DNA from: Alistipes sp.
Lineage (GTDB): Bacteria > Bacteroidota > Bacteroidia > Bacteroidales > Rikenellaceae
Length of the DNA: 64,000 nucleotides
Assembly: GCA_017474235.1 (NCBI GenBank)
Contig: JAFVIB010000018.1
Location: 39,226 to 103,225, forward strand
Direction of reading: 5' to 3'
The notes under the pieces were generated by a model that had not been told where the DNA came from, did no database searches, and saw nothing but the letters and a program-made list of their open reading frames with translations. Below are positions 1 to 64,000 of the stretch, piece by piece. How positions within the stretch are numbered: the stretch's first letter is position 1; each line of letters begins with the position of its first letter. The position numbers and the translations under genes were made by a program.

Positions 1-882
1 CTGATGAAGGTAGGGGAGGAGTATATTCCAAACGACCTTATGCTCGACAGCGACAGTGAGCAGATTATCATCATCACCGGTCCGAATATGGCTGGTAAGT
101 CGGCACTGCTCCGCCAAACAGCTCTGATTGTGCTTATGGCGCAGATGGGCTCGTTTGTCCCTGCATCGAAGGCTCATATCGGCATTGTAGATAAGATTTT
201 TACCCGTGTAGGAGCAAGTGACAATATCTCGCAGGGCGAATCTACATTTATGGTCGAGATGTTGGAGAGTGCAAGTATTCTGAACAATATCTCAAAGCGT
301 AGCCTTGTGCTGCTCGATGAGATTGGTCGAGGTACAAGCACATACGACGGTATATCTATTGCGTGGTCAATGGTAGAGTATCTGCATAACTACCGCAATA
401 TGCGTCCGCGAACACTCTTTGCAACCCACTATCACGAGCTCAATGAGCTTGCACAGATGTGTCAGCGAGTGAAAAACTACCATATCTCTGTCCGCGAAGT
501 GGATAACACAATCGTCTTTCTCAGAAAGCTCGAAAAGGGTGGCACAGAGCACTCTTTCGGTATCCATGTGGCAAAAATGGCAGGTATGCCTGAGTCTATC
601 GTCGAGAGGGCAACGGATATATTGCATAGCTTAGAGCAGGTCTATGGCGACAATGAGATAGTGCCGTCCGTATCGCTCTCGTCGCGCAAGCGTTCCCGCA
701 AACCTTCGCCATCTGTCAGTGCCGCTGCTCAAAGCACTGAGGGTGCTATACAGTTGTCGATGTTCAAGCTTGACGACCCTGTACTAATCAAGATACGCGA
801 CCAAATCAAAGATTTGGATATCAACAGTTTAACACCTCTTCAGGCACTAAACTTATTATCAGAAATCAAGAGTTTGGTATAA
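1..882 (+). CDS. mutS: DNA mismatch repair protein MutS, C-terminal part
   Basis: Mismatch-recognition ATPase of DNA repair. The frame is open at base 1, so only the last 293 or so residues are present and the true start lies upstream. The visible part is the ABC-type ATPase domain: Walker A GPNMAGKS near residue 27, the MutS signature around SQGEST, Walker [13 protein letters not shown], and the conserved ATHYHEL switch. A short linker rich in Ser and Arg ([10 protein letters not shown]) precedes the usual C-terminal helical tail. The mismatch-binding and connector domains are outside the window. The gene ends in a bidirectional terminator shared with udk. Confidence 0.97.
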
Positions 883-924
883 ATAATAACGGGTATGTTC
901 CTCACGAACACACCCGTTATTATT
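882..924. terminator. Bidirectional terminator between mutS and udk
   Basis: A perfect 13-base stem (882-894 with 912-924, AATAATAACGGGT/ACCCGTTATTATT) encloses a 17-base loop. The arms are A/T-rich at the outside, so it can act on both strands. It overlaps both genes: the last base of the mutS TAA and most of the udk TAA lie in the stem. Confidence 0.8.
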
Positions 925-1534
925 AGAATAGTGAGCGAATATTCTGTATCAGCATCTGCACCGCCACAGAGTTGAAGCCGCCCTCCGGAATAATCACATC
1001 GGCATACTTCTTACTCGGCTCTACAAACTGCTCGTGCATAGGTTTTACTGTCTGAGTATATTGGTTTACAACAGACTCCATACTACGACCACGCTCACGA
1101 ACATCTCGAAGAATACGGCGTGCCAAACGCAAATCGGCATCGGTATCCACAAAGACTTTGATATCCATCAGCTCGCGCAACTCCTTATTCTCAAAAATAA
1201 GTATGCCGTCGATAATAACCACCTTTGACGGTTTTACAAACACACGCTCATCTGTACGATTATGCTCAACAAAAGAGTAAACCGGATGCTCCACAGCCTC
1301 TCCATTTTTCAATGCGCGAATATGCTCCACAAGCATATCTGTATCAAAAGCGTCAGGGTGGTCATAGTTGAGCTGTGAGCGTTCTTCATAGGTAAGCTCA
1401 GGGTGCGCCTTATAATAGTAGTCGTGACAGAGTGTAGCTACATCTTCACGGCTGAAAGCCTCCTGCAATCTTCTGACAAGGGTACTCTTTCCCGAACCTG
1501 TGCCGCCTGCGACACCAATAACAGTTACATCCAT
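923..1534 (-). CDS. udk: Uridine kinase
   Basis: Phosphorylates uridine and cytidine to UMP and CMP in pyrimidine salvage, in the cytosol. The 203 residues match the usual family length. The P-loop GGTGSGKST sits at residues 10-18, followed by HDYYY (uridine-binding region), the YDHPDAFD motif, and IIDGILIFE (Walker B-like). The RRILRDVRERGR segment is the lid that binds phosphate. It lies downstream of gyrB on the same strand, separated by a probable gyrB terminator, and converges on mutS. Confidence 0.97.
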   Translation of the reverse strand: MDVTVIGVAGGTGSGKSTLVRRLQEAFSREDVATLCHDYYYKAHPELTYEERSQLNYDHPDAFDTDMLVEHIRALKNGEAVEHPVYSFVEHNRTDERVFVKPSKVVIIDGILIFENKELRELMDIKVFVDTDADLRLARRILRDVRERGRSMESVVNQYTQTVKPMHEQFVEPSKKYADVIIPEGGFNSVAVQMLIQNIRSLF

Positions 1535-1548
1535 ACTCTTTTGGGTAT

Positions 1549-1583
1549 AAAAAATGGGAATAGACGCAATCTACCCCCATTTT
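1549..1583 (-). terminator. Probable gyrB terminator
   Basis: Read on the minus strand, AAAATGGG pairs with CCCATTTT (1576-1583 with 1551-1558). An inner TAGA/TCTA stem is separated by a 2x2 internal loop, and a six-base T run follows. It sits between gyrB and udk. Confidence 0.6.
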
Positions 1584-1596
1584 GGTTTATAAAATA

Positions 1597-3567
<1,971 letters not shown>

Positions 3568-3590
3568 TTATTTTCTTCCTAAAAAACGAA

Positions 3591-3621
3591 CAAAAGTAGC
3601 ATTTTTTTCTCAAATATCCAA
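3591..3621 (-). promoter_or_regulatory. gyrB promoter
   Basis: On the minus strand, -33 TTG (3619-3621), 20-base spacer, and -7 TACTTTTG (3591-3598), matching the Bacteroidetes TTG/TAnnTTTG pattern. A 7-base inverted repeat with a 3-base centre (CTAAATC-ATA-GATTTAG, 3624-3640) lies immediately upstream and could be a regulatory site. Confidence 0.7.
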
Positions 3622-3662
3622 ATCTAAATCATAGATTTAGTTATTAAAGTTAGTTATAGAAC

Positions 3663-4394
3663 CTAACTTAAATCAACCTCTCGCATCTCTCCCTTGCTAA
3701 AAAGCAATGTACGAGCAGGAAAACGCTCCACAAAAGCCGTATTATGAGTAGCCATAAGCACCGCAGTACCCTCCGCAGCAATAGCGTGAAAAAGCTTTAC
3801 AATAGACTCGGCAGTAACCGGATCAAGGTTACCCGTAGGCTCATCTGCAAGTATCAATCGAGGAGAGTTCAGTAACGCTCTGGCAATCATCAGTCGCTGA
3901 CACTCTCCACCCGAGAGCTCAAACGGCATACGGTCACTACGAGATTTCAAACCCACCTGTTCCAGCACAGAGGCAATACGCGCCTCAATTTCGCGCTCAC
4001 TCTTCCAACCTGTCGCACGCAGCACAAAGGCGAGATTTTCATAAACAGTGCGATCAGAGAGCATCTGCACATCCTGAAAAACAATGCCCATATTGCGCCT
4101 TAACTCCGAAATATGCCTACGCTTAAGCTCACGCAAATCAAAACCCACAACGCGACCATCACCCTCAAAGAGCGGCAGCTCGCCATAAAGAGTTTTAAGC
4201 AGTGAACTCTTACCACTGCCCACACGACCGATAAGATATACCAGCTCGCCCGAATAGACCTTTAAATCGACATTAGAGAGTACCTTCTCTCCATTGCGCT
4301 GATAACTCCTCGATGTAAGCTCCTTAAACGGATCAATATTGTGGTACAACGACACTCCCGAGAGCTCTATGACACAATCTCTACTCTTAACCAT
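3663..4394 (-). CDS. ftsE: FtsE-like ABC transporter ATP-binding protein
   Basis: Cytoplasmic ABC ATPase of the FtsE type, which in Bacteroidetes pairs with FtsX to control cell-wall hydrolases at division. Visible motifs are Walker A GRVGSGKSS, Q-loop VFQDVQML, signature LSGGECQR, Walker B LILADEPTG and the H-loop ATHN. The frame extends to 4418, but the promoter -7 box covers 4416-4423, so the ATG at 4394 (MVKSRDC) is the likely start, giving 243 residues. No ftsX is adjacent. Assignment to FtsE rather than a LolD/MacB-type ATPase rests on overall resemblance. Confidence 0.8.
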   Translation of the reverse strand: MVKSRDCVIELSGVSLYHNIDPFKELTSRSYQRNGEKVLSNVDLKVYSGELVYLIGRVGSGKSSLLKTLYGELPLFEGDGRVVGFDLRELKRRHISELRRNMGIVFQDVQMLSDRTVYENLAFVLRATGWKSEREIEARIASVLEQVGLKSRSDRMPFELSGGECQRLMIARALLNSPRLILADEPTGNLDPVTAESIVKLFHAIAAEGTAVLMATHNTAFVERFPARTLLFSKGEMREVDLS

Positions 4395-4415
4395 ACAACA
4401 TTTGCATTTAACCCT

Positions 4416-4445
4416 CAAAGATACAAAAAATTATGGAGTTATCAA
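4416..4445 (-). promoter_or_regulatory. Promoter of the FtsE-like gene
   Basis: On the minus strand, TTG (4443-4445), 19-base spacer, TATCTTTG (4416-4423). It supports the shorter start at 4394. Confidence 0.65.
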
Positions 4446-4498
4446 AGGATGAGCGTGTTTAAAATCGTTTTATGATATGTTATTTCGAAAATTTGCAC

Positions 4499-4506
4499 TA
4501 TCTTTG
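4499..4506 (+). promoter_or_regulatory. ssrA promoter -7 box
   Basis: TATCTTTG lies 16 bases before the mature tmRNA 5' end. No clear TTG is seen at the -33 position. Confidence 0.55.
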
Positions 4507-4522
4507 CCCCAAACTTACAATC

Positions 4523-4922
4523 GGGGGTGACCGGTTTTGACAGCAGGTAGAGTTTGATTGTAAGCACGCCGAGCATTGTGTGGGTTCTCGTTAATCGAAA
4601 CACTCAAACTACAAATGGCAATAATAGCTATGCACTCGCTGCTTAATTTTCTGGGAAAATTGGCTTAATTGATGCACACAAGGTTTGCGTCAACGAGTAT
4701 CCCGAACAGCTGTTCCGCTCTCTAACAGTTTGTTCATACGGGGTATCATCTTTTGAGAGATAGCGCGATATGTGCCTCGGTTATCGTGCGAGATTTAGAG
4801 GCTGGGGCTAAGGTCTTGGCTGTTGTCTGCCGAACTTTAGCAGAAGGATTAAACGACAACTAAGCGTGTAGAAAGCTTTTGGGTTCCTTGTTTGGACGCG
4901 AGTTCGACTCTCGCCACCTCCA
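4523..4922 (+). ncRNA. ssrA: tmRNA (transfer-messenger RNA)
   Basis: Rescues stalled ribosomes by trans-translation. The 5' end GGGGGTG pairs with CACCTCC at the 3' end to form the tRNA-like acceptor stem, with one G-U pair. The T-arm (GTTCGACTC) precedes it, and the discriminator is A4922. The 3' CCA is not encoded, because CTT follows. The tag frame starts at GGC 4617 and reads GNNSYALAA with TAA at 4644-4646. This resembles the GENNYALAA-type tags known from Bacteroidetes. The length, about 400 bases, is normal. The product works with SmpB, which is not in the window. Confidence 0.96.
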
Positions 4923-4929
4923 CTTCAAA

Positions 4930-4954
4930 AAGACGGATTACCTCCGTCTTTTTT
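4930..4954 (+). terminator. ssrA terminator
   Basis: An eight-base stem AAGACGGA/TCCGTCTT with a five-base loop is followed by a run of T, directly behind the tmRNA 3' end. Confidence 0.85.
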
Positions 4955-5171
4955 CGTTGCGGTGGCTCGGTCGCTTAACCGGTGGCGGTGTGGCAGAGTT
5001 TTCTGCGGATTATGGATTTGCAGAGTTGCTGTGCAACTTCTCGTTGTGACAGCATGATATTCTTGAGCAAGCTCATAATATCACACTATCACAAACAAAC
5101 GACTGCGTCGTCTGCAAATCTTAAACCTTGCTCTGCTCAAACCTGCGGCGGTCACTCGACTCTATGCGGTA
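4947..5171 (+). repeat. 225-base direct repeat, copy 1, with cloverleaf-like folding potential
   Basis: It recurs at 5217-5441 with an exact offset of 270 bases and 7 differences in 225 (about 97% identity). It contains many short inverted repeats. A hairpin at 4993-5006 comes first. A closing helix (5015-5024 with 5111-5120, 10 bases perfect) encloses three hairpins at 5024-5038, 5055-5083 and 5099-5111. All seven differences fall outside the stems. A GTG-start frame of 70 codons runs through it, but most differences change the amino acid, so it does not look like a protein gene. The family is not recognised. The first few bases may be only terminator similarity. Confidence 0.85.
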
Positions 5172-5200
5172 GAAACTATATCGAAAGTGGTTAGGAGCAG

Positions 5201-5224
5201 GATGGATTTATTTCCATCTTTTTT
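5201..5224 (+). terminator. Terminator-like hairpin after repeat copy 1
   Basis: GATGGA/TCCATC with a six-base loop and a T6 tail. It has the same shape and position relative to copy 2 as the ssrA terminator has to copy 1, but a different stem sequence. Confidence 0.6.
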
Positions 5225-5441
5225 CGTTGCGGTGGCTCGGTCGCTTAACCGGTGGCGGTGTGGCAGAGTTGTCTGCGGATTATGGATTTGCAGAGTTGCT
5301 ATGCAACTTTTCGTTGTGACAGAATGATATTCTTGAGCAAGCTCATAATATCACTCTATCACAAACAAACGACTGCGTCGTCTGCAAATCTTAAACCTTG
5401 CTCTGCTCAAACCTGCGGCGGTCACTCGACTCTGTACGGTA
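5217..5441 (+). repeat. 225-base direct repeat, copy 2
   Basis: Second copy of the element at 4947-5171. The predicted closing helix is 5285-5294 with 5381-5390, and all stems of copy 1 are kept exactly. It ends about 30 bases before the stop of the small Cys-rich gene on the other strand. No clear terminator follows it. Confidence 0.85.
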
Positions 5442-5471
5442 AGAGTGAGTAAAAAAATGGGATTGGGTAGT

Positions 5472-5606
5472 CTATTTAGATTTTTTACGGCGGGAGCACT
5501 CCTTTGTGCAGTGGCGGCAAGGATTTGTAATTTCAAGCCACAAGTAGCGAAAAGCAATTACCACGGCAACAGCAACGATTACAATTGTGACAACATTCTC
5601 TAACAT
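5472..5606 (-). CDS. FeoB-associated Cys-rich membrane protein
   Basis: A 44-residue protein beginning MLENVVTIVIVAVAVV. It has one membrane segment (about residues 4-20), a short link, then a basic tail with three Cys (NPCRHCTKECSRR). This is the layout of the FeoB-associated Cys-rich family often found beside feoB. The ATG at 5606 overlaps the feoB stop by 7 bases, so the two are probably translationally coupled. Its role is unknown; the Cys cluster could bind or hand over iron, which is inference. Confidence 0.85.
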   Translation of the reverse strand: MLENVVTIVIVAVAVVIAFRYLWLEITNPCRHCTKECSRRKKSK

Positions 5607-7672
5607 AGCAAGTTAGTGATATGATATGTAACAAATGCCAGCACCCACGCCACAGCCGTAGAATAGAGAGCGGAGAACAACGCCCACCCCTTACCATACT
5701 CTGTCCATATAGCAGCGAGGGTTGCTAAGCAAGGGAAATAGAGCAGTGTAAAGACAAGCAGGGCAAGTACTGATGCCGTTGTAAAATCGCCACTTCTCGC
5801 AAGGCGTCCGTGGAGCGACTCTTCATCTGTCTCAAGGGCTGCAATAGCATCATCGTCATTATACAGCACACCGATAGTACTCACAACAATCTCCTTAGCA
5901 GCTATACCCGAGATAACAGCCACGCTACTCTTCCAATTAAGACCGAGTGGCTCAAATACCGGCTCACAAGCCTTGCCAATCTTGCCGATATACGACTGTT
6001 CAAAGTGTTCCTGTTCGCTCATCTGTCCATCATTGATAGGGAAGTAGCTCAAAGCCCAAATAATCACCGAAGCTACGAGTATAACACCGCTCAGATTTTT
6101 GATATAGTGCAAAACTCTATCCCACATATGCGACACTGTCGCGCGCAGGGTTGGAAGGCGATATGGAGAGAGTTCCATAACAAACGGAGTCTCATCTGCC
6201 GAGAACTTCAGTCGGCGCATCAGGCGAGCTGTAATCATAGCAACAGCTATACCGAGCAGATAGAGCCCAAACAGTATTGTCCCCGAGTATTTACCAAAGA
6301 AACTACCCAAAAAGAGGATATAGACAGGTAATCGTGCGCTACAAGACATAAACGGCAATATAAGAGCCGTAATAACTCTTGAGCTATGGCTCTCGATACT
6401 CTTTGTTGCCAAAACCGCAGGCACATTACAACCAAAGCCCATAACCAACGGAATAAATGACTTTCCGTGCAGACCCACCTTATGCATCAACTTATCCATT
6501 ATAAAGGCTGCGCGGGATAGATAGCCCGAGTCCTCCATAAATGCGATAAAGAGGTAGAGTATCATAATATTGGGCAGAAAGACTATCACGCTACCCACTC
6601 CGCCGACAATACCATCAACAATAAGGTCTTTAAGAACACCCTCCGACATCACCCCGTCAAGGAATTGAGAGAGCAGTGTCACACCCGACTCTATCCACTG
6701 CTGAGGGTATTGACCCAAACTAAATGTGCAGTAGAACATTGCCCACATCACAAGCAGAAAGATAGGGTAGCCCCAAATCTTATGGGTCACAATCTCGTCA
6801 ATATGATTTGACAGCTCTCGGCGACTATTGCGCGCCTTTTTATATGTTTCACGGAGCGCACCCGATATAAAGCCATACTTCTGATTAGAGATTGTACTCT
6901 CTATATCCTCGCTCTGACCCAAATCGTACTTCAGATGCTCCTGCTCTGCCTTGACAACCCTCTGCCACTTATCGTATGATGGCAGTTTTTGGAGCAGAGA
7001 GACAATATCACGGTCATTTTCGAGCAGCTTAATGGCATAATATCTCGGAGGAAAAGCCTTTGGAAGCTGGTCACGGTCTGCCTTAAGAACCTTATCAACA
7101 GCAGCAACACTCTGCTCGGCAATACCTTGACTGATATGTATATGCTTACGACGAGGCTCCTTGCCCTCATAAGCCGCTACAATAGTGCCTATTAGTTGCT
7201 CTACACCCCGACCCCTATTACCCACAACGGGAATCATCGGCAGACCCATCATCTGACCGAGCAGTTGATAGTCAAGGGTTGCACCGGAACTCTCCAACTC
7301 GTCATACTTATTGAGCGCGACAACGATATTCTGATTCATATCAATCAGCTCTGTTGTCATAAATAGCTGCTGCTCAAGAGCTGTTGAGCAGACAACATTA
7401 AGCACAACATCCGGAACATTATCAAGAATATACCTACGCACAAAAGAGCCTTCAGAAGTGGAGTGTGATAGCGCATAAGTACCCGGCAACTCGCAGATAG
7501 AGAGCGTATAGCCATTATGGAGACATCTGCCGACCATAACACCATCGACCTCTTCACGCTCGCCATCTGCCACAATACTCTCAAAAAGCGCACTCTTGCC
7601 ACTCTTTGCATTTCCGATAATTGCGACACTTATCTGTTTTGGGTAATCTATATTCTGCTCAGGCAACCTCAT
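5600..7672 (-). CDS. feoB: Ferrous iron transporter FeoB
   Basis: Inner-membrane Fe(II) importer with an N-terminal GTPase. G1 is GNAKSGKS at residues 20-27, G3 ELPG at 61-64 and G4 NKYD at 121-124. These are followed by the helical spacer and the polytopic core with the two Gate motifs (GFGCNVPAVLATKS and PFMSCSARLPVY). The 690 residues are slightly short of the E. coli protein, and no FeoA domain is fused or encoded nearby, unlike the FeoAB fusions of many Bacteroides. The downstream Cys-rich gene overlaps it. The -7 box ends only 8 bases before the ATG, so the leader is very short. Confidence 0.96.
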   Translation of the reverse strand: MRLPEQNIDYPKQISVAIIGNAKSGKSALFESIVADGEREEVDGVMVGRCLHNGYTLSICELPGTYALSHSTSEGSFVRRYILDNVPDVVLNVVCSTALEQQLFMTTELIDMNQNIVVALNKYDELESSGATLDYQLLGQMMGLPMIPVVGNRGRGVEQLIGTIVAAYEGKEPRRKHIHISQGIAEQSVAAVDKVLKADRDQLPKAFPPRYYAIKLLENDRDIVSLLQKLPSYDKWQRVVKAEQEHLKYDLGQSEDIESTISNQKYGFISGALRETYKKARNSRRELSNHIDEIVTHKIWGYPIFLLVMWAMFYCTFSLGQYPQQWIESGVTLLSQFLDGVMSEGVLKDLIVDGIVGGVGSVIVFLPNIMILYLFIAFMEDSGYLSRAAFIMDKLMHKVGLHGKSFIPLVMGFGCNVPAVLATKSIESHSSRVITALILPFMSCSARLPVYILFLGSFFGKYSGTILFGLYLLGIAVAMITARLMRRLKFSADETPFVMELSPYRLPTLRATVSHMWDRVLHYIKNLSGVILVASVIIWALSYFPINDGQMSEQEHFEQSYIGKIGKACEPVFEPLGLNWKSSVAVISGIAAKEIVVSTIGVLYNDDDAIAALETDEESLHGRLARSGDFTTASVLALLVFTLLYFPCLATLAAIWTEYGKGWALFSALYSTAVAWVLAFVTYHITNLLC

Positions 7673-7680
7673 AACGGCTA

Positions 7681-7711
7681 CAAAGTTACACTTTGTAACT
7701 CAAAAAAACAA
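7681..7711 (-). promoter_or_regulatory. feoB promoter
   Basis: On the minus strand, TTG (7709-7711), 20-base spacer, TAACTTTG (7681-7688). A hairpin AGTTAC/GTAACT (about 7684-7700) covers the -7 box and part of the spacer. Nothing else is recognised in the rest of the 265-base gap to 7937. Confidence 0.7.
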
Positions 7712-7937
7712 ATTTTTTTTGTCGTAGTCGCCAACAATAAGAGTCTGTTTGAATTTTATTTCGAGATTATTTGAGAGCTATTTTTATGTAGATTTTAACT
7801 TGGGGAAAGCAGATAATAGCGGGCTATTTTCAAATTTCACAAGTCAAAAGATGCAAGAAATAGCCTCAAAGAAGCCGAAACTAATCTTCAGAGCAACGGA
7901 CTAACTCGTTTAATAAAATTCAAAACAGACTCTAATG

Positions 7938-9290
7938 CTAATAGAAGTTTCCACCCAAAGCCTGACAGAGATTGATGTAATTGATATATTGAGCCGCAAT
8001 TATATTTGAATACTCCATTTGTGAGTTATAGAGCGTACGCTCGGCATCAATTACATCAAGATAGGCATTAAGACCGTTAAGATAGAGCGCCCGACTCATC
8101 TCCGCAATAGCGCGATTTGACTCTATCAGTTCGTTATACCTCTCTATTTCAGCACGATAGGTCGATATGCTTACCAACGACTTCTCTACATCAGCAAGTG
8201 CCGAGATAAAGGTCTGCTGATACTCTACCACCGCCTGATTATACTGCTCAACAGCCACCTTTTCGCTACTCTTAAGCGAGCCGAAAGCAAACAGTGGTTG
8301 TGAGAGTGACAGCAGAGCATTCCACGCCCAAGTAGGCGAGGTTACAATCTTTGAAATTTCATCCGACACAATACCGCCATCTCCTGTAAGCGAAAAAGAG
8401 GGCAGGCGTGCTATTCGCGCACTCTTTGCAGCCGCTGCCGCAGAGCGCATTTTGGCGTGACTACTCATCATATCGGGACGGCGATAGAGCAGCTCTGAAG
8501 GCACTCCCGACGGGATATTGATAGGGGTATAGTCTGCCACAAATGGGGCGTTACTCACTACTGATGGTTGTAATTGAGGAGTCTGACCCAGCAGTATATC
8601 AAGTTGCAGAAGCGTCTGTGCCACGGCTCGCTCATAGAGCGGAATATCGGCAAGTGCTGTATAGAGTAGGTTATAAGCCTGCTCACGATTAACACCCGAT
8701 GCCATACCTCGAACAAAGAGCGAATCTACAAGTTTTGCCGTCTGCGCTCTAAGCTCTGAACTTTGACGGGCAATATCAAGGTCGCGCCGATACTGCAACA
8801 GTGTGTAGTATGTCGTAGCAACCTGCGCAGCAAGTGATAGTTCAACCCCTCGGTACTGCCACAGCGCATAATCGACATCCGCCTTTGCAGCCGTTGTGGC
8901 ACTGCGCAATGAACCAAAAATGGGTATCTCCCAGCTTGCCGTAGGTTCTACAATATACTGCTGTGTAACTTCGTCATCACTCCCCGACACACCCGCACTG
9001 CGACCTAAAGCAAATTCAGGCAGATATTGAGCCCTTACAACCCTCTGTTTTGCCCGCGCCTCTTCTATGCGCGACACTGCCGCCTTAAGGTCGTTATTTG
9101 CAGCCAACGCAGTGGTTATAAGGCGATTAAGAGTAGTATCACCAAACATCTCCCACCAATTATGCGAAAGATTGATGCTATCCGTATCGGTTGCATAGAG
9201 ATAGTTTTCAGGCAAATCTATCTGCGGTTGTTGCAGATGCGGATTACACCCGACAAATATTAGAGATAGTATTACAATTATCTGTTTCAT
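7938..9290 (-). CDS. RND efflux system outer-membrane factor (TolC/OprM type)
   Basis: Outer-membrane channel of a tripartite efflux pump. Residues 1-15 are a lipoprotein signal ending IFVGC, so it is probably lipid-anchored. The NodT/OprM-type repeats follow: NWWEMFGD near the N-terminus, LYRRPDM in the middle, and the AERTLYNSQ region near the end. The 450 residues are typical. It is the last gene of a three-gene minus-strand operon and overlaps the pump gene by 4 bases (ATGA). Substrate cannot be told from sequence. Confidence 0.94.
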   Translation of the reverse strand: MKQIIVILSLIFVGCNPHLQQPQIDLPENYLYATDTDSINLSHNWWEMFGDTTLNRLITTALAANNDLKAAVSRIEEARAKQRVVRAQYLPEFALGRSAGVSGSDDEVTQQYIVEPTASWEIPIFGSLRSATTAAKADVDYALWQYRGVELSLAAQVATTYYTLLQYRRDLDIARQSSELRAQTAKLVDSLFVRGMASGVNREQAYNLLYTALADIPLYERAVAQTLLQLDILLGQTPQLQPSVVSNAPFVADYTPINIPSGVPSELLYRRPDMMSSHAKMRSAAAAAKSARIARLPSFSLTGDGGIVSDEISKIVTSPTWAWNALLSLSQPLFAFGSLKSSEKVAVEQYNQAVVEYQQTFISALADVEKSLVSISTYRAEIERYNELIESNRAIAEMSRALYLNGLNAYLDVIDAERTLYNSQMEYSNIIAAQYINYINLCQALGGNFY

Positions 9291-12200
9291 AGCTTTCTAA
9301 TCATATAATATAGTGCCGGATATAGTATCAATCCGATAGTTGTTGCAGCCACCATACCGCCAACAAGAGCTATACCCATAATATTTCGTGCCGTATGGAA
9401 TACTCCGCTTGCAAATACAAGTGGCAAAACTCCGAGGATAAATGCCGTAGCAGTCATTATAATTGGTCTTGCACGAAGTAGTGCAGCATCTACAGTTGCT
9501 CTCGTAAGTTCCTTGCCCGATTTATACTCACTATCGGCATACTCTACAACAAGTATAGAGTTTTTTGCAGCCAAACCGATAAGCATAACAAGCGAAATCT
9601 GCATATAAATATCGTTCAGCACCTCGGCATTAAAAAGATGCACTACAGCCGTTGTTGCAATAGCACCTAAAAGGGCAAGAGGCACTGCCAGAACAATCGC
9701 TAACGGCAATTTCCAACTCTCATAGAGCATCGCAAGGATAAGCACTACAAAGAGTATTGCCACAAGATAGACAACCCAACGACTACCACTTTCACGACTC
9801 TCAAGAAGCGATACACCGCTCCAACTTGTAGTCATATTATCTGGCAGCACGCTACTGCTTATGCTCTGTATAGTCTCCATAGCTTTAGCTGTCGAGACAC
9901 CCTTTGCAGGTGTCACTGTCACTTGCGCGGCATTATATAAGTTAAACTGCTCTACAAAAGAGACTCCGACCGTATCTTTCACAGTAACAAATGTCGATAG
10001 GGGAATACTCTGATTCTCGCCATTGGTTATAAAGTAGCTATTAAGTGCCTGCTCGGTCTGTCGGTACTCCGGAGCTGCGGCAATATAGCTGCGATAGAGG
10101 CGTCCAAAGCGTGTAAAGTTTCCGATATACTGACCTCCCAACAGTGCAGATAGCTCATTATACAACTCCGAAAGTGATACGCCCTTCATCATTGCGTGCT
10201 GGCGATCTACCTCCATACGCTTTTGAGGCACTTGATTGTTAAACTGCGATGATGCCAAGACAAAATTGGGATTATGGTTGAGCGTATCGAGCAGCAGCGC
10301 AAGATTTTCGCCTAAATACTCACTACCGCGACCCTCTCTGTCCAAAAGCTCGAAAGTAACGCCCGAAGTAACACCCAATCCGGGTATTGCAGGCTGTATA
10401 AATGCGTAACTACTAAATGTTTGGAAAGTTTGTCTAAACTGTTGGTTTAACTGCTCTGCAATCTCCGCCGATGAGAGTTTTCGCTCCTTAAAATCCTTTA
10501 ATCTGACAAATAGAACTCCGCTTGAGGTATTTGCAGTGCCGCTGAGCATATCAAAACCCGCAACAACAGCATCACTCTCCACATCCGCTCTTGCTCTAAC
10601 TATCGCATCGACCTGATTAATAGCCTTTTGTGTCACTTGCAGCGAACTTGACGGAGGTGTATTGACCGCTATCATAAGGTAGCCTTGATCCTCCTCAGGC
10701 AGAAAACCCGATGGGAGCAGATACCATATTGCGCCAAAGCCCACAATAATCACTGCCACAGCCGCCGCAGTAACTCTCTGTTTGACAACTAATCGCTCCA
10801 CGCCACGCTTATAGCTCACCATCGCTCTGTCAAATACCCTATTGAATGTACCGAAAAATCCCGTAGTTATCGCCTTGCGTGGTCGCAATAGAGCCGCACA
10901 CAGAGCAGGGGATAGGGTAAGGGCATTGATAGTCGATATTGCAACGGCAACAGATATTGTCACAGCAAACTGCTCAAACAGTTTTCCTGTAATACCGCCC
11001 GTAAACGAGACAGGAATAAATACAGCAAGCAGCACAACAGATGTGGCGATAATCGGAGCTGTAACACTCTTCATTGCCTCTACGGTCGCATCAAAAGGCT
11101 TTAATCCCCTCTCGATACCCACCTGCACAGCCTCGACAACTACAATGGCATCATCCACAACAAGACCGATAGCAAGCACAAGGGCAAGCAGAGAGATTAC
11201 ATTTAAACTCAGCCCGAATATAGGGAAGAGGGCAAAAGTTCCAACAATAGATACAGGGATGGCTACAAGCGGGATAATGGTCGCTCTCCAATCCTGAATA
11301 AAGAGGAAGATTATCGCCATAACGAGCAGCAGCGAGATAATCAGTGTTATCACAATCTCCTCGATACCCGCCTTGATACTCTCTGTACCATCTACAATCA
11401 CATCGCACTCCAAGCCATCCGGAAAACGCTCTTCCGAGAGTTTCATCTGCGCCCTCACACGCTCGGCTACCGTCACTGCATTACTCCCGGGCTCTTGATA
11501 GACAACAATAACAGCCGTAGGATTACCCTCAAAGAGCGACTGTGTAGTATAACTCTGACCTCCGAGGCTGACATCAGCAACCTCTTCGAGCCTTATCTGT
11601 CGTCCATCACTTGTCGTACGGATAATAATCTTACTAAACTGCTCTGCTGTTGAGAATTGTGGCGGTAGGGTAATGGTAAATGTTCGCGTTGTGCCTTCAG
11701 GAGCCGGCTCTGCACCAAACTCGCCCACAGGGTAGGCTCCAGCCTGCGTAGCTATGGCATCGACAATCTGATTTAACGATATATTATAGTACTCCAACAC
11801 ATCCGGCTTGAGCCATATACGCATAGCGTACTCTGCCGCACCCATAATCGACACCTTTCCCACGCCGTCAATCTTGAGCAACTCATTTTGCAAATTGATA
11901 TAGGCATAGTTCGAGACAAACTCGCCATCGTATCGCCCATCACTATGCAGAGCATAGACCATCAGAAAGCCTGTTTGACTCTTGCGCGTAACAACACCTT
12001 GCTCTACAACAGATTGCGGTAGCAGAGCCGTTGCTGCCGAGACATTATTCTCGACAAATACGGCATTCATATCGGGGTCAGAACCCACATCAAATGTAAC
12101 TTGCAGATTCATTGAGCCATCAGAGCCACTTATTGCATCCATATAGAGCATATTGCTCACACCCATAATATTCTCTGCAATAGGCGTTGCAACACTCTGT

Positions 12201-12373
12201 GCCACAGTCTGCGCATCTGCTCCACTATATGTTGCCGAGACCTCTACTACGGGTGGTGTAATATCTGGATACTGCTCTATTGAGAGTTCAGATACGGCAA
12301 TAATACCCATAAAGAGTATTATTACAGATAGTGCGATAGATGCTATCGGTCGAGAGATGAAAAATTTGTTCAT
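9287..12373 (-). CDS. RND efflux pump inner-membrane transporter (AcrB/HAE1 family)
   Basis: Proton-driven drug/solute exporter. The 1028 residues have the normal AcrB layout: N-terminal membrane anchor, two large periplasmic loops and twelve membrane helices. The proton-relay Asp pair is D407-D408 (GLVVDDAIV), at the same positions as in E. coli AcrB. The Lys partner lies in GLAAKNSILVVEYAD of the second half. It overlaps the adaptor and outer-membrane genes by 4 bases on each side, so the three are made together. No regulator gene is adjacent. Confidence 0.97.
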   Translation of the reverse strand: MNKFFISRPIASIALSVIILFMGIIAVSELSIEQYPDITPPVVEVSATYSGADAQTVAQSVATPIAENIMGVSNMLYMDAISGSDGSMNLQVTFDVGSDPDMNAVFVENNVSAATALLPQSVVEQGVVTRKSQTGFLMVYALHSDGRYDGEFVSNYAYINLQNELLKIDGVGKVSIMGAAEYAMRIWLKPDVLEYYNISLNQIVDAIATQAGAYPVGEFGAEPAPEGTTRTFTITLPPQFSTAEQFSKIIIRTTSDGRQIRLEEVADVSLGGQSYTTQSLFEGNPTAVIVVYQEPGSNAVTVAERVRAQMKLSEERFPDGLECDVIVDGTESIKAGIEEIVITLIISLLLVMAIIFLFIQDWRATIIPLVAIPVSIVGTFALFPIFGLSLNVISLLALVLAIGLVVDDAIVVVEAVQVGIERGLKPFDATVEAMKSVTAPIIATSVVLLAVFIPVSFTGGITGKLFEQFAVTISVAVAISTINALTLSPALCAALLRPRKAITTGFFGTFNRVFDRAMVSYKRGVERLVVKQRVTAAAVAVIIVGFGAIWYLLPSGFLPEEDQGYLMIAVNTPPSSSLQVTQKAINQVDAIVRARADVESDAVVAGFDMLSGTANTSSGVLFVRLKDFKERKLSSAEIAEQLNQQFRQTFQTFSSYAFIQPAIPGLGVTSGVTFELLDREGRGSEYLGENLALLLDTLNHNPNFVLASSQFNNQVPQKRMEVDRQHAMMKGVSLSELYNELSALLGGQYIGNFTRFGRLYRSYIAAAPEYRQTEQALNSYFITNGENQSIPLSTFVTVKDTVGVSFVEQFNLYNAAQVTVTPAKGVSTAKAMETIQSISSSVLPDNMTTSWSGVSLLESRESGSRWVVYLVAILFVVLILAMLYESWKLPLAIVLAVPLALLGAIATTAVVHLFNAEVLNDIYMQISLVMLIGLAAKNSILVVEYADSEYKSGKELTRATVDAALLRARPIIMTATAFILGVLPLVFASGVFHTARNIMGIALVGGMVAATTIGLILYPALYYMIRKL

Positions 12374-13473
12374 AACACCTTTACCGTTTGACCATTAGAT
12401 AATTTTGTTCCACCCTCTTTTACAACCATCTCGCCATCACTCAGACCCGCAAGCACTACTTGTCTGCCTGCATAGCTGTTTCCGAGCGTTACCGCCCGAT
12501 ATTCCACCGTAGAGTCAGCCTTCAACACCCATACAGACTGCACGCCCTGAATATCGTTTACGGCAGACTGTGGAACAGTCAATCGAGGCTGAGGCGCGCC
12601 AATATTACTCTTCACACGGGCAAATTGACCCGATTTTAGCAGATAATCGGGATTTGGAAATGTAACGACAATAACAATTGTACCCTCTGATGCAGCCACA
12701 GCACTCTTTGTAAAGCTATAACTACCCTTCAGAGGATAGAGTGTTCCATCTGCAAGATATAGCTCTATATCCGACAGCAAATCCTTATTATTATATGTAA
12801 ACGACTTTCTGCCCGACAGAGCAAGATACTGCGCCACAGGTATTGCTATATCGGCACACAAAGTATCTATATTCTCTATCCGTGTCAGGGTAGCGAACTT
12901 TGTTCCCGGACCCACATAGTCGCCTGCATACGCCTCCGAAGTCGAGATAATGCCATCTATTGACGCTCTTATGGTGGTGTAATCAAGTTCAAGACGGGCA
13001 TTTTTAAGATTTTGCTCGGCAGACTTGACATTCGCTTTAGCTGCATTATACTGAGCCGTATATTGGTCAAGTTGTGCCTTAGAGATAGCATCTATTTTAG
13101 CCAACGGAATGGCTCTGTTATAGTTATTTTCAGCCTCAATTGCGTTAGCTCGCGCCGCCTCAAGTGTAGCTGCTGCCGACAATACATCTGCACTCTGCTT
13201 GCGATTATCTATGCGAAAGATTACCTCTCCGCGCTTTACAGGCATACCGTTACTGAACAGTTTTGCTGCAAGATAGCCATTGACCCGAGGCTGAACTATT
13301 GCCACATAATTTGGTGTCAGAGAACTTATAAAGCTCTCTCTTACAGCGATAGTATCCCTACGCACCAATACACCACTAACTACTACCGGTTCCGGATTTT
13401 TCTGTTTTATCGGATTTATGCACGACTGCACAGACAATACAAGCAGTGCAATGAGTAGAATATTGTACCTCAT
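12370..13473 (-). CDS. RND efflux periplasmic adaptor (AcrA/MexA family)
   Basis: Membrane-fusion protein joining the RND pump to its outer-membrane channel. A lipoprotein signal (MRYNILLIALL ... SVQSC) is followed by the barrel-sandwich halves (VQPRVNGYLA and IRASIDGIIS) around an alpha-helical hairpin, then beta-barrel and membrane-proximal domains. The frame extends to 13503, but MRYN at 13473 has a good AAAGAGAG ribosome site and begins a normal signal peptide. First gene of the operon. Confidence 0.94.
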   Translation of the reverse strand: MRYNILLIALLVLSVQSCINPIKQKNPEPVVVSGVLVRRDTIAVRESFISSLTPNYVAIVQPRVNGYLAAKLFSNGMPVKRGEVIFRIDNRKQSADVLSAAATLEAARANAIEAENNYNRAIPLAKIDAISKAQLDQYTAQYNAAKANVKSAEQNLKNARLELDYTTIRASIDGIISTSEAYAGDYVGPGTKFATLTRIENIDTLCADIAIPVAQYLALSGRKSFTYNNKDLLSDIELYLADGTLYPLKGSYSFTKSAVAASEGTIVIVVTFPNPDYLLKSGQFARVKSNIGAPQPRLTVPQSAVNDIQGVQSVWVLKADSTVEYRAVTLGNSYAGRQVVLAGLSDGEMVVKEGGTKLSNGQTVKVL

Positions 13474-13554
13474 AACTCTCTTTTTTTCGTCGCAAAAGGT
13501 CAAAAAATATACCGACAGTGTGCAAAAAAGAGTTTTTTTTACAATAAAAGATGA

Positions 13555-13595
13555 AAAAACTGTTAAAATATTTGTTTTTCAACAAAACAGTTTTT
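13555..13595. promoter_or_regulatory. Inverted repeat between the RND operon and the H1-like gene
   Basis: AAAAACTGTT (13555-13564) and its exact complement AACAGTTTTT (13586-13595) are spaced 31 bases centre to centre. The second arm runs into the -7 box of the H1-like gene. It could be an operator for either gene; no regulator is known. Confidence 0.4.
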
Positions 13596-13602
13596 ACATT
13601 TG
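13572..13602 (+). promoter_or_regulatory. Promoter of the H1-like gene
   Basis: TTG (13572-13574), 20-base spacer, TACATTTG (13595-13602). The transcript leader would be about 35 bases. Confidence 0.75.
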
Positions 13603-13643
13603 TATAAACCAATTGTTTTATTTACAGTAAATTATTAAGAATT

Positions 13644-13820
13644 ATGAAAGCATTAGTAGAAAAAATCAATGCACTTATCGCTGATTTCCAGGTAAACGCT
13701 GCTGCTCAGGTTGAGAAGGGTAATAAGGCTGCAGGTACTCGCGCACGCAAGGCTGCCCTCGAGTTGAGCAAGGAGTTGAAGGAGTTCCGCAAGGTGTCTG
13801 TAGAGGAGGCAAAGAAATAA
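13644..13820 (+). CDS. Histone H1-like DNA-binding protein (Hc1 type)
   Basis: A 58-residue, Lys/Arg/Ala/Glu-rich helical protein starting MKALVEKINALIADFQ, with the core KGNKAAGTRARKAALEL and tail FRKVSVEEAKK. This matches the small histone H1/Hc1-like proteins conserved in Bacteroides and relatives, which are thought to bind DNA and help compact the nucleoid. It stands alone between a strong promoter and a bidirectional terminator. Confidence 0.9.
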   Translation: MKALVEKINALIADFQVNAAAQVEKGNKAAGTRARKAALELSKELKEFRKVSVEEAKK

Positions 13821-13840
13821 GCGACTTTTACTTACACAAT

Positions 13841-13872
13841 AAAGATGGGCTACGGAGATGTAGCCCATCTTT
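13841..13872. terminator. Bidirectional terminator
   Basis: AAAGATGGGCTAC and GTAGCCCATCTTT form a perfect 13-base stem with a six-base loop, between the converging H1-like and phosphatase genes. Confidence 0.85.
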
Positions 13873-13879
13873 TGTATTA

Positions 13880-14356
13880 TTATAATTCAGTCTCTATTTT
13901 ATCGAGAATATTCTCACAACCATTCTCAAGCATATTGAGCACCAAATAGAAGCCCTCTACACCCTCATAGTAGGGGTCAGGGACATAACTATAATCAGGG
14001 AAGTCGGTTGTAAACTCCGCCATACGATACAGTTTATCGAGGTATTTACGCTCCGGAGCAAGACGACTCACACGCTCATAATTGCTGTCGTCCATAACAA
14101 CAATCATATCGAAATTATAGAAGTCATCTTCGCAGATTGGTCGTGAGCGGTGCGTCAGCTCATAACCACGCTCTGCTGCTGCACGACGCATTCTCGGATC
14201 AGGAAGTTCTCCGCGATGACCGGCGTATGTACCGGCAGAATCTGTATAAATTCTATCCGCCAAACCTCGCTTTATAACCTTATCCTCAAAAATTCCCTGC
14301 GCCGCAGGGGAGCGACAGATATTTCCGAGGCAGACAAAAAGTACTCGCTGTTTCAT
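13880..14356 (-). CDS. Low-molecular-weight protein tyrosine phosphatase
   Basis: Cytosolic phosphatase removing phosphate from Tyr (possibly arsenate reductase-like, less likely). The P-loop CX5R is C9-LGNIC-R15 followed by Ser, and the general acid Asp is in VPDPYY near residue 125. The 158 residues are the family norm. Its ATG shares one base with the stop of the upstream glycosidase (TAATG), so translation is coupled. No BY-kinase or capsule gene is near, so its substrate is unknown. Confidence 0.95.
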   Translation of the reverse strand: MKQRVLFVCLGNICRSPAAQGIFEDKVIKRGLADRIYTDSAGTYAGHRGELPDPRMRRAAAERGYELTHRSRPICEDDFYNFDMIVVMDDSNYERVSRLAPERKYLDKLYRMAEFTTDFPDYSYVPDPYYEGVEGFYLVLNMLENGCENILDKIETEL

Positions 14357-16593
14357 TACTCTGCTACTATATTATATTGACCCGCTGAAAGGGTAAGTAT
14401 TGAGGCAGTTTTGCCATTACAACTTATAGATTTATAACCCTGTGGAACAGATACTTGAGCCGTACAATCTTGAGGAACGGTTAAAGTAATGTCAAGGCGA
14501 TTTTCAGTGCGTTTTGCACTCATCGAAATATTACCATACACCGTCGGCACAACGCTCTCTACCCAATTCAAATTACCCAAATTCGGAGATAGGGTAAAGC
14601 TCTTAAATTTAGGCTCTAAAGGTGCAATACCTGCGATATACTGAGAGAGGATAATAAGTCCGCCACCACTCCACGCGTGGTTGTATGTTCCATAGCCACT
14701 TCTATACTTCATTCCGCGTGCGCCGGTGTACTCCCAGCCCTCCCACAGAGTGCTATACTTTGCAGCCACCATCTCACCAAATCTGCGCTCCATACGCTCC
14801 AAAGCATCCTCATAATAGCCCATCTTACACAGAGCCTCCAAAACATACTTCTCCATATAAGTACTTGACTGATAGTGCTTCTTGAAGAAGTTGCGCATAG
14901 CCTCATATCGCTCTTTAGGAACAAAACCTGCCAAAACAGCCATAGCCTGCACGCGATCATCCGGCTGATCTTTATACTCAGGTGTGCGATACTGCTGCAA
15001 CTTTTCATTCCAATAACGCTTATTAAAAGCGTAGTTCATCATATCATAGCTCTGATTTATGCATATCGCATCGCTATTATGCCCTGTAATCTGTGCCATC
15101 TCGGCAAAGCCCTTAAGAGCAAGGGCATACCAACACTGCTGCAACGCCTCTTGGTCGATATTAGTACCCCAATCGCCCCAAAGCCAGCCACCTTCACGGA
15201 ACTCAACCAACTCTTGATTTGACGGATTCCAAACATCTATCAGATAACGCTTTACGCGGTCATAAACCGTTGCAATAGTCTCAACATCGCCGGTCTGCAT
15301 ATAGTATGTATAGAAGCCATAATATCCAACTGAAGCCAACATCTGACACGGTAGCTCTCGCTTATACATACCCGGGATAGGTGCATATATCACGCCATCC
15401 TCACGCTGAAACATCATTAGTTCAAGTATAGCCTTTCGAGTAAGCTGGTGAGCTCTATGGTCAAAGACATAACCTGCTTGTCCAAGCTCTATAACCACAT
15501 CGCCCCACCACTGCGCACGCTCTCGGTCGGGGCAATCCATATAGTTATCGCGCATATTGACATAGAGGGTACGGCGAGCCTTCTCCCACAACTTGTTACA
15601 GAACTCGCTGTCGCATTTGAAAGAGCCTACAAAATCAGAGTCATAGCCACTCTCACGATATTTCACTTCGACAACCTCTACACCTTCAGGGACAATATAT
15701 AGCACCTCGTGACCATTTGTCCAAATAGGTGTCTCATACTCCTGCTCGCCATCGCGAGTGATATACTCTGTGTAATATGAGCGTGCAGCACCAATCCAAT
15801 AGTCATCAGTACAAATCTTAATGCGCTCTCCGCTCTTGGAGCGCAACTTTATATATGGGGATACATGGGCATTGTACGGCAGTTTGCAGACAAGTTCTCT
15901 GCCATTCCACTCTTGCGATTCGTAGTCACGAAGCTCATTCCAACGCCAAAATGGGATAGGTCGCTCTACAAACTCGCCCCAATCAGACTTCTCTCGCGAT
16001 ACAACCTCAGCCTCTAACCACTTATCGCTATCTATAGGCTGCGAGAAATCTAACGCTTTACGGGCATCATAACCAACATTTGCACCGGCAAGACGGTACT
16101 TTCTCAAGCCCCCTAAATTATGCTCGTGCGGAGGCTGCCACATAGCGTCATATCGCTCTGCGCGCCACGAACTGTCACTTACGATATGGTCAAGAGCACT
16201 ATTCAAATCAAAATATAGACCCGGGGTTGCCGATACTCTGTGGCTATACGAATTGCGACCATAATACTGCACCAAAACCACAACCTCATTACGACCAAAT
16301 TTCAAATTTGGCACCTCCTGCAAAACATCACAATAGCTGTCAGTAGGGGTAGGACCGCGCTTCAAGCCACCCTCGCGCACAACCAACTCGCCATTAACCC
16401 AAAGCCAATACTTTGTATCTGCAGCGATTCTCAGTTCCGCACTCTTAGGAGTAAATAACACAAACTTCTTATGAAAACACTGCCACTCGCCATCGGCAAT
16501 AGCCTCAGCCGTAGTGATAATCTCCGCCTGCTTTGTACAAGAGGAGAGAATAAGGGCTATAAAAAGCCACAGAAAAGCATACTTACGGTTCAT
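14356..16593 (-). CDS. GH78-like alpha-L-rhamnosidase family lipoprotein
   Basis: A predicted exported glycosidase. The signal peptide ends ILSSC, so it is a lipoprotein. An N-terminal beta-sandwich (about residues 25-300) precedes the six-hairpin (alpha/alpha)6 barrel. The signature DCPDRERAQWWGD near residue 355 is the hallmark of the GH78 catalytic domain, and a C-terminal beta domain ends the protein. The 745 residues are within the GH78 range. Rhamnose or a rhamnose-like deoxysugar is the likely target, but exact specificity cannot be read. It is co-transcribed with a tyrosine phosphatase and is not part of a SusC/D locus. Confidence 0.82.
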   Translation of the reverse strand: MNRKYAFLWLFIALILSSCTKQAEIITTAEAIADGEWQCFHKKFVLFTPKSAELRIAADTKYWLWVNGELVVREGGLKRGPTPTDSYCDVLQEVPNLKFGRNEVVVLVQYYGRNSYSHRVSATPGLYFDLNSALDHIVSDSSWRAERYDAMWQPPHEHNLGGLRKYRLAGANVGYDARKALDFSQPIDSDKWLEAEVVSREKSDWGEFVERPIPFWRWNELRDYESQEWNGRELVCKLPYNAHVSPYIKLRSKSGERIKICTDDYWIGAARSYYTEYITRDGEQEYETPIWTNGHEVLYIVPEGVEVVEVKYRESGYDSDFVGSFKCDSEFCNKLWEKARRTLYVNMRDNYMDCPDRERAQWWGDVVIELGQAGYVFDHRAHQLTRKAILELMMFQREDGVIYAPIPGMYKRELPCQMLASVGYYGFYTYYMQTGDVETIATVYDRVKRYLIDVWNPSNQELVEFREGGWLWGDWGTNIDQEALQQCWYALALKGFAEMAQITGHNSDAICINQSYDMMNYAFNKRYWNEKLQQYRTPEYKDQPDDRVQAMAVLAGFVPKERYEAMRNFFKKHYQSSTYMEKYVLEALCKMGYYEDALERMERRFGEMVAAKYSTLWEGWEYTGARGMKYRSGYGTYNHAWSGGGLIILSQYIAGIAPLEPKFKSFTLSPNLGNLNWVESVVPTVYGNISMSAKRTENRLDITLTVPQDCTAQVSVPQGYKSISCNGKTASILTLSAGQYNIVAE

Positions 16594-16611
16594 AATGTTA
16601 TATTGTTTTTA

Positions 16612-16619
16612 CAAAAATA
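16612..16619 (-). promoter_or_regulatory. Possible -7 box of the GH78-like gene
   Basis: TATTTTTG on the minus strand, 18 bases before the ATG. No TTG at the expected -33 distance. Confidence 0.4.
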
Positions 16620-16640
16620 GTAATTAATATTGATTATTTA

Positions 16641-16669
16641 TTGCATTTCTGAAAATTTCACTAATTTTG
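16641..16669 (+). promoter_or_regulatory. Promoter of the small peptide/lipoprotein pair
   Basis: TTG (16641-16643), 18-base spacer, TAATTTTG (16662-16669), 32 bases before the ATG at 16702. Confidence 0.55.
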
Positions 16670-16701
16670 TAAAATAAATATACATACTAAAATATACCGT
16701 T

Positions 16702-16851
16702 ATGAAGAAAATTAACACCTATTCAGCTCCTGAGCTGATGTACTACAACGCCGTTGTAGAGCAAGGTTTCTCAAATTCTATTGATCAGGTTTTTGAGGAC
16801 CCTACAGAGAATTCACCTATTCAGTGGGAAACAGAATTAATAGAACTTTAA
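16702..16851 (+). CDS. Small 49-residue protein of unknown function
   Basis: It starts MKKINTYSAPELMYYN, is acidic in its second half and ends TELIEL. It has no signal peptide, Cys or membrane segment. It follows a good promoter, and the next ATG (lipoprotein) comes 11 bases after its stop. Short Bacteroidales proteins that begin MKK plus a Ser/Ala-Pro-Glu stretch often precede surface lipoprotein genes, but no function is established. It could be a leader peptide, a secreted small protein or a translation-coupling device. Confidence 0.75.
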   Translation: MKKINTYSAPELMYYNAVVEQGFSNSIDQVFEDPTENSPIQWETELIEL

Positions 16852-16862
16852 TATTCAAAACA

Positions 16863-18581
16863 ATGAGAAAGTATTTATATAGTTTCATAGCACTCGGAGC
16901 TTTATTGTGTACCTCTTGCTCTAAAGAGATGCAGGAGGAGGCTATATCACAGACCCGCGAAATCCCACAGAGTATTGCTATTGCTTTCGAGGCAGATACC
17001 CGTTTACACCTTGAGAATGGAAAAACAGCCCCTGCCGTAGGTGATTTATTCTATGTTTTCAACAAGATAAATCACTGCGATACATATGTCTATAAAGGCA
17101 ATACCAACAACGAGGGCAAGTATATTATTGAATTACAAACTTCAACATACTATTCTCAACATACAGCTACAGACAAAGTCATTGTTGCATTCTGTCCCGA
17201 TGGTACGCCTACAATGAGTGTTAACAACGGTACTGTTGAGTCTATTAAAATGATATCGAGAAGTACACAGATGTATCTAAAAGATAGTTACTCGGACTCT
17301 TCTGCACCTTTAATCTCTGTTAGCGACGATTTAGGCTCCATAAAGATTAAGAACATCTGCGGTTGGATAAAACTATCTATAACCGGCAATGGAGAGACTA
17401 TCAAGAAGATTGAATTGACCGGCAAGAATAACGAAGAGTTAGCAACCAGCAGTATGGTCAATTCTGCCGCTACCGTATCCATCCCTGATTTGAACATAAC
17501 AAGTGTCGGTTATGCATTTTCAAAGCTAACCATGACTTTTAATAACAGCGACGAGGAGGATAATTGGAATAGCGCAACTCTTAGCTCTACACCTACAGAA
17601 CTCTATTTTACCGTATTACCTGTTGAGTTTACAAATGGTTTTAATGTAAAAATCACTTGTACAGACGGTACTGTAATGACCAAATCGACAACCAAAAAGG
17701 TTAAGATTGGTCGTAATGAGATACAGCCAATGGAGACTTTTGCATACGCCGGAGAGCCTATACAGTTGAATATCAGTGACCTTAACTCCCCTGTATTTAG
17801 AGATTTGACATACTCAGAGGGATATGCAAATACATTTGAGGTTAAGGTTGCCAACAACAAGTATCAGAATGGTTTCTTTATCTTCTACAATCCTGATTAT
17901 CAGCCATCAGGAGCGGGCGATGCAGGCACGCTCAATGGCGAGTATGAGATTGTAACTGATGAAATTGGTACAAAAACATACACTGCAAAGACCTTTATTG
18001 CAGACCCTTCTCGCAGCTGCATCCCTTACGATGGCGATTTGTACTACTTCAAGAGCGGAAAGGTTACCGTAAGCGGTAATAATGCAAGCACTACAATCGC
18101 ATTTGATGCAATTGTAACCAATAGCGAGGGTGGCGAGCTACCTCTGAAGAGCCAGTGTACACTTACAGAGATGGGTTATACAACTATTGACTATAATGGC
18201 GCGTTAACTTATACCAGCTTTATATATCAGGCATCCGGAGGTTACTTTACAATGCAATCTACATCTGGTCAGAATACAATGACAATTGAGCTCAAAACAA
18301 CTGCTACAACAGCTAATGAGATTGCCGGCAAGACCTTTACTGATAAAGGTTTGACAGAGTATATCGGAGAGGGTTCTTCTTTAAGAATGGGCGATATTAC
18401 TTCATACGACAAACTTGTTGGTTCTCTTACTATTACAAGATCAGGTCTTAGATATGCTATAACAACAAAGGATCTGAAGTTTGTTGATGGTGCAGGAAAT
18501 ATCTACCAAATTACTGATGGAAGTTATGATTTAACATCTTTCGATCCGGGCAAGATAAGTACCGGTGGTGGTATTTGGTAA
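16863..18581 (+). CDS. Fimbrillin-like surface lipoprotein, hypothetical
   Basis: A 572-residue exported lipoprotein. The start is MRKYLYS at 16863; the frame extends upstream, but only this Met is followed by a signal peptide, with a CTSC lipobox. Residues of about 35-300 look like a fimbrillin/Mfa-type beta domain (an N-terminal TRLHLENG segment, then GDLFYVF and repeated short beta strands). The C-terminal 270 residues hold two similar beta-rich halves (GTLNGEYEIV and the GNIYQITDGSYDL end). It has only one or two Cys after the lipobox. Function is not recognised; adhesion or a structural surface role is inferred only from the fimbrillin-like look. Confidence 0.72.
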   Translation: MRKYLYSFIALGALLCTSCSKEMQEEAISQTREIPQSIAIAFEADTRLHLENGKTAPAVGDLFYVFNKINHCDTYVYKGNTNNEGKYIIELQTSTYYSQHTATDKVIVAFCPDGTPTMSVNNGTVESIKMISRSTQMYLKDSYSDSSAPLISVSDDLGSIKIKNICGWIKLSITGNGETIKKIELTGKNNEELATSSMVNSAATVSIPDLNITSVGYAFSKLTMTFNNSDEEDNWNSATLSSTPTELYFTVLPVEFTNGFNVKITCTDGTVMTKSTTKKVKIGRNEIQPMETFAYAGEPIQLNISDLNSPVFRDLTYSEGYANTFEVKVANNKYQNGFFIFYNPDYQPSGAGDAGTLNGEYEIVTDEIGTKTYTAKTFIADPSRSCIPYDGDLYYFKSGKVTVSGNNASTTIAFDAIVTNSEGGELPLKSQCTLTEMGYTTIDYNGALTYTSFIYQASGGYFTMQSTSGQNTMTIELKTTATTANEIAGKTFTDKGLTEYIGEGSSLRMGDITSYDKLVGSLTITRSGLRYAITTKDLKFVDGAGNIYQITDGSYDLTSFDPGKISTGGGIW

Positions 18582-18597
18582 TCATTATCAAACAACA

Positions 18598-18638
18598 AAA
18601 AAATATGGTGTATGCGAAGAACATACACCATATTTTTT
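18598..18638. terminator. Strong bidirectional terminator
   Basis: A 17-base stem around TATGGTGTATG/CATACACCATA with a seven-base loop and A and T runs on its sides, between the lipoprotein and the converging phosphoesterase. Confidence 0.85.
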
Positions 18639-18651
18639 GTTTCTCTCCGAA

Positions 18652-20319
18652 CTACTCGACCGGAAAAGCAGCGGGGCGCACGAGCGTCTGTGTATAGCTC
18701 TCTCCATCCGGCGTTGTAAGGGTAATTACAACCGGAGAGTCAGCAGAGGTAGTCTTTGCACGGAACATAGCAGCTGAGATTGCCAGGCGGTTATTCTTTG
18801 CGCTCTCAACCTTTGTATCGAAGATTGTCGGCTTTGCATAGACAACCTTTGCAGCAAGCGGGTCAGAGTCTGGAACCTTCTCTACATTCAATTCCACACC
18901 ATTTTCTGAAATCATCAGTGTTGAGCCGCTCTCCCAACTCCAGCAATTGACATAAACATAGTCCTTATAGCAAGGCTCTGCATAGTTAATCTGCTTACTC
19001 TGAAGGTTGCACAGATACTGAAGAGCCTCACTTGCAGCATAGACCTTAGCCACCTCATTCATATCGTAGGCACGGAATGGATACTCCGAGCCACCAACTG
19101 CGCTATACCAACGCTTTGTGAACTTATCGCCCGCAAAGGTGCAGAGATAGAAACCTGCATCACCGCCATCCTCGCCTATATTAAGACCGCAAATATTAGG
19201 GGTATTCCACAGTTCGCCACCTACAGATGTAACATTATACTCAACAATATTCGGATACTGAGGGTGTACAAACGACATTGTGCGATGAGAGTGACCCGAG
19301 AATACCTTTACAGAGTCAAAATCTTTAAGCAGCTCAACAAGCAGTTCGCTCTTGCCTTCAACAAAGCTGTAAACCTGCTCGCCATCGCCATTATATGTAA
19401 ACAGCGGAGCGTGCATACATACTACAACAGGGGTACTCTTATCTACTGCCGCTAAATCCTTTGCAAGCCAAGCGAGCTGAGAATCATCAACATAGAGGTC
19501 ATAATTACGGCTTCCGACAACACCCTTTGCATTTTTCTGACCCTCTTTGACCTCATTCTTATAGACAATATTATCAAGCATCACAAAGTGAACACCGCCC
19601 TTATTTACAGAGTAGAATGTAGGACCAAAGGTGTTGCAGAAACGCTGGACAGCTTTACTGTTAGGATTATCATTTGACGGCACAGATGGGTCGTAGTCGT
19701 GATTTCCGTGTACGCAGTAGAACGGCACAGGGAAGTTGTGACCAATAAGGTGCGCAGGAACGCTCTCTATATCCATACCAGTTGCATACCAAAAGCGATC
19801 CCAAGTAATATCGCCAAGATTTACAGAGAGTGTATAGCCCTCAGCCTCTGATGCTGCACGCTCGATAGCCGGCATTATAAGCTCCTTGAAGTGCTTAAAA
19901 TCGTTACGCTTAGGGTCATTACAGAAGTGTGTATCGGAGAACATTATTACCGACAGAGTGCTGTCATCCACCTTTTTAAGCTTAAAATCGTGACGCTCAA
20001 GCTCTGTTGCAGGGGCTATTGTCCTTGCCCAATAGGCTTGACGCACATCATCTATAGCCACAGGCTCGTAACTAGATGGGGTAGTGATATAGACCATTCC
20101 ATAAGGCTTTGTAGAGGCTATATTATACACTCCATTCTCATCTGTCAGAACAATCTGCTCGCCATCTGTCACAGCAACACCCGCAACAGCTCTACAGCCG
20201 CACTTTACAACACCCGTAAGGGTTGTACCCTCCGGAGATACGATAGTTTGCTCTTTACACGAGGTTGCGCAGACAATAATGGCAACCAAAGCGAGGGTTT
20301 GAATTAGTAGTCGTCTCAT
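18652..20319 (-). CDS. Calcineurin-like phosphoesterase lipoprotein
   Basis: Exported metallophosphoesterase. A lipoprotein signal (IVCATSC) is followed by an N-terminal beta domain with GVAVTDGEQIVLTDENG (the carboxypeptidase-regulatory-like fold seen in this family). The catalytic core has DTHF, GDITWDR, GNHD, HAPLF and SGHSHRT as metal ligands. A C-terminal beta domain (about residues 390-555) ends with a long KTTSADSPVVITLTTP strand region. The substrate is unknown. Its ATG overlaps the stop of the M20 peptidase by one base (TAATG), so it is the last gene of the glmM operon. Confidence 0.92.
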   Translation of the reverse strand: MRRLLIQTLALVAIIVCATSCKEQTIVSPEGTTLTGVVKCGCRAVAGVAVTDGEQIVLTDENGVYNIASTKPYGMVYITTPSSYEPVAIDDVRQAYWARTIAPATELERHDFKLKKVDDSTLSVIMFSDTHFCNDPKRNDFKHFKELIMPAIERAASEAEGYTLSVNLGDITWDRFWYATGMDIESVPAHLIGHNFPVPFYCVHGNHDYDPSVPSNDNPNSKAVQRFCNTFGPTFYSVNKGGVHFVMLDNIVYKNEVKEGQKNAKGVVGSRNYDLYVDDSQLAWLAKDLAAVDKSTPVVVCMHAPLFTYNGDGEQVYSFVEGKSELLVELLKDFDSVKVFSGHSHRTMSFVHPQYPNIVEYNVTSVGGELWNTPNICGLNIGEDGGDAGFYLCTFAGDKFTKRWYSAVGGSEYPFRAYDMNEVAKVYAASEALQYLCNLQSKQINYAEPCYKDYVYVNCWSWESGSTLMISENGVELNVEKVPDSDPLAAKVVYAKPTIFDTKVESAKNNRLAISAAMFRAKTTSADSPVVITLTTPDGESYTQTLVRPAAFPVE

Positions 20320-21677
20320 TATGCAAAGTATTTATAGAATAAAGGTATAGACTTAAGACCCAAATCAAATTGGTCAAGACCGTAACTCTCATTAGGGGAG
20401 TGGATAGCATCCTTTGACAGACCAAATCCCATAAGTATCGACTTAATGCCCAAAACCTGCTCAAAACAGCTGATAACACCTATCGAGCCACCCGAATATA
20501 CAGGTACAGGTCGCTTACCGAACACCTCGGCAATAGCCTTCTCGGCAGCCTTATATGCCGCCATATCGGTTGGAGAGACATACGGCACACCTCCGTGCAT
20601 AGGACGCACATCAACCTTAACACCCTTTGGTGCAAGGGTCTTGAAGTGGTCTTTGAAGAGCTTTGTAATCTTATCCGGAGTCTGATATGGCACAAGACGC
20701 ATAGTAATCTTTGCACTTGCTACTGCCGGAATAATAGTCTTACTTCCCTCGCCTGTATAGCCGCTCCACATACCGTTAATCTCAAAGGTAGGGCGGACAC
20801 CAACCCTCTCAAGAGTTGTATAACCCTCCTCGCCGGCTACTGCACCCACGCCAATAGATGCCTTATACTTACGAGTGCAGAATGGTACGCGATTAAGAGC
20901 CTTACGCTCAGATGCGCTCAACTCGCGCACATCGTCATAAAAGCCCGGAATATTGATATGACCATCCTCGCCAACAATCTGTGAGAGCATCTTTGACAAC
21001 ACCATAGCAGGATTATGCACAGCACCACCATAGATACCCGAGTGCAGGTCTGCTGCACCATTTGATACCGACACCTCCACGCCCGCAAGACCTCGCAGAC
21101 CGCAAGTAATAGATGGAGTATCAAGTCCGAGCATAGATGTATCAGAGACAAGAATTACATCTGCCTTAAGCATCTTCTTATTGGCTGCACAGAACTTACT
21201 AATCTGTGTAGAGCCACTCTCCTCCTCGCCCTCAAGCAGGAATTTGACATTACAAGGCAGACTATCTGTGGCACACATAGCCTCAAAAGCCTTGATGTGC
21301 ATAAACGACTGACCTTTATCGTCATCAGCACCGCGACCATATATTCTACCATCCTTAATCACAGGCTCAAAAGGCTCTGTTGTCCACTCGTTAAGTGGTT
21401 CAGGAGGCATAACATCGTAGTGACCATATACCATCACTGTCTTTGCCTTTGGAGAGATAATCTTCTCGCCATAGACAATCGGCGCGCCCTCGGTAGCAAT
21501 CACTTCGGCACTATCAGCACCTGCCTTTACAAGCGCAGCAGCAAGATGCTCCGCACAACGCTGACGAGCCTCGGCATACTCTGTCACCGCACTTATAGAC
21601 GGAATACGAAGAAGCTCAAACAGCTCCTCCAAAAAACGCTCTTTATTGGCGTCAATATACTCTCTTACCTTATCCAT
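20319..21677 (-). CDS. M20 family metallopeptidase (dipeptidase)
   Basis: Cytosolic zinc peptidase that cleaves dipeptides or short peptides. Ligands are visible in order: YGHYDVMPP, GRGADDDKGQ, EGEEESGS (catalytic Glu), DTSML and the C-terminal HSPNESY. The 452 residues fit the M20 dipeptidase subgroup. The frame extends to 21827, but MDKVREY at 21677 has a GAGAA ribosome site and matches family starts. It lies 10 bases behind glmM and one base before the phosphoesterase. Confidence 0.94.
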   Translation of the reverse strand: MDKVREYIDANKERFLEELFELLRIPSISAVTEYAEARQRCAEHLAAALVKAGADSAEVIATEGAPIVYGEKIISPKAKTVMVYGHYDVMPPEPLNEWTTEPFEPVIKDGRIYGRGADDDKGQSFMHIKAFEAMCATDSLPCNVKFLLEGEEESGSTQISKFCAANKKMLKADVILVSDTSMLGLDTPSITCGLRGLAGVEVSVSNGAADLHSGIYGGAVHNPAMVLSKMLSQIVGEDGHINIPGFYDDVRELSASERKALNRVPFCTRKYKASIGVGAVAGEEGYTTLERVGVRPTFEINGMWSGYTGEGSKTIIPAVASAKITMRLVPYQTPDKITKLFKDHFKTLAPKGVKVDVRPMHGGVPYVSPTDMAAYKAAEKAIAEVFGKRPVPVYSGGSIGVISCFEQVLGIKSILMGFGLSKDAIHSPNESYGLDQFDLGLKSIPLFYKYFA

Positions 21678-21687
21678 AGTTCTCTTT

Positions 21688-23076
21688 TTATAGGTTACAA
21701 ATTTCACTAATTTCCGCAATAAAACGCTCAGCAAGAGCATCTGCCTCTGCCGGCGATTTTGCCTCTGTATAGATACGAATAATAGGCTCGGTATTTGACT
21801 TGCGAAGGTGTACCCAACTCTCAGCAAAGTCGATTTTTACACCGTCTATATCATTCACATTTTCAGAAGCATAACGAGCCTTCATCTCAAGCAATACTTT
21901 ATCTACATCAATAGCCGGTGTTAGCTCTATTTTATTCTTCGATGCAAAGTATGCAGGATACGATGCACGAAGGGCTGTCATCGTCATATTTTTCTGCGCA
22001 AAATAGGTAAGGAACAGTGCTGTTCCGACAAGTGCATCACGACCATAGTGAAGCTCCGGATAGATAACTCCGCCATTGCCCTCGCCACCGATAATTGCAC
22101 CGGTCTGCTTCATCATTGCCACAACATTCACCTCACCAACTGCCGAAGCAGAGTAGTTGCCGCCGTGAGCCTCTGTAACATCGCGCAATGCTCGTGAAGA
22201 GCTGAGGTTTGAAACGGTATTTCCAACCTGCTTTGAGAGGATATAATCAGCAACAGCGACAAGCGTATATTCCTCGACAAACATCGTTCCATCCTCGTTT
22301 ACAAATGCCAAACGATCGACATCCGGATCGACAACAATACCTAAATCAGCACCCTCGCGCACAATGACCTCCGAAATCTCTGTCAAATTCTGAGGCAGTG
22401 GCTCAGGATTGTGTGCAAAGTGACCTGTCGGTTCACAATTAAGCTCCACAACCTCACAACCCAACTCGCGCAACAACTTCGGCATAACAACACCACCCAC
22501 AGAGTTTACGGCATCAACTACAACCTTGAACTTACGAGCGCGCACAGCCGCCACATCTACAAGCGGAAGTGCAAGCACCTGTGCGATATGTGTATCATTG
22601 AAATCTTCTCTTGAGATAACCTTTCCAAGATAGTCAACATCAGGGAATTGATAGCTATCATCTTCTGCCAATGCAAGCACTCGCTTACCCTCGGCATCGT
22701 TCAGAAATTCACCCTTTTCATTGAGCAGTTTAAGTGCGTTCCACTGCTTCGGATTGTGAGAGGCTGTGATTATAATTCCGCCATCTGCCTTATAGGTTAT
22801 CACCGCCATCTCGGTACCCGGGGTGGTACACAGACCGACATTGATAACATCAACTCCACAACCGAGCAGAGTACCCTCGATAATATCATTTACCATTTCG
22901 CCCGAAATACGAGCATCTCGACCCACTACGATACGCAATCTTTTGCCCTCATTTTTCTCACTCATAAAGCGAGCATAGGCTGTTGTAAACTTAACGATGT
23001 CGATAGGGGTAAGGTTGTTGCCGGGCTGCGAACCGATAGTTCCGCGAATACCCGAAATAGACTTAATCAGTGTCAT
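21688..23076 (-). CDS. glmM: Phosphoglucosamine mutase (phosphohexomutase family)
   Basis: Interconverts glucosamine-6-P and glucosamine-1-P for UDP-GlcNAc and the cell wall. The 462 residues start at MTLIKSISGIRG (the frame runs 88 codons further upstream without homology). The phosphoserine is S106 in TASHNPKQWN, the metal loop is DPDVDR, the sugar-binding loop is GEGNGG, and the phosphate-binding loop near the end is RKSNTEPIIRIY. Phosphomannomutase activity cannot be excluded, since the same fold serves both. First gene of a three-gene operon. Confidence 0.9.
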   Translation of the reverse strand: MTLIKSISGIRGTIGSQPGNNLTPIDIVKFTTAYARFMSEKNEGKRLRIVVGRDARISGEMVNDIIEGTLLGCGVDVINVGLCTTPGTEMAVITYKADGGIIITASHNPKQWNALKLLNEKGEFLNDAEGKRVLALAEDDSYQFPDVDYLGKVISREDFNDTHIAQVLALPLVDVAAVRARKFKVVVDAVNSVGGVVMPKLLRELGCEVVELNCEPTGHFAHNPEPLPQNLTEISEVIVREGADLGIVVDPDVDRLAFVNEDGTMFVEEYTLVAVADYILSKQVGNTVSNLSSSRALRDVTEAHGGNYSASAVGEVNVVAMMKQTGAIIGGEGNGGVIYPELHYGRDALVGTALFLTYFAQKNMTMTALRASYPAYFASKNKIELTPAIDVDKVLLEMKARYASENVNDIDGVKIDFAESWVHLRKSNTEPIIRIYTEAKSPAEADALAERFIAEISEICNL

Positions 23077-23111
23077 TTTTTTATTTTTAATAAAAAAGTT
23101 TTGCAAAATTT

Positions 23112-23141
23112 TTGAAATACGATGTAAATATATTACTTTTA
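23112..23141 (+). promoter_or_regulatory. Possible promoter of the nucleoside phosphorylase-dnaN operon
   Basis: TTG (23112-23114), 19-base spacer, TACTTTTA (23134-23141), one base off the TAnnTTTG consensus. Confidence 0.4.
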
Positions 23142-23182
23142 TGCCAATTATCCAACAATAAACGAACATAAATAGGACAATT

Positions 23183-24067
23183 ATGACTGAAAAGAGAACC
23201 ATACCGGCTTCAGAACTCATTATCAATGAGGATGGTACAATATTCCACCTGCACCTTCTTCCGGAGCAGATTGCCGATATTGTTATGCTTGTCGGCGACC
23301 CTGGTCGTGTTGCGATGGTGTCATCTTTCTTTGACAGCATCGAGTGCGAGGTGTCAAATCGTGAATTTAAGACCGTAACCGGTACTTACAAGGGTAAGCG
23401 TATGACTGTACTCTCTACCGGTATCGGCATCGGAAATATAGACATTTGCGTCACAGAGTTGGACGCATTGGCAAATATCGACTTTACCACTCGTCAGGTT
23501 AAGGATACCTTCCGCCAGCTGACACTCGTGCGTCTCGGCACATCGGGTGCTTTGCAGCCAGATATTAAGGTTGGCGAGGCTGTATTCTCACGCACATCGG
23601 TCGGTTTTGATGGTCTTTTGAACTACTATGCCGGCAGAAACGATGTCTGCGACCTTGACATTGAGCGTGCATTTATTGAGCATACCGGTTGGAACGAGCT
23701 ATTGCCAAAGCCATACTTTATTGATGCAGACCCATCGCTTGCAGGGTTGTTTAGCGATATTACCCGCGAGGGCATCACTATTGCCTCCCCGGGTTTCTAT
23801 GCGCCGCAGGGTCGTTGGGTAAGACTTCAGCCTCAGGATTTGAAGCTCAATGAGAAGATTGAGTCTTTCGACTTTGGTGGTCGTAAGATTACCAACTTCG
23901 AGATGGAGAGTTCTGCTCTTGCCGGTCTTGCAGCCCTTATGGGTCACAAGGCTGCAACCATCTGTACAATCATTGCGCAGCGTATCGCCCTTGATGCCTG
24001 CACAGACTACAAGCCATTTGTGCGACAGATGATTGCCAACGCACTTGACAAGTTAGCAACACTTTAG
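23183..24067 (+). CDS. Nucleoside (uridine-type) phosphorylase
   Basis: Splits nucleosides with phosphate into base and ribose-1-P for salvage. The PNP/UDP superfamily phosphate loop GDPGRV, GIGIGN, RLGTSGAL and the C-terminal NFEMESSAL (ribose binding) are present. At 294 residues it is longer than E. coli Udp. The base preference (uracil or purine) is not certain. First gene of an eight-gene run. Confidence 0.88.
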   Translation: MTEKRTIPASELIINEDGTIFHLHLLPEQIADIVMLVGDPGRVAMVSSFFDSIECEVSNREFKTVTGTYKGKRMTVLSTGIGIGNIDICVTELDALANIDFTTRQVKDTFRQLTLVRLGTSGALQPDIKVGEAVFSRTSVGFDGLLNYYAGRNDVCDLDIERAFIEHTGWNELLPKPYFIDADPSLAGLFSDITREGITIASPGFYAPQGRWVRLQPQDLKLNEKIESFDFGGRKITNFEMESSALAGLAALMGHKAATICTIIAQRIALDACTDYKPFVRQMIANALDKLATL

Positions 24068-24099
24068 ACAATAATACAAACAAATAAAACAACAGAAAG

Positions 24100-25224
24100 A
24101 TGAAATTTACAGTATCAAGTTCAGCCCTACTATCGATTCTTTCGATTACAGGCAAAGTTATCAACAACAAGAGTTCACTTCCTATTCTCGAGCACTTCCT
24201 TATGGAGCTTAAGGATGGTGTTTTGCGTGTAACTGCATCAGATTCAGAGACTACACTCATCGGCACATTAGAGGTTGAGAATGTAGAGCGTGAGGGTATG
24301 GTTGCAGCACCTGCGAAGGTTCTTCTCGATGTGCTTAAGGAGTGTTCTGAGATGCCTCTTACATTCGATGTAAATGACAATACTTGGGAGATTAAGATTA
24401 CTTGGCACAGCGGCGGTTCGTCTGTTCCGGGCGCAAACCCTGTAAGCTATCCGACAAATAAGACTCTTGCAGAGGACAAGACTGAGATTACTCTCGATGT
24501 AGATACCCTTGTGAACGGTATCAACAAGACTATCTTTGCTACTGCTGATGATGATTTCAAGCCTATGATGAACGGTGTATTCTTCAACATCGAGCAGAGC
24601 GGCATTACCTATGTGGCAACAGATGGTCACAAGCTCGTTAAATTTACAACCGAGCACGAGAATAACAGCGCAGCATCATTTATCCTTCCAAAGAAGCCTG
24701 CAAACCTGCTCAAGGCTCTGCTGCTCAAGGAGGAGGATGATGTTACCGTAAGTTTCGACAAGAGCAATGCTGTATTTACTCTGAAGAACTACATCCTCAT
24801 CTGCCGTCTTATCGAGGGCGACTATCCAAACTACAATGCAGTAATTCCTACAGCAAATCCTAACAAGATTCTTATTGACCGCATCGAGTTCCTCAATGGT
24901 ATCAAGCGTGTAGCTGTATGTGCAAACTCTGCTACAAACCTTATTCGCCTCGATGTTGCTGACAACAAGCTCACACTTACAGCACAGGATGTAAACTTCT
25001 ATGTATCTGCAAACGAGAGTCTGAACTGCTCTTATGAGGGTTCTCCAATCTCTATCGGCTTTAAGTCTATATTCCTCGTTGAGATTCTCGCCAACATTGA
25101 GACTCCGACAGTGCTTGTAGAGCTTGCCGATTCAACTCGTGCAGGTGTATTTAAGCCTGTTTATGACGATGTACAGAGCACATCTACACTGATGTTGCTT
25201 ATGCCAATGATTATCAGCGCATAG
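24100..25224 (+). CDS. dnaN: DNA polymerase III beta subunit (sliding clamp)
   Basis: Ring clamp that tethers the replicative polymerase to DNA. The 374 residues hold the three repeated clamp domains. Family segments include SSLPILEHFL in domain 1, TDGHKLVKF in the middle and the clamp end LMPM followed by a short tail. It is not beside dnaA or recF as in many bacteria; instead, an exonuclease gene starts 3 bases after it. Confidence 0.97.
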   Translation: MKFTVSSSALLSILSITGKVINNKSSLPILEHFLMELKDGVLRVTASDSETTLIGTLEVENVEREGMVAAPAKVLLDVLKECSEMPLTFDVNDNTWEIKITWHSGGSSVPGANPVSYPTNKTLAEDKTEITLDVDTLVNGINKTIFATADDDFKPMMNGVFFNIEQSGITYVATDGHKLVKFTTEHENNSAASFILPKKPANLLKALLLKEEDDVTVSFDKSNAVFTLKNYILICRLIEGDYPNYNAVIPTANPNKILIDRIEFLNGIKRVAVCANSATNLIRLDVADNKLTLTAQDVNFYVSANESLNCSYEGSPISIGFKSIFLVEILANIETPTVLVELADSTRAGVFKPVYDDVQSTSTLMLLMPMIISA

Positions 25225-25227
25225 TAG

Positions 25228-25995
25228 ATGAAATTAAACCTTAAAAGACCGATAATCTTCTTTGACTTGGAGACTACCGGTACAGATACATCTCGCGACA
25301 GGATAGTCGAGATTTCTATGGTCAAGATAGCCCCCGATGGCGAAAAGACCATCAAAACTCGTCGTATCAACCCGCAGATGCCCATACCTGCACAGGCTAC
25401 GGAGATTCACCACATCTCGGATGAGGATGTGAAGGATTGCCCGACCTTCAAGCAGATAGCAAAATCACTCAAGGAGTTTATGGAGGGTTGTGACTTCGGA
25501 GGTTTTAACTCCAACCGTTTCGACCTTCCTCTACTTGTTGAGGAGTTTTTGAGGGCTGAGGTAGATGTAGATTTCCGCCGTCGTCGTTATATTGATGTTC
25601 AGAACATCTTTCACAAAAAGGAGGAGCGAACACTTGTTGCTGCATACCGCTTTTACTGCAATAAAGATTTGGATGCTGCGCATAGTGCTGAAGCCGATAC
25701 GCTTGCTACATACGAGGTGTTGCTCAGCCAATTGGAGCGTTACGACGACCTTAAGAACGATGTAGAGTTTCTTGCCGAGTACTCCTCAAGGGGTGCTACT
25801 GCCGACTTTGCGGGTCGCATAGCCTACAACGACAAGGAGCAGGAGATTTTTACATTCGGAAAATACAAGGGTCAGGTTGTATCGGAGGTATTCAATACCG
25901 ACCCGAGCTACTATGATTGGATGATGAAGGGCGATTTCCCTCAATACACCAAAAAGATTATCACTGAAATAAAACTGAGAAGTAAGAAGTTTTAA
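25228..25995 (+). CDS. DnaQ-like 3'-5' exonuclease
   Basis: DEDDh exonuclease related to the proofreading epsilon subunit. The residues are visible: D13 and E15 (FFDLETTG), the second-motif Asp in NSNRFDLPLL, and H/D in HSAEADTLAT. It is 255 residues long, and the 80-residue C-terminal part (FTFGKYKGQVVSEVF ... YYDWMMKGDFP) is a small domain typical of Bacteroidetes members that may contact DNA. Its place straight behind dnaN, 3 bases away, supports a proofreading or repair role with the clamp. Confidence 0.93.
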   Translation: MKLNLKRPIIFFDLETTGTDTSRDRIVEISMVKIAPDGEKTIKTRRINPQMPIPAQATEIHHISDEDVKDCPTFKQIAKSLKEFMEGCDFGGFNSNRFDLPLLVEEFLRAEVDVDFRRRRYIDVQNIFHKKEERTLVAAYRFYCNKDLDAAHSAEADTLATYEVLLSQLERYDDLKNDVEFLAEYSSRGATADFAGRIAYNDKEQEIFTFGKYKGQVVSEVFNTDPSYYDWMMKGDFPQYTKKIITEIKLRSKKF

Positions 25996-27842
25996 TGGTT
26001 AGAAGATTAGGCATTACAGCTCTGGCAGCAATGCTCTATATGGGGGCAGCAATAGCGCAGAGTGAGCAGATTGTATATATAGACGGTGCAAAATACACTG
26101 TCTATACAGTTGCGAAGGGAGATACGCTATACTCTCTGTCAAAGCGTTACGGAGTGACTATTGAGCAGGTGATAACAGCCAACCCTGTGCTTACAGACGG
26201 ATTAAAGGCGGGGCAGACTATCAAGATTCCTCACAACACTCCCACTACCGGCAAAAAGCAGAAGGCAGAGAAACGCTCAAAGCGTCAGTTCCGCACACAT
26301 ATTGTTCGCTCTGGCGATACCTTATACTCAATTGCTCGCCACTACGAAATATCTGTTGCAATCCTTATGGAGGACAATGCAGGTGTAGATCCTGCGCATC
26401 TTGCCGTGGGTCAGACCCTCTATATTCGTCGTAGCGAGATGGGTCAGACCTCTGACAACGAGGTAAGAGAACAGATTGAGGAGCAGAAGCAGGCTATGAA
26501 TAGCGTTGTAACAACTGCGCAGTACAGCTACCATGTTGTACACGCGGGGGAGAATGCCGAAAATATAGCATCGCGCTTCGATACCACAGTAGATGAACTT
26601 CTTGCGCTGAACGGTTTTAACAATAGTAGTAATATCCGCGAAGGTCTTATCATCAAAGTTCCAAAGCCGACAATTAAGACGGTTGAAGATAGCACTACTG
26701 TTGTCGTTCCCGAGATTGAGGAGGTCGTGGAGCAGATTAAGTTCAGGAACATTCCTAAAGGTAAGCGTGCAGAGGTGGCACTGATGCTGCCAATGGCTAT
26801 CGGAGAGAGAGTTGCGCAAAACTACATAGACTTCTATCAGGGTTTTCTGCTCGGTGCAGACCGTCTGAGAATGGAGGGTATAGAGTCACACATAAATCTC
26901 CATAACACAGCTCACGACTTACAGGTTGTGCGACAAATCATTGATAATAAGTCTCTTAGAAATACTGACTTAATCGTAGGTCCGGTATATGAGGATACAA
27001 TGATTCCTGTGGCAAGCTATGCCAAGGAGCTGTCGATACCTGTAGTCTCTCCACTTGCCAACCTTACACAGAGCTATGATGGCAATATTTTCCAGATGTC
27101 TCCGCGCACAGAGACAAAGTACGAGAAGGTGAAAAACCTATTTGATGGCAGCTCCCGAATAGTACTTATCACATCAGAGACAACAGATAGTGACTTTGAG
27201 GCTGAGGTTAAGGGTATGCTTGAGGGGAGAGAGTATGTCACCCATCAGTACATATATGAGCATCCATCTGTAATCGAGAAGCGAGAGAAGGAGCGTGAAG
27301 CGGGTGTAGAGGTTCCACCATCTCCGAGTGACTTATCTCCACTGCTTGAGGGTCAGAGCGAGAGTGTATTTGTAATTCTTGCCGGAACAGAGGTTGAGGT
27401 AGATCGTATTCTTGCCGCTCTTGCCTCGGCTAATATATCGCTTCGCTCACGCGCTATTGAGTCTGCGCCATTTAAGGTCTTTGGAAATAGCAAGTGGAAC
27501 AGATACCGCAATATTGACCGCTCACTATTCTTCTCAAACAATGTGGTAATGCTCTCAACATACCATATAGACCGCACAAATCCGCTTATCAGTAAATTCT
27601 CGAAGGATTATATAAAGTCTTTCGGTTCAATACCGTCGCTCTATGCCTACCGCGGTTATGATGTGGCTATGATATTTATCCGCGCACTATATACAGATAT
27701 GGAGGGTGGGCTTGAGAGTAGGAAGTACTCGCCACTGCTCACACCTTATATATTTATAGAGGATAGTAACTCCAGAGTTCACACAAATAACGAATGGGTG
27801 AGGGTAAACTATAACAGCAACTTTACAATAACAGCAGAGTAG
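25995..27842 (+). CDS. LysM protein with periplasmic-binding-protein-like domain
   Basis: An exported protein of 615 residues. A signal peptide (about residues 1-21) is followed by three LysM modules at about 36-80, 102-147 and 178-223 (each with a GDTLYSLSKRYG-like start; the third is GENAENIASRFD). They should bind peptidoglycan. Residues of about 260-600 resemble an ABC-transporter-type substrate-binding fold (MLPMAIGERVAQ, VGPVYEDTMIPVAS, YRGYDVAMIFI), as in LpoA/LppC-like activators. A role in cell-wall synthesis is inference. Start overlaps the exonuclease stop by one base. Confidence 0.88.
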   Translation: MVRRLGITALAAMLYMGAAIAQSEQIVYIDGAKYTVYTVAKGDTLYSLSKRYGVTIEQVITANPVLTDGLKAGQTIKIPHNTPTTGKKQKAEKRSKRQFRTHIVRSGDTLYSIARHYEISVAILMEDNAGVDPAHLAVGQTLYIRRSEMGQTSDNEVREQIEEQKQAMNSVVTTAQYSYHVVHAGENAENIASRFDTTVDELLALNGFNNSSNIREGLIIKVPKPTIKTVEDSTTVVVPEIEEVVEQIKFRNIPKGKRAEVALMLPMAIGERVAQNYIDFYQGFLLGADRLRMEGIESHINLHNTAHDLQVVRQIIDNKSLRNTDLIVGPVYEDTMIPVASYAKELSIPVVSPLANLTQSYDGNIFQMSPRTETKYEKVKNLFDGSSRIVLITSETTDSDFEAEVKGMLEGREYVTHQYIYEHPSVIEKREKEREAGVEVPPSPSDLSPLLEGQSESVFVILAGTEVEVDRILAALASANISLRSRAIESAPFKVFGNSKWNRYRNIDRSLFFSNNVVMLSTYHIDRTNPLISKFSKDYIKSFGSIPSLYAYRGYDVAMIFIRALYTDMEGGLESRKYSPLLTPYIFIEDSNSRVHTNNEWVRVNYNSNFTITAE

Positions 27843-27843
27843 T

Positions 27844-28482
27844 ATGAGCAATATCCCCGAAAAGACCATTGAACGCCTAAGTGAATATCGTCGCACACTG
27901 CTCAAGTATCATCGTCAGGGTGTAACACATATCTTTTCGCATGTTCTTGCAGGTATCCACGGCATTACGGCTGTGCAGGTGCGTCGTGACCTTATGCTTA
28001 TAGGTTTTTCGAGCGATACAAAGAAGGGCTACGATGTGGGTGTGCTGATAGAGTTTATAAACAATATTCTGTATGGCGACAGTGTGACAAATATTGCCGT
28101 TATCGGTATGGGTCACCTCGGTCAGGCTATCACTAAATACTTCAATAGCAAGCAGTTAAAACTCAAGATTACCGCTGCTTTCGATATTGACCCGCAGAAA
28201 GTAGGGCAGACAATTGATGATATTCCGTGCTACGCCATGAGCGACTTTGAACAGGTTATGGAGAGTAACGACATCAGCATTGTCATACTCTCATTACCGG
28301 CAAAAGCTGCAACAGAACTTGTTGTACCTATCATAAATGCCGGAATCAAAGGTGTGCTCAACTTTACATCAGCTCCGCTCAACTTCCCACAAGGTATTGT
28401 TGTTGAAAACTACGATATCACGACAGTTCTTGAGAAGGTAGCCTACTTTGTCAAGGATGCCGAGGAGAGCGAAAATAGTTAG
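27844..28482 (+). CDS. rex: Redox-sensing transcriptional repressor Rex
   Basis: DNA-binding repressor that leaves its operator when NADH is high, controlling fermentation and respiration genes. The 212 residues hold an N-terminal winged helix (VTHIFSHVLAGIHG, VRRDLMLIG) and a Rossmann domain (IGMGHLGQAI, the GxGxxG), ending with a C-terminal helix that swaps between subunits. It begins 1 base after the LysM gene. Unlike in Firmicutes, it is inside a mixed operon with clamp and flavin genes. Confidence 0.95.
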   Translation: MSNIPEKTIERLSEYRRTLLKYHRQGVTHIFSHVLAGIHGITAVQVRRDLMLIGFSSDTKKGYDVGVLIEFINNILYGDSVTNIAVIGMGHLGQAITKYFNSKQLKLKITAAFDIDPQKVGQTIDDIPCYAMSDFEQVMESNDISIVILSLPAKAATELVVPIINAGIKGVLNFTSAPLNFPQGIVVENYDITTVLEKVAYFVKDAEESENS

Positions 28483-28486
28483 TAAT

Positions 28487-29215
28487 ATGCAGATTATCAA
28501 CGGTTTTAACCACATACCCACAATCACACACGCCGTGGCAACCGTAGGCTCCTATGACGGAGTACACTCGGGACACAAAGTTCTTATTGAGCAGGTTATT
28601 GCCCACGCAAAGGCGAGAGGTGGACAGAGCGTGGTACTGACCTTTGAGCCACATCCCAGAATTACACTTGGCAGAGCCGAGGGGTTGAAACTACTCTCGA
28701 CGGTCGAAGAGAAGGCACTGCTGCTTGAGCAGTTGGGAGTAGATTTTATGCTTATCATACCATTTACTTTAGAGTTCAGCCGACTATCTCACGCAGAGTT
28801 TATCGGTCAATATCTTATTGATAGAGTAGGCATTGAGGAACTTGTGATAGGGTATAACCACCATTTTGGTCACAACAAGTCGGGAGATTACGACTATCTT
28901 ACAACCAACATCCCGACACTCAAAGTTACACAGGTCGAACAGCAGAGGGTAGAGAACGATAAAGTCAGTTCGACCGTTATTCGCACGGCACTCTCAGAGG
29001 GCAATATCGAGTTGGCAGACAGGCTATTCGGACACCCTTATATTATATGCGGACAAAGCGATAGCAACGGCTTCTGCGCTACAAGCCAATATAAATTATT
29101 ACCACCAAAGGGCGACTATCAAGCTGTTGTAAACGGCAAATCAGATATGATAACTATCTGTGATAGTGGCATATACACCTCGGTAAAGAGCAATAAAATC
29201 ACAATTGAACTATGA
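28487..29215 (+). CDS. ribF: RibF-type FAD synthetase with shortened riboflavin-kinase domain
   Basis: Adenylylates FMN to FAD. The 242 residues hold the full FAD-synthetase nucleotidyltransferase domain (residues 1-180: TVGSYDGVHSGHK, EPHPR, YNHHFGHNKSGD, SSTVIR). The usual riboflavin-kinase domain should follow (about 125 residues, starting with G-x3-G-x3-GxPTAN), but only about 62 residues remain (181-242), and that phosphate/ATP loop is missing. The gene ends in a clean stop overlapped by the next ATG (ATGA), so this looks like real shortening and not a frameshift. The start at 28487 is chosen because the frame above it lies within rex. Confidence 0.88.
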   Translation: MQIINGFNHIPTITHAVATVGSYDGVHSGHKVLIEQVIAHAKARGGQSVVLTFEPHPRITLGRAEGLKLLSTVEEKALLLEQLGVDFMLIIPFTLEFSRLSHAEFIGQYLIDRVGIEELVIGYNHHFGHNKSGDYDYLTTNIPTLKVTQVEQQRVENDKVSSTVIRTALSEGNIELADRLFGHPYIICGQSDSNGFCATSQYKLLPPKGDYQAVVNGKSDMITICDSGIYTSVKSNKITIEL

Positions 29216-29619
29216 TTACTCACGATACTCAAATTCGCGTACTTTATCGCGATACAGACAAGATGGGAGTTGTATATCACGCCAACTATATCGTATTCTA
29301 CGAAGCTGCAAGAAACGAGATGTTCCGCGCCATAGGTCTGCCATACACCCTTCTTGAGAAGATGAATATAGTGATGCCCATTGTAGAGGTTGAGTCAAAA
29401 TATAAGGCTCCTGCATACTACGACGATTTGCTTACTGTCCGCTCAACAATAAAAGAGTTGCCCGAGGCGCGTGCTGTGGTAGAGTATGAGGTCTTTAACG
29501 AGGCAGGAACGCTACTTAATACGGGCAAAACGGTTCTTGGCTATGTCAATACAGAGCGTATGCGACCTTGTCGCGCTCCAAAAGAGTTTATAAATGAGTT
29601 GGAGAAATATTTTAAGTAG
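29212..29619 (+). CDS. Acyl-CoA thioesterase, 4HBT/YbgC family
   Basis: Single hotdog-fold thioesterase of 135 residues. The active-site region RDTDKMGVVYHANY carries the catalytic Asp and the conserved His-x-Asn-Tyr. Likely hydrolyses acyl-CoA esters in the cytosol. The ATG overlaps the ribF stop by 4 bases. Confidence 0.92.
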   Translation: MITHDTQIRVLYRDTDKMGVVYHANYIVFYEAARNEMFRAIGLPYTLLEKMNIVMPIVEVESKYKAPAYYDDLLTVRSTIKELPEARAVVEYEVFNEAGTLLNTGKTVLGYVNTERMRPCRAPKEFINELEKYFK

Positions 29620-30238
29620 CAGGGTAGTAATACCCCTCTTTTTACTCTCTGCTGCGCTCTACTTCGGGCGTGGTATTTTCGGATGCACTGAGCAGTGGTG
29701 GATGGACTTTACAAAAGCATTGCCGGTAGCATTACTTGGTATAACTACTTGGTTTGCAGGCGGTAATAAGATGTTACCTATAGCATTACTTTTATCGGCT
29801 TGTGGTGATATCGCAGGCGAACACGGGGCTTTCCTTTGGCAGATTGGTCTCTTTGCTATTGCTCACATAGCCTTTATTCTCTACTTCTCTCGCAAGGCAA
29901 AAGTAAGCAAGCAACGACTTACGATGGTAGCACTTTGGGGCTTGATAATGCTTCTCTTTGGGGGATTTATCCTCTTCCATATTGACAACACTATAATCCG
30001 CATTGCCTGCTCGATATACATTCTGATTATAGGCTCAATGACTGCTGCGACACTACTTATCGAGTCAAAGTATAGATGGTGTTACATTATCGGCGCGCTA
30101 ATATTCGTATTCTCAGATAGTTGTATTGCGTGGAATCGCTTTGTAGAGCACTTTGAAGGTGCAGGTATTGCGATTATGACGACATACTTTGCAGCTCAAC
30201 TAATCTTTGCCACACTCTACCTGAACGACAAAAAGTAG
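29594..30238 (+). CDS. YhhN family membrane protein (lysoplasmalogenase-like)
   Basis: A 214-residue protein with seven to eight membrane segments and the YhhN signature LLLSACGDIAG near residue 73 with FAIAHIAFILYF after it. Eukaryotic relatives hydrolyse lysoplasmalogen; bacterial activity is unproved. It overlaps the thioesterase by 26 bases and closes the operon. Its TAG stop is in the stem of a 10-base hairpin. Confidence 0.85.
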   Translation: MSWRNILSSRVVIPLFLLSAALYFGRGIFGCTEQWWMDFTKALPVALLGITTWFAGGNKMLPIALLLSACGDIAGEHGAFLWQIGLFAIAHIAFILYFSRKAKVSKQRLTMVALWGLIMLLFGGFILFHIDNTIIRIACSIYILIIGSMTAATLLIESKYRWCYIIGALIFVFSDSCIAWNRFVEHFEGAGIAIMTTYFAAQLIFATLYLNDKK

Positions 30239-30259
30239 CATCTATAAATATAGATGCTA
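30236..30259. other. Hairpin at the end of the YhhN gene
   Basis: TAGCATCTAT/ATAGATGCTA with a 4-base loop. It starts on the TAG stop codon. On the plus strand it is followed by A, not T, so it may be a poor terminator or a processing signal. Confidence 0.6.
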
Positions 30260-30278
30260 AAAAAATTATCTGCAAAAT

Positions 30279-30323
30279 AACTAATGTTTTAGTTGGAAAA
30301 CTAAATATTTAGTTATACCTTTG
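30279..30323 (+). promoter_or_regulatory. blaI-type promoter with two tandem operators
   Basis: Two sites of the form AACTAA-N4-TTAGTT lie at 30279-30294 and 30299-30314, 20 bases apart. The -33 TTG (30293-30295) and -7 TACCTTTG (30316-30323) have a 20-base spacer. The first site covers the -33 element and the second fills the spacer, so a bound BlaI-type dimer would block transcription of its own gene pair. Confidence 0.75.
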
Positions 30324-30362
30324 TCATCGGAAAATGATTTGAACTGATAAAATTTTGTAACT

Positions 30363-30734
30363 ATGAATACCAAAACACAGGAACTTACACGCGCGGAACT
30401 TGAGATTATGCAGATACTTTGGCAGATAGAGAAGGGTTTTGTGAACGACATTCGTGAGACTATGCCCACACCAAAACCTGCATACAATACTGTCTCGACC
30501 ATCATCCGCATACTTGAGAAGAAGGGTTTTGTGGCGCACCGAGCATACGGTAAGAGTCACGAATACTATCCGCTTATCTCGCGCACAGAGTACACAAGCA
30601 GCTTTATGACAAGCGTTGTGAATAACTTCTTTGGTGGTTCAATTGGCAATATGGTCAGCTTTCTGTCGCACGACAAGGGTATATCTGTAAGTGAGGCAAA
30701 TGAGATTATTAAGATGTTAAAAGAGGAGAAGTAG
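30363..30734 (+). CDS. BlaI/MecI/CopY family transcriptional repressor
   Basis: A 123-residue winged-helix repressor. The DNA-binding part includes LTRAELEIMQILW, the recognition segment PKPAYNTVSTIIRILEKKGFVAH and YYPLISR before the C-terminal dimer helices. BlaI-type repressors are cut by a BlaR1-type partner protease when a signal arrives, and the partner is encoded two bases downstream. The upstream tandem sites are its likely targets. Confidence 0.93.
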   Translation: MNTKTQELTRAELEIMQILWQIEKGFVNDIRETMPTPKPAYNTVSTIIRILEKKGFVAHRAYGKSHEYYPLISRTEYTSSFMTSVVNNFFGGSIGNMVSFLSHDKGISVSEANEIIKMLKEEK

Positions 30735-30735
30735 T

Positions 30736-32454
30736 ATGTACGCTGTTGAAACGATTATATGTAGTGCGCTCTTCTATGCACTCTATAGGCTACTATTGGA
30801 GGGCAGGGTGGCGCATAGCGTAGCAAGGGCATATCTTGTGCTATCGGTGCTACTGTCGGCTGTAATTCCGATGCTCGAACTGCCTATACTTCCACCGGAA
30901 GAGATGGCGCAGATTGCGGCAAACACTATGGAGTTTACAGAGGTGGCTACAGAAAGTGCCGAAAGTGGAGCTATAGAGCATATCTTTGATTGGTATTTTG
31001 CGTTACAGGTGGTCTATATTGCGGTTGTATTACTCTTTATTATTCGGTTTGGAGTAAGTGCTGCGAAGATTTATAAGTTGCGCAGACAGAGCAAGTTAAG
31101 CTGCTATCGTCGTGTTGATGTGGCAGAGAGTGCGAACATTGCCGAGCCATTCAGCTTTATCCGTACGATATTTGTCCAAAGAGGCGAAAGACGCGAGCAG
31201 GTGCTACTGCACGAGTATAGCCATATATCGCACAACCACACTTTTGAGCGTCTATTTTTTGAGTTTTCGCGCTGCGTAATGTGGTTTAATCCATTTGTGC
31301 ATCTTATGGGTAATTCTGCTTCGCAAGTACATGAGTGGCAGGCTGATAGCGATGTTATCAGTGCAGGCTTCGATATTAACGAATATAGACAAATCATTTT
31401 CCACCAACTCTTCGGGTATAGTCCGGATATTACCTGCGGGTTGAATAAAAGTTTAACCAAAAAACGATTTATTATGATGACTACATTTAAAAGGGGAAAA
31501 TTTCCTCTGCTGCGCATCTGTGCAGTAATTCCGATTGTGGTGGCTATGATTTTTGCTTTCGGTGCAGTTGCAGCAAAGGCAGAGCAGAACACCGTAGAGC
31601 CTATAGCTAACCAAACGCCTAAAACTATTGTTGAGATACGCAATGGCGGTAAAGAGATTCTGCTCAATGAAAAAACGGCAACAATAGAGCAACTCCCTGA
31701 GCTGGTAAAACAATCAGAAGACAAGGTCGTTACTATTGTAGCAGACGATGATGTACCGATGGGTGCTGTTGCAGATGTTAAGGCGGCTCTGCGTGAGAGC
31801 GGTGTAACAAAGGTAAACTACAGCAAGGCAGAGAGCAAAACTGAGCAGAGCAATATCTCTGTGACTATCAATAGCAATGGAGATACAAAGTCTGATGAAG
31901 TTGCCGAAGTTAAAGAGGCTCTGCGCGAGAGTGGCGTAACAAAGGTAAACTACAGCTCTACTGAGCCAAAGTCCGAAACAAAGACCGTCAAAGCGCGTAA
32001 CATCTTGATTGTCAACATTGATACCAATGGCACTGTCTCAGTTCGAGGCAAGGAGTTTACAAACGAAAATAAGCTCAAGCGCGAGGTAAAGAAGTTCATC
32101 CACAATTTCCGCCTACTGACGCTAAATACCAGAGCATTACGTGTCATAAGAATCAGTGGTGGTAGGCAGTATGACAAGAACTCAGAGTTTACCACAACTG
32201 CTGTTAAAATGGGCGAAGGCGTAAGTATGGCTTGCCCTGTAAGCAAGGGTATTGTGAGCATCAACAGTGAGCTACCGATGAAAGATCCTACTGTCGAGAG
32301 TGTATCAAATGCTGTATATGAAGCATTTATGGAGCTGCGCGAGAAGATGGCGCACAGAATTTACAACAAGAGCTACGACAAGCTTGACGAGGCACAAAAA
32401 GCAGAGATTGACAAAGTGGTACCTATCAATATCTCGCTTGCAGAGAAAAAGTAG
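30736..32454 (+). CDS. BlaR1-like M56 membrane protease with ExbD-like C-terminal domains
   Basis: The N-terminal half (residues 1-280) is a BlaR1/MecR1-type M56 metalloprotease: membrane segments at about 3-20, 30-50, 88-108 and 258-280, HEYSH zinc motif at 159-163 and a further Glu at 200. Instead of a penicillin-binding sensor, the outside part has an ExbD-like domain (about 298-363, ending in VKAALRESGVTKVNYS), a second copy of that last motif 44 residues on (390-407), and a longer stretch (421-568). The end of that stretch (AFMELREKMAH, YDKLDEAQKAEIDK) matches the ExbD form seen in Bacteroidales. TonB-ended M56 proteins are known in this phylum; an ExbD-ended one is unusual. Signal and target are unknown. 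Confidence 0.85.
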   Translation: MYAVETIICSALFYALYRLLLEGRVAHSVARAYLVLSVLLSAVIPMLELPILPPEEMAQIAANTMEFTEVATESAESGAIEHIFDWYFALQVVYIAVVLLFIIRFGVSAAKIYKLRRQSKLSCYRRVDVAESANIAEPFSFIRTIFVQRGERREQVLLHEYSHISHNHTFERLFFEFSRCVMWFNPFVHLMGNSASQVHEWQADSDVISAGFDINEYRQIIFHQLFGYSPDITCGLNKSLTKKRFIMMTTFKRGKFPLLRICAVIPIVVAMIFAFGAVAAKAEQNTVEPIANQTPKTIVEIRNGGKEILLNEKTATIEQLPELVKQSEDKVVTIVADDDVPMGAVADVKAALRESGVTKVNYSKAESKTEQSNISVTINSNGDTKSDEVAEVKEALRESGVTKVNYSSTEPKSETKTVKARNILIVNIDTNGTVSVRGKEFTNENKLKREVKKFIHNFRLLTLNTRALRVIRISGGRQYDKNSEFTTTAVKMGEGVSMACPVSKGIVSINSELPMKDPTVESVSNAVYEAFMELREKMAHRIYNKSYDKLDEAQKAEIDKVVPINISLAEKK

Positions 32455-32457
32455 TAT

Positions 32458-32484
32458 AAGGCGTCGATTTTTCGACGCCTTTTC
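32458..32484 (+). terminator. Terminator after the BlaR1-like gene
   Basis: AAGGCGTCGA/TCGACGCCTT with a TTTT loop, followed by T. Confidence 0.8.
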
Positions 32485-32578
32485 TGTCACATTCTGCCAA
32501 AGTGGCAGAGAGTAGTGCTGTGGCACAGCGTTTGATTAGAGGGTTGTCTAAAATGCAAACAATAAATATTATAATATT

Positions 32579-34648
32579 ATGACAACTATCAAAAATGGTA
32601 AAATCGGGGTAACGACAGACAATATCTTCCCCGTAATCAAGAAGTTTCTCTACTCAGACCACGAAATTTTCTTGCGTGAGCTTGTATCGAATGCGGTAGA
32701 TGCCACTCAGAAGCTCAAGACACTCGCATCATCGGGTGTTTTCAATGGAGAGTTGGGCAATACAGATATTAATGTCAGCGTAGATAGCGACAAGAAGATT
32801 CTTACAATCACCGACCGCGGTATAGGTATGACAGCCGAGGAGGTTGATAAGTATATCAACCAAATAGCCTTCTCTGGCGCAGGCGAATTTCTTGAGAAGT
32901 ATCAAAATCAATCGATAATCGGTCACTTCGGACTCGGTTTTTACTCTGCCTTTATGGTATCTGACAAGGTTGAGATTTTCACTCAGTCTTACAAAGAGGG
33001 CTCAAAGGCTGTACATTGGAGCTGCAATGGCTCGCCTGAGTTTGAGTTGGAGGAGATGGAAGAGAGCCGTGATCGCGGTACAACAATCGTTCTCCACCTC
33101 TCGGAGGATTGCGCAGAGTATGCATCTGAGAGCAAGGTTAGTGACCTGCTGAAGAAGTACTGCCACTTCCTGCCTATTCCGATTGTATTTGGCAAGGTTA
33201 AGGAGTGGAAAGATGGCAAGTATGTAGATACAGATAAGGACAATGTTATCAACAATACAACGCCACTTTGGACAGTTAAGCCGGCAGATATTACAGAGCA
33301 GCAGTACAAGGATTTCTATCAGGAGCTATATCCGATGTCTGACGAGCCTCTGTTCTACATCCACCTCAATATCGACTATCCGTTCAACCTGACAGGCATT
33401 CTCTACTTCCCGAAGATTCACAACAACTTCGAGATTCAGAAGAACAAGATTCAGCTATACTGCAATCAGGTATTTGTAACCGATCAGGTAGAGGGTATTG
33501 TACCGGAGTATCTGACTCTGTTACACGGAGTTATCGACTCTCCGGATATTCCGCTCAATGTATCGCGCTCATACTTGCAGTCAGACAGTAATGTAAAGAA
33601 AATTTCAAGCTATATCACCCGCAAAGTCGCAGATCGCCTTGCTGAGTTGTTTAACACTATGCGTGAGGAGTATGAGCAGAAGTGGGACGACCTGAAGATA
33701 TTTATACAGTACGGTACTCTCACAGATGAGAAGTTTGCCGAGAAGTCGCCACAGTTTATGCTTTGGAAGAGTATCGATGGTAAGTACTTCACTCCTGATG
33801 AGTTCCGCGCAGCTGTTGTAGATAATCAGACCGACAAGAACGACACTCTGATTCTGCTCTACACAGACGATGTTGAGGGTAAACACTCATTTATCGAGGC
33901 TGCCAAGGCAAAGGGTTATCAGGTGCTCCAAATGGGAGGTCAGCTCGACAGCCACTACATCAATTGGTACGAGAGTAAGAATGAGAAGGTGCGCTTTGTT
34001 CGCGTAGATAGCGATATTATCGAGCGTCTGATACAGAAGAAGGAGGAGTTGAAAATATCTCTCTCCGAGAGCCAGCAGAGCCTTCTGCGTCCCGTATTCG
34101 ACAGCCAGCTGCCGGAGGATGAGAAGATTCACTACAACATCACCTTCGAGGCTATGGAGCAGAACGAACAGCCTGTTATCATTACTCAGGATGAGTTTAT
34201 GCGCCGAATGAAGGAGATGGCTGCAACAAGTGGCGGCAGTATGAGCCAATTCTACGGACAGATGCCTGACAACTTCACTATCGCAGTCAATGGCAACCAT
34301 CCGATTGTCCACACAATTCTTGAGGATGTCGAGAAGAGCTACGGTGACAAACTTAAGAGCATCACTAAGAAGATTGACGCAGCAACAGCCGAAGAGAATC
34401 GCTTTGAGGAGCTTATTAAGGGCAAGAAGGAGGATGAACTGACTGCCGAGGAGAAGGCTATGCGCACAGAGCTGTCAGAGAAGGTTACACGCCTTACTGA
34501 TGAGCGTAATACCCGCCTGCGCGAGATTGGTAAAGAGAATAACCTTGTTCGCCAGATTATCGACCTTGCGCTGCTCTCAAACGGTATGCTGAAGGGCAAA
34601 AACCTCACAGACTTTATCCAGCGCTCTATCTCACTTATCGAGAAATAG
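32579..34648 (+). CDS. htpG: Molecular chaperone HtpG (Hsp90)
   Basis: ATP-driven chaperone of the Hsp90 family. GHKL ATPase motifs: IFLRELVSNAVDA, DRGIGM and GHFGLGFYSAFM; the middle domain (about 240-450) has the conserved NVSRSYLQ, and the C-terminal dimer part has LALLSNGMLKG. The 689 residues exceed E. coli's 624, as is usual in Bacteroidetes. It stands alone between two terminators; no heat-shock-specific promoter element could be recognised. Confidence 0.97.
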   Translation: MTTIKNGKIGVTTDNIFPVIKKFLYSDHEIFLRELVSNAVDATQKLKTLASSGVFNGELGNTDINVSVDSDKKILTITDRGIGMTAEEVDKYINQIAFSGAGEFLEKYQNQSIIGHFGLGFYSAFMVSDKVEIFTQSYKEGSKAVHWSCNGSPEFELEEMEESRDRGTTIVLHLSEDCAEYASESKVSDLLKKYCHFLPIPIVFGKVKEWKDGKYVDTDKDNVINNTTPLWTVKPADITEQQYKDFYQELYPMSDEPLFYIHLNIDYPFNLTGILYFPKIHNNFEIQKNKIQLYCNQVFVTDQVEGIVPEYLTLLHGVIDSPDIPLNVSRSYLQSDSNVKKISSYITRKVADRLAELFNTMREEYEQKWDDLKIFIQYGTLTDEKFAEKSPQFMLWKSIDGKYFTPDEFRAAVVDNQTDKNDTLILLYTDDVEGKHSFIEAAKAKGYQVLQMGGQLDSHYINWYESKNEKVRFVRVDSDIIERLIQKKEELKISLSESQQSLLRPVFDSQLPEDEKIHYNITFEAMEQNEQPVIITQDEFMRRMKEMAATSGGSMSQFYGQMPDNFTIAVNGNHPIVHTILEDVEKSYGDKLKSITKKIDAATAEENRFEELIKGKKEDELTAEEKAMRTELSEKVTRLTDERNTRLREIGKENNLVRQIIDLALLSNGMLKGKNLTDFIQRSISLIEK

Positions 34649-34666
34649 GGTAGTGTTTTAAAAACG

Positions 34667-34697
34667 AAAAGGAGTTGTATTTTACAACTCCTTTTTT
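34667..34697 (+). terminator. htpG terminator
   Basis: AAAAGGAGTTGTA/TACAACTCCTTTT with a three-base loop and extra T. Confidence 0.88.
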
Positions 34698-34797
34698 CTG
34701 TTATCTACCCAATACCTCACGCCAATATATAAAATACTGATTACAAATAAAGTATTTACAAATGTAGAAATAATTTCCGCAACAACCAACTTTTTAC

Positions 34798-34805
34798 TAC
34801 CTTTG
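34798..34805 (+). promoter_or_regulatory. Probable -7 box of the acyltransferase operon
   Basis: TACCTTTG, 19 bases before the ATG. No TTG at the normal spacing. Confidence 0.45.
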
Positions 34806-34824
34806 TATAAAATATATCAGAGGT

Positions 34825-35925
34825 ATGGGTAATAATAGAGTTGTTTTTCTTGACTATCTGCGTGTTGTAGCCTGTTTTATGGTTATGCTGGTACACTGCT
34901 GCGAGCCATTCTATCTTGGTGGTAACGGAACTTATATTGCCAACAGTTACGATGCGCTGTGGGTTACAATTATCGACTCGGCATTACGCTGTGCTGTGCC
35001 ACTATTTATTATGACATCGAGCTACCTGCTCTTTCCAATAAAGGGAGAGACTTCTGCTTTCTTCCGTCGTCGTGCAGTGCGCGTTTTAGTACCATTTGCA
35101 GTGTGGAGCATACTCTATGCCGTAGTTCCGATGTGGGGTTGCAGCGAGGGATTTGATTGGAAGCAAAACCTTGCAAATCTGACACTTAACCTCAATATGC
35201 ACGCGGGGCATCTGTGGTTTGTATATATGCTTATAGGTGTATATATCGCAATGCCGCTCCTCTCTCCGTGGATTGAGAAGGTATCAAAGCGTGGCGAACA
35301 GATATTCATTGCAGCGTGGGCTGTCACAACCCTCGTGCCATTTCTGCATCAGGCAGCCCTTGCTCTCTTTGGTCGCGCAGAGGTCTATGGCGAGGCTAAT
35401 TGGAACGAATTTGGCACTCTATACTACATCAGCGGCTTTATAGGTTATGTAGTCCTTGCGCACTACATCCGCACATATATAGATTGGAGCTGGGAAAAGA
35501 CGCTCGCTGTGGCTCTACCGATGTGGATTGTGGGCTATGCAGTTGCTGCGGTATGGTTTTGGCTACAAATCCCGACAGAGTATCCCGTAAACGAGTCTAT
35601 TGACCTTGCGGTATTTATGGAGCAGAGTTGGCGTTTCTGCTCGACAAGCGTAGCAATGACAGCTGTGGCGATGTTCCTGATATTCAAGAAGATAAATTGT
35701 TCAGGTGTTGTATATCGCAACATCATACAACCTATCTCGAAAGTCAGCTACGGCATCTACCTGATGCATATGTTTGCACTTGTGGCTATCTTTGCATTTG
35801 TACCGGCTTGGGGTATGGCTACTCCGTGGACTATAGTGACTATTGCCACACTTACATTTATTCTCTGCTCGGTTGTGGCAGTGGTAATCTCAAAACTCCC
35901 GGGCGGAAAGTATATCGTAGGATGA
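34825..35925 (+). CDS. Acyltransferase family 3 membrane protein
   Basis: A 366-residue integral membrane O-acyltransferase, about ten helices. FLDYLRVVACFMVMLVHCCEPF holds the catalytic His of the acyltransferase_3 family, and the following RRRAVRVLVPF loop is also typical. Such enzymes acetylate or succinylate surface sugars or peptidoglycan precursors; the substrate cannot be told. It overlaps the following M15 gene start by 4 bases. Confidence 0.9.
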   Translation: MGNNRVVFLDYLRVVACFMVMLVHCCEPFYLGGNGTYIANSYDALWVTIIDSALRCAVPLFIMTSSYLLFPIKGETSAFFRRRAVRVLVPFAVWSILYAVVPMWGCSEGFDWKQNLANLTLNLNMHAGHLWFVYMLIGVYIAMPLLSPWIEKVSKRGEQIFIAAWAVTTLVPFLHQAALALFGRAEVYGEANWNEFGTLYYISGFIGYVVLAHYIRTYIDWSWEKTLAVALPMWIVGYAVAAVWFWLQIPTEYPVNESIDLAVFMEQSWRFCSTSVAMTAVAMFLIFKKINCSGVVYRNIIQPISKVSYGIYLMHMFALVAIFAFVPAWGMATPWTIVTIATLTFILCSVVAVVISKLPGGKYIVG

Positions 35926-36611
35926 TGAAGGGCGTTTTACTATCAATATTGCTACTATTTGCCATTCAGGCTAAAGGCGAGGGTTGGCGTGCAGGTGATG
36001 TAGTAACCCGTAGTCAGATAGAGAGTTACGGCATTGATAGGCTATTTGTTGCAGAGCCTATAAGTGACGAAATTTTCGAGAGAATGGCAGGCAAGAGTTA
36101 CAAGGCAGAGTGTACCATTCCTCGCAATGAATTGCGCTATATCAGGGCTTTACATATCACAAATGAGGGTATAATCAAGGTGGGCGAGATGGTGGTAAAC
36201 AGAGCTATCAGCGATGATATTATCTACATACTGCGTCGGCTCTTTGATGCAGAATATGCGATAGAGCGGATGGAGCTTGTAGATAACTACAACGCTGATG
36301 ATGAGGCATCTATGGCTGCAAATAACTCCTCGGCTTTCAACTTCAGAACAACCCCTGGAGGAACACGCCTATCGGCGCATAGCAGAGGTATGGCTGTCGA
36401 TATAAACCCTCTCTACAACCCCTATGTAAAGGTTAATGGTGGCAAGGTTATTGTCGCACCAAAGAGTGCAGATGGTTATATTGACCGTAACAAAACCTTC
36501 CCATACAAGATTTGTAAAGGCGACCTCTGTTGCCGTCTATTTGCAGAGCGAGGATTTGAATGGGGCGGAGATTACAGAACAATTAAGGACTATCAACACT
36601 TTGAAAAATAG
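35922..36611 (+). CDS. M15 family peptidase (D-alanyl-D-alanine carboxypeptidase-like)
   Basis: A 229-residue exported protein starting MMKGVLLSILLLF (signal peptide to about residue 18). Zinc ligands of the M15/VanY-like fold are visible: RLSAHSRGMAVDINPL (His and Asp) and the last His in DYQHFEK, with the catalytic Glu/Trp in GFEWGGDY. It may trim peptidoglycan cross-bridges. The frame continues upstream inside the acyltransferase in another register; the coupled ATG at 35922 is the right start. Confidence 0.9.
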   Translation: MMKGVLLSILLLFAIQAKGEGWRAGDVVTRSQIESYGIDRLFVAEPISDEIFERMAGKSYKAECTIPRNELRYIRALHITNEGIIKVGEMVVNRAISDDIIYILRRLFDAEYAIERMELVDNYNADDEASMAANNSSAFNFRTTPGGTRLSAHSRGMAVDINPLYNPYVKVNGGKVIVAPKSADGYIDRNKTFPYKICKGDLCCRLFAERGFEWGGDYRTIKDYQHFEK

Positions 36612-36617
36612 AGAATT

Positions 36618-37064
36618 ATGCTGAAAATTGGAGATAAAATGCCGTATTTCGAGGTTATCAACCAGCACGGCGAGAAGATTACATCAAACTCACTCTTGGG
36701 TCGTAAAACAATCATCTACTTCTACCCAAAAGACAACACAAGTGGTTGTACAGCAGAGGCTTGCAACCTTCGTGACAACTATGAGGCTCTTACAGCAAAG
36801 GGATACAATGTTGTCGGCGTGAGCAAAGATAGCGCAGAGTCACACCGTAAGTTTATAGACAAATACTCGCTTCCTTTCACGCTGCTTGCGGATACTACAA
36901 CAGATATGCAACAAGCATTTGGCGTATGGGGCGAGAAGAGTCTCTATGGTCGTAAGTATATGGGCACTATGCGCCGCACATTCATCTTCGACGAGCAGGG
37001 GATACTGACCGAGATTATCGAAAAGGTCAATACCAAAGACCACGCTGCACAGATTCTCGGCTAA
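36618..37064 (+). CDS. bcp: Thioredoxin-dependent peroxiredoxin (Bcp/PrxQ)
   Basis: Reduces peroxides using thioredoxin. Peroxidatic Cys44 and resolving Cys49 (TSGCTAEACNLRD) match the E. coli Bcp pair, and RRTFIFD near the end is conserved. The 148 residues are typical. It starts 6 bases after the M15 gene and converges on trxA, its likely reductant. Confidence 0.95.
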   Translation: MLKIGDKMPYFEVINQHGEKITSNSLLGRKTIIYFYPKDNTSGCTAEACNLRDNYEALTAKGYNVVGVSKDSAESHRKFIDKYSLPFTLLADTTTDMQQAFGVWGEKSLYGRKYMGTMRRTFIFDEQGILTEIIEKVNTKDHAAQILG

Positions 37065-37084
37065 TACCTACACCGAAACAAAAA

Positions 37085-37115
37085 AATGGGGACTAAATAG
37101 CTTTTAGTCCCCATT
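37085..37115. terminator. Bidirectional terminator between bcp and trxA
   Basis: AATGGGGACTAAA/TTTAGTCCCCATT with a five-base loop, flanked by A-rich sequence on one side. Confidence 0.85.
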
Positions 37116-37133
37116 GCTCTATGTAATAGATAA

Positions 37134-37448
37134 TTAGAGCAACGCCTCAATCTTTGCCTGAAGATCATTCTTAGAGATTGCGCCGACATGCTTATCTACA
37201 ACAGTACCACCCTTAATAAATACAAGGGTAGGGATGTTACGAACACGATAAACTGCAACTACATCGTCAGAGCTATCTACATCGCACTTACCGATATTCA
37301 CGCGGTCTGCATACTCCTCAGACAACTCATCTACAATCGGTGCAATAGTGCGGCAAGGACCACACCACTCTGCCCAAAAATCAATTACCAACGGCTTGGA
37401 ATCTGCTACCAATGCCTCATAGTTCTCATTTGTTACTTTAATCGCCAT
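37134..37448 (-). CDS. trxA: Thioredoxin
   Basis: A 104-residue thiol-disulfide reductant with active site W28-C29-G-P-C32 and the cis-Pro in [12 protein letters not shown]. Cytosolic. It lies 30 bases behind dnaE on the same strand, so it is probably co-transcribed with it. Confidence 0.97.
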
Positions 37449-37478
37449 AATAGTTTAATATTTAGTTGTTTATAATAA

Positions 37479-40400
37479 TTATATCAATGAATACTTTATA
37501 TTATGTTTATCTAAAAATCCTCGCAATTCATCATTAAACACGACACGGCGGCGTTTAGTGTGCATATTCACACTAATACCATCTGCCGGCTCATAGAGAA
37601 CAATATGCAACGGTGTCTTGCCCTTACTGCGCTTGACCACATCCGCAAGCTCTGCAATAAACTCCTTCGTAAGCGATGTAGCATCTATCCATAGTGTAAC
37701 CTGCTTTAGAGTATCAACAACCTCACTTAGCTGAGTAATAGAGCTGATATTAAAGTAGTTACGGTTGATAGGGTTGAGCTTCTGCGTATCGTTCTTATCG
37801 TAAGTAGTAAACTGTCTGACCTCACCACGAATAAGCAGGTAGTAATCAGGGTGGAGGAAGTTTCTAAATCGCTCAAAGTCTTTACGACGCAACCAGAAGT
37901 CATACTTATCGTTATAATCCTCCACAGAGAGTATGCCATACTGCGACTTTCCGTCTGCCGTAGTGCGTTCCTCACCCGCAACGGTAACACAAGCGATAGA
38001 TAGCTCCTTGCCGACATTCTCATCAAGGCGATTAAGGTCGGTTATTGTTGCATTACACAGCTGGTCAATAATAGGCTTAAAGTCATCCAACGGGTGCGAG
38101 GAGAGGTACAGACCTACAACCTCACGCTCCTTACCAAGACGGCGCAGAGTACTCCACTCATCACACTGCGGCACGGTTGGGCGTTGGATAGCACCTCCAC
38201 CACCGCCAAACATACCGAACAGGCTCTGCTGGGCATTCTGCTTCTCCTCAGCATGACGCTGACCATAACGCATAAGTTGCTCGATATAGGTCACTGTCGA
38301 ATCCTTACTCTCCGGAGCAAAGAACTTACAACGCGAGAAGCCCGCAATAGAGTCAAAGCAGCCCGCATAAGCCATATTCTCAAGGCACTTACGATTGACA
38401 ACAGAGTAGTTTGTACGCTCAAAGAAGTCGAAAACATCTTTATACTGTCCGCCACGCTCACGCTCTGAAATTATCGACATAGCCGCAGCCTCGCCAACAC
38501 CCTTGATTGCTCCAAGACCGAAACGGATATCACCCGCGCAGTTTGAAGAGAAGCGCAACATAGACTCATTCACATCCGGACTGAGTACCTTGATACCCAT
38601 CTGCTGGCACTCGTTCATATAATCGGTAAGGGTAGTAATATCGTTCAGATTACTACTGAGCAGTGCCGCCATATACTCTGATGGGAAGTTTGCCTTCAGA
38701 TATGCTGTCTGGTAGGCTACCCACGAATAACAGGTTGCGTGCGACTTATTGAAGGCATAAGATGCAAATTTCTCCCAATCTGCCCAAATCTTCTCTAAGA
38801 CATCCTTATCGTGACCGTTCTTAATACCGCCCTTGATAAACTTAGGCTTGAGGGCATCCAGCTTATCCTTCAGCTTCTTACCCATAGCCTTACGCAGGGT
38901 ATCTGACTGACCACGGGTAAAGTCGGCAAGTAGGCGCGAGAGCAACATAACCTGCTCTTGATAGACCGTAATACCGTAGGTATCCTTAAGATACTTCTCC
39001 ATTATCGGAATATCATAGACTATCGGCTTGCGACCCTGCTTACGGTCAATAAAGTCAGGAATATAGTCCATAGGACCCGGACGATAGAGGGCATTCATCG
39101 CAATAAGGTCCTCAAAGACCGTTGGCTGCAGCTCCCTCAAGTACTTCTGCATACCCGGGGACTCAAACTGGAATGTACCAACCGTGCGACCCTCGCAATA
39201 GAGGCGGTAGGTTGCAGGGTCATCAATCGGGATTGCGTCAATATCTACCTCTACACCCTTGATACGGCGGATATTCTCGACCGCATCTTTCATAATAGTA
39301 AGGTTCTTAAGACCGAGGAAGTCCATCTTAATCAGACCTGTATCCTCAATCACAGAGCCCTCATACTGCGTAACGAGCATCTTCTCGCCCGTCTCCTTAT
39401 CGTCTGCCGTAGAGACAGGGACCCAATCGGTAATATCATCACGACAGATAATAGTACCGCAGGCGTGAACTCCCGTACCACGAACATTACCCTCAAGCTG
39501 TCGGGCATACTTGATTGTATCCCTCAATATAGGGTTATCAGAGCGTTCAGCCTCCTGAAGCTCCGCAACATAGGCTATCGAGTTGGCGAGATTTACCTTC
39601 AGCTGCTTATCCTTATTCTTCGGGTCTGGAATACGCGCAGGAATAAGTTTACAAAGACGATCCGACTCCGAGAGTGGCAACTGCTGCACTCGAGCAACAT
39701 CCTTCAGTGCCATCTTTGTAGCCATAGTACCGTAAGTAATAATATGGGCAACCTTCTCCTTACCATACTTATTTGTTACCCACTCAAGCACGCGACCGCG
39801 ACCCTCATCATCAAAGTCGATATCGATATCGGGCAGCGAGATACGGTCAGGGTTAAGGAAACGCTCAAAAAGCAGGTCGTACTTAATAGGGTCTATCTGC
39901 GTAATACCGAGGCAATATGCCACAGCGGAGCCTGCCGCAGAACCTCGTCCCGGACCTACCCAAACACCCAACTCCTTACGCGCAGCTGCGATAAAGTCCT
40001 GCACAATAAGGAAGTAACCCGGGAAACCCATCGTCTTCATAATGTGCAACTCGAACTTCAGTCGCTCTGCTGTCTCTGCATCAAGCGTCTCTCCATAGCG
40101 TCTCTCTGCGCCTACCATTGTAAGGTGGGCAAGGTAGTCCGCCTCAAGTTTGATACGATAGAGGCGGTCATAGCCTCCGAGCTTGGCAATCTTCTTCTCG
40201 CCCTCCTCCTGAGACATTATCTCTACGCCATTCTCATCGCGAGTAAACTCATTAAACAGATCCTGCTCACTAAAACGGGCACGATACTGCTCCTCTGTGC
40301 CGAAGTCAGCAGGGATGTCGAACATCGGCATAATAGGGTCGTGGTCGATAGAGTAGTGCTCTACCTTATTACATATCTCGACAGTATTCTCAAGAGCCTG

Positions 40401-41492
40401 CGGAACATCTGCAAAGAGGTCAGACATCTCTTGGCGCGACTTCATCCACTCCTGCTTGGAGTAGAGCAGACGGTCAGGGCTATCAAAGTCGTGGCGGGAG
40501 TTGATTGTAATAAGGCGGTCGTGAGCCTCGGCATCTGCCTCCTCGACAAAGTGTACATCGTTTGTAGCTACAAGCTTGATATTATGACGCTCTGCAATAT
40601 CTAAAAGCACCTCATTGACCTTGCATTGGAGCCTATATGTGTCGTGATTAGCACGCTCAACGGTAGCCTTATGACGCTGAAGCTCAAGGTAGTAATCATC
40701 CCCAAAGAGCTGCTTATGCCATAGTACCGCACGCTCGGCATCATCAAGCCTGCCTGCAAGAATTAGTTTCGGAATCTCGCCACCAATACAAGCAGAGCAG
40801 CAGATAAGACCCTCGTGATAACGCTCCAAATCTCGGTGGTCTGTACGCGGACGGTTATAAAAACCATCAGTCCACGCGCGAGAAACTATCTTAATCAGAT
40901 TTTTATAACCCTTAAGGTTCTTGGCAAGCAGAATAAGGTGCCAGCCACCCATATCACTCTTGACATCCTTACGCTTAAGCTCCATAGCCTCGCGGGCAAC
41001 ATAGACCTCACAGCCGATAATAGGCTTAAAATCGGGCACAGCACCGAGTTCAGCGAGCTTTGCATCTGCCTTCGCAAGGTCGAAGCCAAACTCCTTCTCC
41101 ATACTCTCGACAGTCGAAAGCTGACCCTTGAGTTTGAGCAACTGCTCATTATCCTCCATAGAGTAGGCTCTACTTGACTCTATCTGCGCCTGCAAAGCTG
41201 CGATATCACTACTCAACGATGTGCGGTAAGCCTCAATATCAGGATGCTCCGAGAGCAACTTCTCCAGACTGTCACGAAGAGATTTGAGCGACTTTAACTT
41301 ATCGTGCTTCTGACCGTTCTTCTTCTTGACATAGTTCCAAAACTCCTTAATACCGAACATATTACCGTGGTCAGTAATGGCAATGCCAGGCATACCGTCG
41401 CCTAAAGCCTTATCAACAAGGCGAGAGATACTTGCCTGACCATCAAGGAGCGAGTACTGTGAGTGAGTATGTAGATGTACGAATTGGTGCAT
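37479..41492 (-). CDS. dnaE: DNA polymerase III alpha subunit
   Basis: Replicative DNA polymerase. The 1337 residues start at MHQFVHLHTHSQYS (the frame runs 21 codons further, but the PHP domain begins right at this Met). The domains are a PHP domain with TDHGNMFG, a polymerase palm with PDIDIDFDDEGR (catalytic Asps), a (HhH)2 segment and an OB fold near the end. A Lys-rich coiled-coil-like insert at about residues 75-165 expands the PHP domain, as in other Bacteroidetes. The polymerase lies beside trxA, far from dnaN. Confidence 0.97.
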   Translation of the reverse strand: MHQFVHLHTHSQYSLLDGQASISRLVDKALGDGMPGIAITDHGNMFGIKEFWNYVKKKNGQKHDKLKSLKSLRDSLEKLLSEHPDIEAYRTSLSSDIAALQAQIESSRAYSMEDNEQLLKLKGQLSTVESMEKEFGFDLAKADAKLAELGAVPDFKPIIGCEVYVAREAMELKRKDVKSDMGGWHLILLAKNLKGYKNLIKIVSRAWTDGFYNRPRTDHRDLERYHEGLICCSACIGGEIPKLILAGRLDDAERAVLWHKQLFGDDYYLELQRHKATVERANHDTYRLQCKVNEVLLDIAERHNIKLVATNDVHFVEEADAEAHDRLITINSRHDFDSPDRLLYSKQEWMKSRQEMSDLFADVPQALENTVEICNKVEHYSIDHDPIMPMFDIPADFGTEEQYRARFSEQDLFNEFTRDENGVEIMSQEEGEKKIAKLGGYDRLYRIKLEADYLAHLTMVGAERRYGETLDAETAERLKFELHIMKTMGFPGYFLIVQDFIAAARKELGVWVGPGRGSAAGSAVAYCLGITQIDPIKYDLLFERFLNPDRISLPDIDIDFDDEGRGRVLEWVTNKYGKEKVAHIITYGTMATKMALKDVARVQQLPLSESDRLCKLIPARIPDPKNKDKQLKVNLANSIAYVAELQEAERSDNPILRDTIKYARQLEGNVRGTGVHACGTIICRDDITDWVPVSTADDKETGEKMLVTQYEGSVIEDTGLIKMDFLGLKNLTIMKDAVENIRRIKGVEVDIDAIPIDDPATYRLYCEGRTVGTFQFESPGMQKYLRELQPTVFEDLIAMNALYRPGPMDYIPDFIDRKQGRKPIVYDIPIMEKYLKDTYGITVYQEQVMLLSRLLADFTRGQSDTLRKAMGKKLKDKLDALKPKFIKGGIKNGHDKDVLEKIWADWEKFASYAFNKSHATCYSWVAYQTAYLKANFPSEYMAALLSSNLNDITTLTDYMNECQQMGIKVLSPDVNESMLRFSSNCAGDIRFGLGAIKGVGEAAAMSIISERERGGQYKDVFDFFERTNYSVVNRKCLENMAYAGCFDSIAGFSRCKFFAPESKDSTVTYIEQLMRYGQRHAEEKQNAQQSLFGMFGGGGGAIQRPTVPQCDEWSTLRRLGKEREVVGLYLSSHPLDDFKPIIDQLCNATITDLNRLDENVGKELSIACVTVAGEERTTADGKSQYGILSVEDYNDKYDFWLRRKDFERFRNFLHPDYYLLIRGEVRQFTTYDKNDTQKLNPINRNYFNISSITQLSEVVDTLKQVTLWIDATSLTKEFIAELADVVKRSKGKTPLHIVLYEPADGISVNMHTKRRRVVFNDELRGFLDKHNIKYSLI

Positions 41493-41564
41493 AACAGTAA
41501 AATATTTAAAACTCTGCAAATCAGCCGTTTGTATAAAAGCCCTATGCAAAGTCAATATCTGTTA

Positions 41565-41622
41565 CAAATATAAAACTTTTTGGCAAGAATCTTGCAACTT
41601 TTCCGTAAAATTATTAACTTTG
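41565..41622. promoter_or_regulatory. Bidirectional promoter of dnaE and the DUF2007 gene
   Basis: The two -33 elements share the palindrome TTGCAA (41592-41597). Rightward: TTG (41592-41594), 20 bases, TAACTTTG (41615-41622). Leftward: TTG (41597-41595), 22 bases, TATATTTG (41572-41565). The two promoters fire back to back from this centre. Confidence 0.65.
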
Positions 41623-41650
41623 AGAAACAAACCCCTAAAACCGTACCAAT

Positions 41651-41860
41651 ATGCAGAGTCAAGAGTTGGTAATTATCGCCGAGTACAACTCCTATATGGA
41701 GGCTGAAATGGCAAAGAGCATCGTTGCAAGTGCGGGCATCTATGCCGAAATCCGAAATGAGTATATGTCAACAGCTTACGCTGTGGCTATACCTCCGCAA
41801 CTGCTTGTGCCTTACGATGATGTGGAGCAGGCAAAGGTACTACTCCGAATACATCCATAA
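41651..41860 (+). CDS. DUF2007 family small protein
   Basis: A 69-residue protein beginning MQSQELVIIAEYNSYMEAEMAK with the PPQLLVPYDDVEQA segment; this is the DUF2007 fold (a short ferredoxin-like domain). Role unknown; signal transduction is only a database-style guess. It has its own promoter, shared back to back with dnaE. Confidence 0.85.
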   Translation: MQSQELVIIAEYNSYMEAEMAKSIVASAGIYAEIRNEYMSTAYAVAIPPQLLVPYDDVEQAKVLLRIHP

Positions 41861-42580
41861 CTACTCGTTCCAAATAGACCACGACGCCTCAGCCTGTGAG
41901 CAGAACATCTCACTGCCGCCAATAGTGGTAGCACCACGCTCCGCACCCAAGCGCATAAAGAGCGTGCAGGTGGGGTTATATATCAAATCAAAGAGAATAT
42001 GTGACGATGTAAGGCGTGAATAATCAATCTGTGGCGCAGCATCGATATTAGGATACATTCCTACAGGTGTTGTATTGACTATCAGGAGGTTATCTGCTAT
42101 AACCTCATCCGTTACTTGAGCATAAGTAATTCTATTTTCCCCCTCTGTGCGCGACACAACGGTACACTCTACACCTAACTCTTTAAGCACATAAAGCACA
42201 GCCGCAGCAGCACCTCCCGTGCCCAAAACGAGGGCTTTTGTATTACGCAAATCAAATCTCGCAAGGCTCTTACGGATACCTACAACATCGGTATTATAGC
42301 CGTGCATATCCCCCTGCGAGTCAATCTTCACACAGTTTACCGCACCCACAGCCGCAGCCTCCTCGCTAATCGTGGCAAGGTAGGGCAGAATCTGCCTCTT
42401 ATACGGGATAGTCACATTAAAGCCCGCAAATTCTTCTCTCAACCCCTCGACCTGCTCAATTGTAGTTATAGGGTAGAGGTCATAGCGACAATCAATACCC
42501 TCCTGAGCAAACTTCTCTGTAAAGTACTTTGCCGAGGCGGAGTGACCGAGTGGGTAGCCGATAAGTCCAAACTTTCTCAT
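41861..42580 (-). CDS. aroE: Shikimate dehydrogenase
   Basis: Reduces 3-dehydroshikimate to shikimate with NADPH in aromatic amino acid synthesis. The 239 residues have GYPLGHSASAKYF (substrate binding), VTIPYKRQIL (catalytic Lys), GTGGAAAAVLYVL (nucleotide loop) and STNTTP-like VNTTPVGMYP. Slightly shorter than E. coli's. It ends one base after the DUF2007 gene on the other strand. Its -7 box ends only 4 bases before the ATG. Confidence 0.95.
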   Translation of the reverse strand: MRKFGLIGYPLGHSASAKYFTEKFAQEGIDCRYDLYPITTIEQVEGLREEFAGFNVTIPYKRQILPYLATISEEAAAVGAVNCVKIDSQGDMHGYNTDVVGIRKSLARFDLRNTKALVLGTGGAAAAVLYVLKELGVECTVVSRTEGENRITYAQVTDEVIADNLLIVNTTPVGMYPNIDAAPQIDYSRLTSSHILFDLIYNPTCTLFMRLGAERGATTIGGSEMFCSQAEASWSIWNE

Positions 42581-42584
42581 ACAA

Positions 42585-42592
42585 CAAAGGTA
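42585..42592 (-). promoter_or_regulatory. aroE -7 box
   Basis: TACCTTTG on the minus strand, ending 4 bases before the aroE ATG. No TTG at the usual -33 spacing. Confidence 0.5.
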
Positions 42593-42594
42593 AT

Positions 42595-42622
42595 AAAAAA
42601 TGCGATGCGCAGAGGCACCGCA
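42595..42622 (-). terminator. Terminator of the PUR-protein gene
   Basis: On the minus strand, TGCGGTGC pairs with GCATCGCA (one G-U pair), loop of six, then six T. It directly precedes the aroE promoter. Confidence 0.7.
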
Positions 42623-42644
42623 CTTAACAAATAGTTAAAAACTT

Positions 42645-42935
42645 CTACTCGTCAGCAATCTCCGTCGTGTGCTCCTTAATAAAGTCGATAACCTCCGCAA
42701 GACCCTCTGTAAACTTCGTAAAGTCCTCCTTATAGAGGAAAATCTTATGGCGGTCAAAGGCTATGCTACCATCCTCACGGGTCATCTTACGCGACTCAGT
42801 AATAGTAAGGAAGTAGTCACCTCCACGGGTAGATTTGACATCAAAGAAGTATGTTCTACGACCAGCTTTAATCGACTTGGAGAGGATTTGGTCGCCGTAA
42901 TCTTCCCCATCTAATTGCCGTGCAAATGATGCCAT
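42645..42935 (-). CDS. PUR-alpha-like nucleic-acid-binding protein
   Basis: A 96-residue protein of the bacterial PUR family (DUF3276): KSIKAGRRTYFFDVKSTRGGDYFLTI is the typical beta-rich PUR repeat core. The eukaryotic relatives bind single-stranded DNA and RNA. It lies 32 bases behind hisS, with a short TG-rich run between (about 42950-42966). Confidence 0.9.
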   Translation of the reverse strand: MASFARQLDGEDYGDQILSKSIKAGRRTYFFDVKSTRGGDYFLTITESRKMTREDGSIAFDRHKIFLYKEDFTKFTEGLAEVIDFIKEHTTEIADE

Positions 42936-42967
42936 TTCAATTTATAATATGTGTGTGTTTGTGTGTC

Positions 42968-44311
42968 TTAATCAATAGCCTCAGCAAGCGATGTTACAGC
43001 CACGGTAGTCTGCTCGCCCGAATTCATATTCTTCAGCGTTACAACACCCTGCTCAAGCTCATTACTGCCGATAATTGCCACATAAGGGATTGCTCGGCGG
43101 TTGGCATACTCCATCTGCTTCTTCATCTTCGCGCTATCCGGATAGAGCTCTGCCGAGATGCCGGCACTGCGAAGGCTCTTGACTGCTCGCAATGACGCCA
43201 TAGCCTCTGCAACCCCGAGATTAACAAAGAGTACCTTTGTTGTCGTTGCAATATCCGAAGGGAAGAGGTCAAGACCTACCATAACATCATAGATACGGTC
43301 TGCACCAAACGAGATACCGACGCCCGAAACATCGTTCAGACCAAAGATACCCGTAAGGTTATCGTAGCGACCACCTCCGCAGATTGAGCCGATAGCAAAA
43401 TCACGCGCCTTAACCTCGAAGATAGCACCTGTATAGTAGTTCAGACCACGCGCAAGAGAGAGGTCAAGCTCAACATCTATCTTACAGCCCACCTGAGCAA
43501 CGCAATCAAAGATTGTCTCCATCTCCTCGACACCCTTCAGACCCGTCTCTGACGATGCAAGTATCTGACGCAGGGTAGCGAGTTTCTCGGTTGTAGTGCC
43601 ACTAAGCTCAAGGATTGGCTGCAACTTCTCGATAGCCTCAGCCTCGATACCACGCTCCAAAAGCTCCGCCTTAACAGCATCAAGACCAATCTTCTCAAGC
43701 TTATCTATCGCAACAGTGATATCAATCATCTTATCAGCGTGACCCATAACCTCCGCGATACCGTAGAGGATTTTGCGGTTGTTCATCTTCAGCGTAACTG
43801 CGATACCCAACTTCTCGAACACGCTCTCGACAATACCTACAAGCTCTACCTCGCTCAGCAGTGACTTTGAGCCGATAACATCGACATCACACTGATAGAA
43901 CTCACGATAGCGACCCTTCTGCGGACGGTCGGCACGCCATACAGGCTGCACCTGATAACGCTTGAACGGGAAGGTGATATCGTTCTGGTGCTGAACAACA
44001 TAACGCGCAAATGGAACGGTCAAATCATAACGCAGACCCTTCTCACAAATCTTCGATGCCTCTGTAAGTTCGTGTGGCTGAAGTTTAGCTGCATAGTCGC
44101 CCGAGTTGAGCACCTTAAAGAGCAGTTTGTCGCCCTCATCGCCATACTTACCCAGCAGAGTAGATAGATTCTCCATTGCAGGGGTCTCGATAGGCGAGTA
44201 ACCGTTCAGGCGAAAGACGCTACGGATTGTGTTAAATATGTAGTCACGGCGCATCATCTCTGCCGGAGAGAAGTCGCGTGTACCCTTTGGTATTGATGGT
44301 TTCTGTGCCAT
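42968..44311 (-). CDS. hisS: Histidyl-tRNA synthetase
   Basis: Charges tRNA-His. The 447 residues show class II motif 2 ([19 protein letters not shown]), motif 3 ([11 protein letters not shown]), the histidine-binding [12 protein letters not shown] and GGGRYDN, and a C-terminal anticodon domain. It starts 2 bases after ettA ends, so it is translated with it. Confidence 0.97.
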
Positions 44312-44313
44312 AA

Positions 44314-45993
44314 TTAATTCTCTTCTGTAAGTTTTCTATACTTCACTCTCTTCGGTGCTGTATCAAGTCCCTGAGCCCTCTTCCACTCCTCATACTCCGA
44401 GTAAGAACCCTCATAGAAGACTACATTACCGTCGCCCTCAAATGAGAGGATATGGGTAGCAACACGGTCAAGGAACCAACGGTCGTGGGAGATGACAACT
44501 GCACAGCCTGCAAAGTTCTCCAGACCCTCCTCAAGCGCACGCAGGGTATTAACATCAATATCGTTGGTAGGCTCATCGAGCAGAATGACATTACCCTCCT
44601 CCTTCAGTGCAAGGGCAAGGTGTAGGCGGTTACGCTCTCCACCAGACAGCACTCCACACTTCTTCTCCTGATCTGCACCCGTGAAGTTAAAACGAGCTAC
44701 ATAGGCGCGAGCATTTACCTGACGGTTACCGAGGGTTATCAGCTCACTATTCTGCGAAATAACCTCATAGACGGTCTTTTCAGGATCAATAGAGGCGTGC
44801 TGCTGATCTACATAGGCGAGCTTGACGGTCTGACCAACGGTAAAAGTACCCGCAGTAGGCTCCTCAAGACCCATAATCATACGGAATAGGGTAGTCTTAC
44901 CCGTGCCGTTAGGACCGATAACGCCGACAATGCCCGCAGGTGGCAATGTAAAGTCAAGACCCTCATAGAGTACACGGTCGCCATAAGCCTTGCTAACACC
45001 GTGAGCCTCAATAACCACATCTCCCAAACGAGGTCCGTTAGGGATATAAATCTCCAACTTCTCCTCCTTCTGCTTGGTATCCTCATTGAGCATCTTATCG
45101 TATGCCGACAGACGAGCCTTGCTCTTTGCACGACGACCCGATGGAGCCATATTAACCCACTCCAACTCGCGCTCAAGAGTCTTGCGACGCTTACTCTCCT
45201 GCTTCTCCTCAAGAGCCATACGCTTGGTCTTCTGCTCCAGCCAACCCGAGTAGTTACCCTTCCACGGAATACCCTCGCCACGGTCAAGCTCAAGAATCCA
45301 ACCTGCAACATTATCGAGGAAGTAACGGTCGTGAGTAACAGCAATCACAGTACCCTTATACTGCTGGAGGTGCTGCTCAAGCCAATCGATACTCTCAGCG
45401 TCAAGGTGGTTGGTAGGCTCGTCAAGGAGCAATACATCAGGCTGCTGCAACAGCAGTCGGCAGAGTGCCACACGACGACGCTCACCTCCCGACAGCACTG
45501 CCACGCTCTGCTCAGGATGAGGACAACGAAGAGCATCCATAGCACGCTCAAGAACGCTATCAAGCTCCCAGCCATTCACCTGGTCAATCTTCTCATAAAC
45601 AACGCCCTGACGCTCGATAAGCGCATTCATCTCATCGTCACTCATCGGCTCACAGAGCTTCATATTTATCTCCTCATACTCCTTCAACAGCGCAACGGTC
45701 TCGGCACAACCCTCCTCGACAACCTCACGGACAGTCTTGGAGTTATCGAGCTGTGGCTCCTGCTCAAGGTAGCCCACAGAGTAGCCCGGAGAGAAGACAA
45801 CCTCGCCCTGAAAGTTCTTGTCAATGCCCGCGATAATCTTCATAAGCGTAGATTTACCCGAGCCGTTAAGACCGATAATGCCAATCTTGGCACCGTAGAA
45901 GAATGATAGATAGATGTTGTTCAAAACCCTTTTTTGGTTGGTAAAGGTCTTTGAGACACCCACCATCGAGAAGATAATTTTTTCGTCTGCCAT
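44314..45993 (-). CDS. ettA: Energy-dependent translational throttle protein EttA (ABC-F)
   Basis: Soluble ABC-F ATPase that binds the ribosomal E site and slows the first elongation steps when ATP is low. Two ABC domains: Walker [10 protein letters not shown] and GPNGTGKTT, signatures LSGGERRRV and LSGGERNRL, Walker [12 protein letters not shown] and [11 protein letters not shown]. The Arg-rich P-site-interaction linker lies between them ([22 protein letters not shown]). The 559 residues equal E. coli EttA's length. First gene of the ettA-hisS-PUR transcript. Confidence 0.95.
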
Positions 45994-46024
45994 ATACCTA
46001 ATTCTATATTTGTTCTAATTTGTG

Positions 46025-46053
46025 CAAAGATAGTAATTTTTACGCAATCGCAA
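46025..46053 (-). promoter_or_regulatory. ettA promoter
   Basis: On the minus strand, TTG (46051-46053), 18-base spacer, TATCTTTG (46025-46032). Confidence 0.6.
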
Positions 46054-46058
46054 AGCCT

Positions 46059-47117
46059 CTAAAGCGATTTTTTGAAGAGTTTAGCCGTGTGGCTCATAAA
46101 ACTACGGTACGAGGCTTGAGCACGGCTATTCATTACAAGAGTGTCGCCAACAGACTTCGGAATAACCGTATAATCGCTCCTATCGACCCAAACAGGCTCT
46201 ATATCAAGCCAATACTGACAACCGTCAGCACACTTCTCGACCGTCACACGCGCCATAATACCTCCCTCGTTATTATGTCCGCTCTGATTGGAGATAAAGT
46301 TACCCAGCGAGTAGGCTGTAACCCTGCGACCATCGCACACAGCACCCTGAACAGTATGAGGATGTGAGCCGATAACTATCTGACAGCCTGCACGATAGAG
46401 AAAATCAGCGACTGCTCTCTGACCTCTACTCGGCACAGAACTATACTCCGCGCCCCAATGCAGAAACGCCACACGACAATCTGCATCCGACGCAGCAGCA
46501 AGGTCACGAGCCATCGCAAGCGTGTCAAGCATCGGCACATTAACACCTTCAGGCAGGGCAATACCATTGGTCGAATGGGTATAGGTCAGAAAGGCAAAAT
46601 CGATACCTTTTATCCTAACTCTCAATGGGTTAGGAATATTTGTACCGATAACCTCAAACCCGCATTTTCGGGCAATATCTATTGTTGAAAGAACACCCTC
46701 CGCTCCGTAGTCAAGCGTGTGGTTATTCGCTGTCGAGACCATATCCACACCAGCAGCAGCCAACGCCTCGGCAAGCGCAGCAGGGGATTTGAAACGAGGA
46801 TAACCACTATACGGCTCACTATATCCGAGCGTGGTTTCGAGATTGGCAACGGTGTAGTCCGCACACTCAAAAATAGGCTTTACATACTTAAAGCAAGAGT
46901 TGAAATCATAACCATTAACACCCTTTGCCTTAGCGATTTGCGGAGCGTGACACATAACATCACCAACAAATAGAAGGGTAGCCCGAGGATTAGGCTCTGA
47001 ACGCTCAAATTGTGGCTTTTCAGAGACACAAAAACACCCTGCAAACATTATTGCAGAGAACAGAGAAAGTATTGTTAAAATCGCTCTCAATCTCTCTTTT
47101 CGCGCTTTGGAAACCAA
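46059..47117 (-). CDS. CapA family lipoprotein (poly-gamma-glutamate synthesis-like)
   Basis: A 352-residue exported lipoprotein with a calcineurin-like fold. Signal ends AGC or so (MFAGCFC), then LFVGDVMCH, NLETTLG, TANNHTLDYG, LHWGAEYS and GSHPHTVQG, the metal-binding motifs of the PGA_cap/CapA family. A role in capsule polymer synthesis is known only for some members, and no partner genes are here. The start is uncertain: TTG at 47117 or TTG at 47090, both inside the upstream gene. Confidence 0.85.
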   Translation of the reverse strand: MVSKARKERLRAILTILSLFSAIMFAGCFCVSEKPQFERSEPNPRATLLFVGDVMCHAPQIAKAKGVNGYDFNSCFKYVKPIFECADYTVANLETTLGYSEPYSGYPRFKSPAALAEALAAAGVDMVSTANNHTLDYGAEGVLSTIDIARKCGFEVIGTNIPNPLRVRIKGIDFAFLTYTHSTNGIALPEGVNVPMLDTLAMARDLAAASDADCRVAFLHWGAEYSSVPSRGQRAVADFLYRAGCQIVIGSHPHTVQGAVCDGRRVTAYSLGNFISNQSGHNNEGGIMARVTVEKCADGCQYWLDIEPVWVDRSDYTVIPKSVGDTLVMNSRAQASYRSFMSHTAKLFKKSL

Positions 47118-47371
47118 CCCTTTCTAACCCTCTCGCGCTGCTCAAACAACTCGTGGATACTCCAAAATGAGGATGCACCCCACACAGCCAACAGCGTGGA
47201 AATGAGAATATTATCTACAAATAGTGCAGCCACAACCGTAACCACACCCATAAGCGCAAAGACCCACCAACAGCCTACACCAAAGTAGTACTCGCCCTTG
47301 ATTACCATCGGATGGAACAGTCCGATAATCAGAAAGGTCGCTATGCCGATAATTATACCTGTAAAATTCAT
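47087..47371 (-). CDS. DUF4491 family small membrane protein
   Basis: A 94-residue protein starting MNFTGIIIGIATFLIIGLF with three membrane helices, GEYYFGVGCWWVFALMG in the middle and a basic tail (FPKREKRD). It matches the Bacteroidetes DUF4491 family; no function is known. It overlaps the CapA-like gene. A promoter lies 20 bases upstream. The frame runs to 47413 without homology. Confidence 0.85.
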   Translation of the reverse strand: MNFTGIIIGIATFLIIGLFHPMVIKGEYYFGVGCWWVFALMGVVTVVAALFVDNILISTLLAVWGASSFWSIHELFEQRERVRKGWFPKREKRD

Positions 47372-47390
47372 ACAATTCACTTTTAATCCA

Positions 47391-47421
47391 CAAATGTAGT
47401 AAAAAATTCCCAAATCTCCAA
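47391..47421 (-). promoter_or_regulatory. Promoter of the DUF4491-capA-like operon
   Basis: On the minus strand, TTG (47419-47421), 20-base spacer, TACATTTG (47391-47398). Confidence 0.7.
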
Positions 47422-47533
47422 TCTCAGGCTGGTCGCAGAGTGTTCTTGGTCAGAATGTGCATTGTGCAAACAAACAAGGATGTGTCACAAAGAACACACC
47501 CTTTTCACAAGAAGTTGTATAACCAGCGTAGAT

Positions 47534-48901
47534 TTAGAAACTATACTTAAAGAGTAGATTTATGCGATTTGCGTGGTTATGCTGTCCGTCCATATTCTTA
47601 CGCGCAGCCCACAGATATTCGGCTGCAATCTTAAAGCGAGCCGTTACCGAATAGAAGATATTTCCAAAGGCATATTGACCCCTATTATACTGATTATCAG
47701 AATAGTATCCGTTCTTATGCTGCACCTGCACCATTGAATATCCGCCCGAGATAAAGAGGGTAGGCGAGAGATTTACTTGCGCTGCAATCTGCCAGCCGAA
47801 CATCGGCATAGTCTGCACACGGCTATTGTCGGCAGGGTTTGGCGTAAAGTCAAGTCCCGAGCCTGTAAGGTCCTGAATATAAGGGGTTATGCCCTCGCCG
47901 TAAGTACCATTCATAAAGAGTTGTAACATCTTAGTAATGTGAATATTACCGCTCAACTGCACACCCCAGCCGAAGAGGTCGGTCGTCGTCTGACGCGCAT
48001 TGTTATACAGGTACATATTTCTCAGCACCGCCGATGCTCGGATATGACTCTGACGCTGTTTTCCCCACAGATACTCGACATACATCGGAAAATCGGGAAC
48101 TCGTTGAGGCACAGGCAGTAGCGTCTCGCCATAACTACCCGACACAACGGGCATTTCGGCTGCAATACCTGCTCGAAGGTGGTTATCCAAAAACGACCGC
48201 TCATAGCGAATCATCGTTGCGAAGTTGAAGTTGTAGGCATTCGGACCTTGGAAGTCAATCGTTGTCGGAGCAGCCGTAAGGTCGCAGAATGTGGTCACAT
48301 CACGACCGAAAGTAAAGCCCGCAACAGAGACATAAGCCGACCGCAAACGAGGTGTATAACTGCCCTCTGCGCCACCTCGGAAGTCGGTGTCAAAATAGAC
48401 CGTAACGGGCATCTGAAAGCGTTTTGGGTGGATTATAGCCCGCATATAGAGCCTTGAAGTCGTTGCATCCATACCAAGTGCCTGACGCGATGCATAAGAG
48501 TCTATAATCGGCACATCGTAAGGGACCATATCGATATTCTGCACGGCATTGTCAAAGCTGTAACTCGCCCTCAGAGCCACATATCCACCCACGGCAAGAG
48601 AGAATGAGTTTTTGGCATTTGTGAAGATGATATTCGGAGCATCAACACTCTGAAAACCAGCGCGATGCGCAGCCTTGTGCGACTCCGTAGCAGCCCTCGA
48701 CATACGGTTGTGTTGCAGGGCAATATGTTGCAACGCAAGGGCAGGATTTTGAGTCAGCGAAGTGTCAGTCTGCTTGAGAGAGATGACGCATACGGTCGGC
48801 TCTGCCATCTTGTGCATCCGTCGCCAAAAGCCGTTTTGAGCCGATAGTGTCGCCACATTGAGGGCAACAAGAGTCAAAAGTAGAATCTTTTTCATAAGCA
48901 T
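47534..48901 (-). CDS. DcaP-like outer-membrane porin
   Basis: A 455-residue outer-membrane beta-barrel with a signal peptide to about residue 22 (VATLSAQ), a short N-terminal coiled region, then strands with the DcaP-like features GGYVALRASYSF, GRDVTTFCDLTAAP and AYNFNFATMIRYE. It ends in Phe (NLLFKYSF), as outer-membrane proteins do. The substrate is unknown. The start could also be 2 codons later (MKKILLL). Confidence 0.85.
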   Translation of the reverse strand: MLMKKILLLTLVALNVATLSAQNGFWRRMHKMAEPTVCVISLKQTDTSLTQNPALALQHIALQHNRMSRAATESHKAAHRAGFQSVDAPNIIFTNAKNSFSLAVGGYVALRASYSFDNAVQNIDMVPYDVPIIDSYASRQALGMDATTSRLYMRAIIHPKRFQMPVTVYFDTDFRGGAEGSYTPRLRSAYVSVAGFTFGRDVTTFCDLTAAPTTIDFQGPNAYNFNFATMIRYERSFLDNHLRAGIAAEMPVVSGSYGETLLPVPQRVPDFPMYVEYLWGKQRQSHIRASAVLRNMYLYNNARQTTTDLFGWGVQLSGNIHITKMLQLFMNGTYGEGITPYIQDLTGSGLDFTPNPADNSRVQTMPMFGWQIAAQVNLSPTLFISGGYSMVQVQHKNGYYSDNQYNRGQYAFGNIFYSVTARFKIAAEYLWAARKNMDGQHNHANRINLLFKYSF

Positions 48902-48926
48902 AAAATTTGTGTTACGATGCGTATTT

Positions 48927-48959
48927 TTGCAACTTATATGCCAATTATTTGTATCTTTG
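48927..48959 (+). promoter_or_regulatory. Promoter of the membrane phosphoesterase
   Basis: TTG (48927-48929), 22-base spacer, TATCTTTG (48952-48959), ending 4 bases before the ATG at 48964. Confidence 0.55.
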
Positions 48960-48963
48960 CGCT

Positions 48964-50112
48964 ATGATTACCGCTATATTTATATTGGTCGCGCTGCTTG
49001 CTCTATGGGGCGATTATAAGGCTTGGCGCAGATGGGGCAGTCGTCACTCTATCGCCATAATATTACTGATACTCAACATTTTACCACTGATTGTATCGGC
49101 TATAACCTTTATCATCACTGACAATACGCAGTGGGTTATGACCCTCGCATCGTGGGTAACGACGCTCTACACAGTCACGACCCTTGTGCGCCTGATGTTC
49201 TACTTCGGGTGGTTTATCTGCCGTAGTTTTTGGCTCGGAGTAGTAGTTGGAGGAGTGGTGCTTGCTATATTAACCAATGGTATAATTAACACTCGTACTG
49301 ACCTTACTATCAAGCAGGTAACAATACAAAACAGCAAACTCCCGACAGCCTTTAACGGCTTTCGCATAGCCTACTTTTCAGATTTACACATCGGCTCACT
49401 TCTCAATCCCGAGCGCGAGATTTCAGCACTTGCAGATACTCTGAACAGCCTCAATGCCGACCTTGTTCTCTTTGGTGGAGATATGGTTAATATTCGTCAT
49501 AACGAGCTGACAGAGAGCGTTATGTGTCATCTTTCGAGAGTTACTGCGCCACACGGCAAGTACGCTATTTTGGGTAACCATGACACAGGAACATACATCA
49601 AAGATACCGTTTCGACGCCCAAATGTTGTACAATTAATCAGATTGATAGTAAATTTAGCCAAATGGGCTGGACACTACTGCGTGACAGTACGGTTTTTGT
49701 GGTGGAGGGCAGGGATTCGATAGCCATAACAGGCATTGACTTCGGCGATGCACTCTTGGAGTACAAGCACTCCTTTGCCACACCTGACAACTTCGAGGCA
49801 GCTGCGCTCTTTAGCTCTGTTCCCGACTCGCTCTACAACATCGCTCTGTCGCACCTGCCACAGCTTTGGCACCCCATTTCGGAGGGCAACTATGCCGAGC
49901 TGACCCTTTCGGGACACACTCACGCCACACAGATAGCGTTAGAAGTCTGCGGAGTGCGACTTTCGCCTGCAATGCTGATGTATAAGGAGTGGAGCGGACT
50001 ATACAGCCGTGGCGATAATAGCCTCTACATCACTGACGGCATAGGCTGTGTAGGCTTCTATATGCGCTTAGGGGCAAAGCCTGAGGTTACGGTTATCGAA
50101 CTTACGCGGTAG
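48964..50112 (+). CDS. Membrane-bound metallophosphoesterase (YkuE-like)
   Basis: A 382-residue protein with N-terminal membrane segments (about four helices to residue 125) and a calcineurin-like domain facing outward: FSDLHIGSLL, GGDMVN, GNHDTG, SHLPQLW and SGHTHATQI. Members act on lipid-linked or nucleotide phosphates; the exact substrate is unknown. The start is at MITAIF, since the longer frame has no homology. Confidence 0.92.
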   Translation: MITAIFILVALLALWGDYKAWRRWGSRHSIAIILLILNILPLIVSAITFIITDNTQWVMTLASWVTTLYTVTTLVRLMFYFGWFICRSFWLGVVVGGVVLAILTNGIINTRTDLTIKQVTIQNSKLPTAFNGFRIAYFSDLHIGSLLNPEREISALADTLNSLNADLVLFGGDMVNIRHNELTESVMCHLSRVTAPHGKYAILGNHDTGTYIKDTVSTPKCCTINQIDSKFSQMGWTLLRDSTVFVVEGRDSIAITGIDFGDALLEYKHSFATPDNFEAAALFSSVPDSLYNIALSHLPQLWHPISEGNYAELTLSGHTHATQIALEVCGVRLSPAMLMYKEWSGLYSRGDNSLYITDGIGCVGFYMRLGAKPEVTVIELTR

Positions 50113-50148
50113 TTCGACCCTGTCGTGCTGCCACAAAATCAGCACGAT

Positions 50149-51531
50149 ATGAGACACCTTTTAACACCTCTTGCCGCACTTTTCACCACCTTTTCGGCAC
50201 TATGTAGCGAGCCGCTGACACTTCGGCAGGCAGCAGAACTTATGACTGCCCACAACCACCGTATAGCCTCTGACAGACTCGCCATAGAGGCGGCAGAGTA
50301 TGCCCGCAGGTCGAAAATCGGACTTTTTATACCACAAATTGAGCTGAATAGCACATTTTTGCACGCTCAGAAGAGCCTTTCGGTCGATTTCAACCCCCTC
50401 AAGCCGCTACTCTCAAATCTCCCCATACCCGAACTTGCACCCCTCACGGCACTCGATTGGCGTTACACCATCCAGCCACGCACATTTGCCGTCTTTGAGG
50501 CAGATATTGTCGCTCCACTCTTCACGGGCGGTAAGATTTTGGCTGCCAACCGAGCTGCACAACTCAACCTACTCTCGACCCAAGCCGCAGCCCGTGCTAC
50601 ACGCCTTGCAACGCTCTCTGAACTGATTACAAGATACTTTGCCTGCACACTTTCAGCCTCGGTTATAGATGTCCGCAGGGCTGTTGTCCGCACTTTCGAA
50701 AAGCACCTTGAAGATGTTAATAATCTGATTGACAACGGTTTGGCAACCAAAGCCGACAAACTCTTTGTAGAGTATCGTCTCTCTGAAGCTCGTGCTGACT
50801 TGCGCCACGCAGAGCTGCTCTCTACCACGGCAGAGGCTGCGCTGACCACCACAATTGGTCTCGACAGTGTAAGAAGAGCTACCACACCGCTCTTTATCTT
50901 GACGAGCCTTGAGAGCCTTGACCACTTTACCGCATCAGCCCGACAGTCCAACCCCGAACTCGACCTTGCACGCCACCAACTATCACTTGCTGGTGTAGGT
51001 GTAGCAGCCGCCAGAGCAGACTTTTTCCCGACCATTGCAGCCTTTGCAGGGGGAGGATTGACGAAGAATGTGACCGATATACTACCACGCTGGGCAGTTG
51101 GCATCTCACTGAATTTCAAGATCTTTAACGGTCTTGAACGCGAGTGGAAGTACCTTGCCGCACGAAAGGAGAATCTTCGGGCAGAGAGGCTGTTTGAGTG
51201 GGCTGAGAGCAACATCAACCTCAAGACCCAAAGCCTCTACAATACTACAACATCGCACCTTATCCGCACCCTTTCACTCTACGACTCGATAGCCTTTGCT
51301 CGACAAATTTTAGAGAATCGTCACGAGGCATTCTTGGAGGGTCTTGCTACCTCGACCGAACTTCTTGATGCCGCTACGGAGCTTGCTGCCTCACAGACCG
51401 AACAACTTGAGGCGGCGTATAACTTTATCGTCTCTTTTGCACAGCTACTTGAGTGCGCAGGGTGCAGTGAGAGTTTTTTCGACTATGCAGAGAGTTTAAA
51501 CCGACAAATTATAGCGTATGAGAACTATTAG
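50149..51531 (+). CDS. TolC family outer-membrane efflux protein
   Basis: A 460-residue outer-membrane channel protein. A signal peptide (MRHLLTPLAALFTTFSALC) is followed by two TolC-type repeats; LTLRQAAELMTAHNHRI and KADKLFVEYRLSEARADL are typical helical segments. Exports substrates for the ABC pair downstream. First gene of a four-gene operon with overlapping or close starts. Confidence 0.92.
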   Translation: MRHLLTPLAALFTTFSALCSEPLTLRQAAELMTAHNHRIASDRLAIEAAEYARRSKIGLFIPQIELNSTFLHAQKSLSVDFNPLKPLLSNLPIPELAPLTALDWRYTIQPRTFAVFEADIVAPLFTGGKILAANRAAQLNLLSTQAAARATRLATLSELITRYFACTLSASVIDVRRAVVRTFEKHLEDVNNLIDNGLATKADKLFVEYRLSEARADLRHAELLSTTAEAALTTTIGLDSVRRATTPLFILTSLESLDHFTASARQSNPELDLARHQLSLAGVGVAAARADFFPTIAAFAGGGLTKNVTDILPRWAVGISLNFKIFNGLEREWKYLAARKENLRAERLFEWAESNINLKTQSLYNTTTSHLIRTLSLYDSIAFARQILENRHEAFLEGLATSTELLDAATELAASQTEQLEAAYNFIVSFAQLLECAGCSESFFDYAESLNRQIIAYENY

Positions 51532-52495
51532 ACGAGCCATTTATCCCGCTCTGATACTGCTTGTAACAGCCCTTATTGTGGCTATTATTATGCTCTTTTG
51601 CAGGGAGCACAGCCTGACCCTTCAGGGAACGGTAGAGTGCCGAGAGTACCGCGCTGCCTCGAAGATTTCAGGACGCATTGAGAGTATCTATTGCACTGAA
51701 GGAGAGAGAGTTGATAGTGGAGCGATGCTCTTTTCACTGACCACTCCCGAACTTAATACCAAGCTGCAACAGGCTCTCTCTGCACACAATGCTGCGCTCG
51801 CTTTGGAGCGTGAAGTAGATGTTGGTGCGCGACCACAGCAGATTGAGGCAGCCCGTAACCTTTGGCAGAGGGCTACTGCGGCAAAGGAGCTTGCCCAAAG
51901 CAGCTATAACCGCATCCAAAACCTCCATAATAGGGGAGTTGTCACCTCGCAGCAGCTCGATGAGGCTCGTGCCAACCTCGAGGCAGCCACGGCAAGTCAA
52001 AGTGCCGCATTTGCCGAATATAACCTCGCGCTTTCAGGTGCTACCTCCGAGCAGAAAGCCGCTGCAAAAGCCAAGGCATCAATGGCGCAAGGTGCTGTAA
52101 ATGAGGTAGAAGCATACATTAACGATAGCCGTGTCTATGCACCTGTTTCGGGAGAAATTTCGACCATTGCGCACTTTGCAGGCGAGATTGTCGGTGCAGG
52201 ATTTCCCGTCGTCACACTACTCGATTTAGACGATATTTGGGTCGAGTTCAACATCGCCGAGACCCTTCTACCACACTTTAATATCGGCAGTCGCATCCGT
52301 GCTTACATCCCAGCAATTGACAACCATATATCGCTAATTGTCAGCTACATAGCACCACAAGCAGACTTTGCCGTTCAGAGTGCCACACGCAACAATGGCG
52401 GCTTTGACATCCGCACCTTTGTAGTAAAGATGCAGCCTGAGAAGAGTGCAAAACTTCGTCCCGGGATGAGCGCGATAGTCAAACTTCAGCAGTAG
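51518..52495 (+). CDS. HlyD/EmrA-type membrane fusion protein
   Basis: A 325-residue adaptor with a single N-terminal membrane anchor (residues 8-28), the lipoyl half motif SGRIESIYCTEGERVD, a helical hairpin, and PVSGEISTIAHFAGEIV in the second half. It joins the inner-membrane permeases to the TolC channel. Overlaps the TolC gene by 14 bases. Confidence 0.92.
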   Translation: MRTIRRAIYPALILLVTALIVAIIMLFCREHSLTLQGTVECREYRAASKISGRIESIYCTEGERVDSGAMLFSLTTPELNTKLQQALSAHNAALALEREVDVGARPQQIEAARNLWQRATAAKELAQSSYNRIQNLHNRGVVTSQQLDEARANLEAATASQSAAFAEYNLALSGATSEQKAAAKAKASMAQGAVNEVEAYINDSRVYAPVSGEISTIAHFAGEIVGAGFPVVTLLDLDDIWVEFNIAETLLPHFNIGSRIRAYIPAIDNHISLIVSYIAPQADFAVQSATRNNGGFDIRTFVVKMQPEKSAKLRPGMSAIVKLQQ

Positions 52496-52498
52496 GGT

Positions 52499-53548
52499 AT
52501 GGGAACGCTCGTCAATACCCTTCATACAGCCTCTGCCACCTCTCGGCAACGAGTGCTTCTGTTTCTGCTGCCAGCCCTCTCGCTGTCGCTTATCACATAC
52601 TACTTTTGGGATACAGACATTGATTGTCTGCCCATCGCTATTGTCGATAACGACCATAGCAATCTTTCCTCGAAAATAGTTGAGATGATTGATGCAACGC
52701 ACTCTGTTTCCATAGATTATAGCACGACAGAGCATACCGCTCAGCAACTTATCAAGCAGGGTAAAATCTATGCTGCCGTAATCATTCCGCAGGGCTTTGA
52801 ACGCGACATTTTGAGCGGTAACAGAGTAGCAGTAGCCCTCTACGACAGTGGCACAAACATCTCCACAAACGGCTTTATCACACGCGCAGTGCAGAGTGCC
52901 ATAACCACCTTTGGCGCGGCTATAGACCTTCAAAAAGGGGTTGATTTAGAGCATATTATGCCTACTCGCGTCGCTACTCATATACTCTTCAACCCGACAC
53001 TCGACTATGCGGCATACCTCGCCCCCTGCTTTATGGCGATGATGATAATGATTTTTACGCTACTCGCTACGGTTATGGCTATCACAGAGGAGCGCATTTC
53101 AGAATTTAATCAACTGATATTCAAATGTTTACCCATAACAATAATAATGACACTGTTTGCTTTTGTGATGCTCTGCCTGCTCTTTCTCGTACTCGATGTG
53201 CCATTACAAGGCAGCAGGGTAGTCATTATCCTTGCCGCAATAATGTTTGTTATTGATTATCAAGCCGTTGCAGTGTTCATTGTAGCACTTTTACGCTCCC
53301 GAATGTTAGCTCTGTCTTTAGGCGGAGGCTACTGCGTACTTGCCTTTACATTCAGCGGTCTGACCTTTCCCACAATGGCGATGTCGCCCATTTTAGGGGC
53401 TTTAAGCCACATCTTCCCGCTGACCTACTATCTCGACATCTTTATTGACCAAGCCCTGCGTGGTGCGCCTATTAAACTCTCTGCTGTAAGCCTTGCTGCA
53501 ATGACGCTCTTTGCTTTACTCCCTGCAATAACCTATAAACGCCTATGA
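52499..53548 (+). CDS. ABC-2 type permease (YhhJ-like), first subunit
   Basis: A 349-residue inner-membrane protein: one N-terminal helix (about 18-35), a large outside domain (about 40-180) and five C-terminal helices. IAIVDNDHSNLSSKIVEMID and YDSGTNISTNGFI are typical of the YhhJ/YadH-like ABC-2 family. Works with the next gene. No ATPase gene lies in the operon. Confidence 0.9.
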   Translation: MGTLVNTLHTASATSRQRVLLFLLPALSLSLITYYFWDTDIDCLPIAIVDNDHSNLSSKIVEMIDATHSVSIDYSTTEHTAQQLIKQGKIYAAVIIPQGFERDILSGNRVAVALYDSGTNISTNGFITRAVQSAITTFGAAIDLQKGVDLEHIMPTRVATHILFNPTLDYAAYLAPCFMAMMIMIFTLLATVMAITEERISEFNQLIFKCLPITIIMTLFAFVMLCLLFLVLDVPLQGSRVVIILAAIMFVIDYQAVAVFIVALLRSRMLALSLGGGYCVLAFTFSGLTFPTMAMSPILGALSHIFPLTYYLDIFIDQALRGAPIKLSAVSLAAMTLFALLPAITYKRL

Positions 53549-54669
53549 TACAACAAATTATCGACATTATAACTCTTGAATACAGGCTTATTTTTCGCAA
53601 TCGAGAGATAGTTCTCATACTACTTCTCGCCCCGCTGATTTACGCCACCCTCTACTCTCTCGGCTACTCTAAAGAGGTGCTTTACGATGTTCCCGTAGCC
53701 ATTATAGACCATAGTCACAGCCACGATAGCAGGGTTTTGACCCAAAACCTCGATGCCTCGCCATACCTGACCACAGCATACTCTCTGACAGATATTGAGA
53801 GTGCAAAAAGGCTACTCTTCGAGCGCAAGATTTATGCTATTGTAGAGATTCCCGAGCAGTTTGCAGCCAAGCATCTTGACGGGCATCAGAACTCTATTGC
53901 CCTATACTGCGATGCAAGTTACTTTTTAATGTATCGTCAAGTCTTTCAAGGGGTTATGAGCGTACTATCGACTCATACCTCTACACACATTGCCACCCAT
54001 ACGCTCTTCAACCCGAGCTTGGGTTATGGTAGTTTTATTATGCCCGCCATACTGATTGTCATTCTCCAGCAAACGGCTCTTATGGGCATCGGCATCATTG
54101 GTGTCTCTTGGCGCAGACGACGAGTTTGGCAACGCTATAACCCTGCCGTAATAGTGTGCGCCAAAACATTGACATACAGCACTTTATATATACCGCTTAT
54201 CTGTTATCTTTTTGGCGTGCATTACCATATTTTTGGTTACCCACAGTTAGGAACACTCTCAGCTCTGCTTGCCATTTTAGTTCCGTACTGTTTGAGTTAT
54301 ATTCTGCTCGGTATAGCCCTCTCAACGCTCTTCAGGCGCAGCGAAACGCCACTTCTGACGATAATATGGACATCCATTCCGGTACTGCTTATCAGCGGAG
54401 CTTCACTACCTACGGAGGCATTCCCGCGACCGCTATACATAGTTGGCAAACTACTCCCTTCAGGCAGTGCCGTAGAGGGGTTTATTCGTGCACAAAGTAT
54501 GGGAGCAGAGATAGACGACCTTTTGCCACAAATCGCCACCTTATGGGCTTTGGTGCTACTCTACGGGGGATTATCGCTCTATCTGACAACAAAAAGGGCG
54601 TCCGGACGAACTACCAAATTCCGGACACCCACCCCGCCGACCGTAGCCGGCAGGCACACACTACTATAA
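53545..54669 (+). CDS. ABC-2 type permease (YhhJ-like), second subunit
   Basis: A 374-residue partner of the previous subunit with the same layout (PVAIIDHSHSHDSRVLTQ outside domain, then five helices). It overlaps that gene by 4 bases. The last 25 residues, rich in Arg/Pro/Thr (TKFRTPTPPTVAGRH), are an unusual tail that contains a 7-base perfect inverted repeat within a longer hairpin (54596-54630). Confidence 0.9.
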   Translation: MIQQIIDIITLEYRLIFRNREIVLILLLAPLIYATLYSLGYSKEVLYDVPVAIIDHSHSHDSRVLTQNLDASPYLTTAYSLTDIESAKRLLFERKIYAIVEIPEQFAAKHLDGHQNSIALYCDASYFLMYRQVFQGVMSVLSTHTSTHIATHTLFNPSLGYGSFIMPAILIVILQQTALMGIGIIGVSWRRRRVWQRYNPAVIVCAKTLTYSTLYIPLICYLFGVHYHIFGYPQLGTLSALLAILVPYCLSYILLGIALSTLFRRSETPLLTIIWTSIPVLLISGASLPTEAFPRPLYIVGKLLPSGSAVEGFIRAQSMGAEIDDLLPQIATLWALVLLYGGLSLYLTTKRASGRTTKFRTPTPPTVAGRHTLL

Positions 54670-54698
54670 AAACCTTCTTTTCTGTAGTTCTGAGGGAT

Positions 54699-57600
54699 TT
54701 ATCTTCTCATCGGACCCATACGCATACCGCTATTTGCGCCCATACCTACGGCAGACTTTGACTCCTGATAGTTGTAATCTGACATCTGCTTGCTACCACG
54801 CTTACCGAAGTGGCGTAGGTTATAGACAAACTGTATGCTGTAATAGCGACCGATAACGCTGTTTGTCATATTCTTTGTATATCCCGAGCCTGTTGTGCGG
54901 CTGAAGGCTGTATTCTGATTTGCGACATCATTAACACCAATCTGTATCTCTCCGCGACGATTCTTAAATACCTTCTTACCCAAGTAGAGGTTGCAGAGCA
55001 GATACTGCTCGTTGTAGTCCTGCGTGATACCTATATATTGATTGTATGAGCAAGCTGCAGTAAATGTAAATCCCTTCCAGAACACCCACTTGAGCGATGC
55101 CGATGCAGTATGGTTGAAGTAGTCGTTCTTTGCACCCGCCTTTGAGGCTGTATTCCACGCCTGATTGTAAGTACCGCGCCAAGAGATTGTAAAATCTATA
55201 TTCTCCGAGATATTACTACCAAGCGTTACAGAGGCATCATAGCCGATATTCTTTGCAAGATTTACTGTATAATTGTGGTTGAGAATATTATCTACAATAT
55301 CGCCTTCGGTGCTATAAATCGCTGACGGAACAATATTATACCTTACACCCGCCGAGAGATTAAGGTTACTCTTGAGCCACGACACCGGCAGTCCATAGCT
55401 GATATGGGTTCTCAAACTCCAAAAGCCATCCATATTCTCATACGAGGTTATTCGCTGTGGTGTGTAGTTCTCACCCTTTGAATTTGTCGGCACAGCAATA
55501 TCTCCAAAACGGCTCAACTCAAAGCCTGTAGGGCAGTAGAGGGTCGATTGACTGATGTAGTCCTGCTGATTCTGCATCGAGAACATCCACATAAATGTTC
55601 GTCCCTTCTCGATATTTGAATGGATATAGTGGAAGTTGATATTATGCGAGAATGACGGATTCAGGTCGGCATTTCCTACGCTCAGATACTGCGGTGTCGA
55701 TACATCGAAGATACTCTGCAACTGCGTTACAGACGGCGCATTGGTGCTTGAGCGGAAGAACATACGGATAGTATTCTCCGGATTGAACGCATAGTTGAGC
55801 ATTGCAAAGTAGAGGAAGTTATCGAAGGTTCTATTAATCTTGTCGCTCTGTCCACCTACGATATTACCATTGAGTTGTGAACGCTGATAATATACATTTG
55901 CAACCACCGTATTGCGGTTTTTCGAGTATCTGAATCCCGGACCTACACGGTGTGTCCAATAACCGCTCTCGTATTTGGAGGTCATTTGTTGATTAATCTT
56001 TTGGGAAGTTGGATCAAAAGCATCACTATCATAGTAAAATGCCTCTTGGTCTTTTAACTCATCCTCATACGAGAGTCGGTACTGAAAACTAAGTGAACTA
56101 TTCTGCGACAGAGGCTCGTTGTATGTAACATTACCTCTGAGATTATACTCACGAGTTGGAGATGTAATAATCTGATATACAGGAGAATAGAGTAATGGAT
56201 TACTCTGCATATCATGCCAATTACTATCCTCACCAAAGTAGTTACCTATCCAACTTGAGTCGTACGTAGCAATACCTGATGACTCATTTGAGACCAACTG
56301 ACGGCGAGAGTTGTTGTCGCGGTAGTTTATCGACGCATCGACAGTAAGAGTTCTACCCGGTTTTGCAATCTTGACGCGATACTGCAAAAATTCGCTGGCT
56401 CTGATACCACGGCTGTTACGGGTACTCTGGTCATACTGATATAGCAGACCGCTCTGACCATACTGATAACCCTCAGTGGTAGAGTATGGGTTGTAGCCCT
56501 GAAAGCTGAACGAAGTACGCGACATAAGCGAATGATTACGCGAAATCTTCCAATCTACTCGTGCATTGAAACGGTGGTTATTATTTCGAGTTGTCGAATA
56601 ACCCTCAGTATGGAGAGTATCGACAGGCGATGGATCCTCATACCAAGTATCGCTCACAGAGAGGTTTTTACTACCCGTATTATTGAAGAAGTAGCTACCC
56701 TGGAACTTCACTTGGTCTTTGCGACCCCACAAATCCGAATAGTTTAGTCCTATTGAGTTTACCGCAGCCACACCGCTCTGAGGTCTAACCATATACTGAC
56801 CAAATCCGCGACGACCACCGCCGCCACCGCCACCACCAGAGACTCCGAGGATATCCTCAAAGGAGAAATTCTGCTGGTTGATGTTGTTAAACAGAGCCAA
56901 TACAGAGAGTCGGCTGTCACCTTGGAAGAAGTTTACATTTCCACCCACAGTATATTTGTGATGCGATGTAATATCGTCTGTTTCAGGCTGATAACCATAT
57001 CCGCCATACATCTTTCCAAACTGACCCTGACGCATATTTGTCTTGGTGACGATATTGATAGCCTTATAACCCTCGCCATCGTCCATACCTGAGAACTCCG
57101 CTTGGTCAGAGAGCTTATTGAACACCTCTACACGCTCCACAGCCTCGGCAGGCAACGACTTGATAGCCGTATTGACATCCTCGCCAAAGAACTCCTTACC
57201 ATCGACAAAGACCTTCTGCACAGTCTCGCCCTGAGCCTCTACGCTACCGTCAGTAATATTTATACCCGGCATTTTCTTGAGCAGTCCCTCGACATCAGAG
57301 TCTGATGAGACCTTAAATGCACCGGCATTGTAGCTCAGTGTATCGCCATTTTGTGACGCACGCAGAGATTTAACCTCCTTGACTACGGTATCGATGCGTG
57401 TGGTACTCTCCTTCATCGAAATTTTGCCTAAGTTAAGGTTTGCCGACTTTACAGTGAAGGTTTTTGTAAGGTCTGCATATCCGAGAGATGTTGCAAGTAT
57501 CGTATATTCGCCATACTCAAGCGACGGAAGGTTTACCGAGCCATCAACATTTGATGTGTAGTAACGCTTGTTGTCAGGTTTTGCTGTCGGATATAGCTCT

Positions 57601-57731
57601 ACCACAGCACCAATAACCGCCTGCTTTGACTCGCTATCAAGGAGTACAAATGAGACTTTTCCCTTCTGCTGAGCCATTGCAGTCGAGAGGGTAGTGATAG
57701 CTATAAGTATGGATAGTATTACTCTTTTCAT
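54699..57731 (-). CDS. TonB-dependent receptor-type outer-membrane protein
   Basis: A 1010-residue outer-membrane protein of the PF14905 beta-barrel type. A signal peptide (ITTLSTAMAQ) is followed by a carboxypeptidase-regulatory-like domain (residues 26-110), a plug (about 130-250: LLKKMPGINITDG, VFVDGKEFFGEDV), then the beta-barrel. A Gly run (eight Gly) sits near residue 302. The end carries an atypical tail (GMGANSGMRMGPMRR) rather than a terminal Phe. The start is at MKRVILS (57731), and the frame above it has no homology. It lies downstream of a two-component system that may control it. The ligand is unknown. Confidence 0.87.
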   Translation of the reverse strand: MKRVILSILIAITTLSTAMAQQKGKVSFVLLDSESKQAVIGAVVELYPTAKPDNKRYYTSNVDGSVNLPSLEYGEYTILATSLGYADLTKTFTVKSANLNLGKISMKESTTRIDTVVKEVKSLRASQNGDTLSYNAGAFKVSSDSDVEGLLKKMPGINITDGSVEAQGETVQKVFVDGKEFFGEDVNTAIKSLPAEAVERVEVFNKLSDQAEFSGMDDGEGYKAINIVTKTNMRQGQFGKMYGGYGYQPETDDITSHHKYTVGGNVNFFQGDSRLSVLALFNNINQQNFSFEDILGVSGGGGGGGGRRGFGQYMVRPQSGVAAVNSIGLNYSDLWGRKDQVKFQGSYFFNNTGSKNLSVSDTWYEDPSPVDTLHTEGYSTTRNNNHRFNARVDWKISRNHSLMSRTSFSFQGYNPYSTTEGYQYGQSGLLYQYDQSTRNSRGIRASEFLQYRVKIAKPGRTLTVDASINYRDNNSRRQLVSNESSGIATYDSSWIGNYFGEDSNWHDMQSNPLLYSPVYQIITSPTREYNLRGNVTYNEPLSQNSSLSFQYRLSYEDELKDQEAFYYDSDAFDPTSQKINQQMTSKYESGYWTHRVGPGFRYSKNRNTVVANVYYQRSQLNGNIVGGQSDKINRTFDNFLYFAMLNYAFNPENTIRMFFRSSTNAPSVTQLQSIFDVSTPQYLSVGNADLNPSFSHNINFHYIHSNIEKGRTFMWMFSMQNQQDYISQSTLYCPTGFELSRFGDIAVPTNSKGENYTPQRITSYENMDGFWSLRTHISYGLPVSWLKSNLNLSAGVRYNIVPSAIYSTEGDIVDNILNHNYTVNLAKNIGYDASVTLGSNISENIDFTISWRGTYNQAWNTASKAGAKNDYFNHTASASLKWVFWKGFTFTAACSYNQYIGITQDYNEQYLLCNLYLGKKVFKNRRGEIQIGVNDVANQNTAFSRTTGSGYTKNMTNSVIGRYYSIQFVYNLRHFGKRGSKQMSDYNYQESKSAVGMGANSGMRMGPMRR

Positions 57732-57752
57732 AAATTTCTGTTTTTTCCGATG

Positions 57753-57760
57753 CAAAAGTA
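57753..57760 (-). promoter_or_regulatory. Possible -7 box of the TonB-dependent receptor
   Basis: TACTTTTG on the minus strand, 21 bases before the ATG. A TTG (57778-57780) is 17 bases further up, a short spacer. Confidence 0.45.
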
Positions 57761-57824
57761 AAAAAATAATCGTTCCACAAACCTTACCAATCTGTGAAAC
57801 GACCAAAAGTCGGGGTGAATCGCC

Positions 57825-58589
57825 CTATATATTCGATGAATTTATCAAAAACTGCTTAAAATCGGCAACTCGCGCCTTCGGAACAATGATTTTCTCCGGA
57901 GTCTCCACCTTTAAATTGACTGCCAAACGGCTGCCAAACCACACGGAGATATCCGCCACAGCATCTCTCGAAATGATAAATTGACGATTTGCGCGATAGA
58001 ACTTCTTGGGCGACAACATACCCTGCAAAGCCTCCAAAGTATGCTCCATAGGATACCTCTCGCCATTGTAACCGTAGGCATAAACCCTCTCTTCTTGCGT
58101 ATAACAATATGCTATGTCGCTTTGAGATACAGGTATCAGTTTGTCACGAAAGCGTACCAAGAAACTCTGTCGTTCTCGCTGCTGCTCCGACACCATTTTA
58201 TCTACGCGTTCAACATATTCGCCCCTATCAGCACCCGTAAGCAGCTGCCACTTATCCACAGCTCGGCGTACCTCCTCCTCCTTAATCGGCTTGAGCAGAT
58301 AGTCTATACTATTTACCTGAAAGGCTTTGAGTGCATATTGGTCATAAGCTGTTGTAAATATCACGGGGGAAGTTACAGTAACTTTATCAAAAATCTTGAA
58401 CGAATCGCCATCAGAGAGGTGTATATCCATAAACACCAAGTCGGGCGAAGGGTTGTTCTTAAACCACTCCACGCTATCTACAACCGTATCTAACACATCC
58501 ACAACCTCGGCATCGGGCGTAACACTTTGAAGTATCGCCTTGAGATTTTTTGCAGCCGCAGTCTCGTCCTCAATAATCAGCACCTTCAT
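57825..58589 (-). CDS. LytTR family response regulator
   Basis: A 254-residue DNA-binding response regulator. The receiver domain (1-120) has the acidic pair EDE near the start, the phosphorylated Asp in DLVFMDIHLSDG, and Lys in LLKPIKEEE. The LytTR domain (about 145-250: FRDKLIPVSQSDIAYCYTQEERVYAYG, FYRANRQFIIS) binds DNA. It starts 2 bases behind its sensor kinase. Confidence 0.95.
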   Translation of the reverse strand: MKVLIIEDETAAAKNLKAILQSVTPDAEVVDVLDTVVDSVEWFKNNPSPDLVFMDIHLSDGDSFKIFDKVTVTSPVIFTTAYDQYALKAFQVNSIDYLLKPIKEEEVRRAVDKWQLLTGADRGEYVERVDKMVSEQQRERQSFLVRFRDKLIPVSQSDIAYCYTQEERVYAYGYNGERYPMEHTLEALQGMLSPKKFYRANRQFIISRDAVADISVWFGSRLAVNLKVETPEKIIVPKARVADFKQFLINSSNI

Positions 58590-58591
58590 AG

Positions 58592-59911
58592 CTAACTCTT
58601 TTTAAGTGGCAACCTAACTGTAAACTTCTCGTCGCTACTCTCAATAGTGATATTTTTACCCACCATAAGCTCATAACGACTTGCCAAGTTCTCAAGACCC
58701 GTACCTGTGCCTACTTGTGGTTCAAGCAGTGGTCTTACAGGATTAGAAACTACCAAACAATCGCCCTCTGTACGGATAGATACACGCAACGGGTTCTTAG
58801 ATGTTATTGCATTATGTTTCACTGCATTACCTATCAGTGGTTGAAGTGATAGTGCAGGTAGTAGATAGCTCTTATACTGCTCGTCAATCTCAAAGTCGAA
58901 GAATATCTTATCGGCATATCTGATATGGAACATATAGCAGTACGCCTCGGCAAAATTCAACTCCTCAGCAAGCGACACAAGTTCTGTATTGTTGCCATTC
59001 TGAGTGATATAACGGAATGTATAAGAGAGTTGGTCTATATACTCCAGCGCACGCTTTGAGTCGTTATCTCTCACAAGCATCGAGAGCGAGTTGAGCGAGT
59101 TGAAGAAGAAGTGCGGGTTAATCTGACTCACAAGCATATTGTATCGCGTAGTGAGGTTTTCGTTCTGCAACAGCTCATTCTCGAGCAAAATCTGCTGACG
59201 CTGATATATAAGCACATAAATCTGCGAATAGAGCACCACCACAGCCAACATAAACAGACACTTGAGCATCACCACAAAGTCGAGCATTGTATCTGTCTGA
59301 CATACCAACTTAGTCTCTCCGCTATGGTAGAATGTTATTGGAGAGAGGAGATATGCCACTGTAGTTATAAGCAGAGCCACGATGATTCGCGTTGCAACCG
59401 ATGTCCAAACGGCATTATTACCCGTACGGCGCACCGTCATAATAAGTAGCAGCAGCAACGATGCAACCATATAGAAGAGTATCTGAAAGAGTATAACCTC
59501 CCATTGGTCAGAGCTGTTGTATAACGAGCCGTAGTCAAACTCCTTGCCGTTACGAACAAGCAGGCGGCTCATTATCGGGTGCGAGCCCTTACGATGGTGC
59601 TGACGCTGTGCCTCGATTGTCAGCACATCGCCATCCTCAAGGTCGAGCCTACCGATTGAACGACGCTCAACATAGATACTGTCGCCCGTAGAGCTATCTA
59701 TCAGATAGCCAAAGCCATCGACACTTACACTAAGTACCCCCTCGACAACCACCGTCGGTTTATGGTCTTTATGTTCCTTACCGCCACGCACCTCTGCCGA
59801 CTGATTTACGACCATCAGCAGCATATACGAGAAATTGACAATCAAACTGATAGCAAGTGCCACCAGCGTATATGAAACGATAGGGGATTTGTGTGTAAGT
59901 TTGAGCTTCAT
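58592..59911 (-). CDS. LytS/YehU-type sensor histidine kinase with a Rho-N-like segment
   Basis: A 439-residue sensor kinase. Four membrane segments: 11-35, 139-160, 169-192 and 211-236. The phosphoacceptor H267 is in QINPHFFFNSLN, and the N box in PLIGNAVKHNA. Between the first two helices, residues 55-122 look like the cold-shock/OB fold of Rho N-terminal domains (VDGFGYLID, DSIYVERRSIGRLDLEDGD, then the SRLLVRNG end). With a positive N-terminus inside, this segment should be outside the membrane. Similarity was judged by eye. Coupled with the LytTR regulator. Confidence 0.92.
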   Translation of the reverse strand: MKLKLTHKSPIVSYTLVALAISLIVNFSYMLLMVVNQSAEVRGGKEHKDHKPTVVVEGVLSVSVDGFGYLIDSSTGDSIYVERRSIGRLDLEDGDVLTIEAQRQHHRKGSHPIMSRLLVRNGKEFDYGSLYNSSDQWEVILFQILFYMVASLLLLLIMTVRRTGNNAVWTSVATRIIVALLITTVAYLLSPITFYHSGETKLVCQTDTMLDFVVMLKCLFMLAVVVLYSQIYVLIYQRQQILLENELLQNENLTTRYNMLVSQINPHFFFNSLNSLSMLVRDNDSKRALEYIDQLSYTFRYITQNGNNTELVSLAEELNFAEAYCYMFHIRYADKIFFDFEIDEQYKSYLLPALSLQPLIGNAVKHNAITSKNPLRVSIRTEGDCLVVSNPVRPLLEPQVGTGTGLENLASRYELMVGKNITIESSDEKFTVRLPLKKS

Positions 59912-59939
59912 AACTATCTTTTACGATTTTTATCCTAAA

Positions 59940-60470
59940 TTACTCCTCATCATACCACGACGCATACATACGATAGTCGCGTGCAATGCGTGCAATGATA
60001 GTCTCTCGCTGCTCCGGTGTCACCTCCTTAACCTTCTTTGCCGGCACACCTGCATAGACAGAGTTAGGCTCGAGCTTTGAATTTGAGAGTACCAACGCAT
60101 TGGCTGCAATAATACAACCCTCTGCCACCACTGCATTGTCAAGAATTGTTGCACCCATACCGATAAGGCAGTTATCCTCGATAATTGCACCGTGAATAGT
60201 TGCGTTATGACCCACAGAGACATCATTGCCGATATGTGTCTGCGAAGGCTTTGGCGAGCCGTCATAGAGGGTATGAATAACAGTACCGTCCTGAATATTT
60301 GTTCTATCTCCGATAGTTATCGTATTCACATCACCACGCAGCACAACATTGTACCAGATAGATGAGTCACGACCAACTGTAACATCTCCAATCAATACTG
60401 CTGTTTCAGCAACAAAAGTACCCTCGCCAACCTTTGGCGTATGGTTACGAACAGATTTAATGTATGCCAT
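59940..60470 (-). CDS. Gamma-carbonic anhydrase-like hexapeptide protein (YrdA/PaaY type)
   Basis: A 176-residue left-handed beta-helix protein. Hexapeptide repeats run from VLRGDVNTITIGD to NAVVAEGCII, and the three His metal ligands are in IHTL and VGHNATIHG. It may bind zinc and hydrate CO2 or act as a thioesterase. It lies in line with mazG upstream (13-base gap). Confidence 0.92.
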   Translation of the reverse strand: MAYIKSVRNHTPKVGEGTFVAETAVLIGDVTVGRDSSIWYNVVLRGDVNTITIGDRTNIQDGTVIHTLYDGSPKPSQTHIGNDVSVGHNATIHGAIIEDNCLIGMGATILDNAVVAEGCIIAANALVLSNSKLEPNSVYAGVPAKKVKEVTPEQRETIIARIARDYRMYASWYDEE

Positions 60471-60483
60471 ATTTTTTACGATT

Positions 60484-61257
60484 TTATTTCAACTTTTTAG
60501 CCTCCTGCCAATAGCTCTCCATCTGCTCGAGATTAAGGTCACTCACCAACTTATCCTGCTCGGCAGCACGAGCCTCTATGTGGTTAAAACGCTTGATAAA
60601 CTTCTTATTTGTGCGCTCTAACGCATTCTCAGGGTCGATGCCATAGAGTCGGCAGGCGTTGATAAGTGCAAAAAACAGATCGCCAATTTCGCTCTCAATA
60701 TTATCTCTGTTTTCAGCTCTCATCTCTGCCTCTACCTCAGCAATCTCCTCGTGTACCTTCTGCCACACATCCTGCTTCTGCTCCCAATCAAAGCCCGCAG
60801 AGGCAGCCTTTTCGCCAATTCTGAAAGCCTTGACCATTGCCGGCAGTGAACGAGGTACGCCACCAAGAAGACCACCTTTCCGAGCCTTTTTACGCAGTTT
60901 GAGTGCCTCCCAATTCTGCTTAACCTCCTCCGGAGAGTCGGCAATAACATCGCTGTATATGTGCGGATGACGATATATCAACTTCTCACACAGCGCATTG
61001 CATACATCGGCAAAGTCAAACTTGCCCTGCTCGTCAGCCATCTTTGAGTAGAAGACAATGTGTAACAACACATCACCTAACTCCTCCTTAATGCCCTCCA
61101 TATCGCCATCTGTAATGGCATCTGTAAGTTCAAAAGCCTCCTCAATAGTATTATTTCTCAGCGAAGCAAAGGTCTGCTCTCTATCCCAAGGGCACTGCTC
61201 CCTCAGAGTGTCCATAACCTCTAAAACTCGCGCTGTAGCCTTTAATTTATTCTCCAT
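60484..61257 (-). CDS. mazG: MazG nucleoside triphosphate pyrophosphohydrolase
   Basis: Hydrolyses abnormal (d)NTPs to NMPs. The 257 residues have the CPWDREQTF start, two EEAxEL-type metal motifs (IEEAFELTDAI, IKEELGDVLLHIVFY) and a second partial MazG domain near the C-terminus (IESEIGDLFFALIN). First of a minus-strand line that runs through the carbonic anhydrase toward the sensor kinase. Confidence 0.95.
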   Translation of the reverse strand: MENKLKATARVLEVMDTLREQCPWDREQTFASLRNNTIEEAFELTDAITDGDMEGIKEELGDVLLHIVFYSKMADEQGKFDFADVCNALCEKLIYRHPHIYSDVIADSPEEVKQNWEALKLRKKARKGGLLGGVPRSLPAMVKAFRIGEKAASAGFDWEQKQDVWQKVHEEIAEVEAEMRAENRDNIESEIGDLFFALINACRLYGIDPENALERTNKKFIKRFNHIEARAAEQDKLVSDLNLEQMESYWQEAKKLK

Positions 61258-61264
61258 ATTATAT

Positions 61265-61294
61265 TTGTTATTTCGTGCAAATATAGTAATTTTG
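61265..61294. promoter_or_regulatory. Face-to-face promoters of mazG and the GH20 gene
   Basis: Rightward: TTG (61265-61267), 19-base spacer, TAATTTTG (61287-61294) for the hexosaminidase. Leftward: a -7 TATATTTG on the minus strand (61278-61285) for mazG. The two -7 boxes are one base apart, so the promoters would compete. Confidence 0.55.
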
Positions 61295-61313
61295 TAGGAA
61301 ATATTATATATGT

Positions 61314-63470
61314 ATGAAAAAGTTATTTATACTCGCTTGTTCCCTGCTTAGCGTCATCTCCACCACAGCGCAGATTGTCCCGCTGCCAAAATCTGAGAGT
61401 TATACAGAGGGAGAGTTTACTATTACTGACAAGAGTTGCCTTGTCTATAACAGCAGAGTCCGCGATGCAGCAACCTACCTGCTCAACTACCTACCTTTCA
61501 AGCAGATACTCAGCTCACAGAAGGTTATGGACGGCGATGTCGTACTCTCTGTCAATACCTTTATGGAGCCGGAAGCATACCGCCTTACGGTCGATAATAA
61601 GAATATCACTATTGTCGGAGGTGGCTATGGTGGCGTGTTCAACGGTATTCAGACGCTATTACAGTTGCTTCCCGCGGATGTCTATAACGGCAAGAAAAAG
61701 CTACCTGTAACAGTACCTTGCTGCACGATTGAGGATAACCCGAAGTTTGACTATCGCGGCTTTATGCTTGATGTTGCAAGAACTTGGATTTCAGCAGATA
61801 GAGTAAAGCGTTATATAGACCTTATGGCACACTTGAAACTCAACAAGTTACACTTCCATCTGACCGATGACGAAGGTTGGCGTATTGAGATTAAATCGCA
61901 CCCTGAATTGGCGACTGTCGGAGGTTTTAGAGGTGGCGACAGCCCCGTCTATCCGCGTTATGCCAAGTTTGATGAGAAGTGGGGTGGTTACTACACGCAG
62001 GAGGAGTTAAGAGATATTGTCGCATACGCTGCACAGCGCAATATCGAGGTTATTCCTGAGGTCGATATGCCGGGTCACAGCCTCGCTCTCGGAACTATCT
62101 GTCCGGAGATTTTGTGCAACAATAGCCCTGACCTCAGCATCTCCAACGGTCTTGACATTCGTAATGTTTGGTGCGCAGCTAAAGAGAGCAACTACGCCCT
62201 GATTGACGATATTATCCGCGAGTTAAGCACCATATTTACCTCTGACTACATCCACATCGGCGGCGACGAGGTCAATATGAGCCAATGGAAGAGTTGCCCT
62301 GATTGTCAGCGACTTAAAGCAGAAAAAGGTCTTAAAAACGAGAAACAGATTGAGGACTACTTCATTGCCCGCACAACAGAGGTTCTTGCCAAATATGGCA
62401 AAAAGCCTGCTGTTTGGAACGAGGGAATTGACGGTGGTCTGTTACCAAAGAGTACTCGTGTACACGGCTGGGCAAGCATCAAGGCGTGCCTTAACGCGAC
62501 ATCGAAGGGTTATCCGACAATCATTATGCCGGGTCACTACTTCTACTTCGATATGAAGCAGTCTGCCTCCGAGCCGGGTCACACTTGGGCAGCCATTTTC
62601 GATGCAAAGAAGGTACTTTCATTCGACTTTGAGAAGCAGGGCTTTACAGCAGAGCATCTGAAGAGTGTAGCGGGTATTGAGGCATCTTTCTTCAGCGAAC
62701 TGTTTATTGCCAACAACCCCGAGAGCAACGACTATCTTGACTATATGCTCTTTCCACGCCTTGTAGCCCTCTCTGAGGTGGCTTGGAGCCACACTCGCCG
62801 CAGTTGGGAGGAGTTCTACACAGCCCTTAAAGATGCTCACTATGCCCGTATGGATGCTATGGGAGTAACCTACCGCTTGCAAACACCTCAGGTCGTATAT
62901 AGCGATGGTAAACTCACAGCATCGACAGCTGACGGCTCTACCTTATATTATACAGATACCCGCACAGGTAAGCGTTCCCGATACAGCAAGCCTATTGCCA
63001 CCACAACACCATACGCCTATGAGTTTATCAGCAAAAAGGGTAGTGGTATAAGCAAGAAGACAGGTAGCAAAGAGTACTTTGCACAACTCAAGCCGACCGT
63101 TGCAGTTACCACATCTCTTCCGTGCAGTTCAAAAACACCAATTACAAATGCAGCCAAATATAACGGCTCTATTGTCCGCACAACCCGTGCAGCCAAGGCT
63201 GGCGACTGGATTGAGTATCGCTTTGCAGAGCCTCTGAATTGCCGAGAAATAGAGATACAGACCGGACATATACACCTACGACGCTGTTTTCTCCTTAATG
63301 GCTACGCAGAGGTAAGTTATGACGGCAAAAACTTCACTCGCGTTGCCGACCTATTCGAAGGTGGAGCTATAATCCAGCCATCCGCAGCCGTACACGCAGT
63401 GAGAGTTCAGGCGACAGGGCGCAGTGATGCCGAGAATCAAGTTGTAATACAATCACTTAAAATTAAATAA
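61314..63470 (+). CDS. Beta-N-acetylhexosaminidase, GH20
   Basis: Exported glycosidase removing terminal GlcNAc or GalNAc. The 718 residues have a signal peptide (SVISTTAQ), an N-terminal GH20b alpha/beta domain (about 25-140), the GH20 barrel (about 145-500) with catalytic pair D318-E319 in HIGGDEV and the substrate-binding HFHLTDDEGWR, and C-terminal beta domains (from about 525), the last of galactose-binding/discoidin type. Probably acts on mucin or host glycans. It is followed by a lipoprotein gene 2 bases later. Confidence 0.95.
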   Translation: MKKLFILACSLLSVISTTAQIVPLPKSESYTEGEFTITDKSCLVYNSRVRDAATYLLNYLPFKQILSSQKVMDGDVVLSVNTFMEPEAYRLTVDNKNITIVGGGYGGVFNGIQTLLQLLPADVYNGKKKLPVTVPCCTIEDNPKFDYRGFMLDVARTWISADRVKRYIDLMAHLKLNKLHFHLTDDEGWRIEIKSHPELATVGGFRGGDSPVYPRYAKFDEKWGGYYTQEELRDIVAYAAQRNIEVIPEVDMPGHSLALGTICPEILCNNSPDLSISNGLDIRNVWCAAKESNYALIDDIIRELSTIFTSDYIHIGGDEVNMSQWKSCPDCQRLKAEKGLKNEKQIEDYFIARTTEVLAKYGKKPAVWNEGIDGGLLPKSTRVHGWASIKACLNATSKGYPTIIMPGHYFYFDMKQSASEPGHTWAAIFDAKKVLSFDFEKQGFTAEHLKSVAGIEASFFSELFIANNPESNDYLDYMLFPRLVALSEVAWSHTRRSWEEFYTALKDAHYARMDAMGVTYRLQTPQVVYSDGKLTASTADGSTLYYTDTRTGKRSRYSKPIATTTPYAYEFISKKGSGISKKTGSKEYFAQLKPTVAVTTSLPCSSKTPITNAAKYNGSIVRTTRAAKAGDWIEYRFAEPLNCREIEIQTGHIHLRRCFLLNGYAEVSYDGKNFTRVADLFEGGAIIQPSAAVHAVRVQATGRSDAENQVVIQSLKIK

Positions 63471-63472
63471 CT

Positions 63473-64000
63473 ATGAAGAGACTTTCTATCATCGCTGCAC
63501 TCCTTTGTGCGATGGTTTCGTGCGCACCAAAGGATAGCAATGTTCTACTGACAGAGCAGGCAGCCGCCGAGTATCTTGAGCCTGTACACCCGGGCAGCGC
63601 AGAGCGACCATTCTGGAACGGTTTTGCAAAGAAATTTATCTACGCTCCATCTTTTGACTTCAAGGCGGTTGATGGTGCAGTAGAGTATCTCTACACAGCA
63701 ACCGCAGAGAATGGTGCAAGTTGGAACTTTACGGCAAAGTGTCCACAGCAGCCACTCTCGCCAATTTGGGGTTCAATTCCCGAGGGTACAAATATCACTC
63801 TGACTGTTGATGGCGTTGATTCATCGGGCGCAGTTGTCGGCAGGGCAGGCGAGCGCACCTTTTGGCGCGACTACGGCTTTAACCCGCCATATACGGGTGC
63901 TGTTCGCAGTTATCGCGAGGCGGCAATTCTCGGTATGCTCTATGTGCATACAATGCCACAGATTCAGAAACTCGCAGAGTCATCAGAGCCCGATATGAGC
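63473..64000 (+). CDS. Lipoprotein of unknown function, N-terminal part
   Basis: The first 176 codons of an exported lipoprotein: signal MKRLSIIAALLCAMVSC, then a beta-rich start (ASFDFKAVDGAVEYLYT; ERPFWNGFAKKF). It is open to the window edge, so length and later domains are unknown. Straight behind the GH20 gene and on the same strand, it should belong to the same operon; a glycan-related role is inferred from that. No family recognised. Confidence 0.6.
   Translation, partial: MKRLSIIAALLCAMVSCAPKDSNVLLTEQAAAEYLEPVHPGSAERPFWNGFAKKFIYAPSFDFKAVDGAVEYLYTATAENGASWNFTAKCPQQPLSPIWGSIPEGTNITLTVDGVDSSGAVVGRAGERTFWRDYGFNPPYTGAVRSYREAAILGMLYVHTMPQIQKLAESSEPDMS

Follow-up and report, generated by a model that had tools for sequence, protein, structure and literature searches.

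The question raised by the locus described here is what kind of sequence stands, in two copies, directly behind the tmRNA gene of an Alistipes genome (1.97 Mb in 50 contigs, 98.9% complete). The locus lies in a stretch of 64,000 nucleotides (the window), in which the tmRNA gene ssrA occupies positions 4523..4923 of the plus strand (identified by ARAGORN, and by Rfam model RF00023 with 157.7 bits). The 3′ tail of this gene from the T-loop TTCGA to its end (X, 4903..4923, plus strand) is followed by a terminator hairpin (T, 4927..4954, assigned to neither strand) with an A run before it and a T run after it. Copy 1 continues with X′ (4955..4974, also without a strand), an imperfect reverse complement of X with a local score of 16 compared with 12 or less for any other tail, and with a core (4975..5153, minus strand, which is taken as the folded strand) having outer stem arms at 4981-4998 and 5130-5148; it ends with X″ (5154..5163, plus strand), a short direct copy of the tail (ACTCGACTCT). 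Within the core, fold and consensus define a cloverleaf (5015..5120, minus strand) in which a perfect 10-bp closing helix (GATTTGCAGA/TCTGCAAATC, 5015-5024/5111-5120) surrounds three hairpins (5025-5037, 5044-5094 and 5100-5110), as a sequence-only reading of the window had described. Copy 2 follows a hairpin with a T run (5201..5224, plus strand) and consists of X′ (5225..5244, neither strand), a core (5245..5423, minus strand, cloverleaf 5285-5390) and X″ (5424..5433, plus strand).

The duplicated element directly 3′ of ssrA can be delimited as 4938-5171 and 5208-5441, two copies of 234 nt with 96% identity, and both their spacing of 270 nt and the presence of a T-run hairpin ahead of each (4927-4954 and 5201-5224) agree with the sequence-only reading. 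The seven differences that it counted between the copies are correct inside the range that it compared, although there are 10 in all over the 234 nt. Its statement that all seven are unpaired did not hold, since 5053 lies opposite 5085 and some of the predicted folds place 5164 and 5166 in stems. Positions 5053/5085 change from C/A to A/T between the copies; on the minus strand G-T becomes T-A, a double change that keeps the pair. A DNA search of the same genome returned these two copies only; a search with a 3′ pattern found a third, diverged copy (C7:81494), and the same layout is seen in variants behind Leu(tag), Leu(cag) and Leu(taa). A terminator very similar to T follows the tmRNA gene of a relative that has no element at this position (L148, in genome G003), and T therefore most likely belongs to the RNA gene and not to the element.

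The structure is real and conserved. The fold of 4938-5223 has a z value of −4.45 on the plus strand and −6.65 on the minus strand, with none of 200 shuffles as good on either strand. Each of 56 de-duplicated cores from the family described below gave a cloverleaf with z < −2 on both strands (40 shuffles each), with means of −7.6 for the minus and −6.3 for the plus strand. Stem-breaking changes in other genomic copies had been named beforehand as the finding that would count against the proposed structure, and the fold is supported in all 56 cores. Stem sequences diverge widely across the groups of cores, with layout and fold kept. Pair-keeping double changes were found at 4 of 31 and 9 of 56 consensus pairs in two groups of close cores, and among 82 copies pair 5 of the outer stem is A-T in 73 and T-A in 7, while pair 6 is G-C in 72 and C-G in 10; covariation was counted in these two groups and the outer stem because MAFFT aligns the hairpins of all the cores poorly. 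A conserved and covarying fold of this kind is a property of RNA genes, although folded DNA would be expected to show the same.

Rfam models at their gathering scores, applied to the window and to sets of 10 and 13 loci, returned only tmRNA/tRNA, two riboswitches and rRNA, and the element matched no family. Its 3′ signature, GCTCTGCTCAAACCTNNNGS, was found with at most one mismatch in 43 of 180 genomes of the genus, where the reversed control pattern gave one match, and the other 137 of the 180 were unmatched. Across the order (198 genomes) there were seven matching genomes including the host; the other six have one match each, with one mismatch, and since the control gave two matches the signature is near control level outside the genus (197 other genomes of the order). 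Four named contigs, labelled Alistipes or Rikenellaceae, contain an exact 22-mer from the element. No match to the element was found in a plasmid collection, and viral contigs gave 0 matches to each of two exact patterns.

Copies with two ends, 82 in number and with cores of 143-181 nt, were read from 87 fetched loci and the window, leaving out 17 places with a 3′ match (0-1 mismatch) and no recognisable 5′ end. The 3′ end of a tRNA or tmRNA gene lies 61-79 nt upstream of the core, on the same strand, in 40 of the 82 (Leu 23, tmRNA 10, Val 3, Ser 2, Asp 1 and Glu 1). Another 19 form a class with the right end GTTAGTAG, and the rest are seven tandem copies, three at contig edges and 13 others, five of which are 307-355 nt downstream of a tRNA. 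At L110 a tRNA on the opposite strand is close to the copy. The pattern search in related genomes shows a dispersed repeat, located mostly behind RNA genes, and not a lone RNA. Members of the GTTAGTAG class mostly follow what is probably a small-RNA gene: a conserved small-RNA-like sequence, GGTTTCTTCATTTATTTAAGTTTGGGTTAGTAG (at most two mismatches), precedes 15 of 21 copies with this right end. No Rfam match to this sequence was found among the 10 loci tested, and upstream of it is a box that resembles a sigma-54 promoter. Loci of this class include L095, L079, L121 and L126, and at L084 GGTTTCTTCATTTATTTAAGTTTGGGTTAGTAG carries an insertion. The position behind ssrA is a single instance of a broader link of the family to tRNA genes, tmRNA genes and a probable small-RNA gene.

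The usual order of parts is X (the 3′ tail of the RNA gene), terminator, X′, cloverleaf core and X″, where X′ is an inverted copy (reverse complement) of the neighbouring tail X and X″ repeats about 8-11 nt of X in direct orientation; the terminator or X′ is lost in some tandem copies. Among the 40 copies behind tRNA and tmRNA genes, no other tail fits X′ as well as that of its own neighbour in 36, the four failures being tmRNA copies L068, L080 and L103 and the Ser copy L105, and the best fit of X″ is to its own tail in 21. The same comparison was made across whole genomes, restricted to genes with at least 250 nt of free DNA downstream. Among 33 RNA genes in the host genome, a downstream copy of the own tail beats all ∼70 other tails in direct orientation in 11 cases and inverted in nine, with 18 of the 33 having one or both, and the tmRNA locus by itself is not significant (0.12 direct, 0.08 inverted). 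Twenty regions each from three other genomes were taken roughly in rank order, counting clusters as one region and skipping those at contig ends. They gave six direct and two inverted cases in G030 (of 39 tRNA hits), one and none in G177 (a 3.4-Mb genome of the same genus, 48 hits) and none of either in G057 (another family, 51 hits). MITEs are also short, gene-less and dispersed and have inverted ends. However, MITEs carry invariant terminal repeats flanked by a duplicated target, an arrangement that is not found here, whereas the ends of the present element vary by site and resemble the target.

Duplication of a sequence starting at the T-loop of a tRNA or tmRNA target is also typical of genomic islands, and the copies could be remnants of ordinary tRNA-targeted islands that have shrunk to their attachment sites. 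According to the Islander paper, islands integrate at the T-loop of tRNA/tmRNA genes and displace the old tail, and their sizes peak at 13.6 and 39.9 kbp (PMC4383910). Related arrays behind other tRNA genes of the host genome do resemble this arrangement, with regenerated and displaced tails that are full or nearly full at the Cys, Lys(ctt) and Gln loci, and with a full displaced tail carrying its own terminator at, for example, Cys (L196) and Lys (L194). Against this, the family of the window has no full displaced tail; its distal copy is about 8-11 nt even in the freshest-looking copies. The element measures ∼200 nt and is without an integrase, for whose gene the cores have no room, and several isotypes are served by one core family. 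We consider an origin from shrunken islands very unlikely for the family of the window.

The sister families that carry these longer tails occur at other tRNA genes of the host genome as units with other heads, ending at a full or nearly full second tail copy rather than the short copy of the window's family. They were found at Gln (two), Lys(ctt) (two different), Cys, Pro, Ser and Val and, less exactly, at Gly(gcc) and Thr, and they have the appearance of units that were integrated at the T-loop and displaced the old tail. Loci L184, L185, L187, L191, L194, L196, L209 and L278 show a second conserved head, GGTTACCTCGG..CCGCACC..GACTGCGGCACTCCCTCGGTGAT-hairpin, which ends at the start of the second tRNA-tail copy and occurs in up to three units in a row. 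In relatives the Cys locus varies, with no unit in G098, G028 and G101, a truncated unit or possible remnant in G003, G006 and G091, one unit in G000, G103 and G194, three in G081 and another head in G124; a search for this locus in G084 gave no match. In genome G030 the second tail is preceded by a third head, GGGTTGCGAGGATA..GTATCCTCGCGAGGGCTTCGCCC (L258, L259, L266, L267, L271 and L277). In the same genome the Lys(ttt) locus has the distal tail of Gln(ttg) and vice versa, an exchange that was considered as cassette mobility and is explained equally well by a crossover between the two loci or by chimeric assembly.

Which strand folds, and as which nucleic acid, was assessed from the mismatches and loops of the 56 de-duplicated cloverleaves. 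Isolated mismatches were counted with G-U pairing forbidden and, expressed as minus-strand bases, were G-A 92, G-T 56, A-A 21, G-G 10, T-T 3, A-C 1 and C-T 1 when the plus strand was folded, and 58, 51, 18, 15, 4, 3 and 2 for the same classes when the minus strand was folded. Read on the plus strand, the first of these sets is dominated by C-T (92) and A-C (56), with one G-T and one A-G. Minus-strand hairpin loops (n=134) include 60 C-RNA-G triloops, 18 CTTG and 20 TTYA loops, compared with two, none and one among 144 plus-strand loops and four, none and two among 766 loops from single-base shuffles. The hairpins with such loops represent 47 distinct ones, and the mismatch and loop counts are not independent, since the sequences, though de-duplicated, are related. 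The computed DNA folding energy is lower on the minus strand in 56 of 56 cloverleaves, so that by mismatches, loops and energy a folded single strand, with one strand favoured, is indicated computationally, as for integron cassettes. CTTG and TTTA loops are favoured in DNA, as GNA triloops are, and CUUG and GNA loops can occur in RNA too. The title of Yoshizawa 1997, cited in PMC6479982, speaks of GNA triloops as extraordinarily stable DNA minihairpins. These counts favour the assignment of the fold to the minus strand with loops of DNA type.

The minus strand would also carry the fold if the element were a gene for a structured non-coding RNA, transcribed from that strand and sharing a bidirectional terminator with the tRNA gene. 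The G-T wobbles of the minus strand and its purine-rich unpaired bases (A 47%, G 26%) are in accord with such a gene, and the first terminator (4927-4954) could work in both directions because it has an A run before it and a T run after it. However, the 134 minus-strand loops include one GNRA and no UNCG loop, with loops of DNA type in their place, the hairpin before copy 2 lacks a T run for the minus direction, and a minus-strand RNA gene leaves unexplained the ends fitted to each neighbour. An RNA gene is therefore unlikely in our judgement. Of the two possibilities offered by the sequence-only reading, an undescribed structured RNA or a structured DNA repeat, the evidence favours the DNA repeat, because the element is dispersed, its ends are fitted to the RNA gene, the fold is that of the minus strand and the loops are of DNA type.

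The pairing capacity of the tail copies could also serve the RNA gene itself, as an insulator or terminator module under selection in which X′ pairs with X against read-through or antisense transcription and the tRNA is released when X″ pairs with X′. X, T and X′ do form one long hairpin in several copies, and behind two tmRNA genes without a core (L154 and L159) the terminators are extended to long, near-perfect palindromes that include the end of the RNA gene. On the other hand, the right-hand reading frame is co-directional in 33 of the 82 copies and convergent in 30 (none in 9, flank too short in 10), so there is no link to convergent genes, and such a module would be missing from the 137 genus genomes unmatched by the 3′ pattern. 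A role of this kind appears to us improbable as the explanation of the family, about as much so as the origin from islands.

Evidence on how the copies spread comes from a single genome and from comparison of all cores. In G156, three cores at two different tRNA-Leu genes and the tmRNA gene align with 94% of the maximal score, but similarity is lost at X′ and immediately beyond X″. The DNA to the right of X″ is unrelated among the three sites, while on the left the sequence corresponds to the RNA gene at each site and X′ is in every case a near-perfect inverted copy of its own tail; the two tRNA-Leu tails equal the Leu(gag) and Leu(cag) tails of the host genome. These near-identical cores could also result from gene conversion. 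For 36 of the 82 copies the closest core is found at the same tail of a different genome, and much of the spread therefore looks vertical; for 26 it is at a different tail (18 in another genome, 8 in the same one), and 20 are undecided. The split suggests inheritance in place together with either transfer between RNA genes or homogenization of cores. Loci of tmRNA genes without a core are known (for example L148, L154, L157 and L159), and a search for a syntenic empty site that has both flanks gave none for the GCTCTGCTCAAACCTNNNGS-signature family of the window among the matches listed, most of which were loci selected because they contain the element. The named records are metagenome assemblies with several copies near contig ends, and chimeric assembly at repeats is possible. 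In G006, one contig (L076) has the left flank of the tmRNA gene, a fragment of the tmRNA end and the element, and another (L152) has a tmRNA match and the feoB-side flank, which may reflect a rearrangement or an assembly effect.

Each copy is probably a non-autonomous mobile DNA element of ∼195 nt, without genes, that stands directly behind the terminator of an RNA gene, is folded as a single strand and has taken its arms from the target. Its mobility is inferred from sequence, fold and position. The minus strand would act as folded single-stranded DNA and be recognized by an enzyme provided in trans, much as an integron integrase recognizes folded attC. Integron cassettes with attC are comparable in having a strand-specific folded site, imperfect helices, free sequence with conserved structure and tandem copies. 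Unlike cassettes, the element is gene-less, lies behind RNA genes and has arms that match the target, and the host has no protein above the integron-integrase cut-off: the best TIGR02249 score in its genome is 146.4 compared with a cut-off of 265. This genome encodes five PF00589 tyrosine recombinases (L213-L217), two of them XerC/XerD-like, and XerD-like L213 passes NF040815, titled 'site-specific tyrosine recombinase/integron integrase' (225.6 compared with 220). The 98.9% complete genome gave 0 hits to Y1 transposase PF01797 and 0 to reverse transcriptase PF00078, the latter pointing away from a retroelement, retron or group II intron. REP/BIME sequences of RAYT (Y1) transposases are short folded extragenic repeats that are used as a single strand. 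The present element differs from them in the missing Y1 match of its genome, in ends fitted to the target and in a larger cloverleaf.

At insertion, the arms of such a mobile element would be made by copying the target tail, so that each copy would be fitted to its site. The simplest route to X′ would be fold-back synthesis through the terminator hairpin, and X″ may be a short copy starting at the T-loop TTCGA. We further propose, tentatively and at somewhat less than an even chance, that these copies represent a new class of self-fitting mobile DNA, in which a gene-less core folds as single-stranded DNA, moves to the ends of non-coding RNA genes and rebuilds its arms for each target, one core serving several isotypes. 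No description of such elements was found in the literature searched, most of which lay outside subscription journals. To our knowledge, a known site-specific element is usually bound to a single target through its enzyme. The occurrence of one core family, with matching ends, at tmRNA genes and at tRNA genes of several isotypes would imply that insertion relies on structure together with copying of the target. If the self-fitting proposal is true, the sister families with other heads would be arrays of tRNA-tail cassettes, elements much smaller than the islands that searches usually target could rebuild the ends of tRNA genes again and again, and a search for the enzyme would become possible in a gut lineage.
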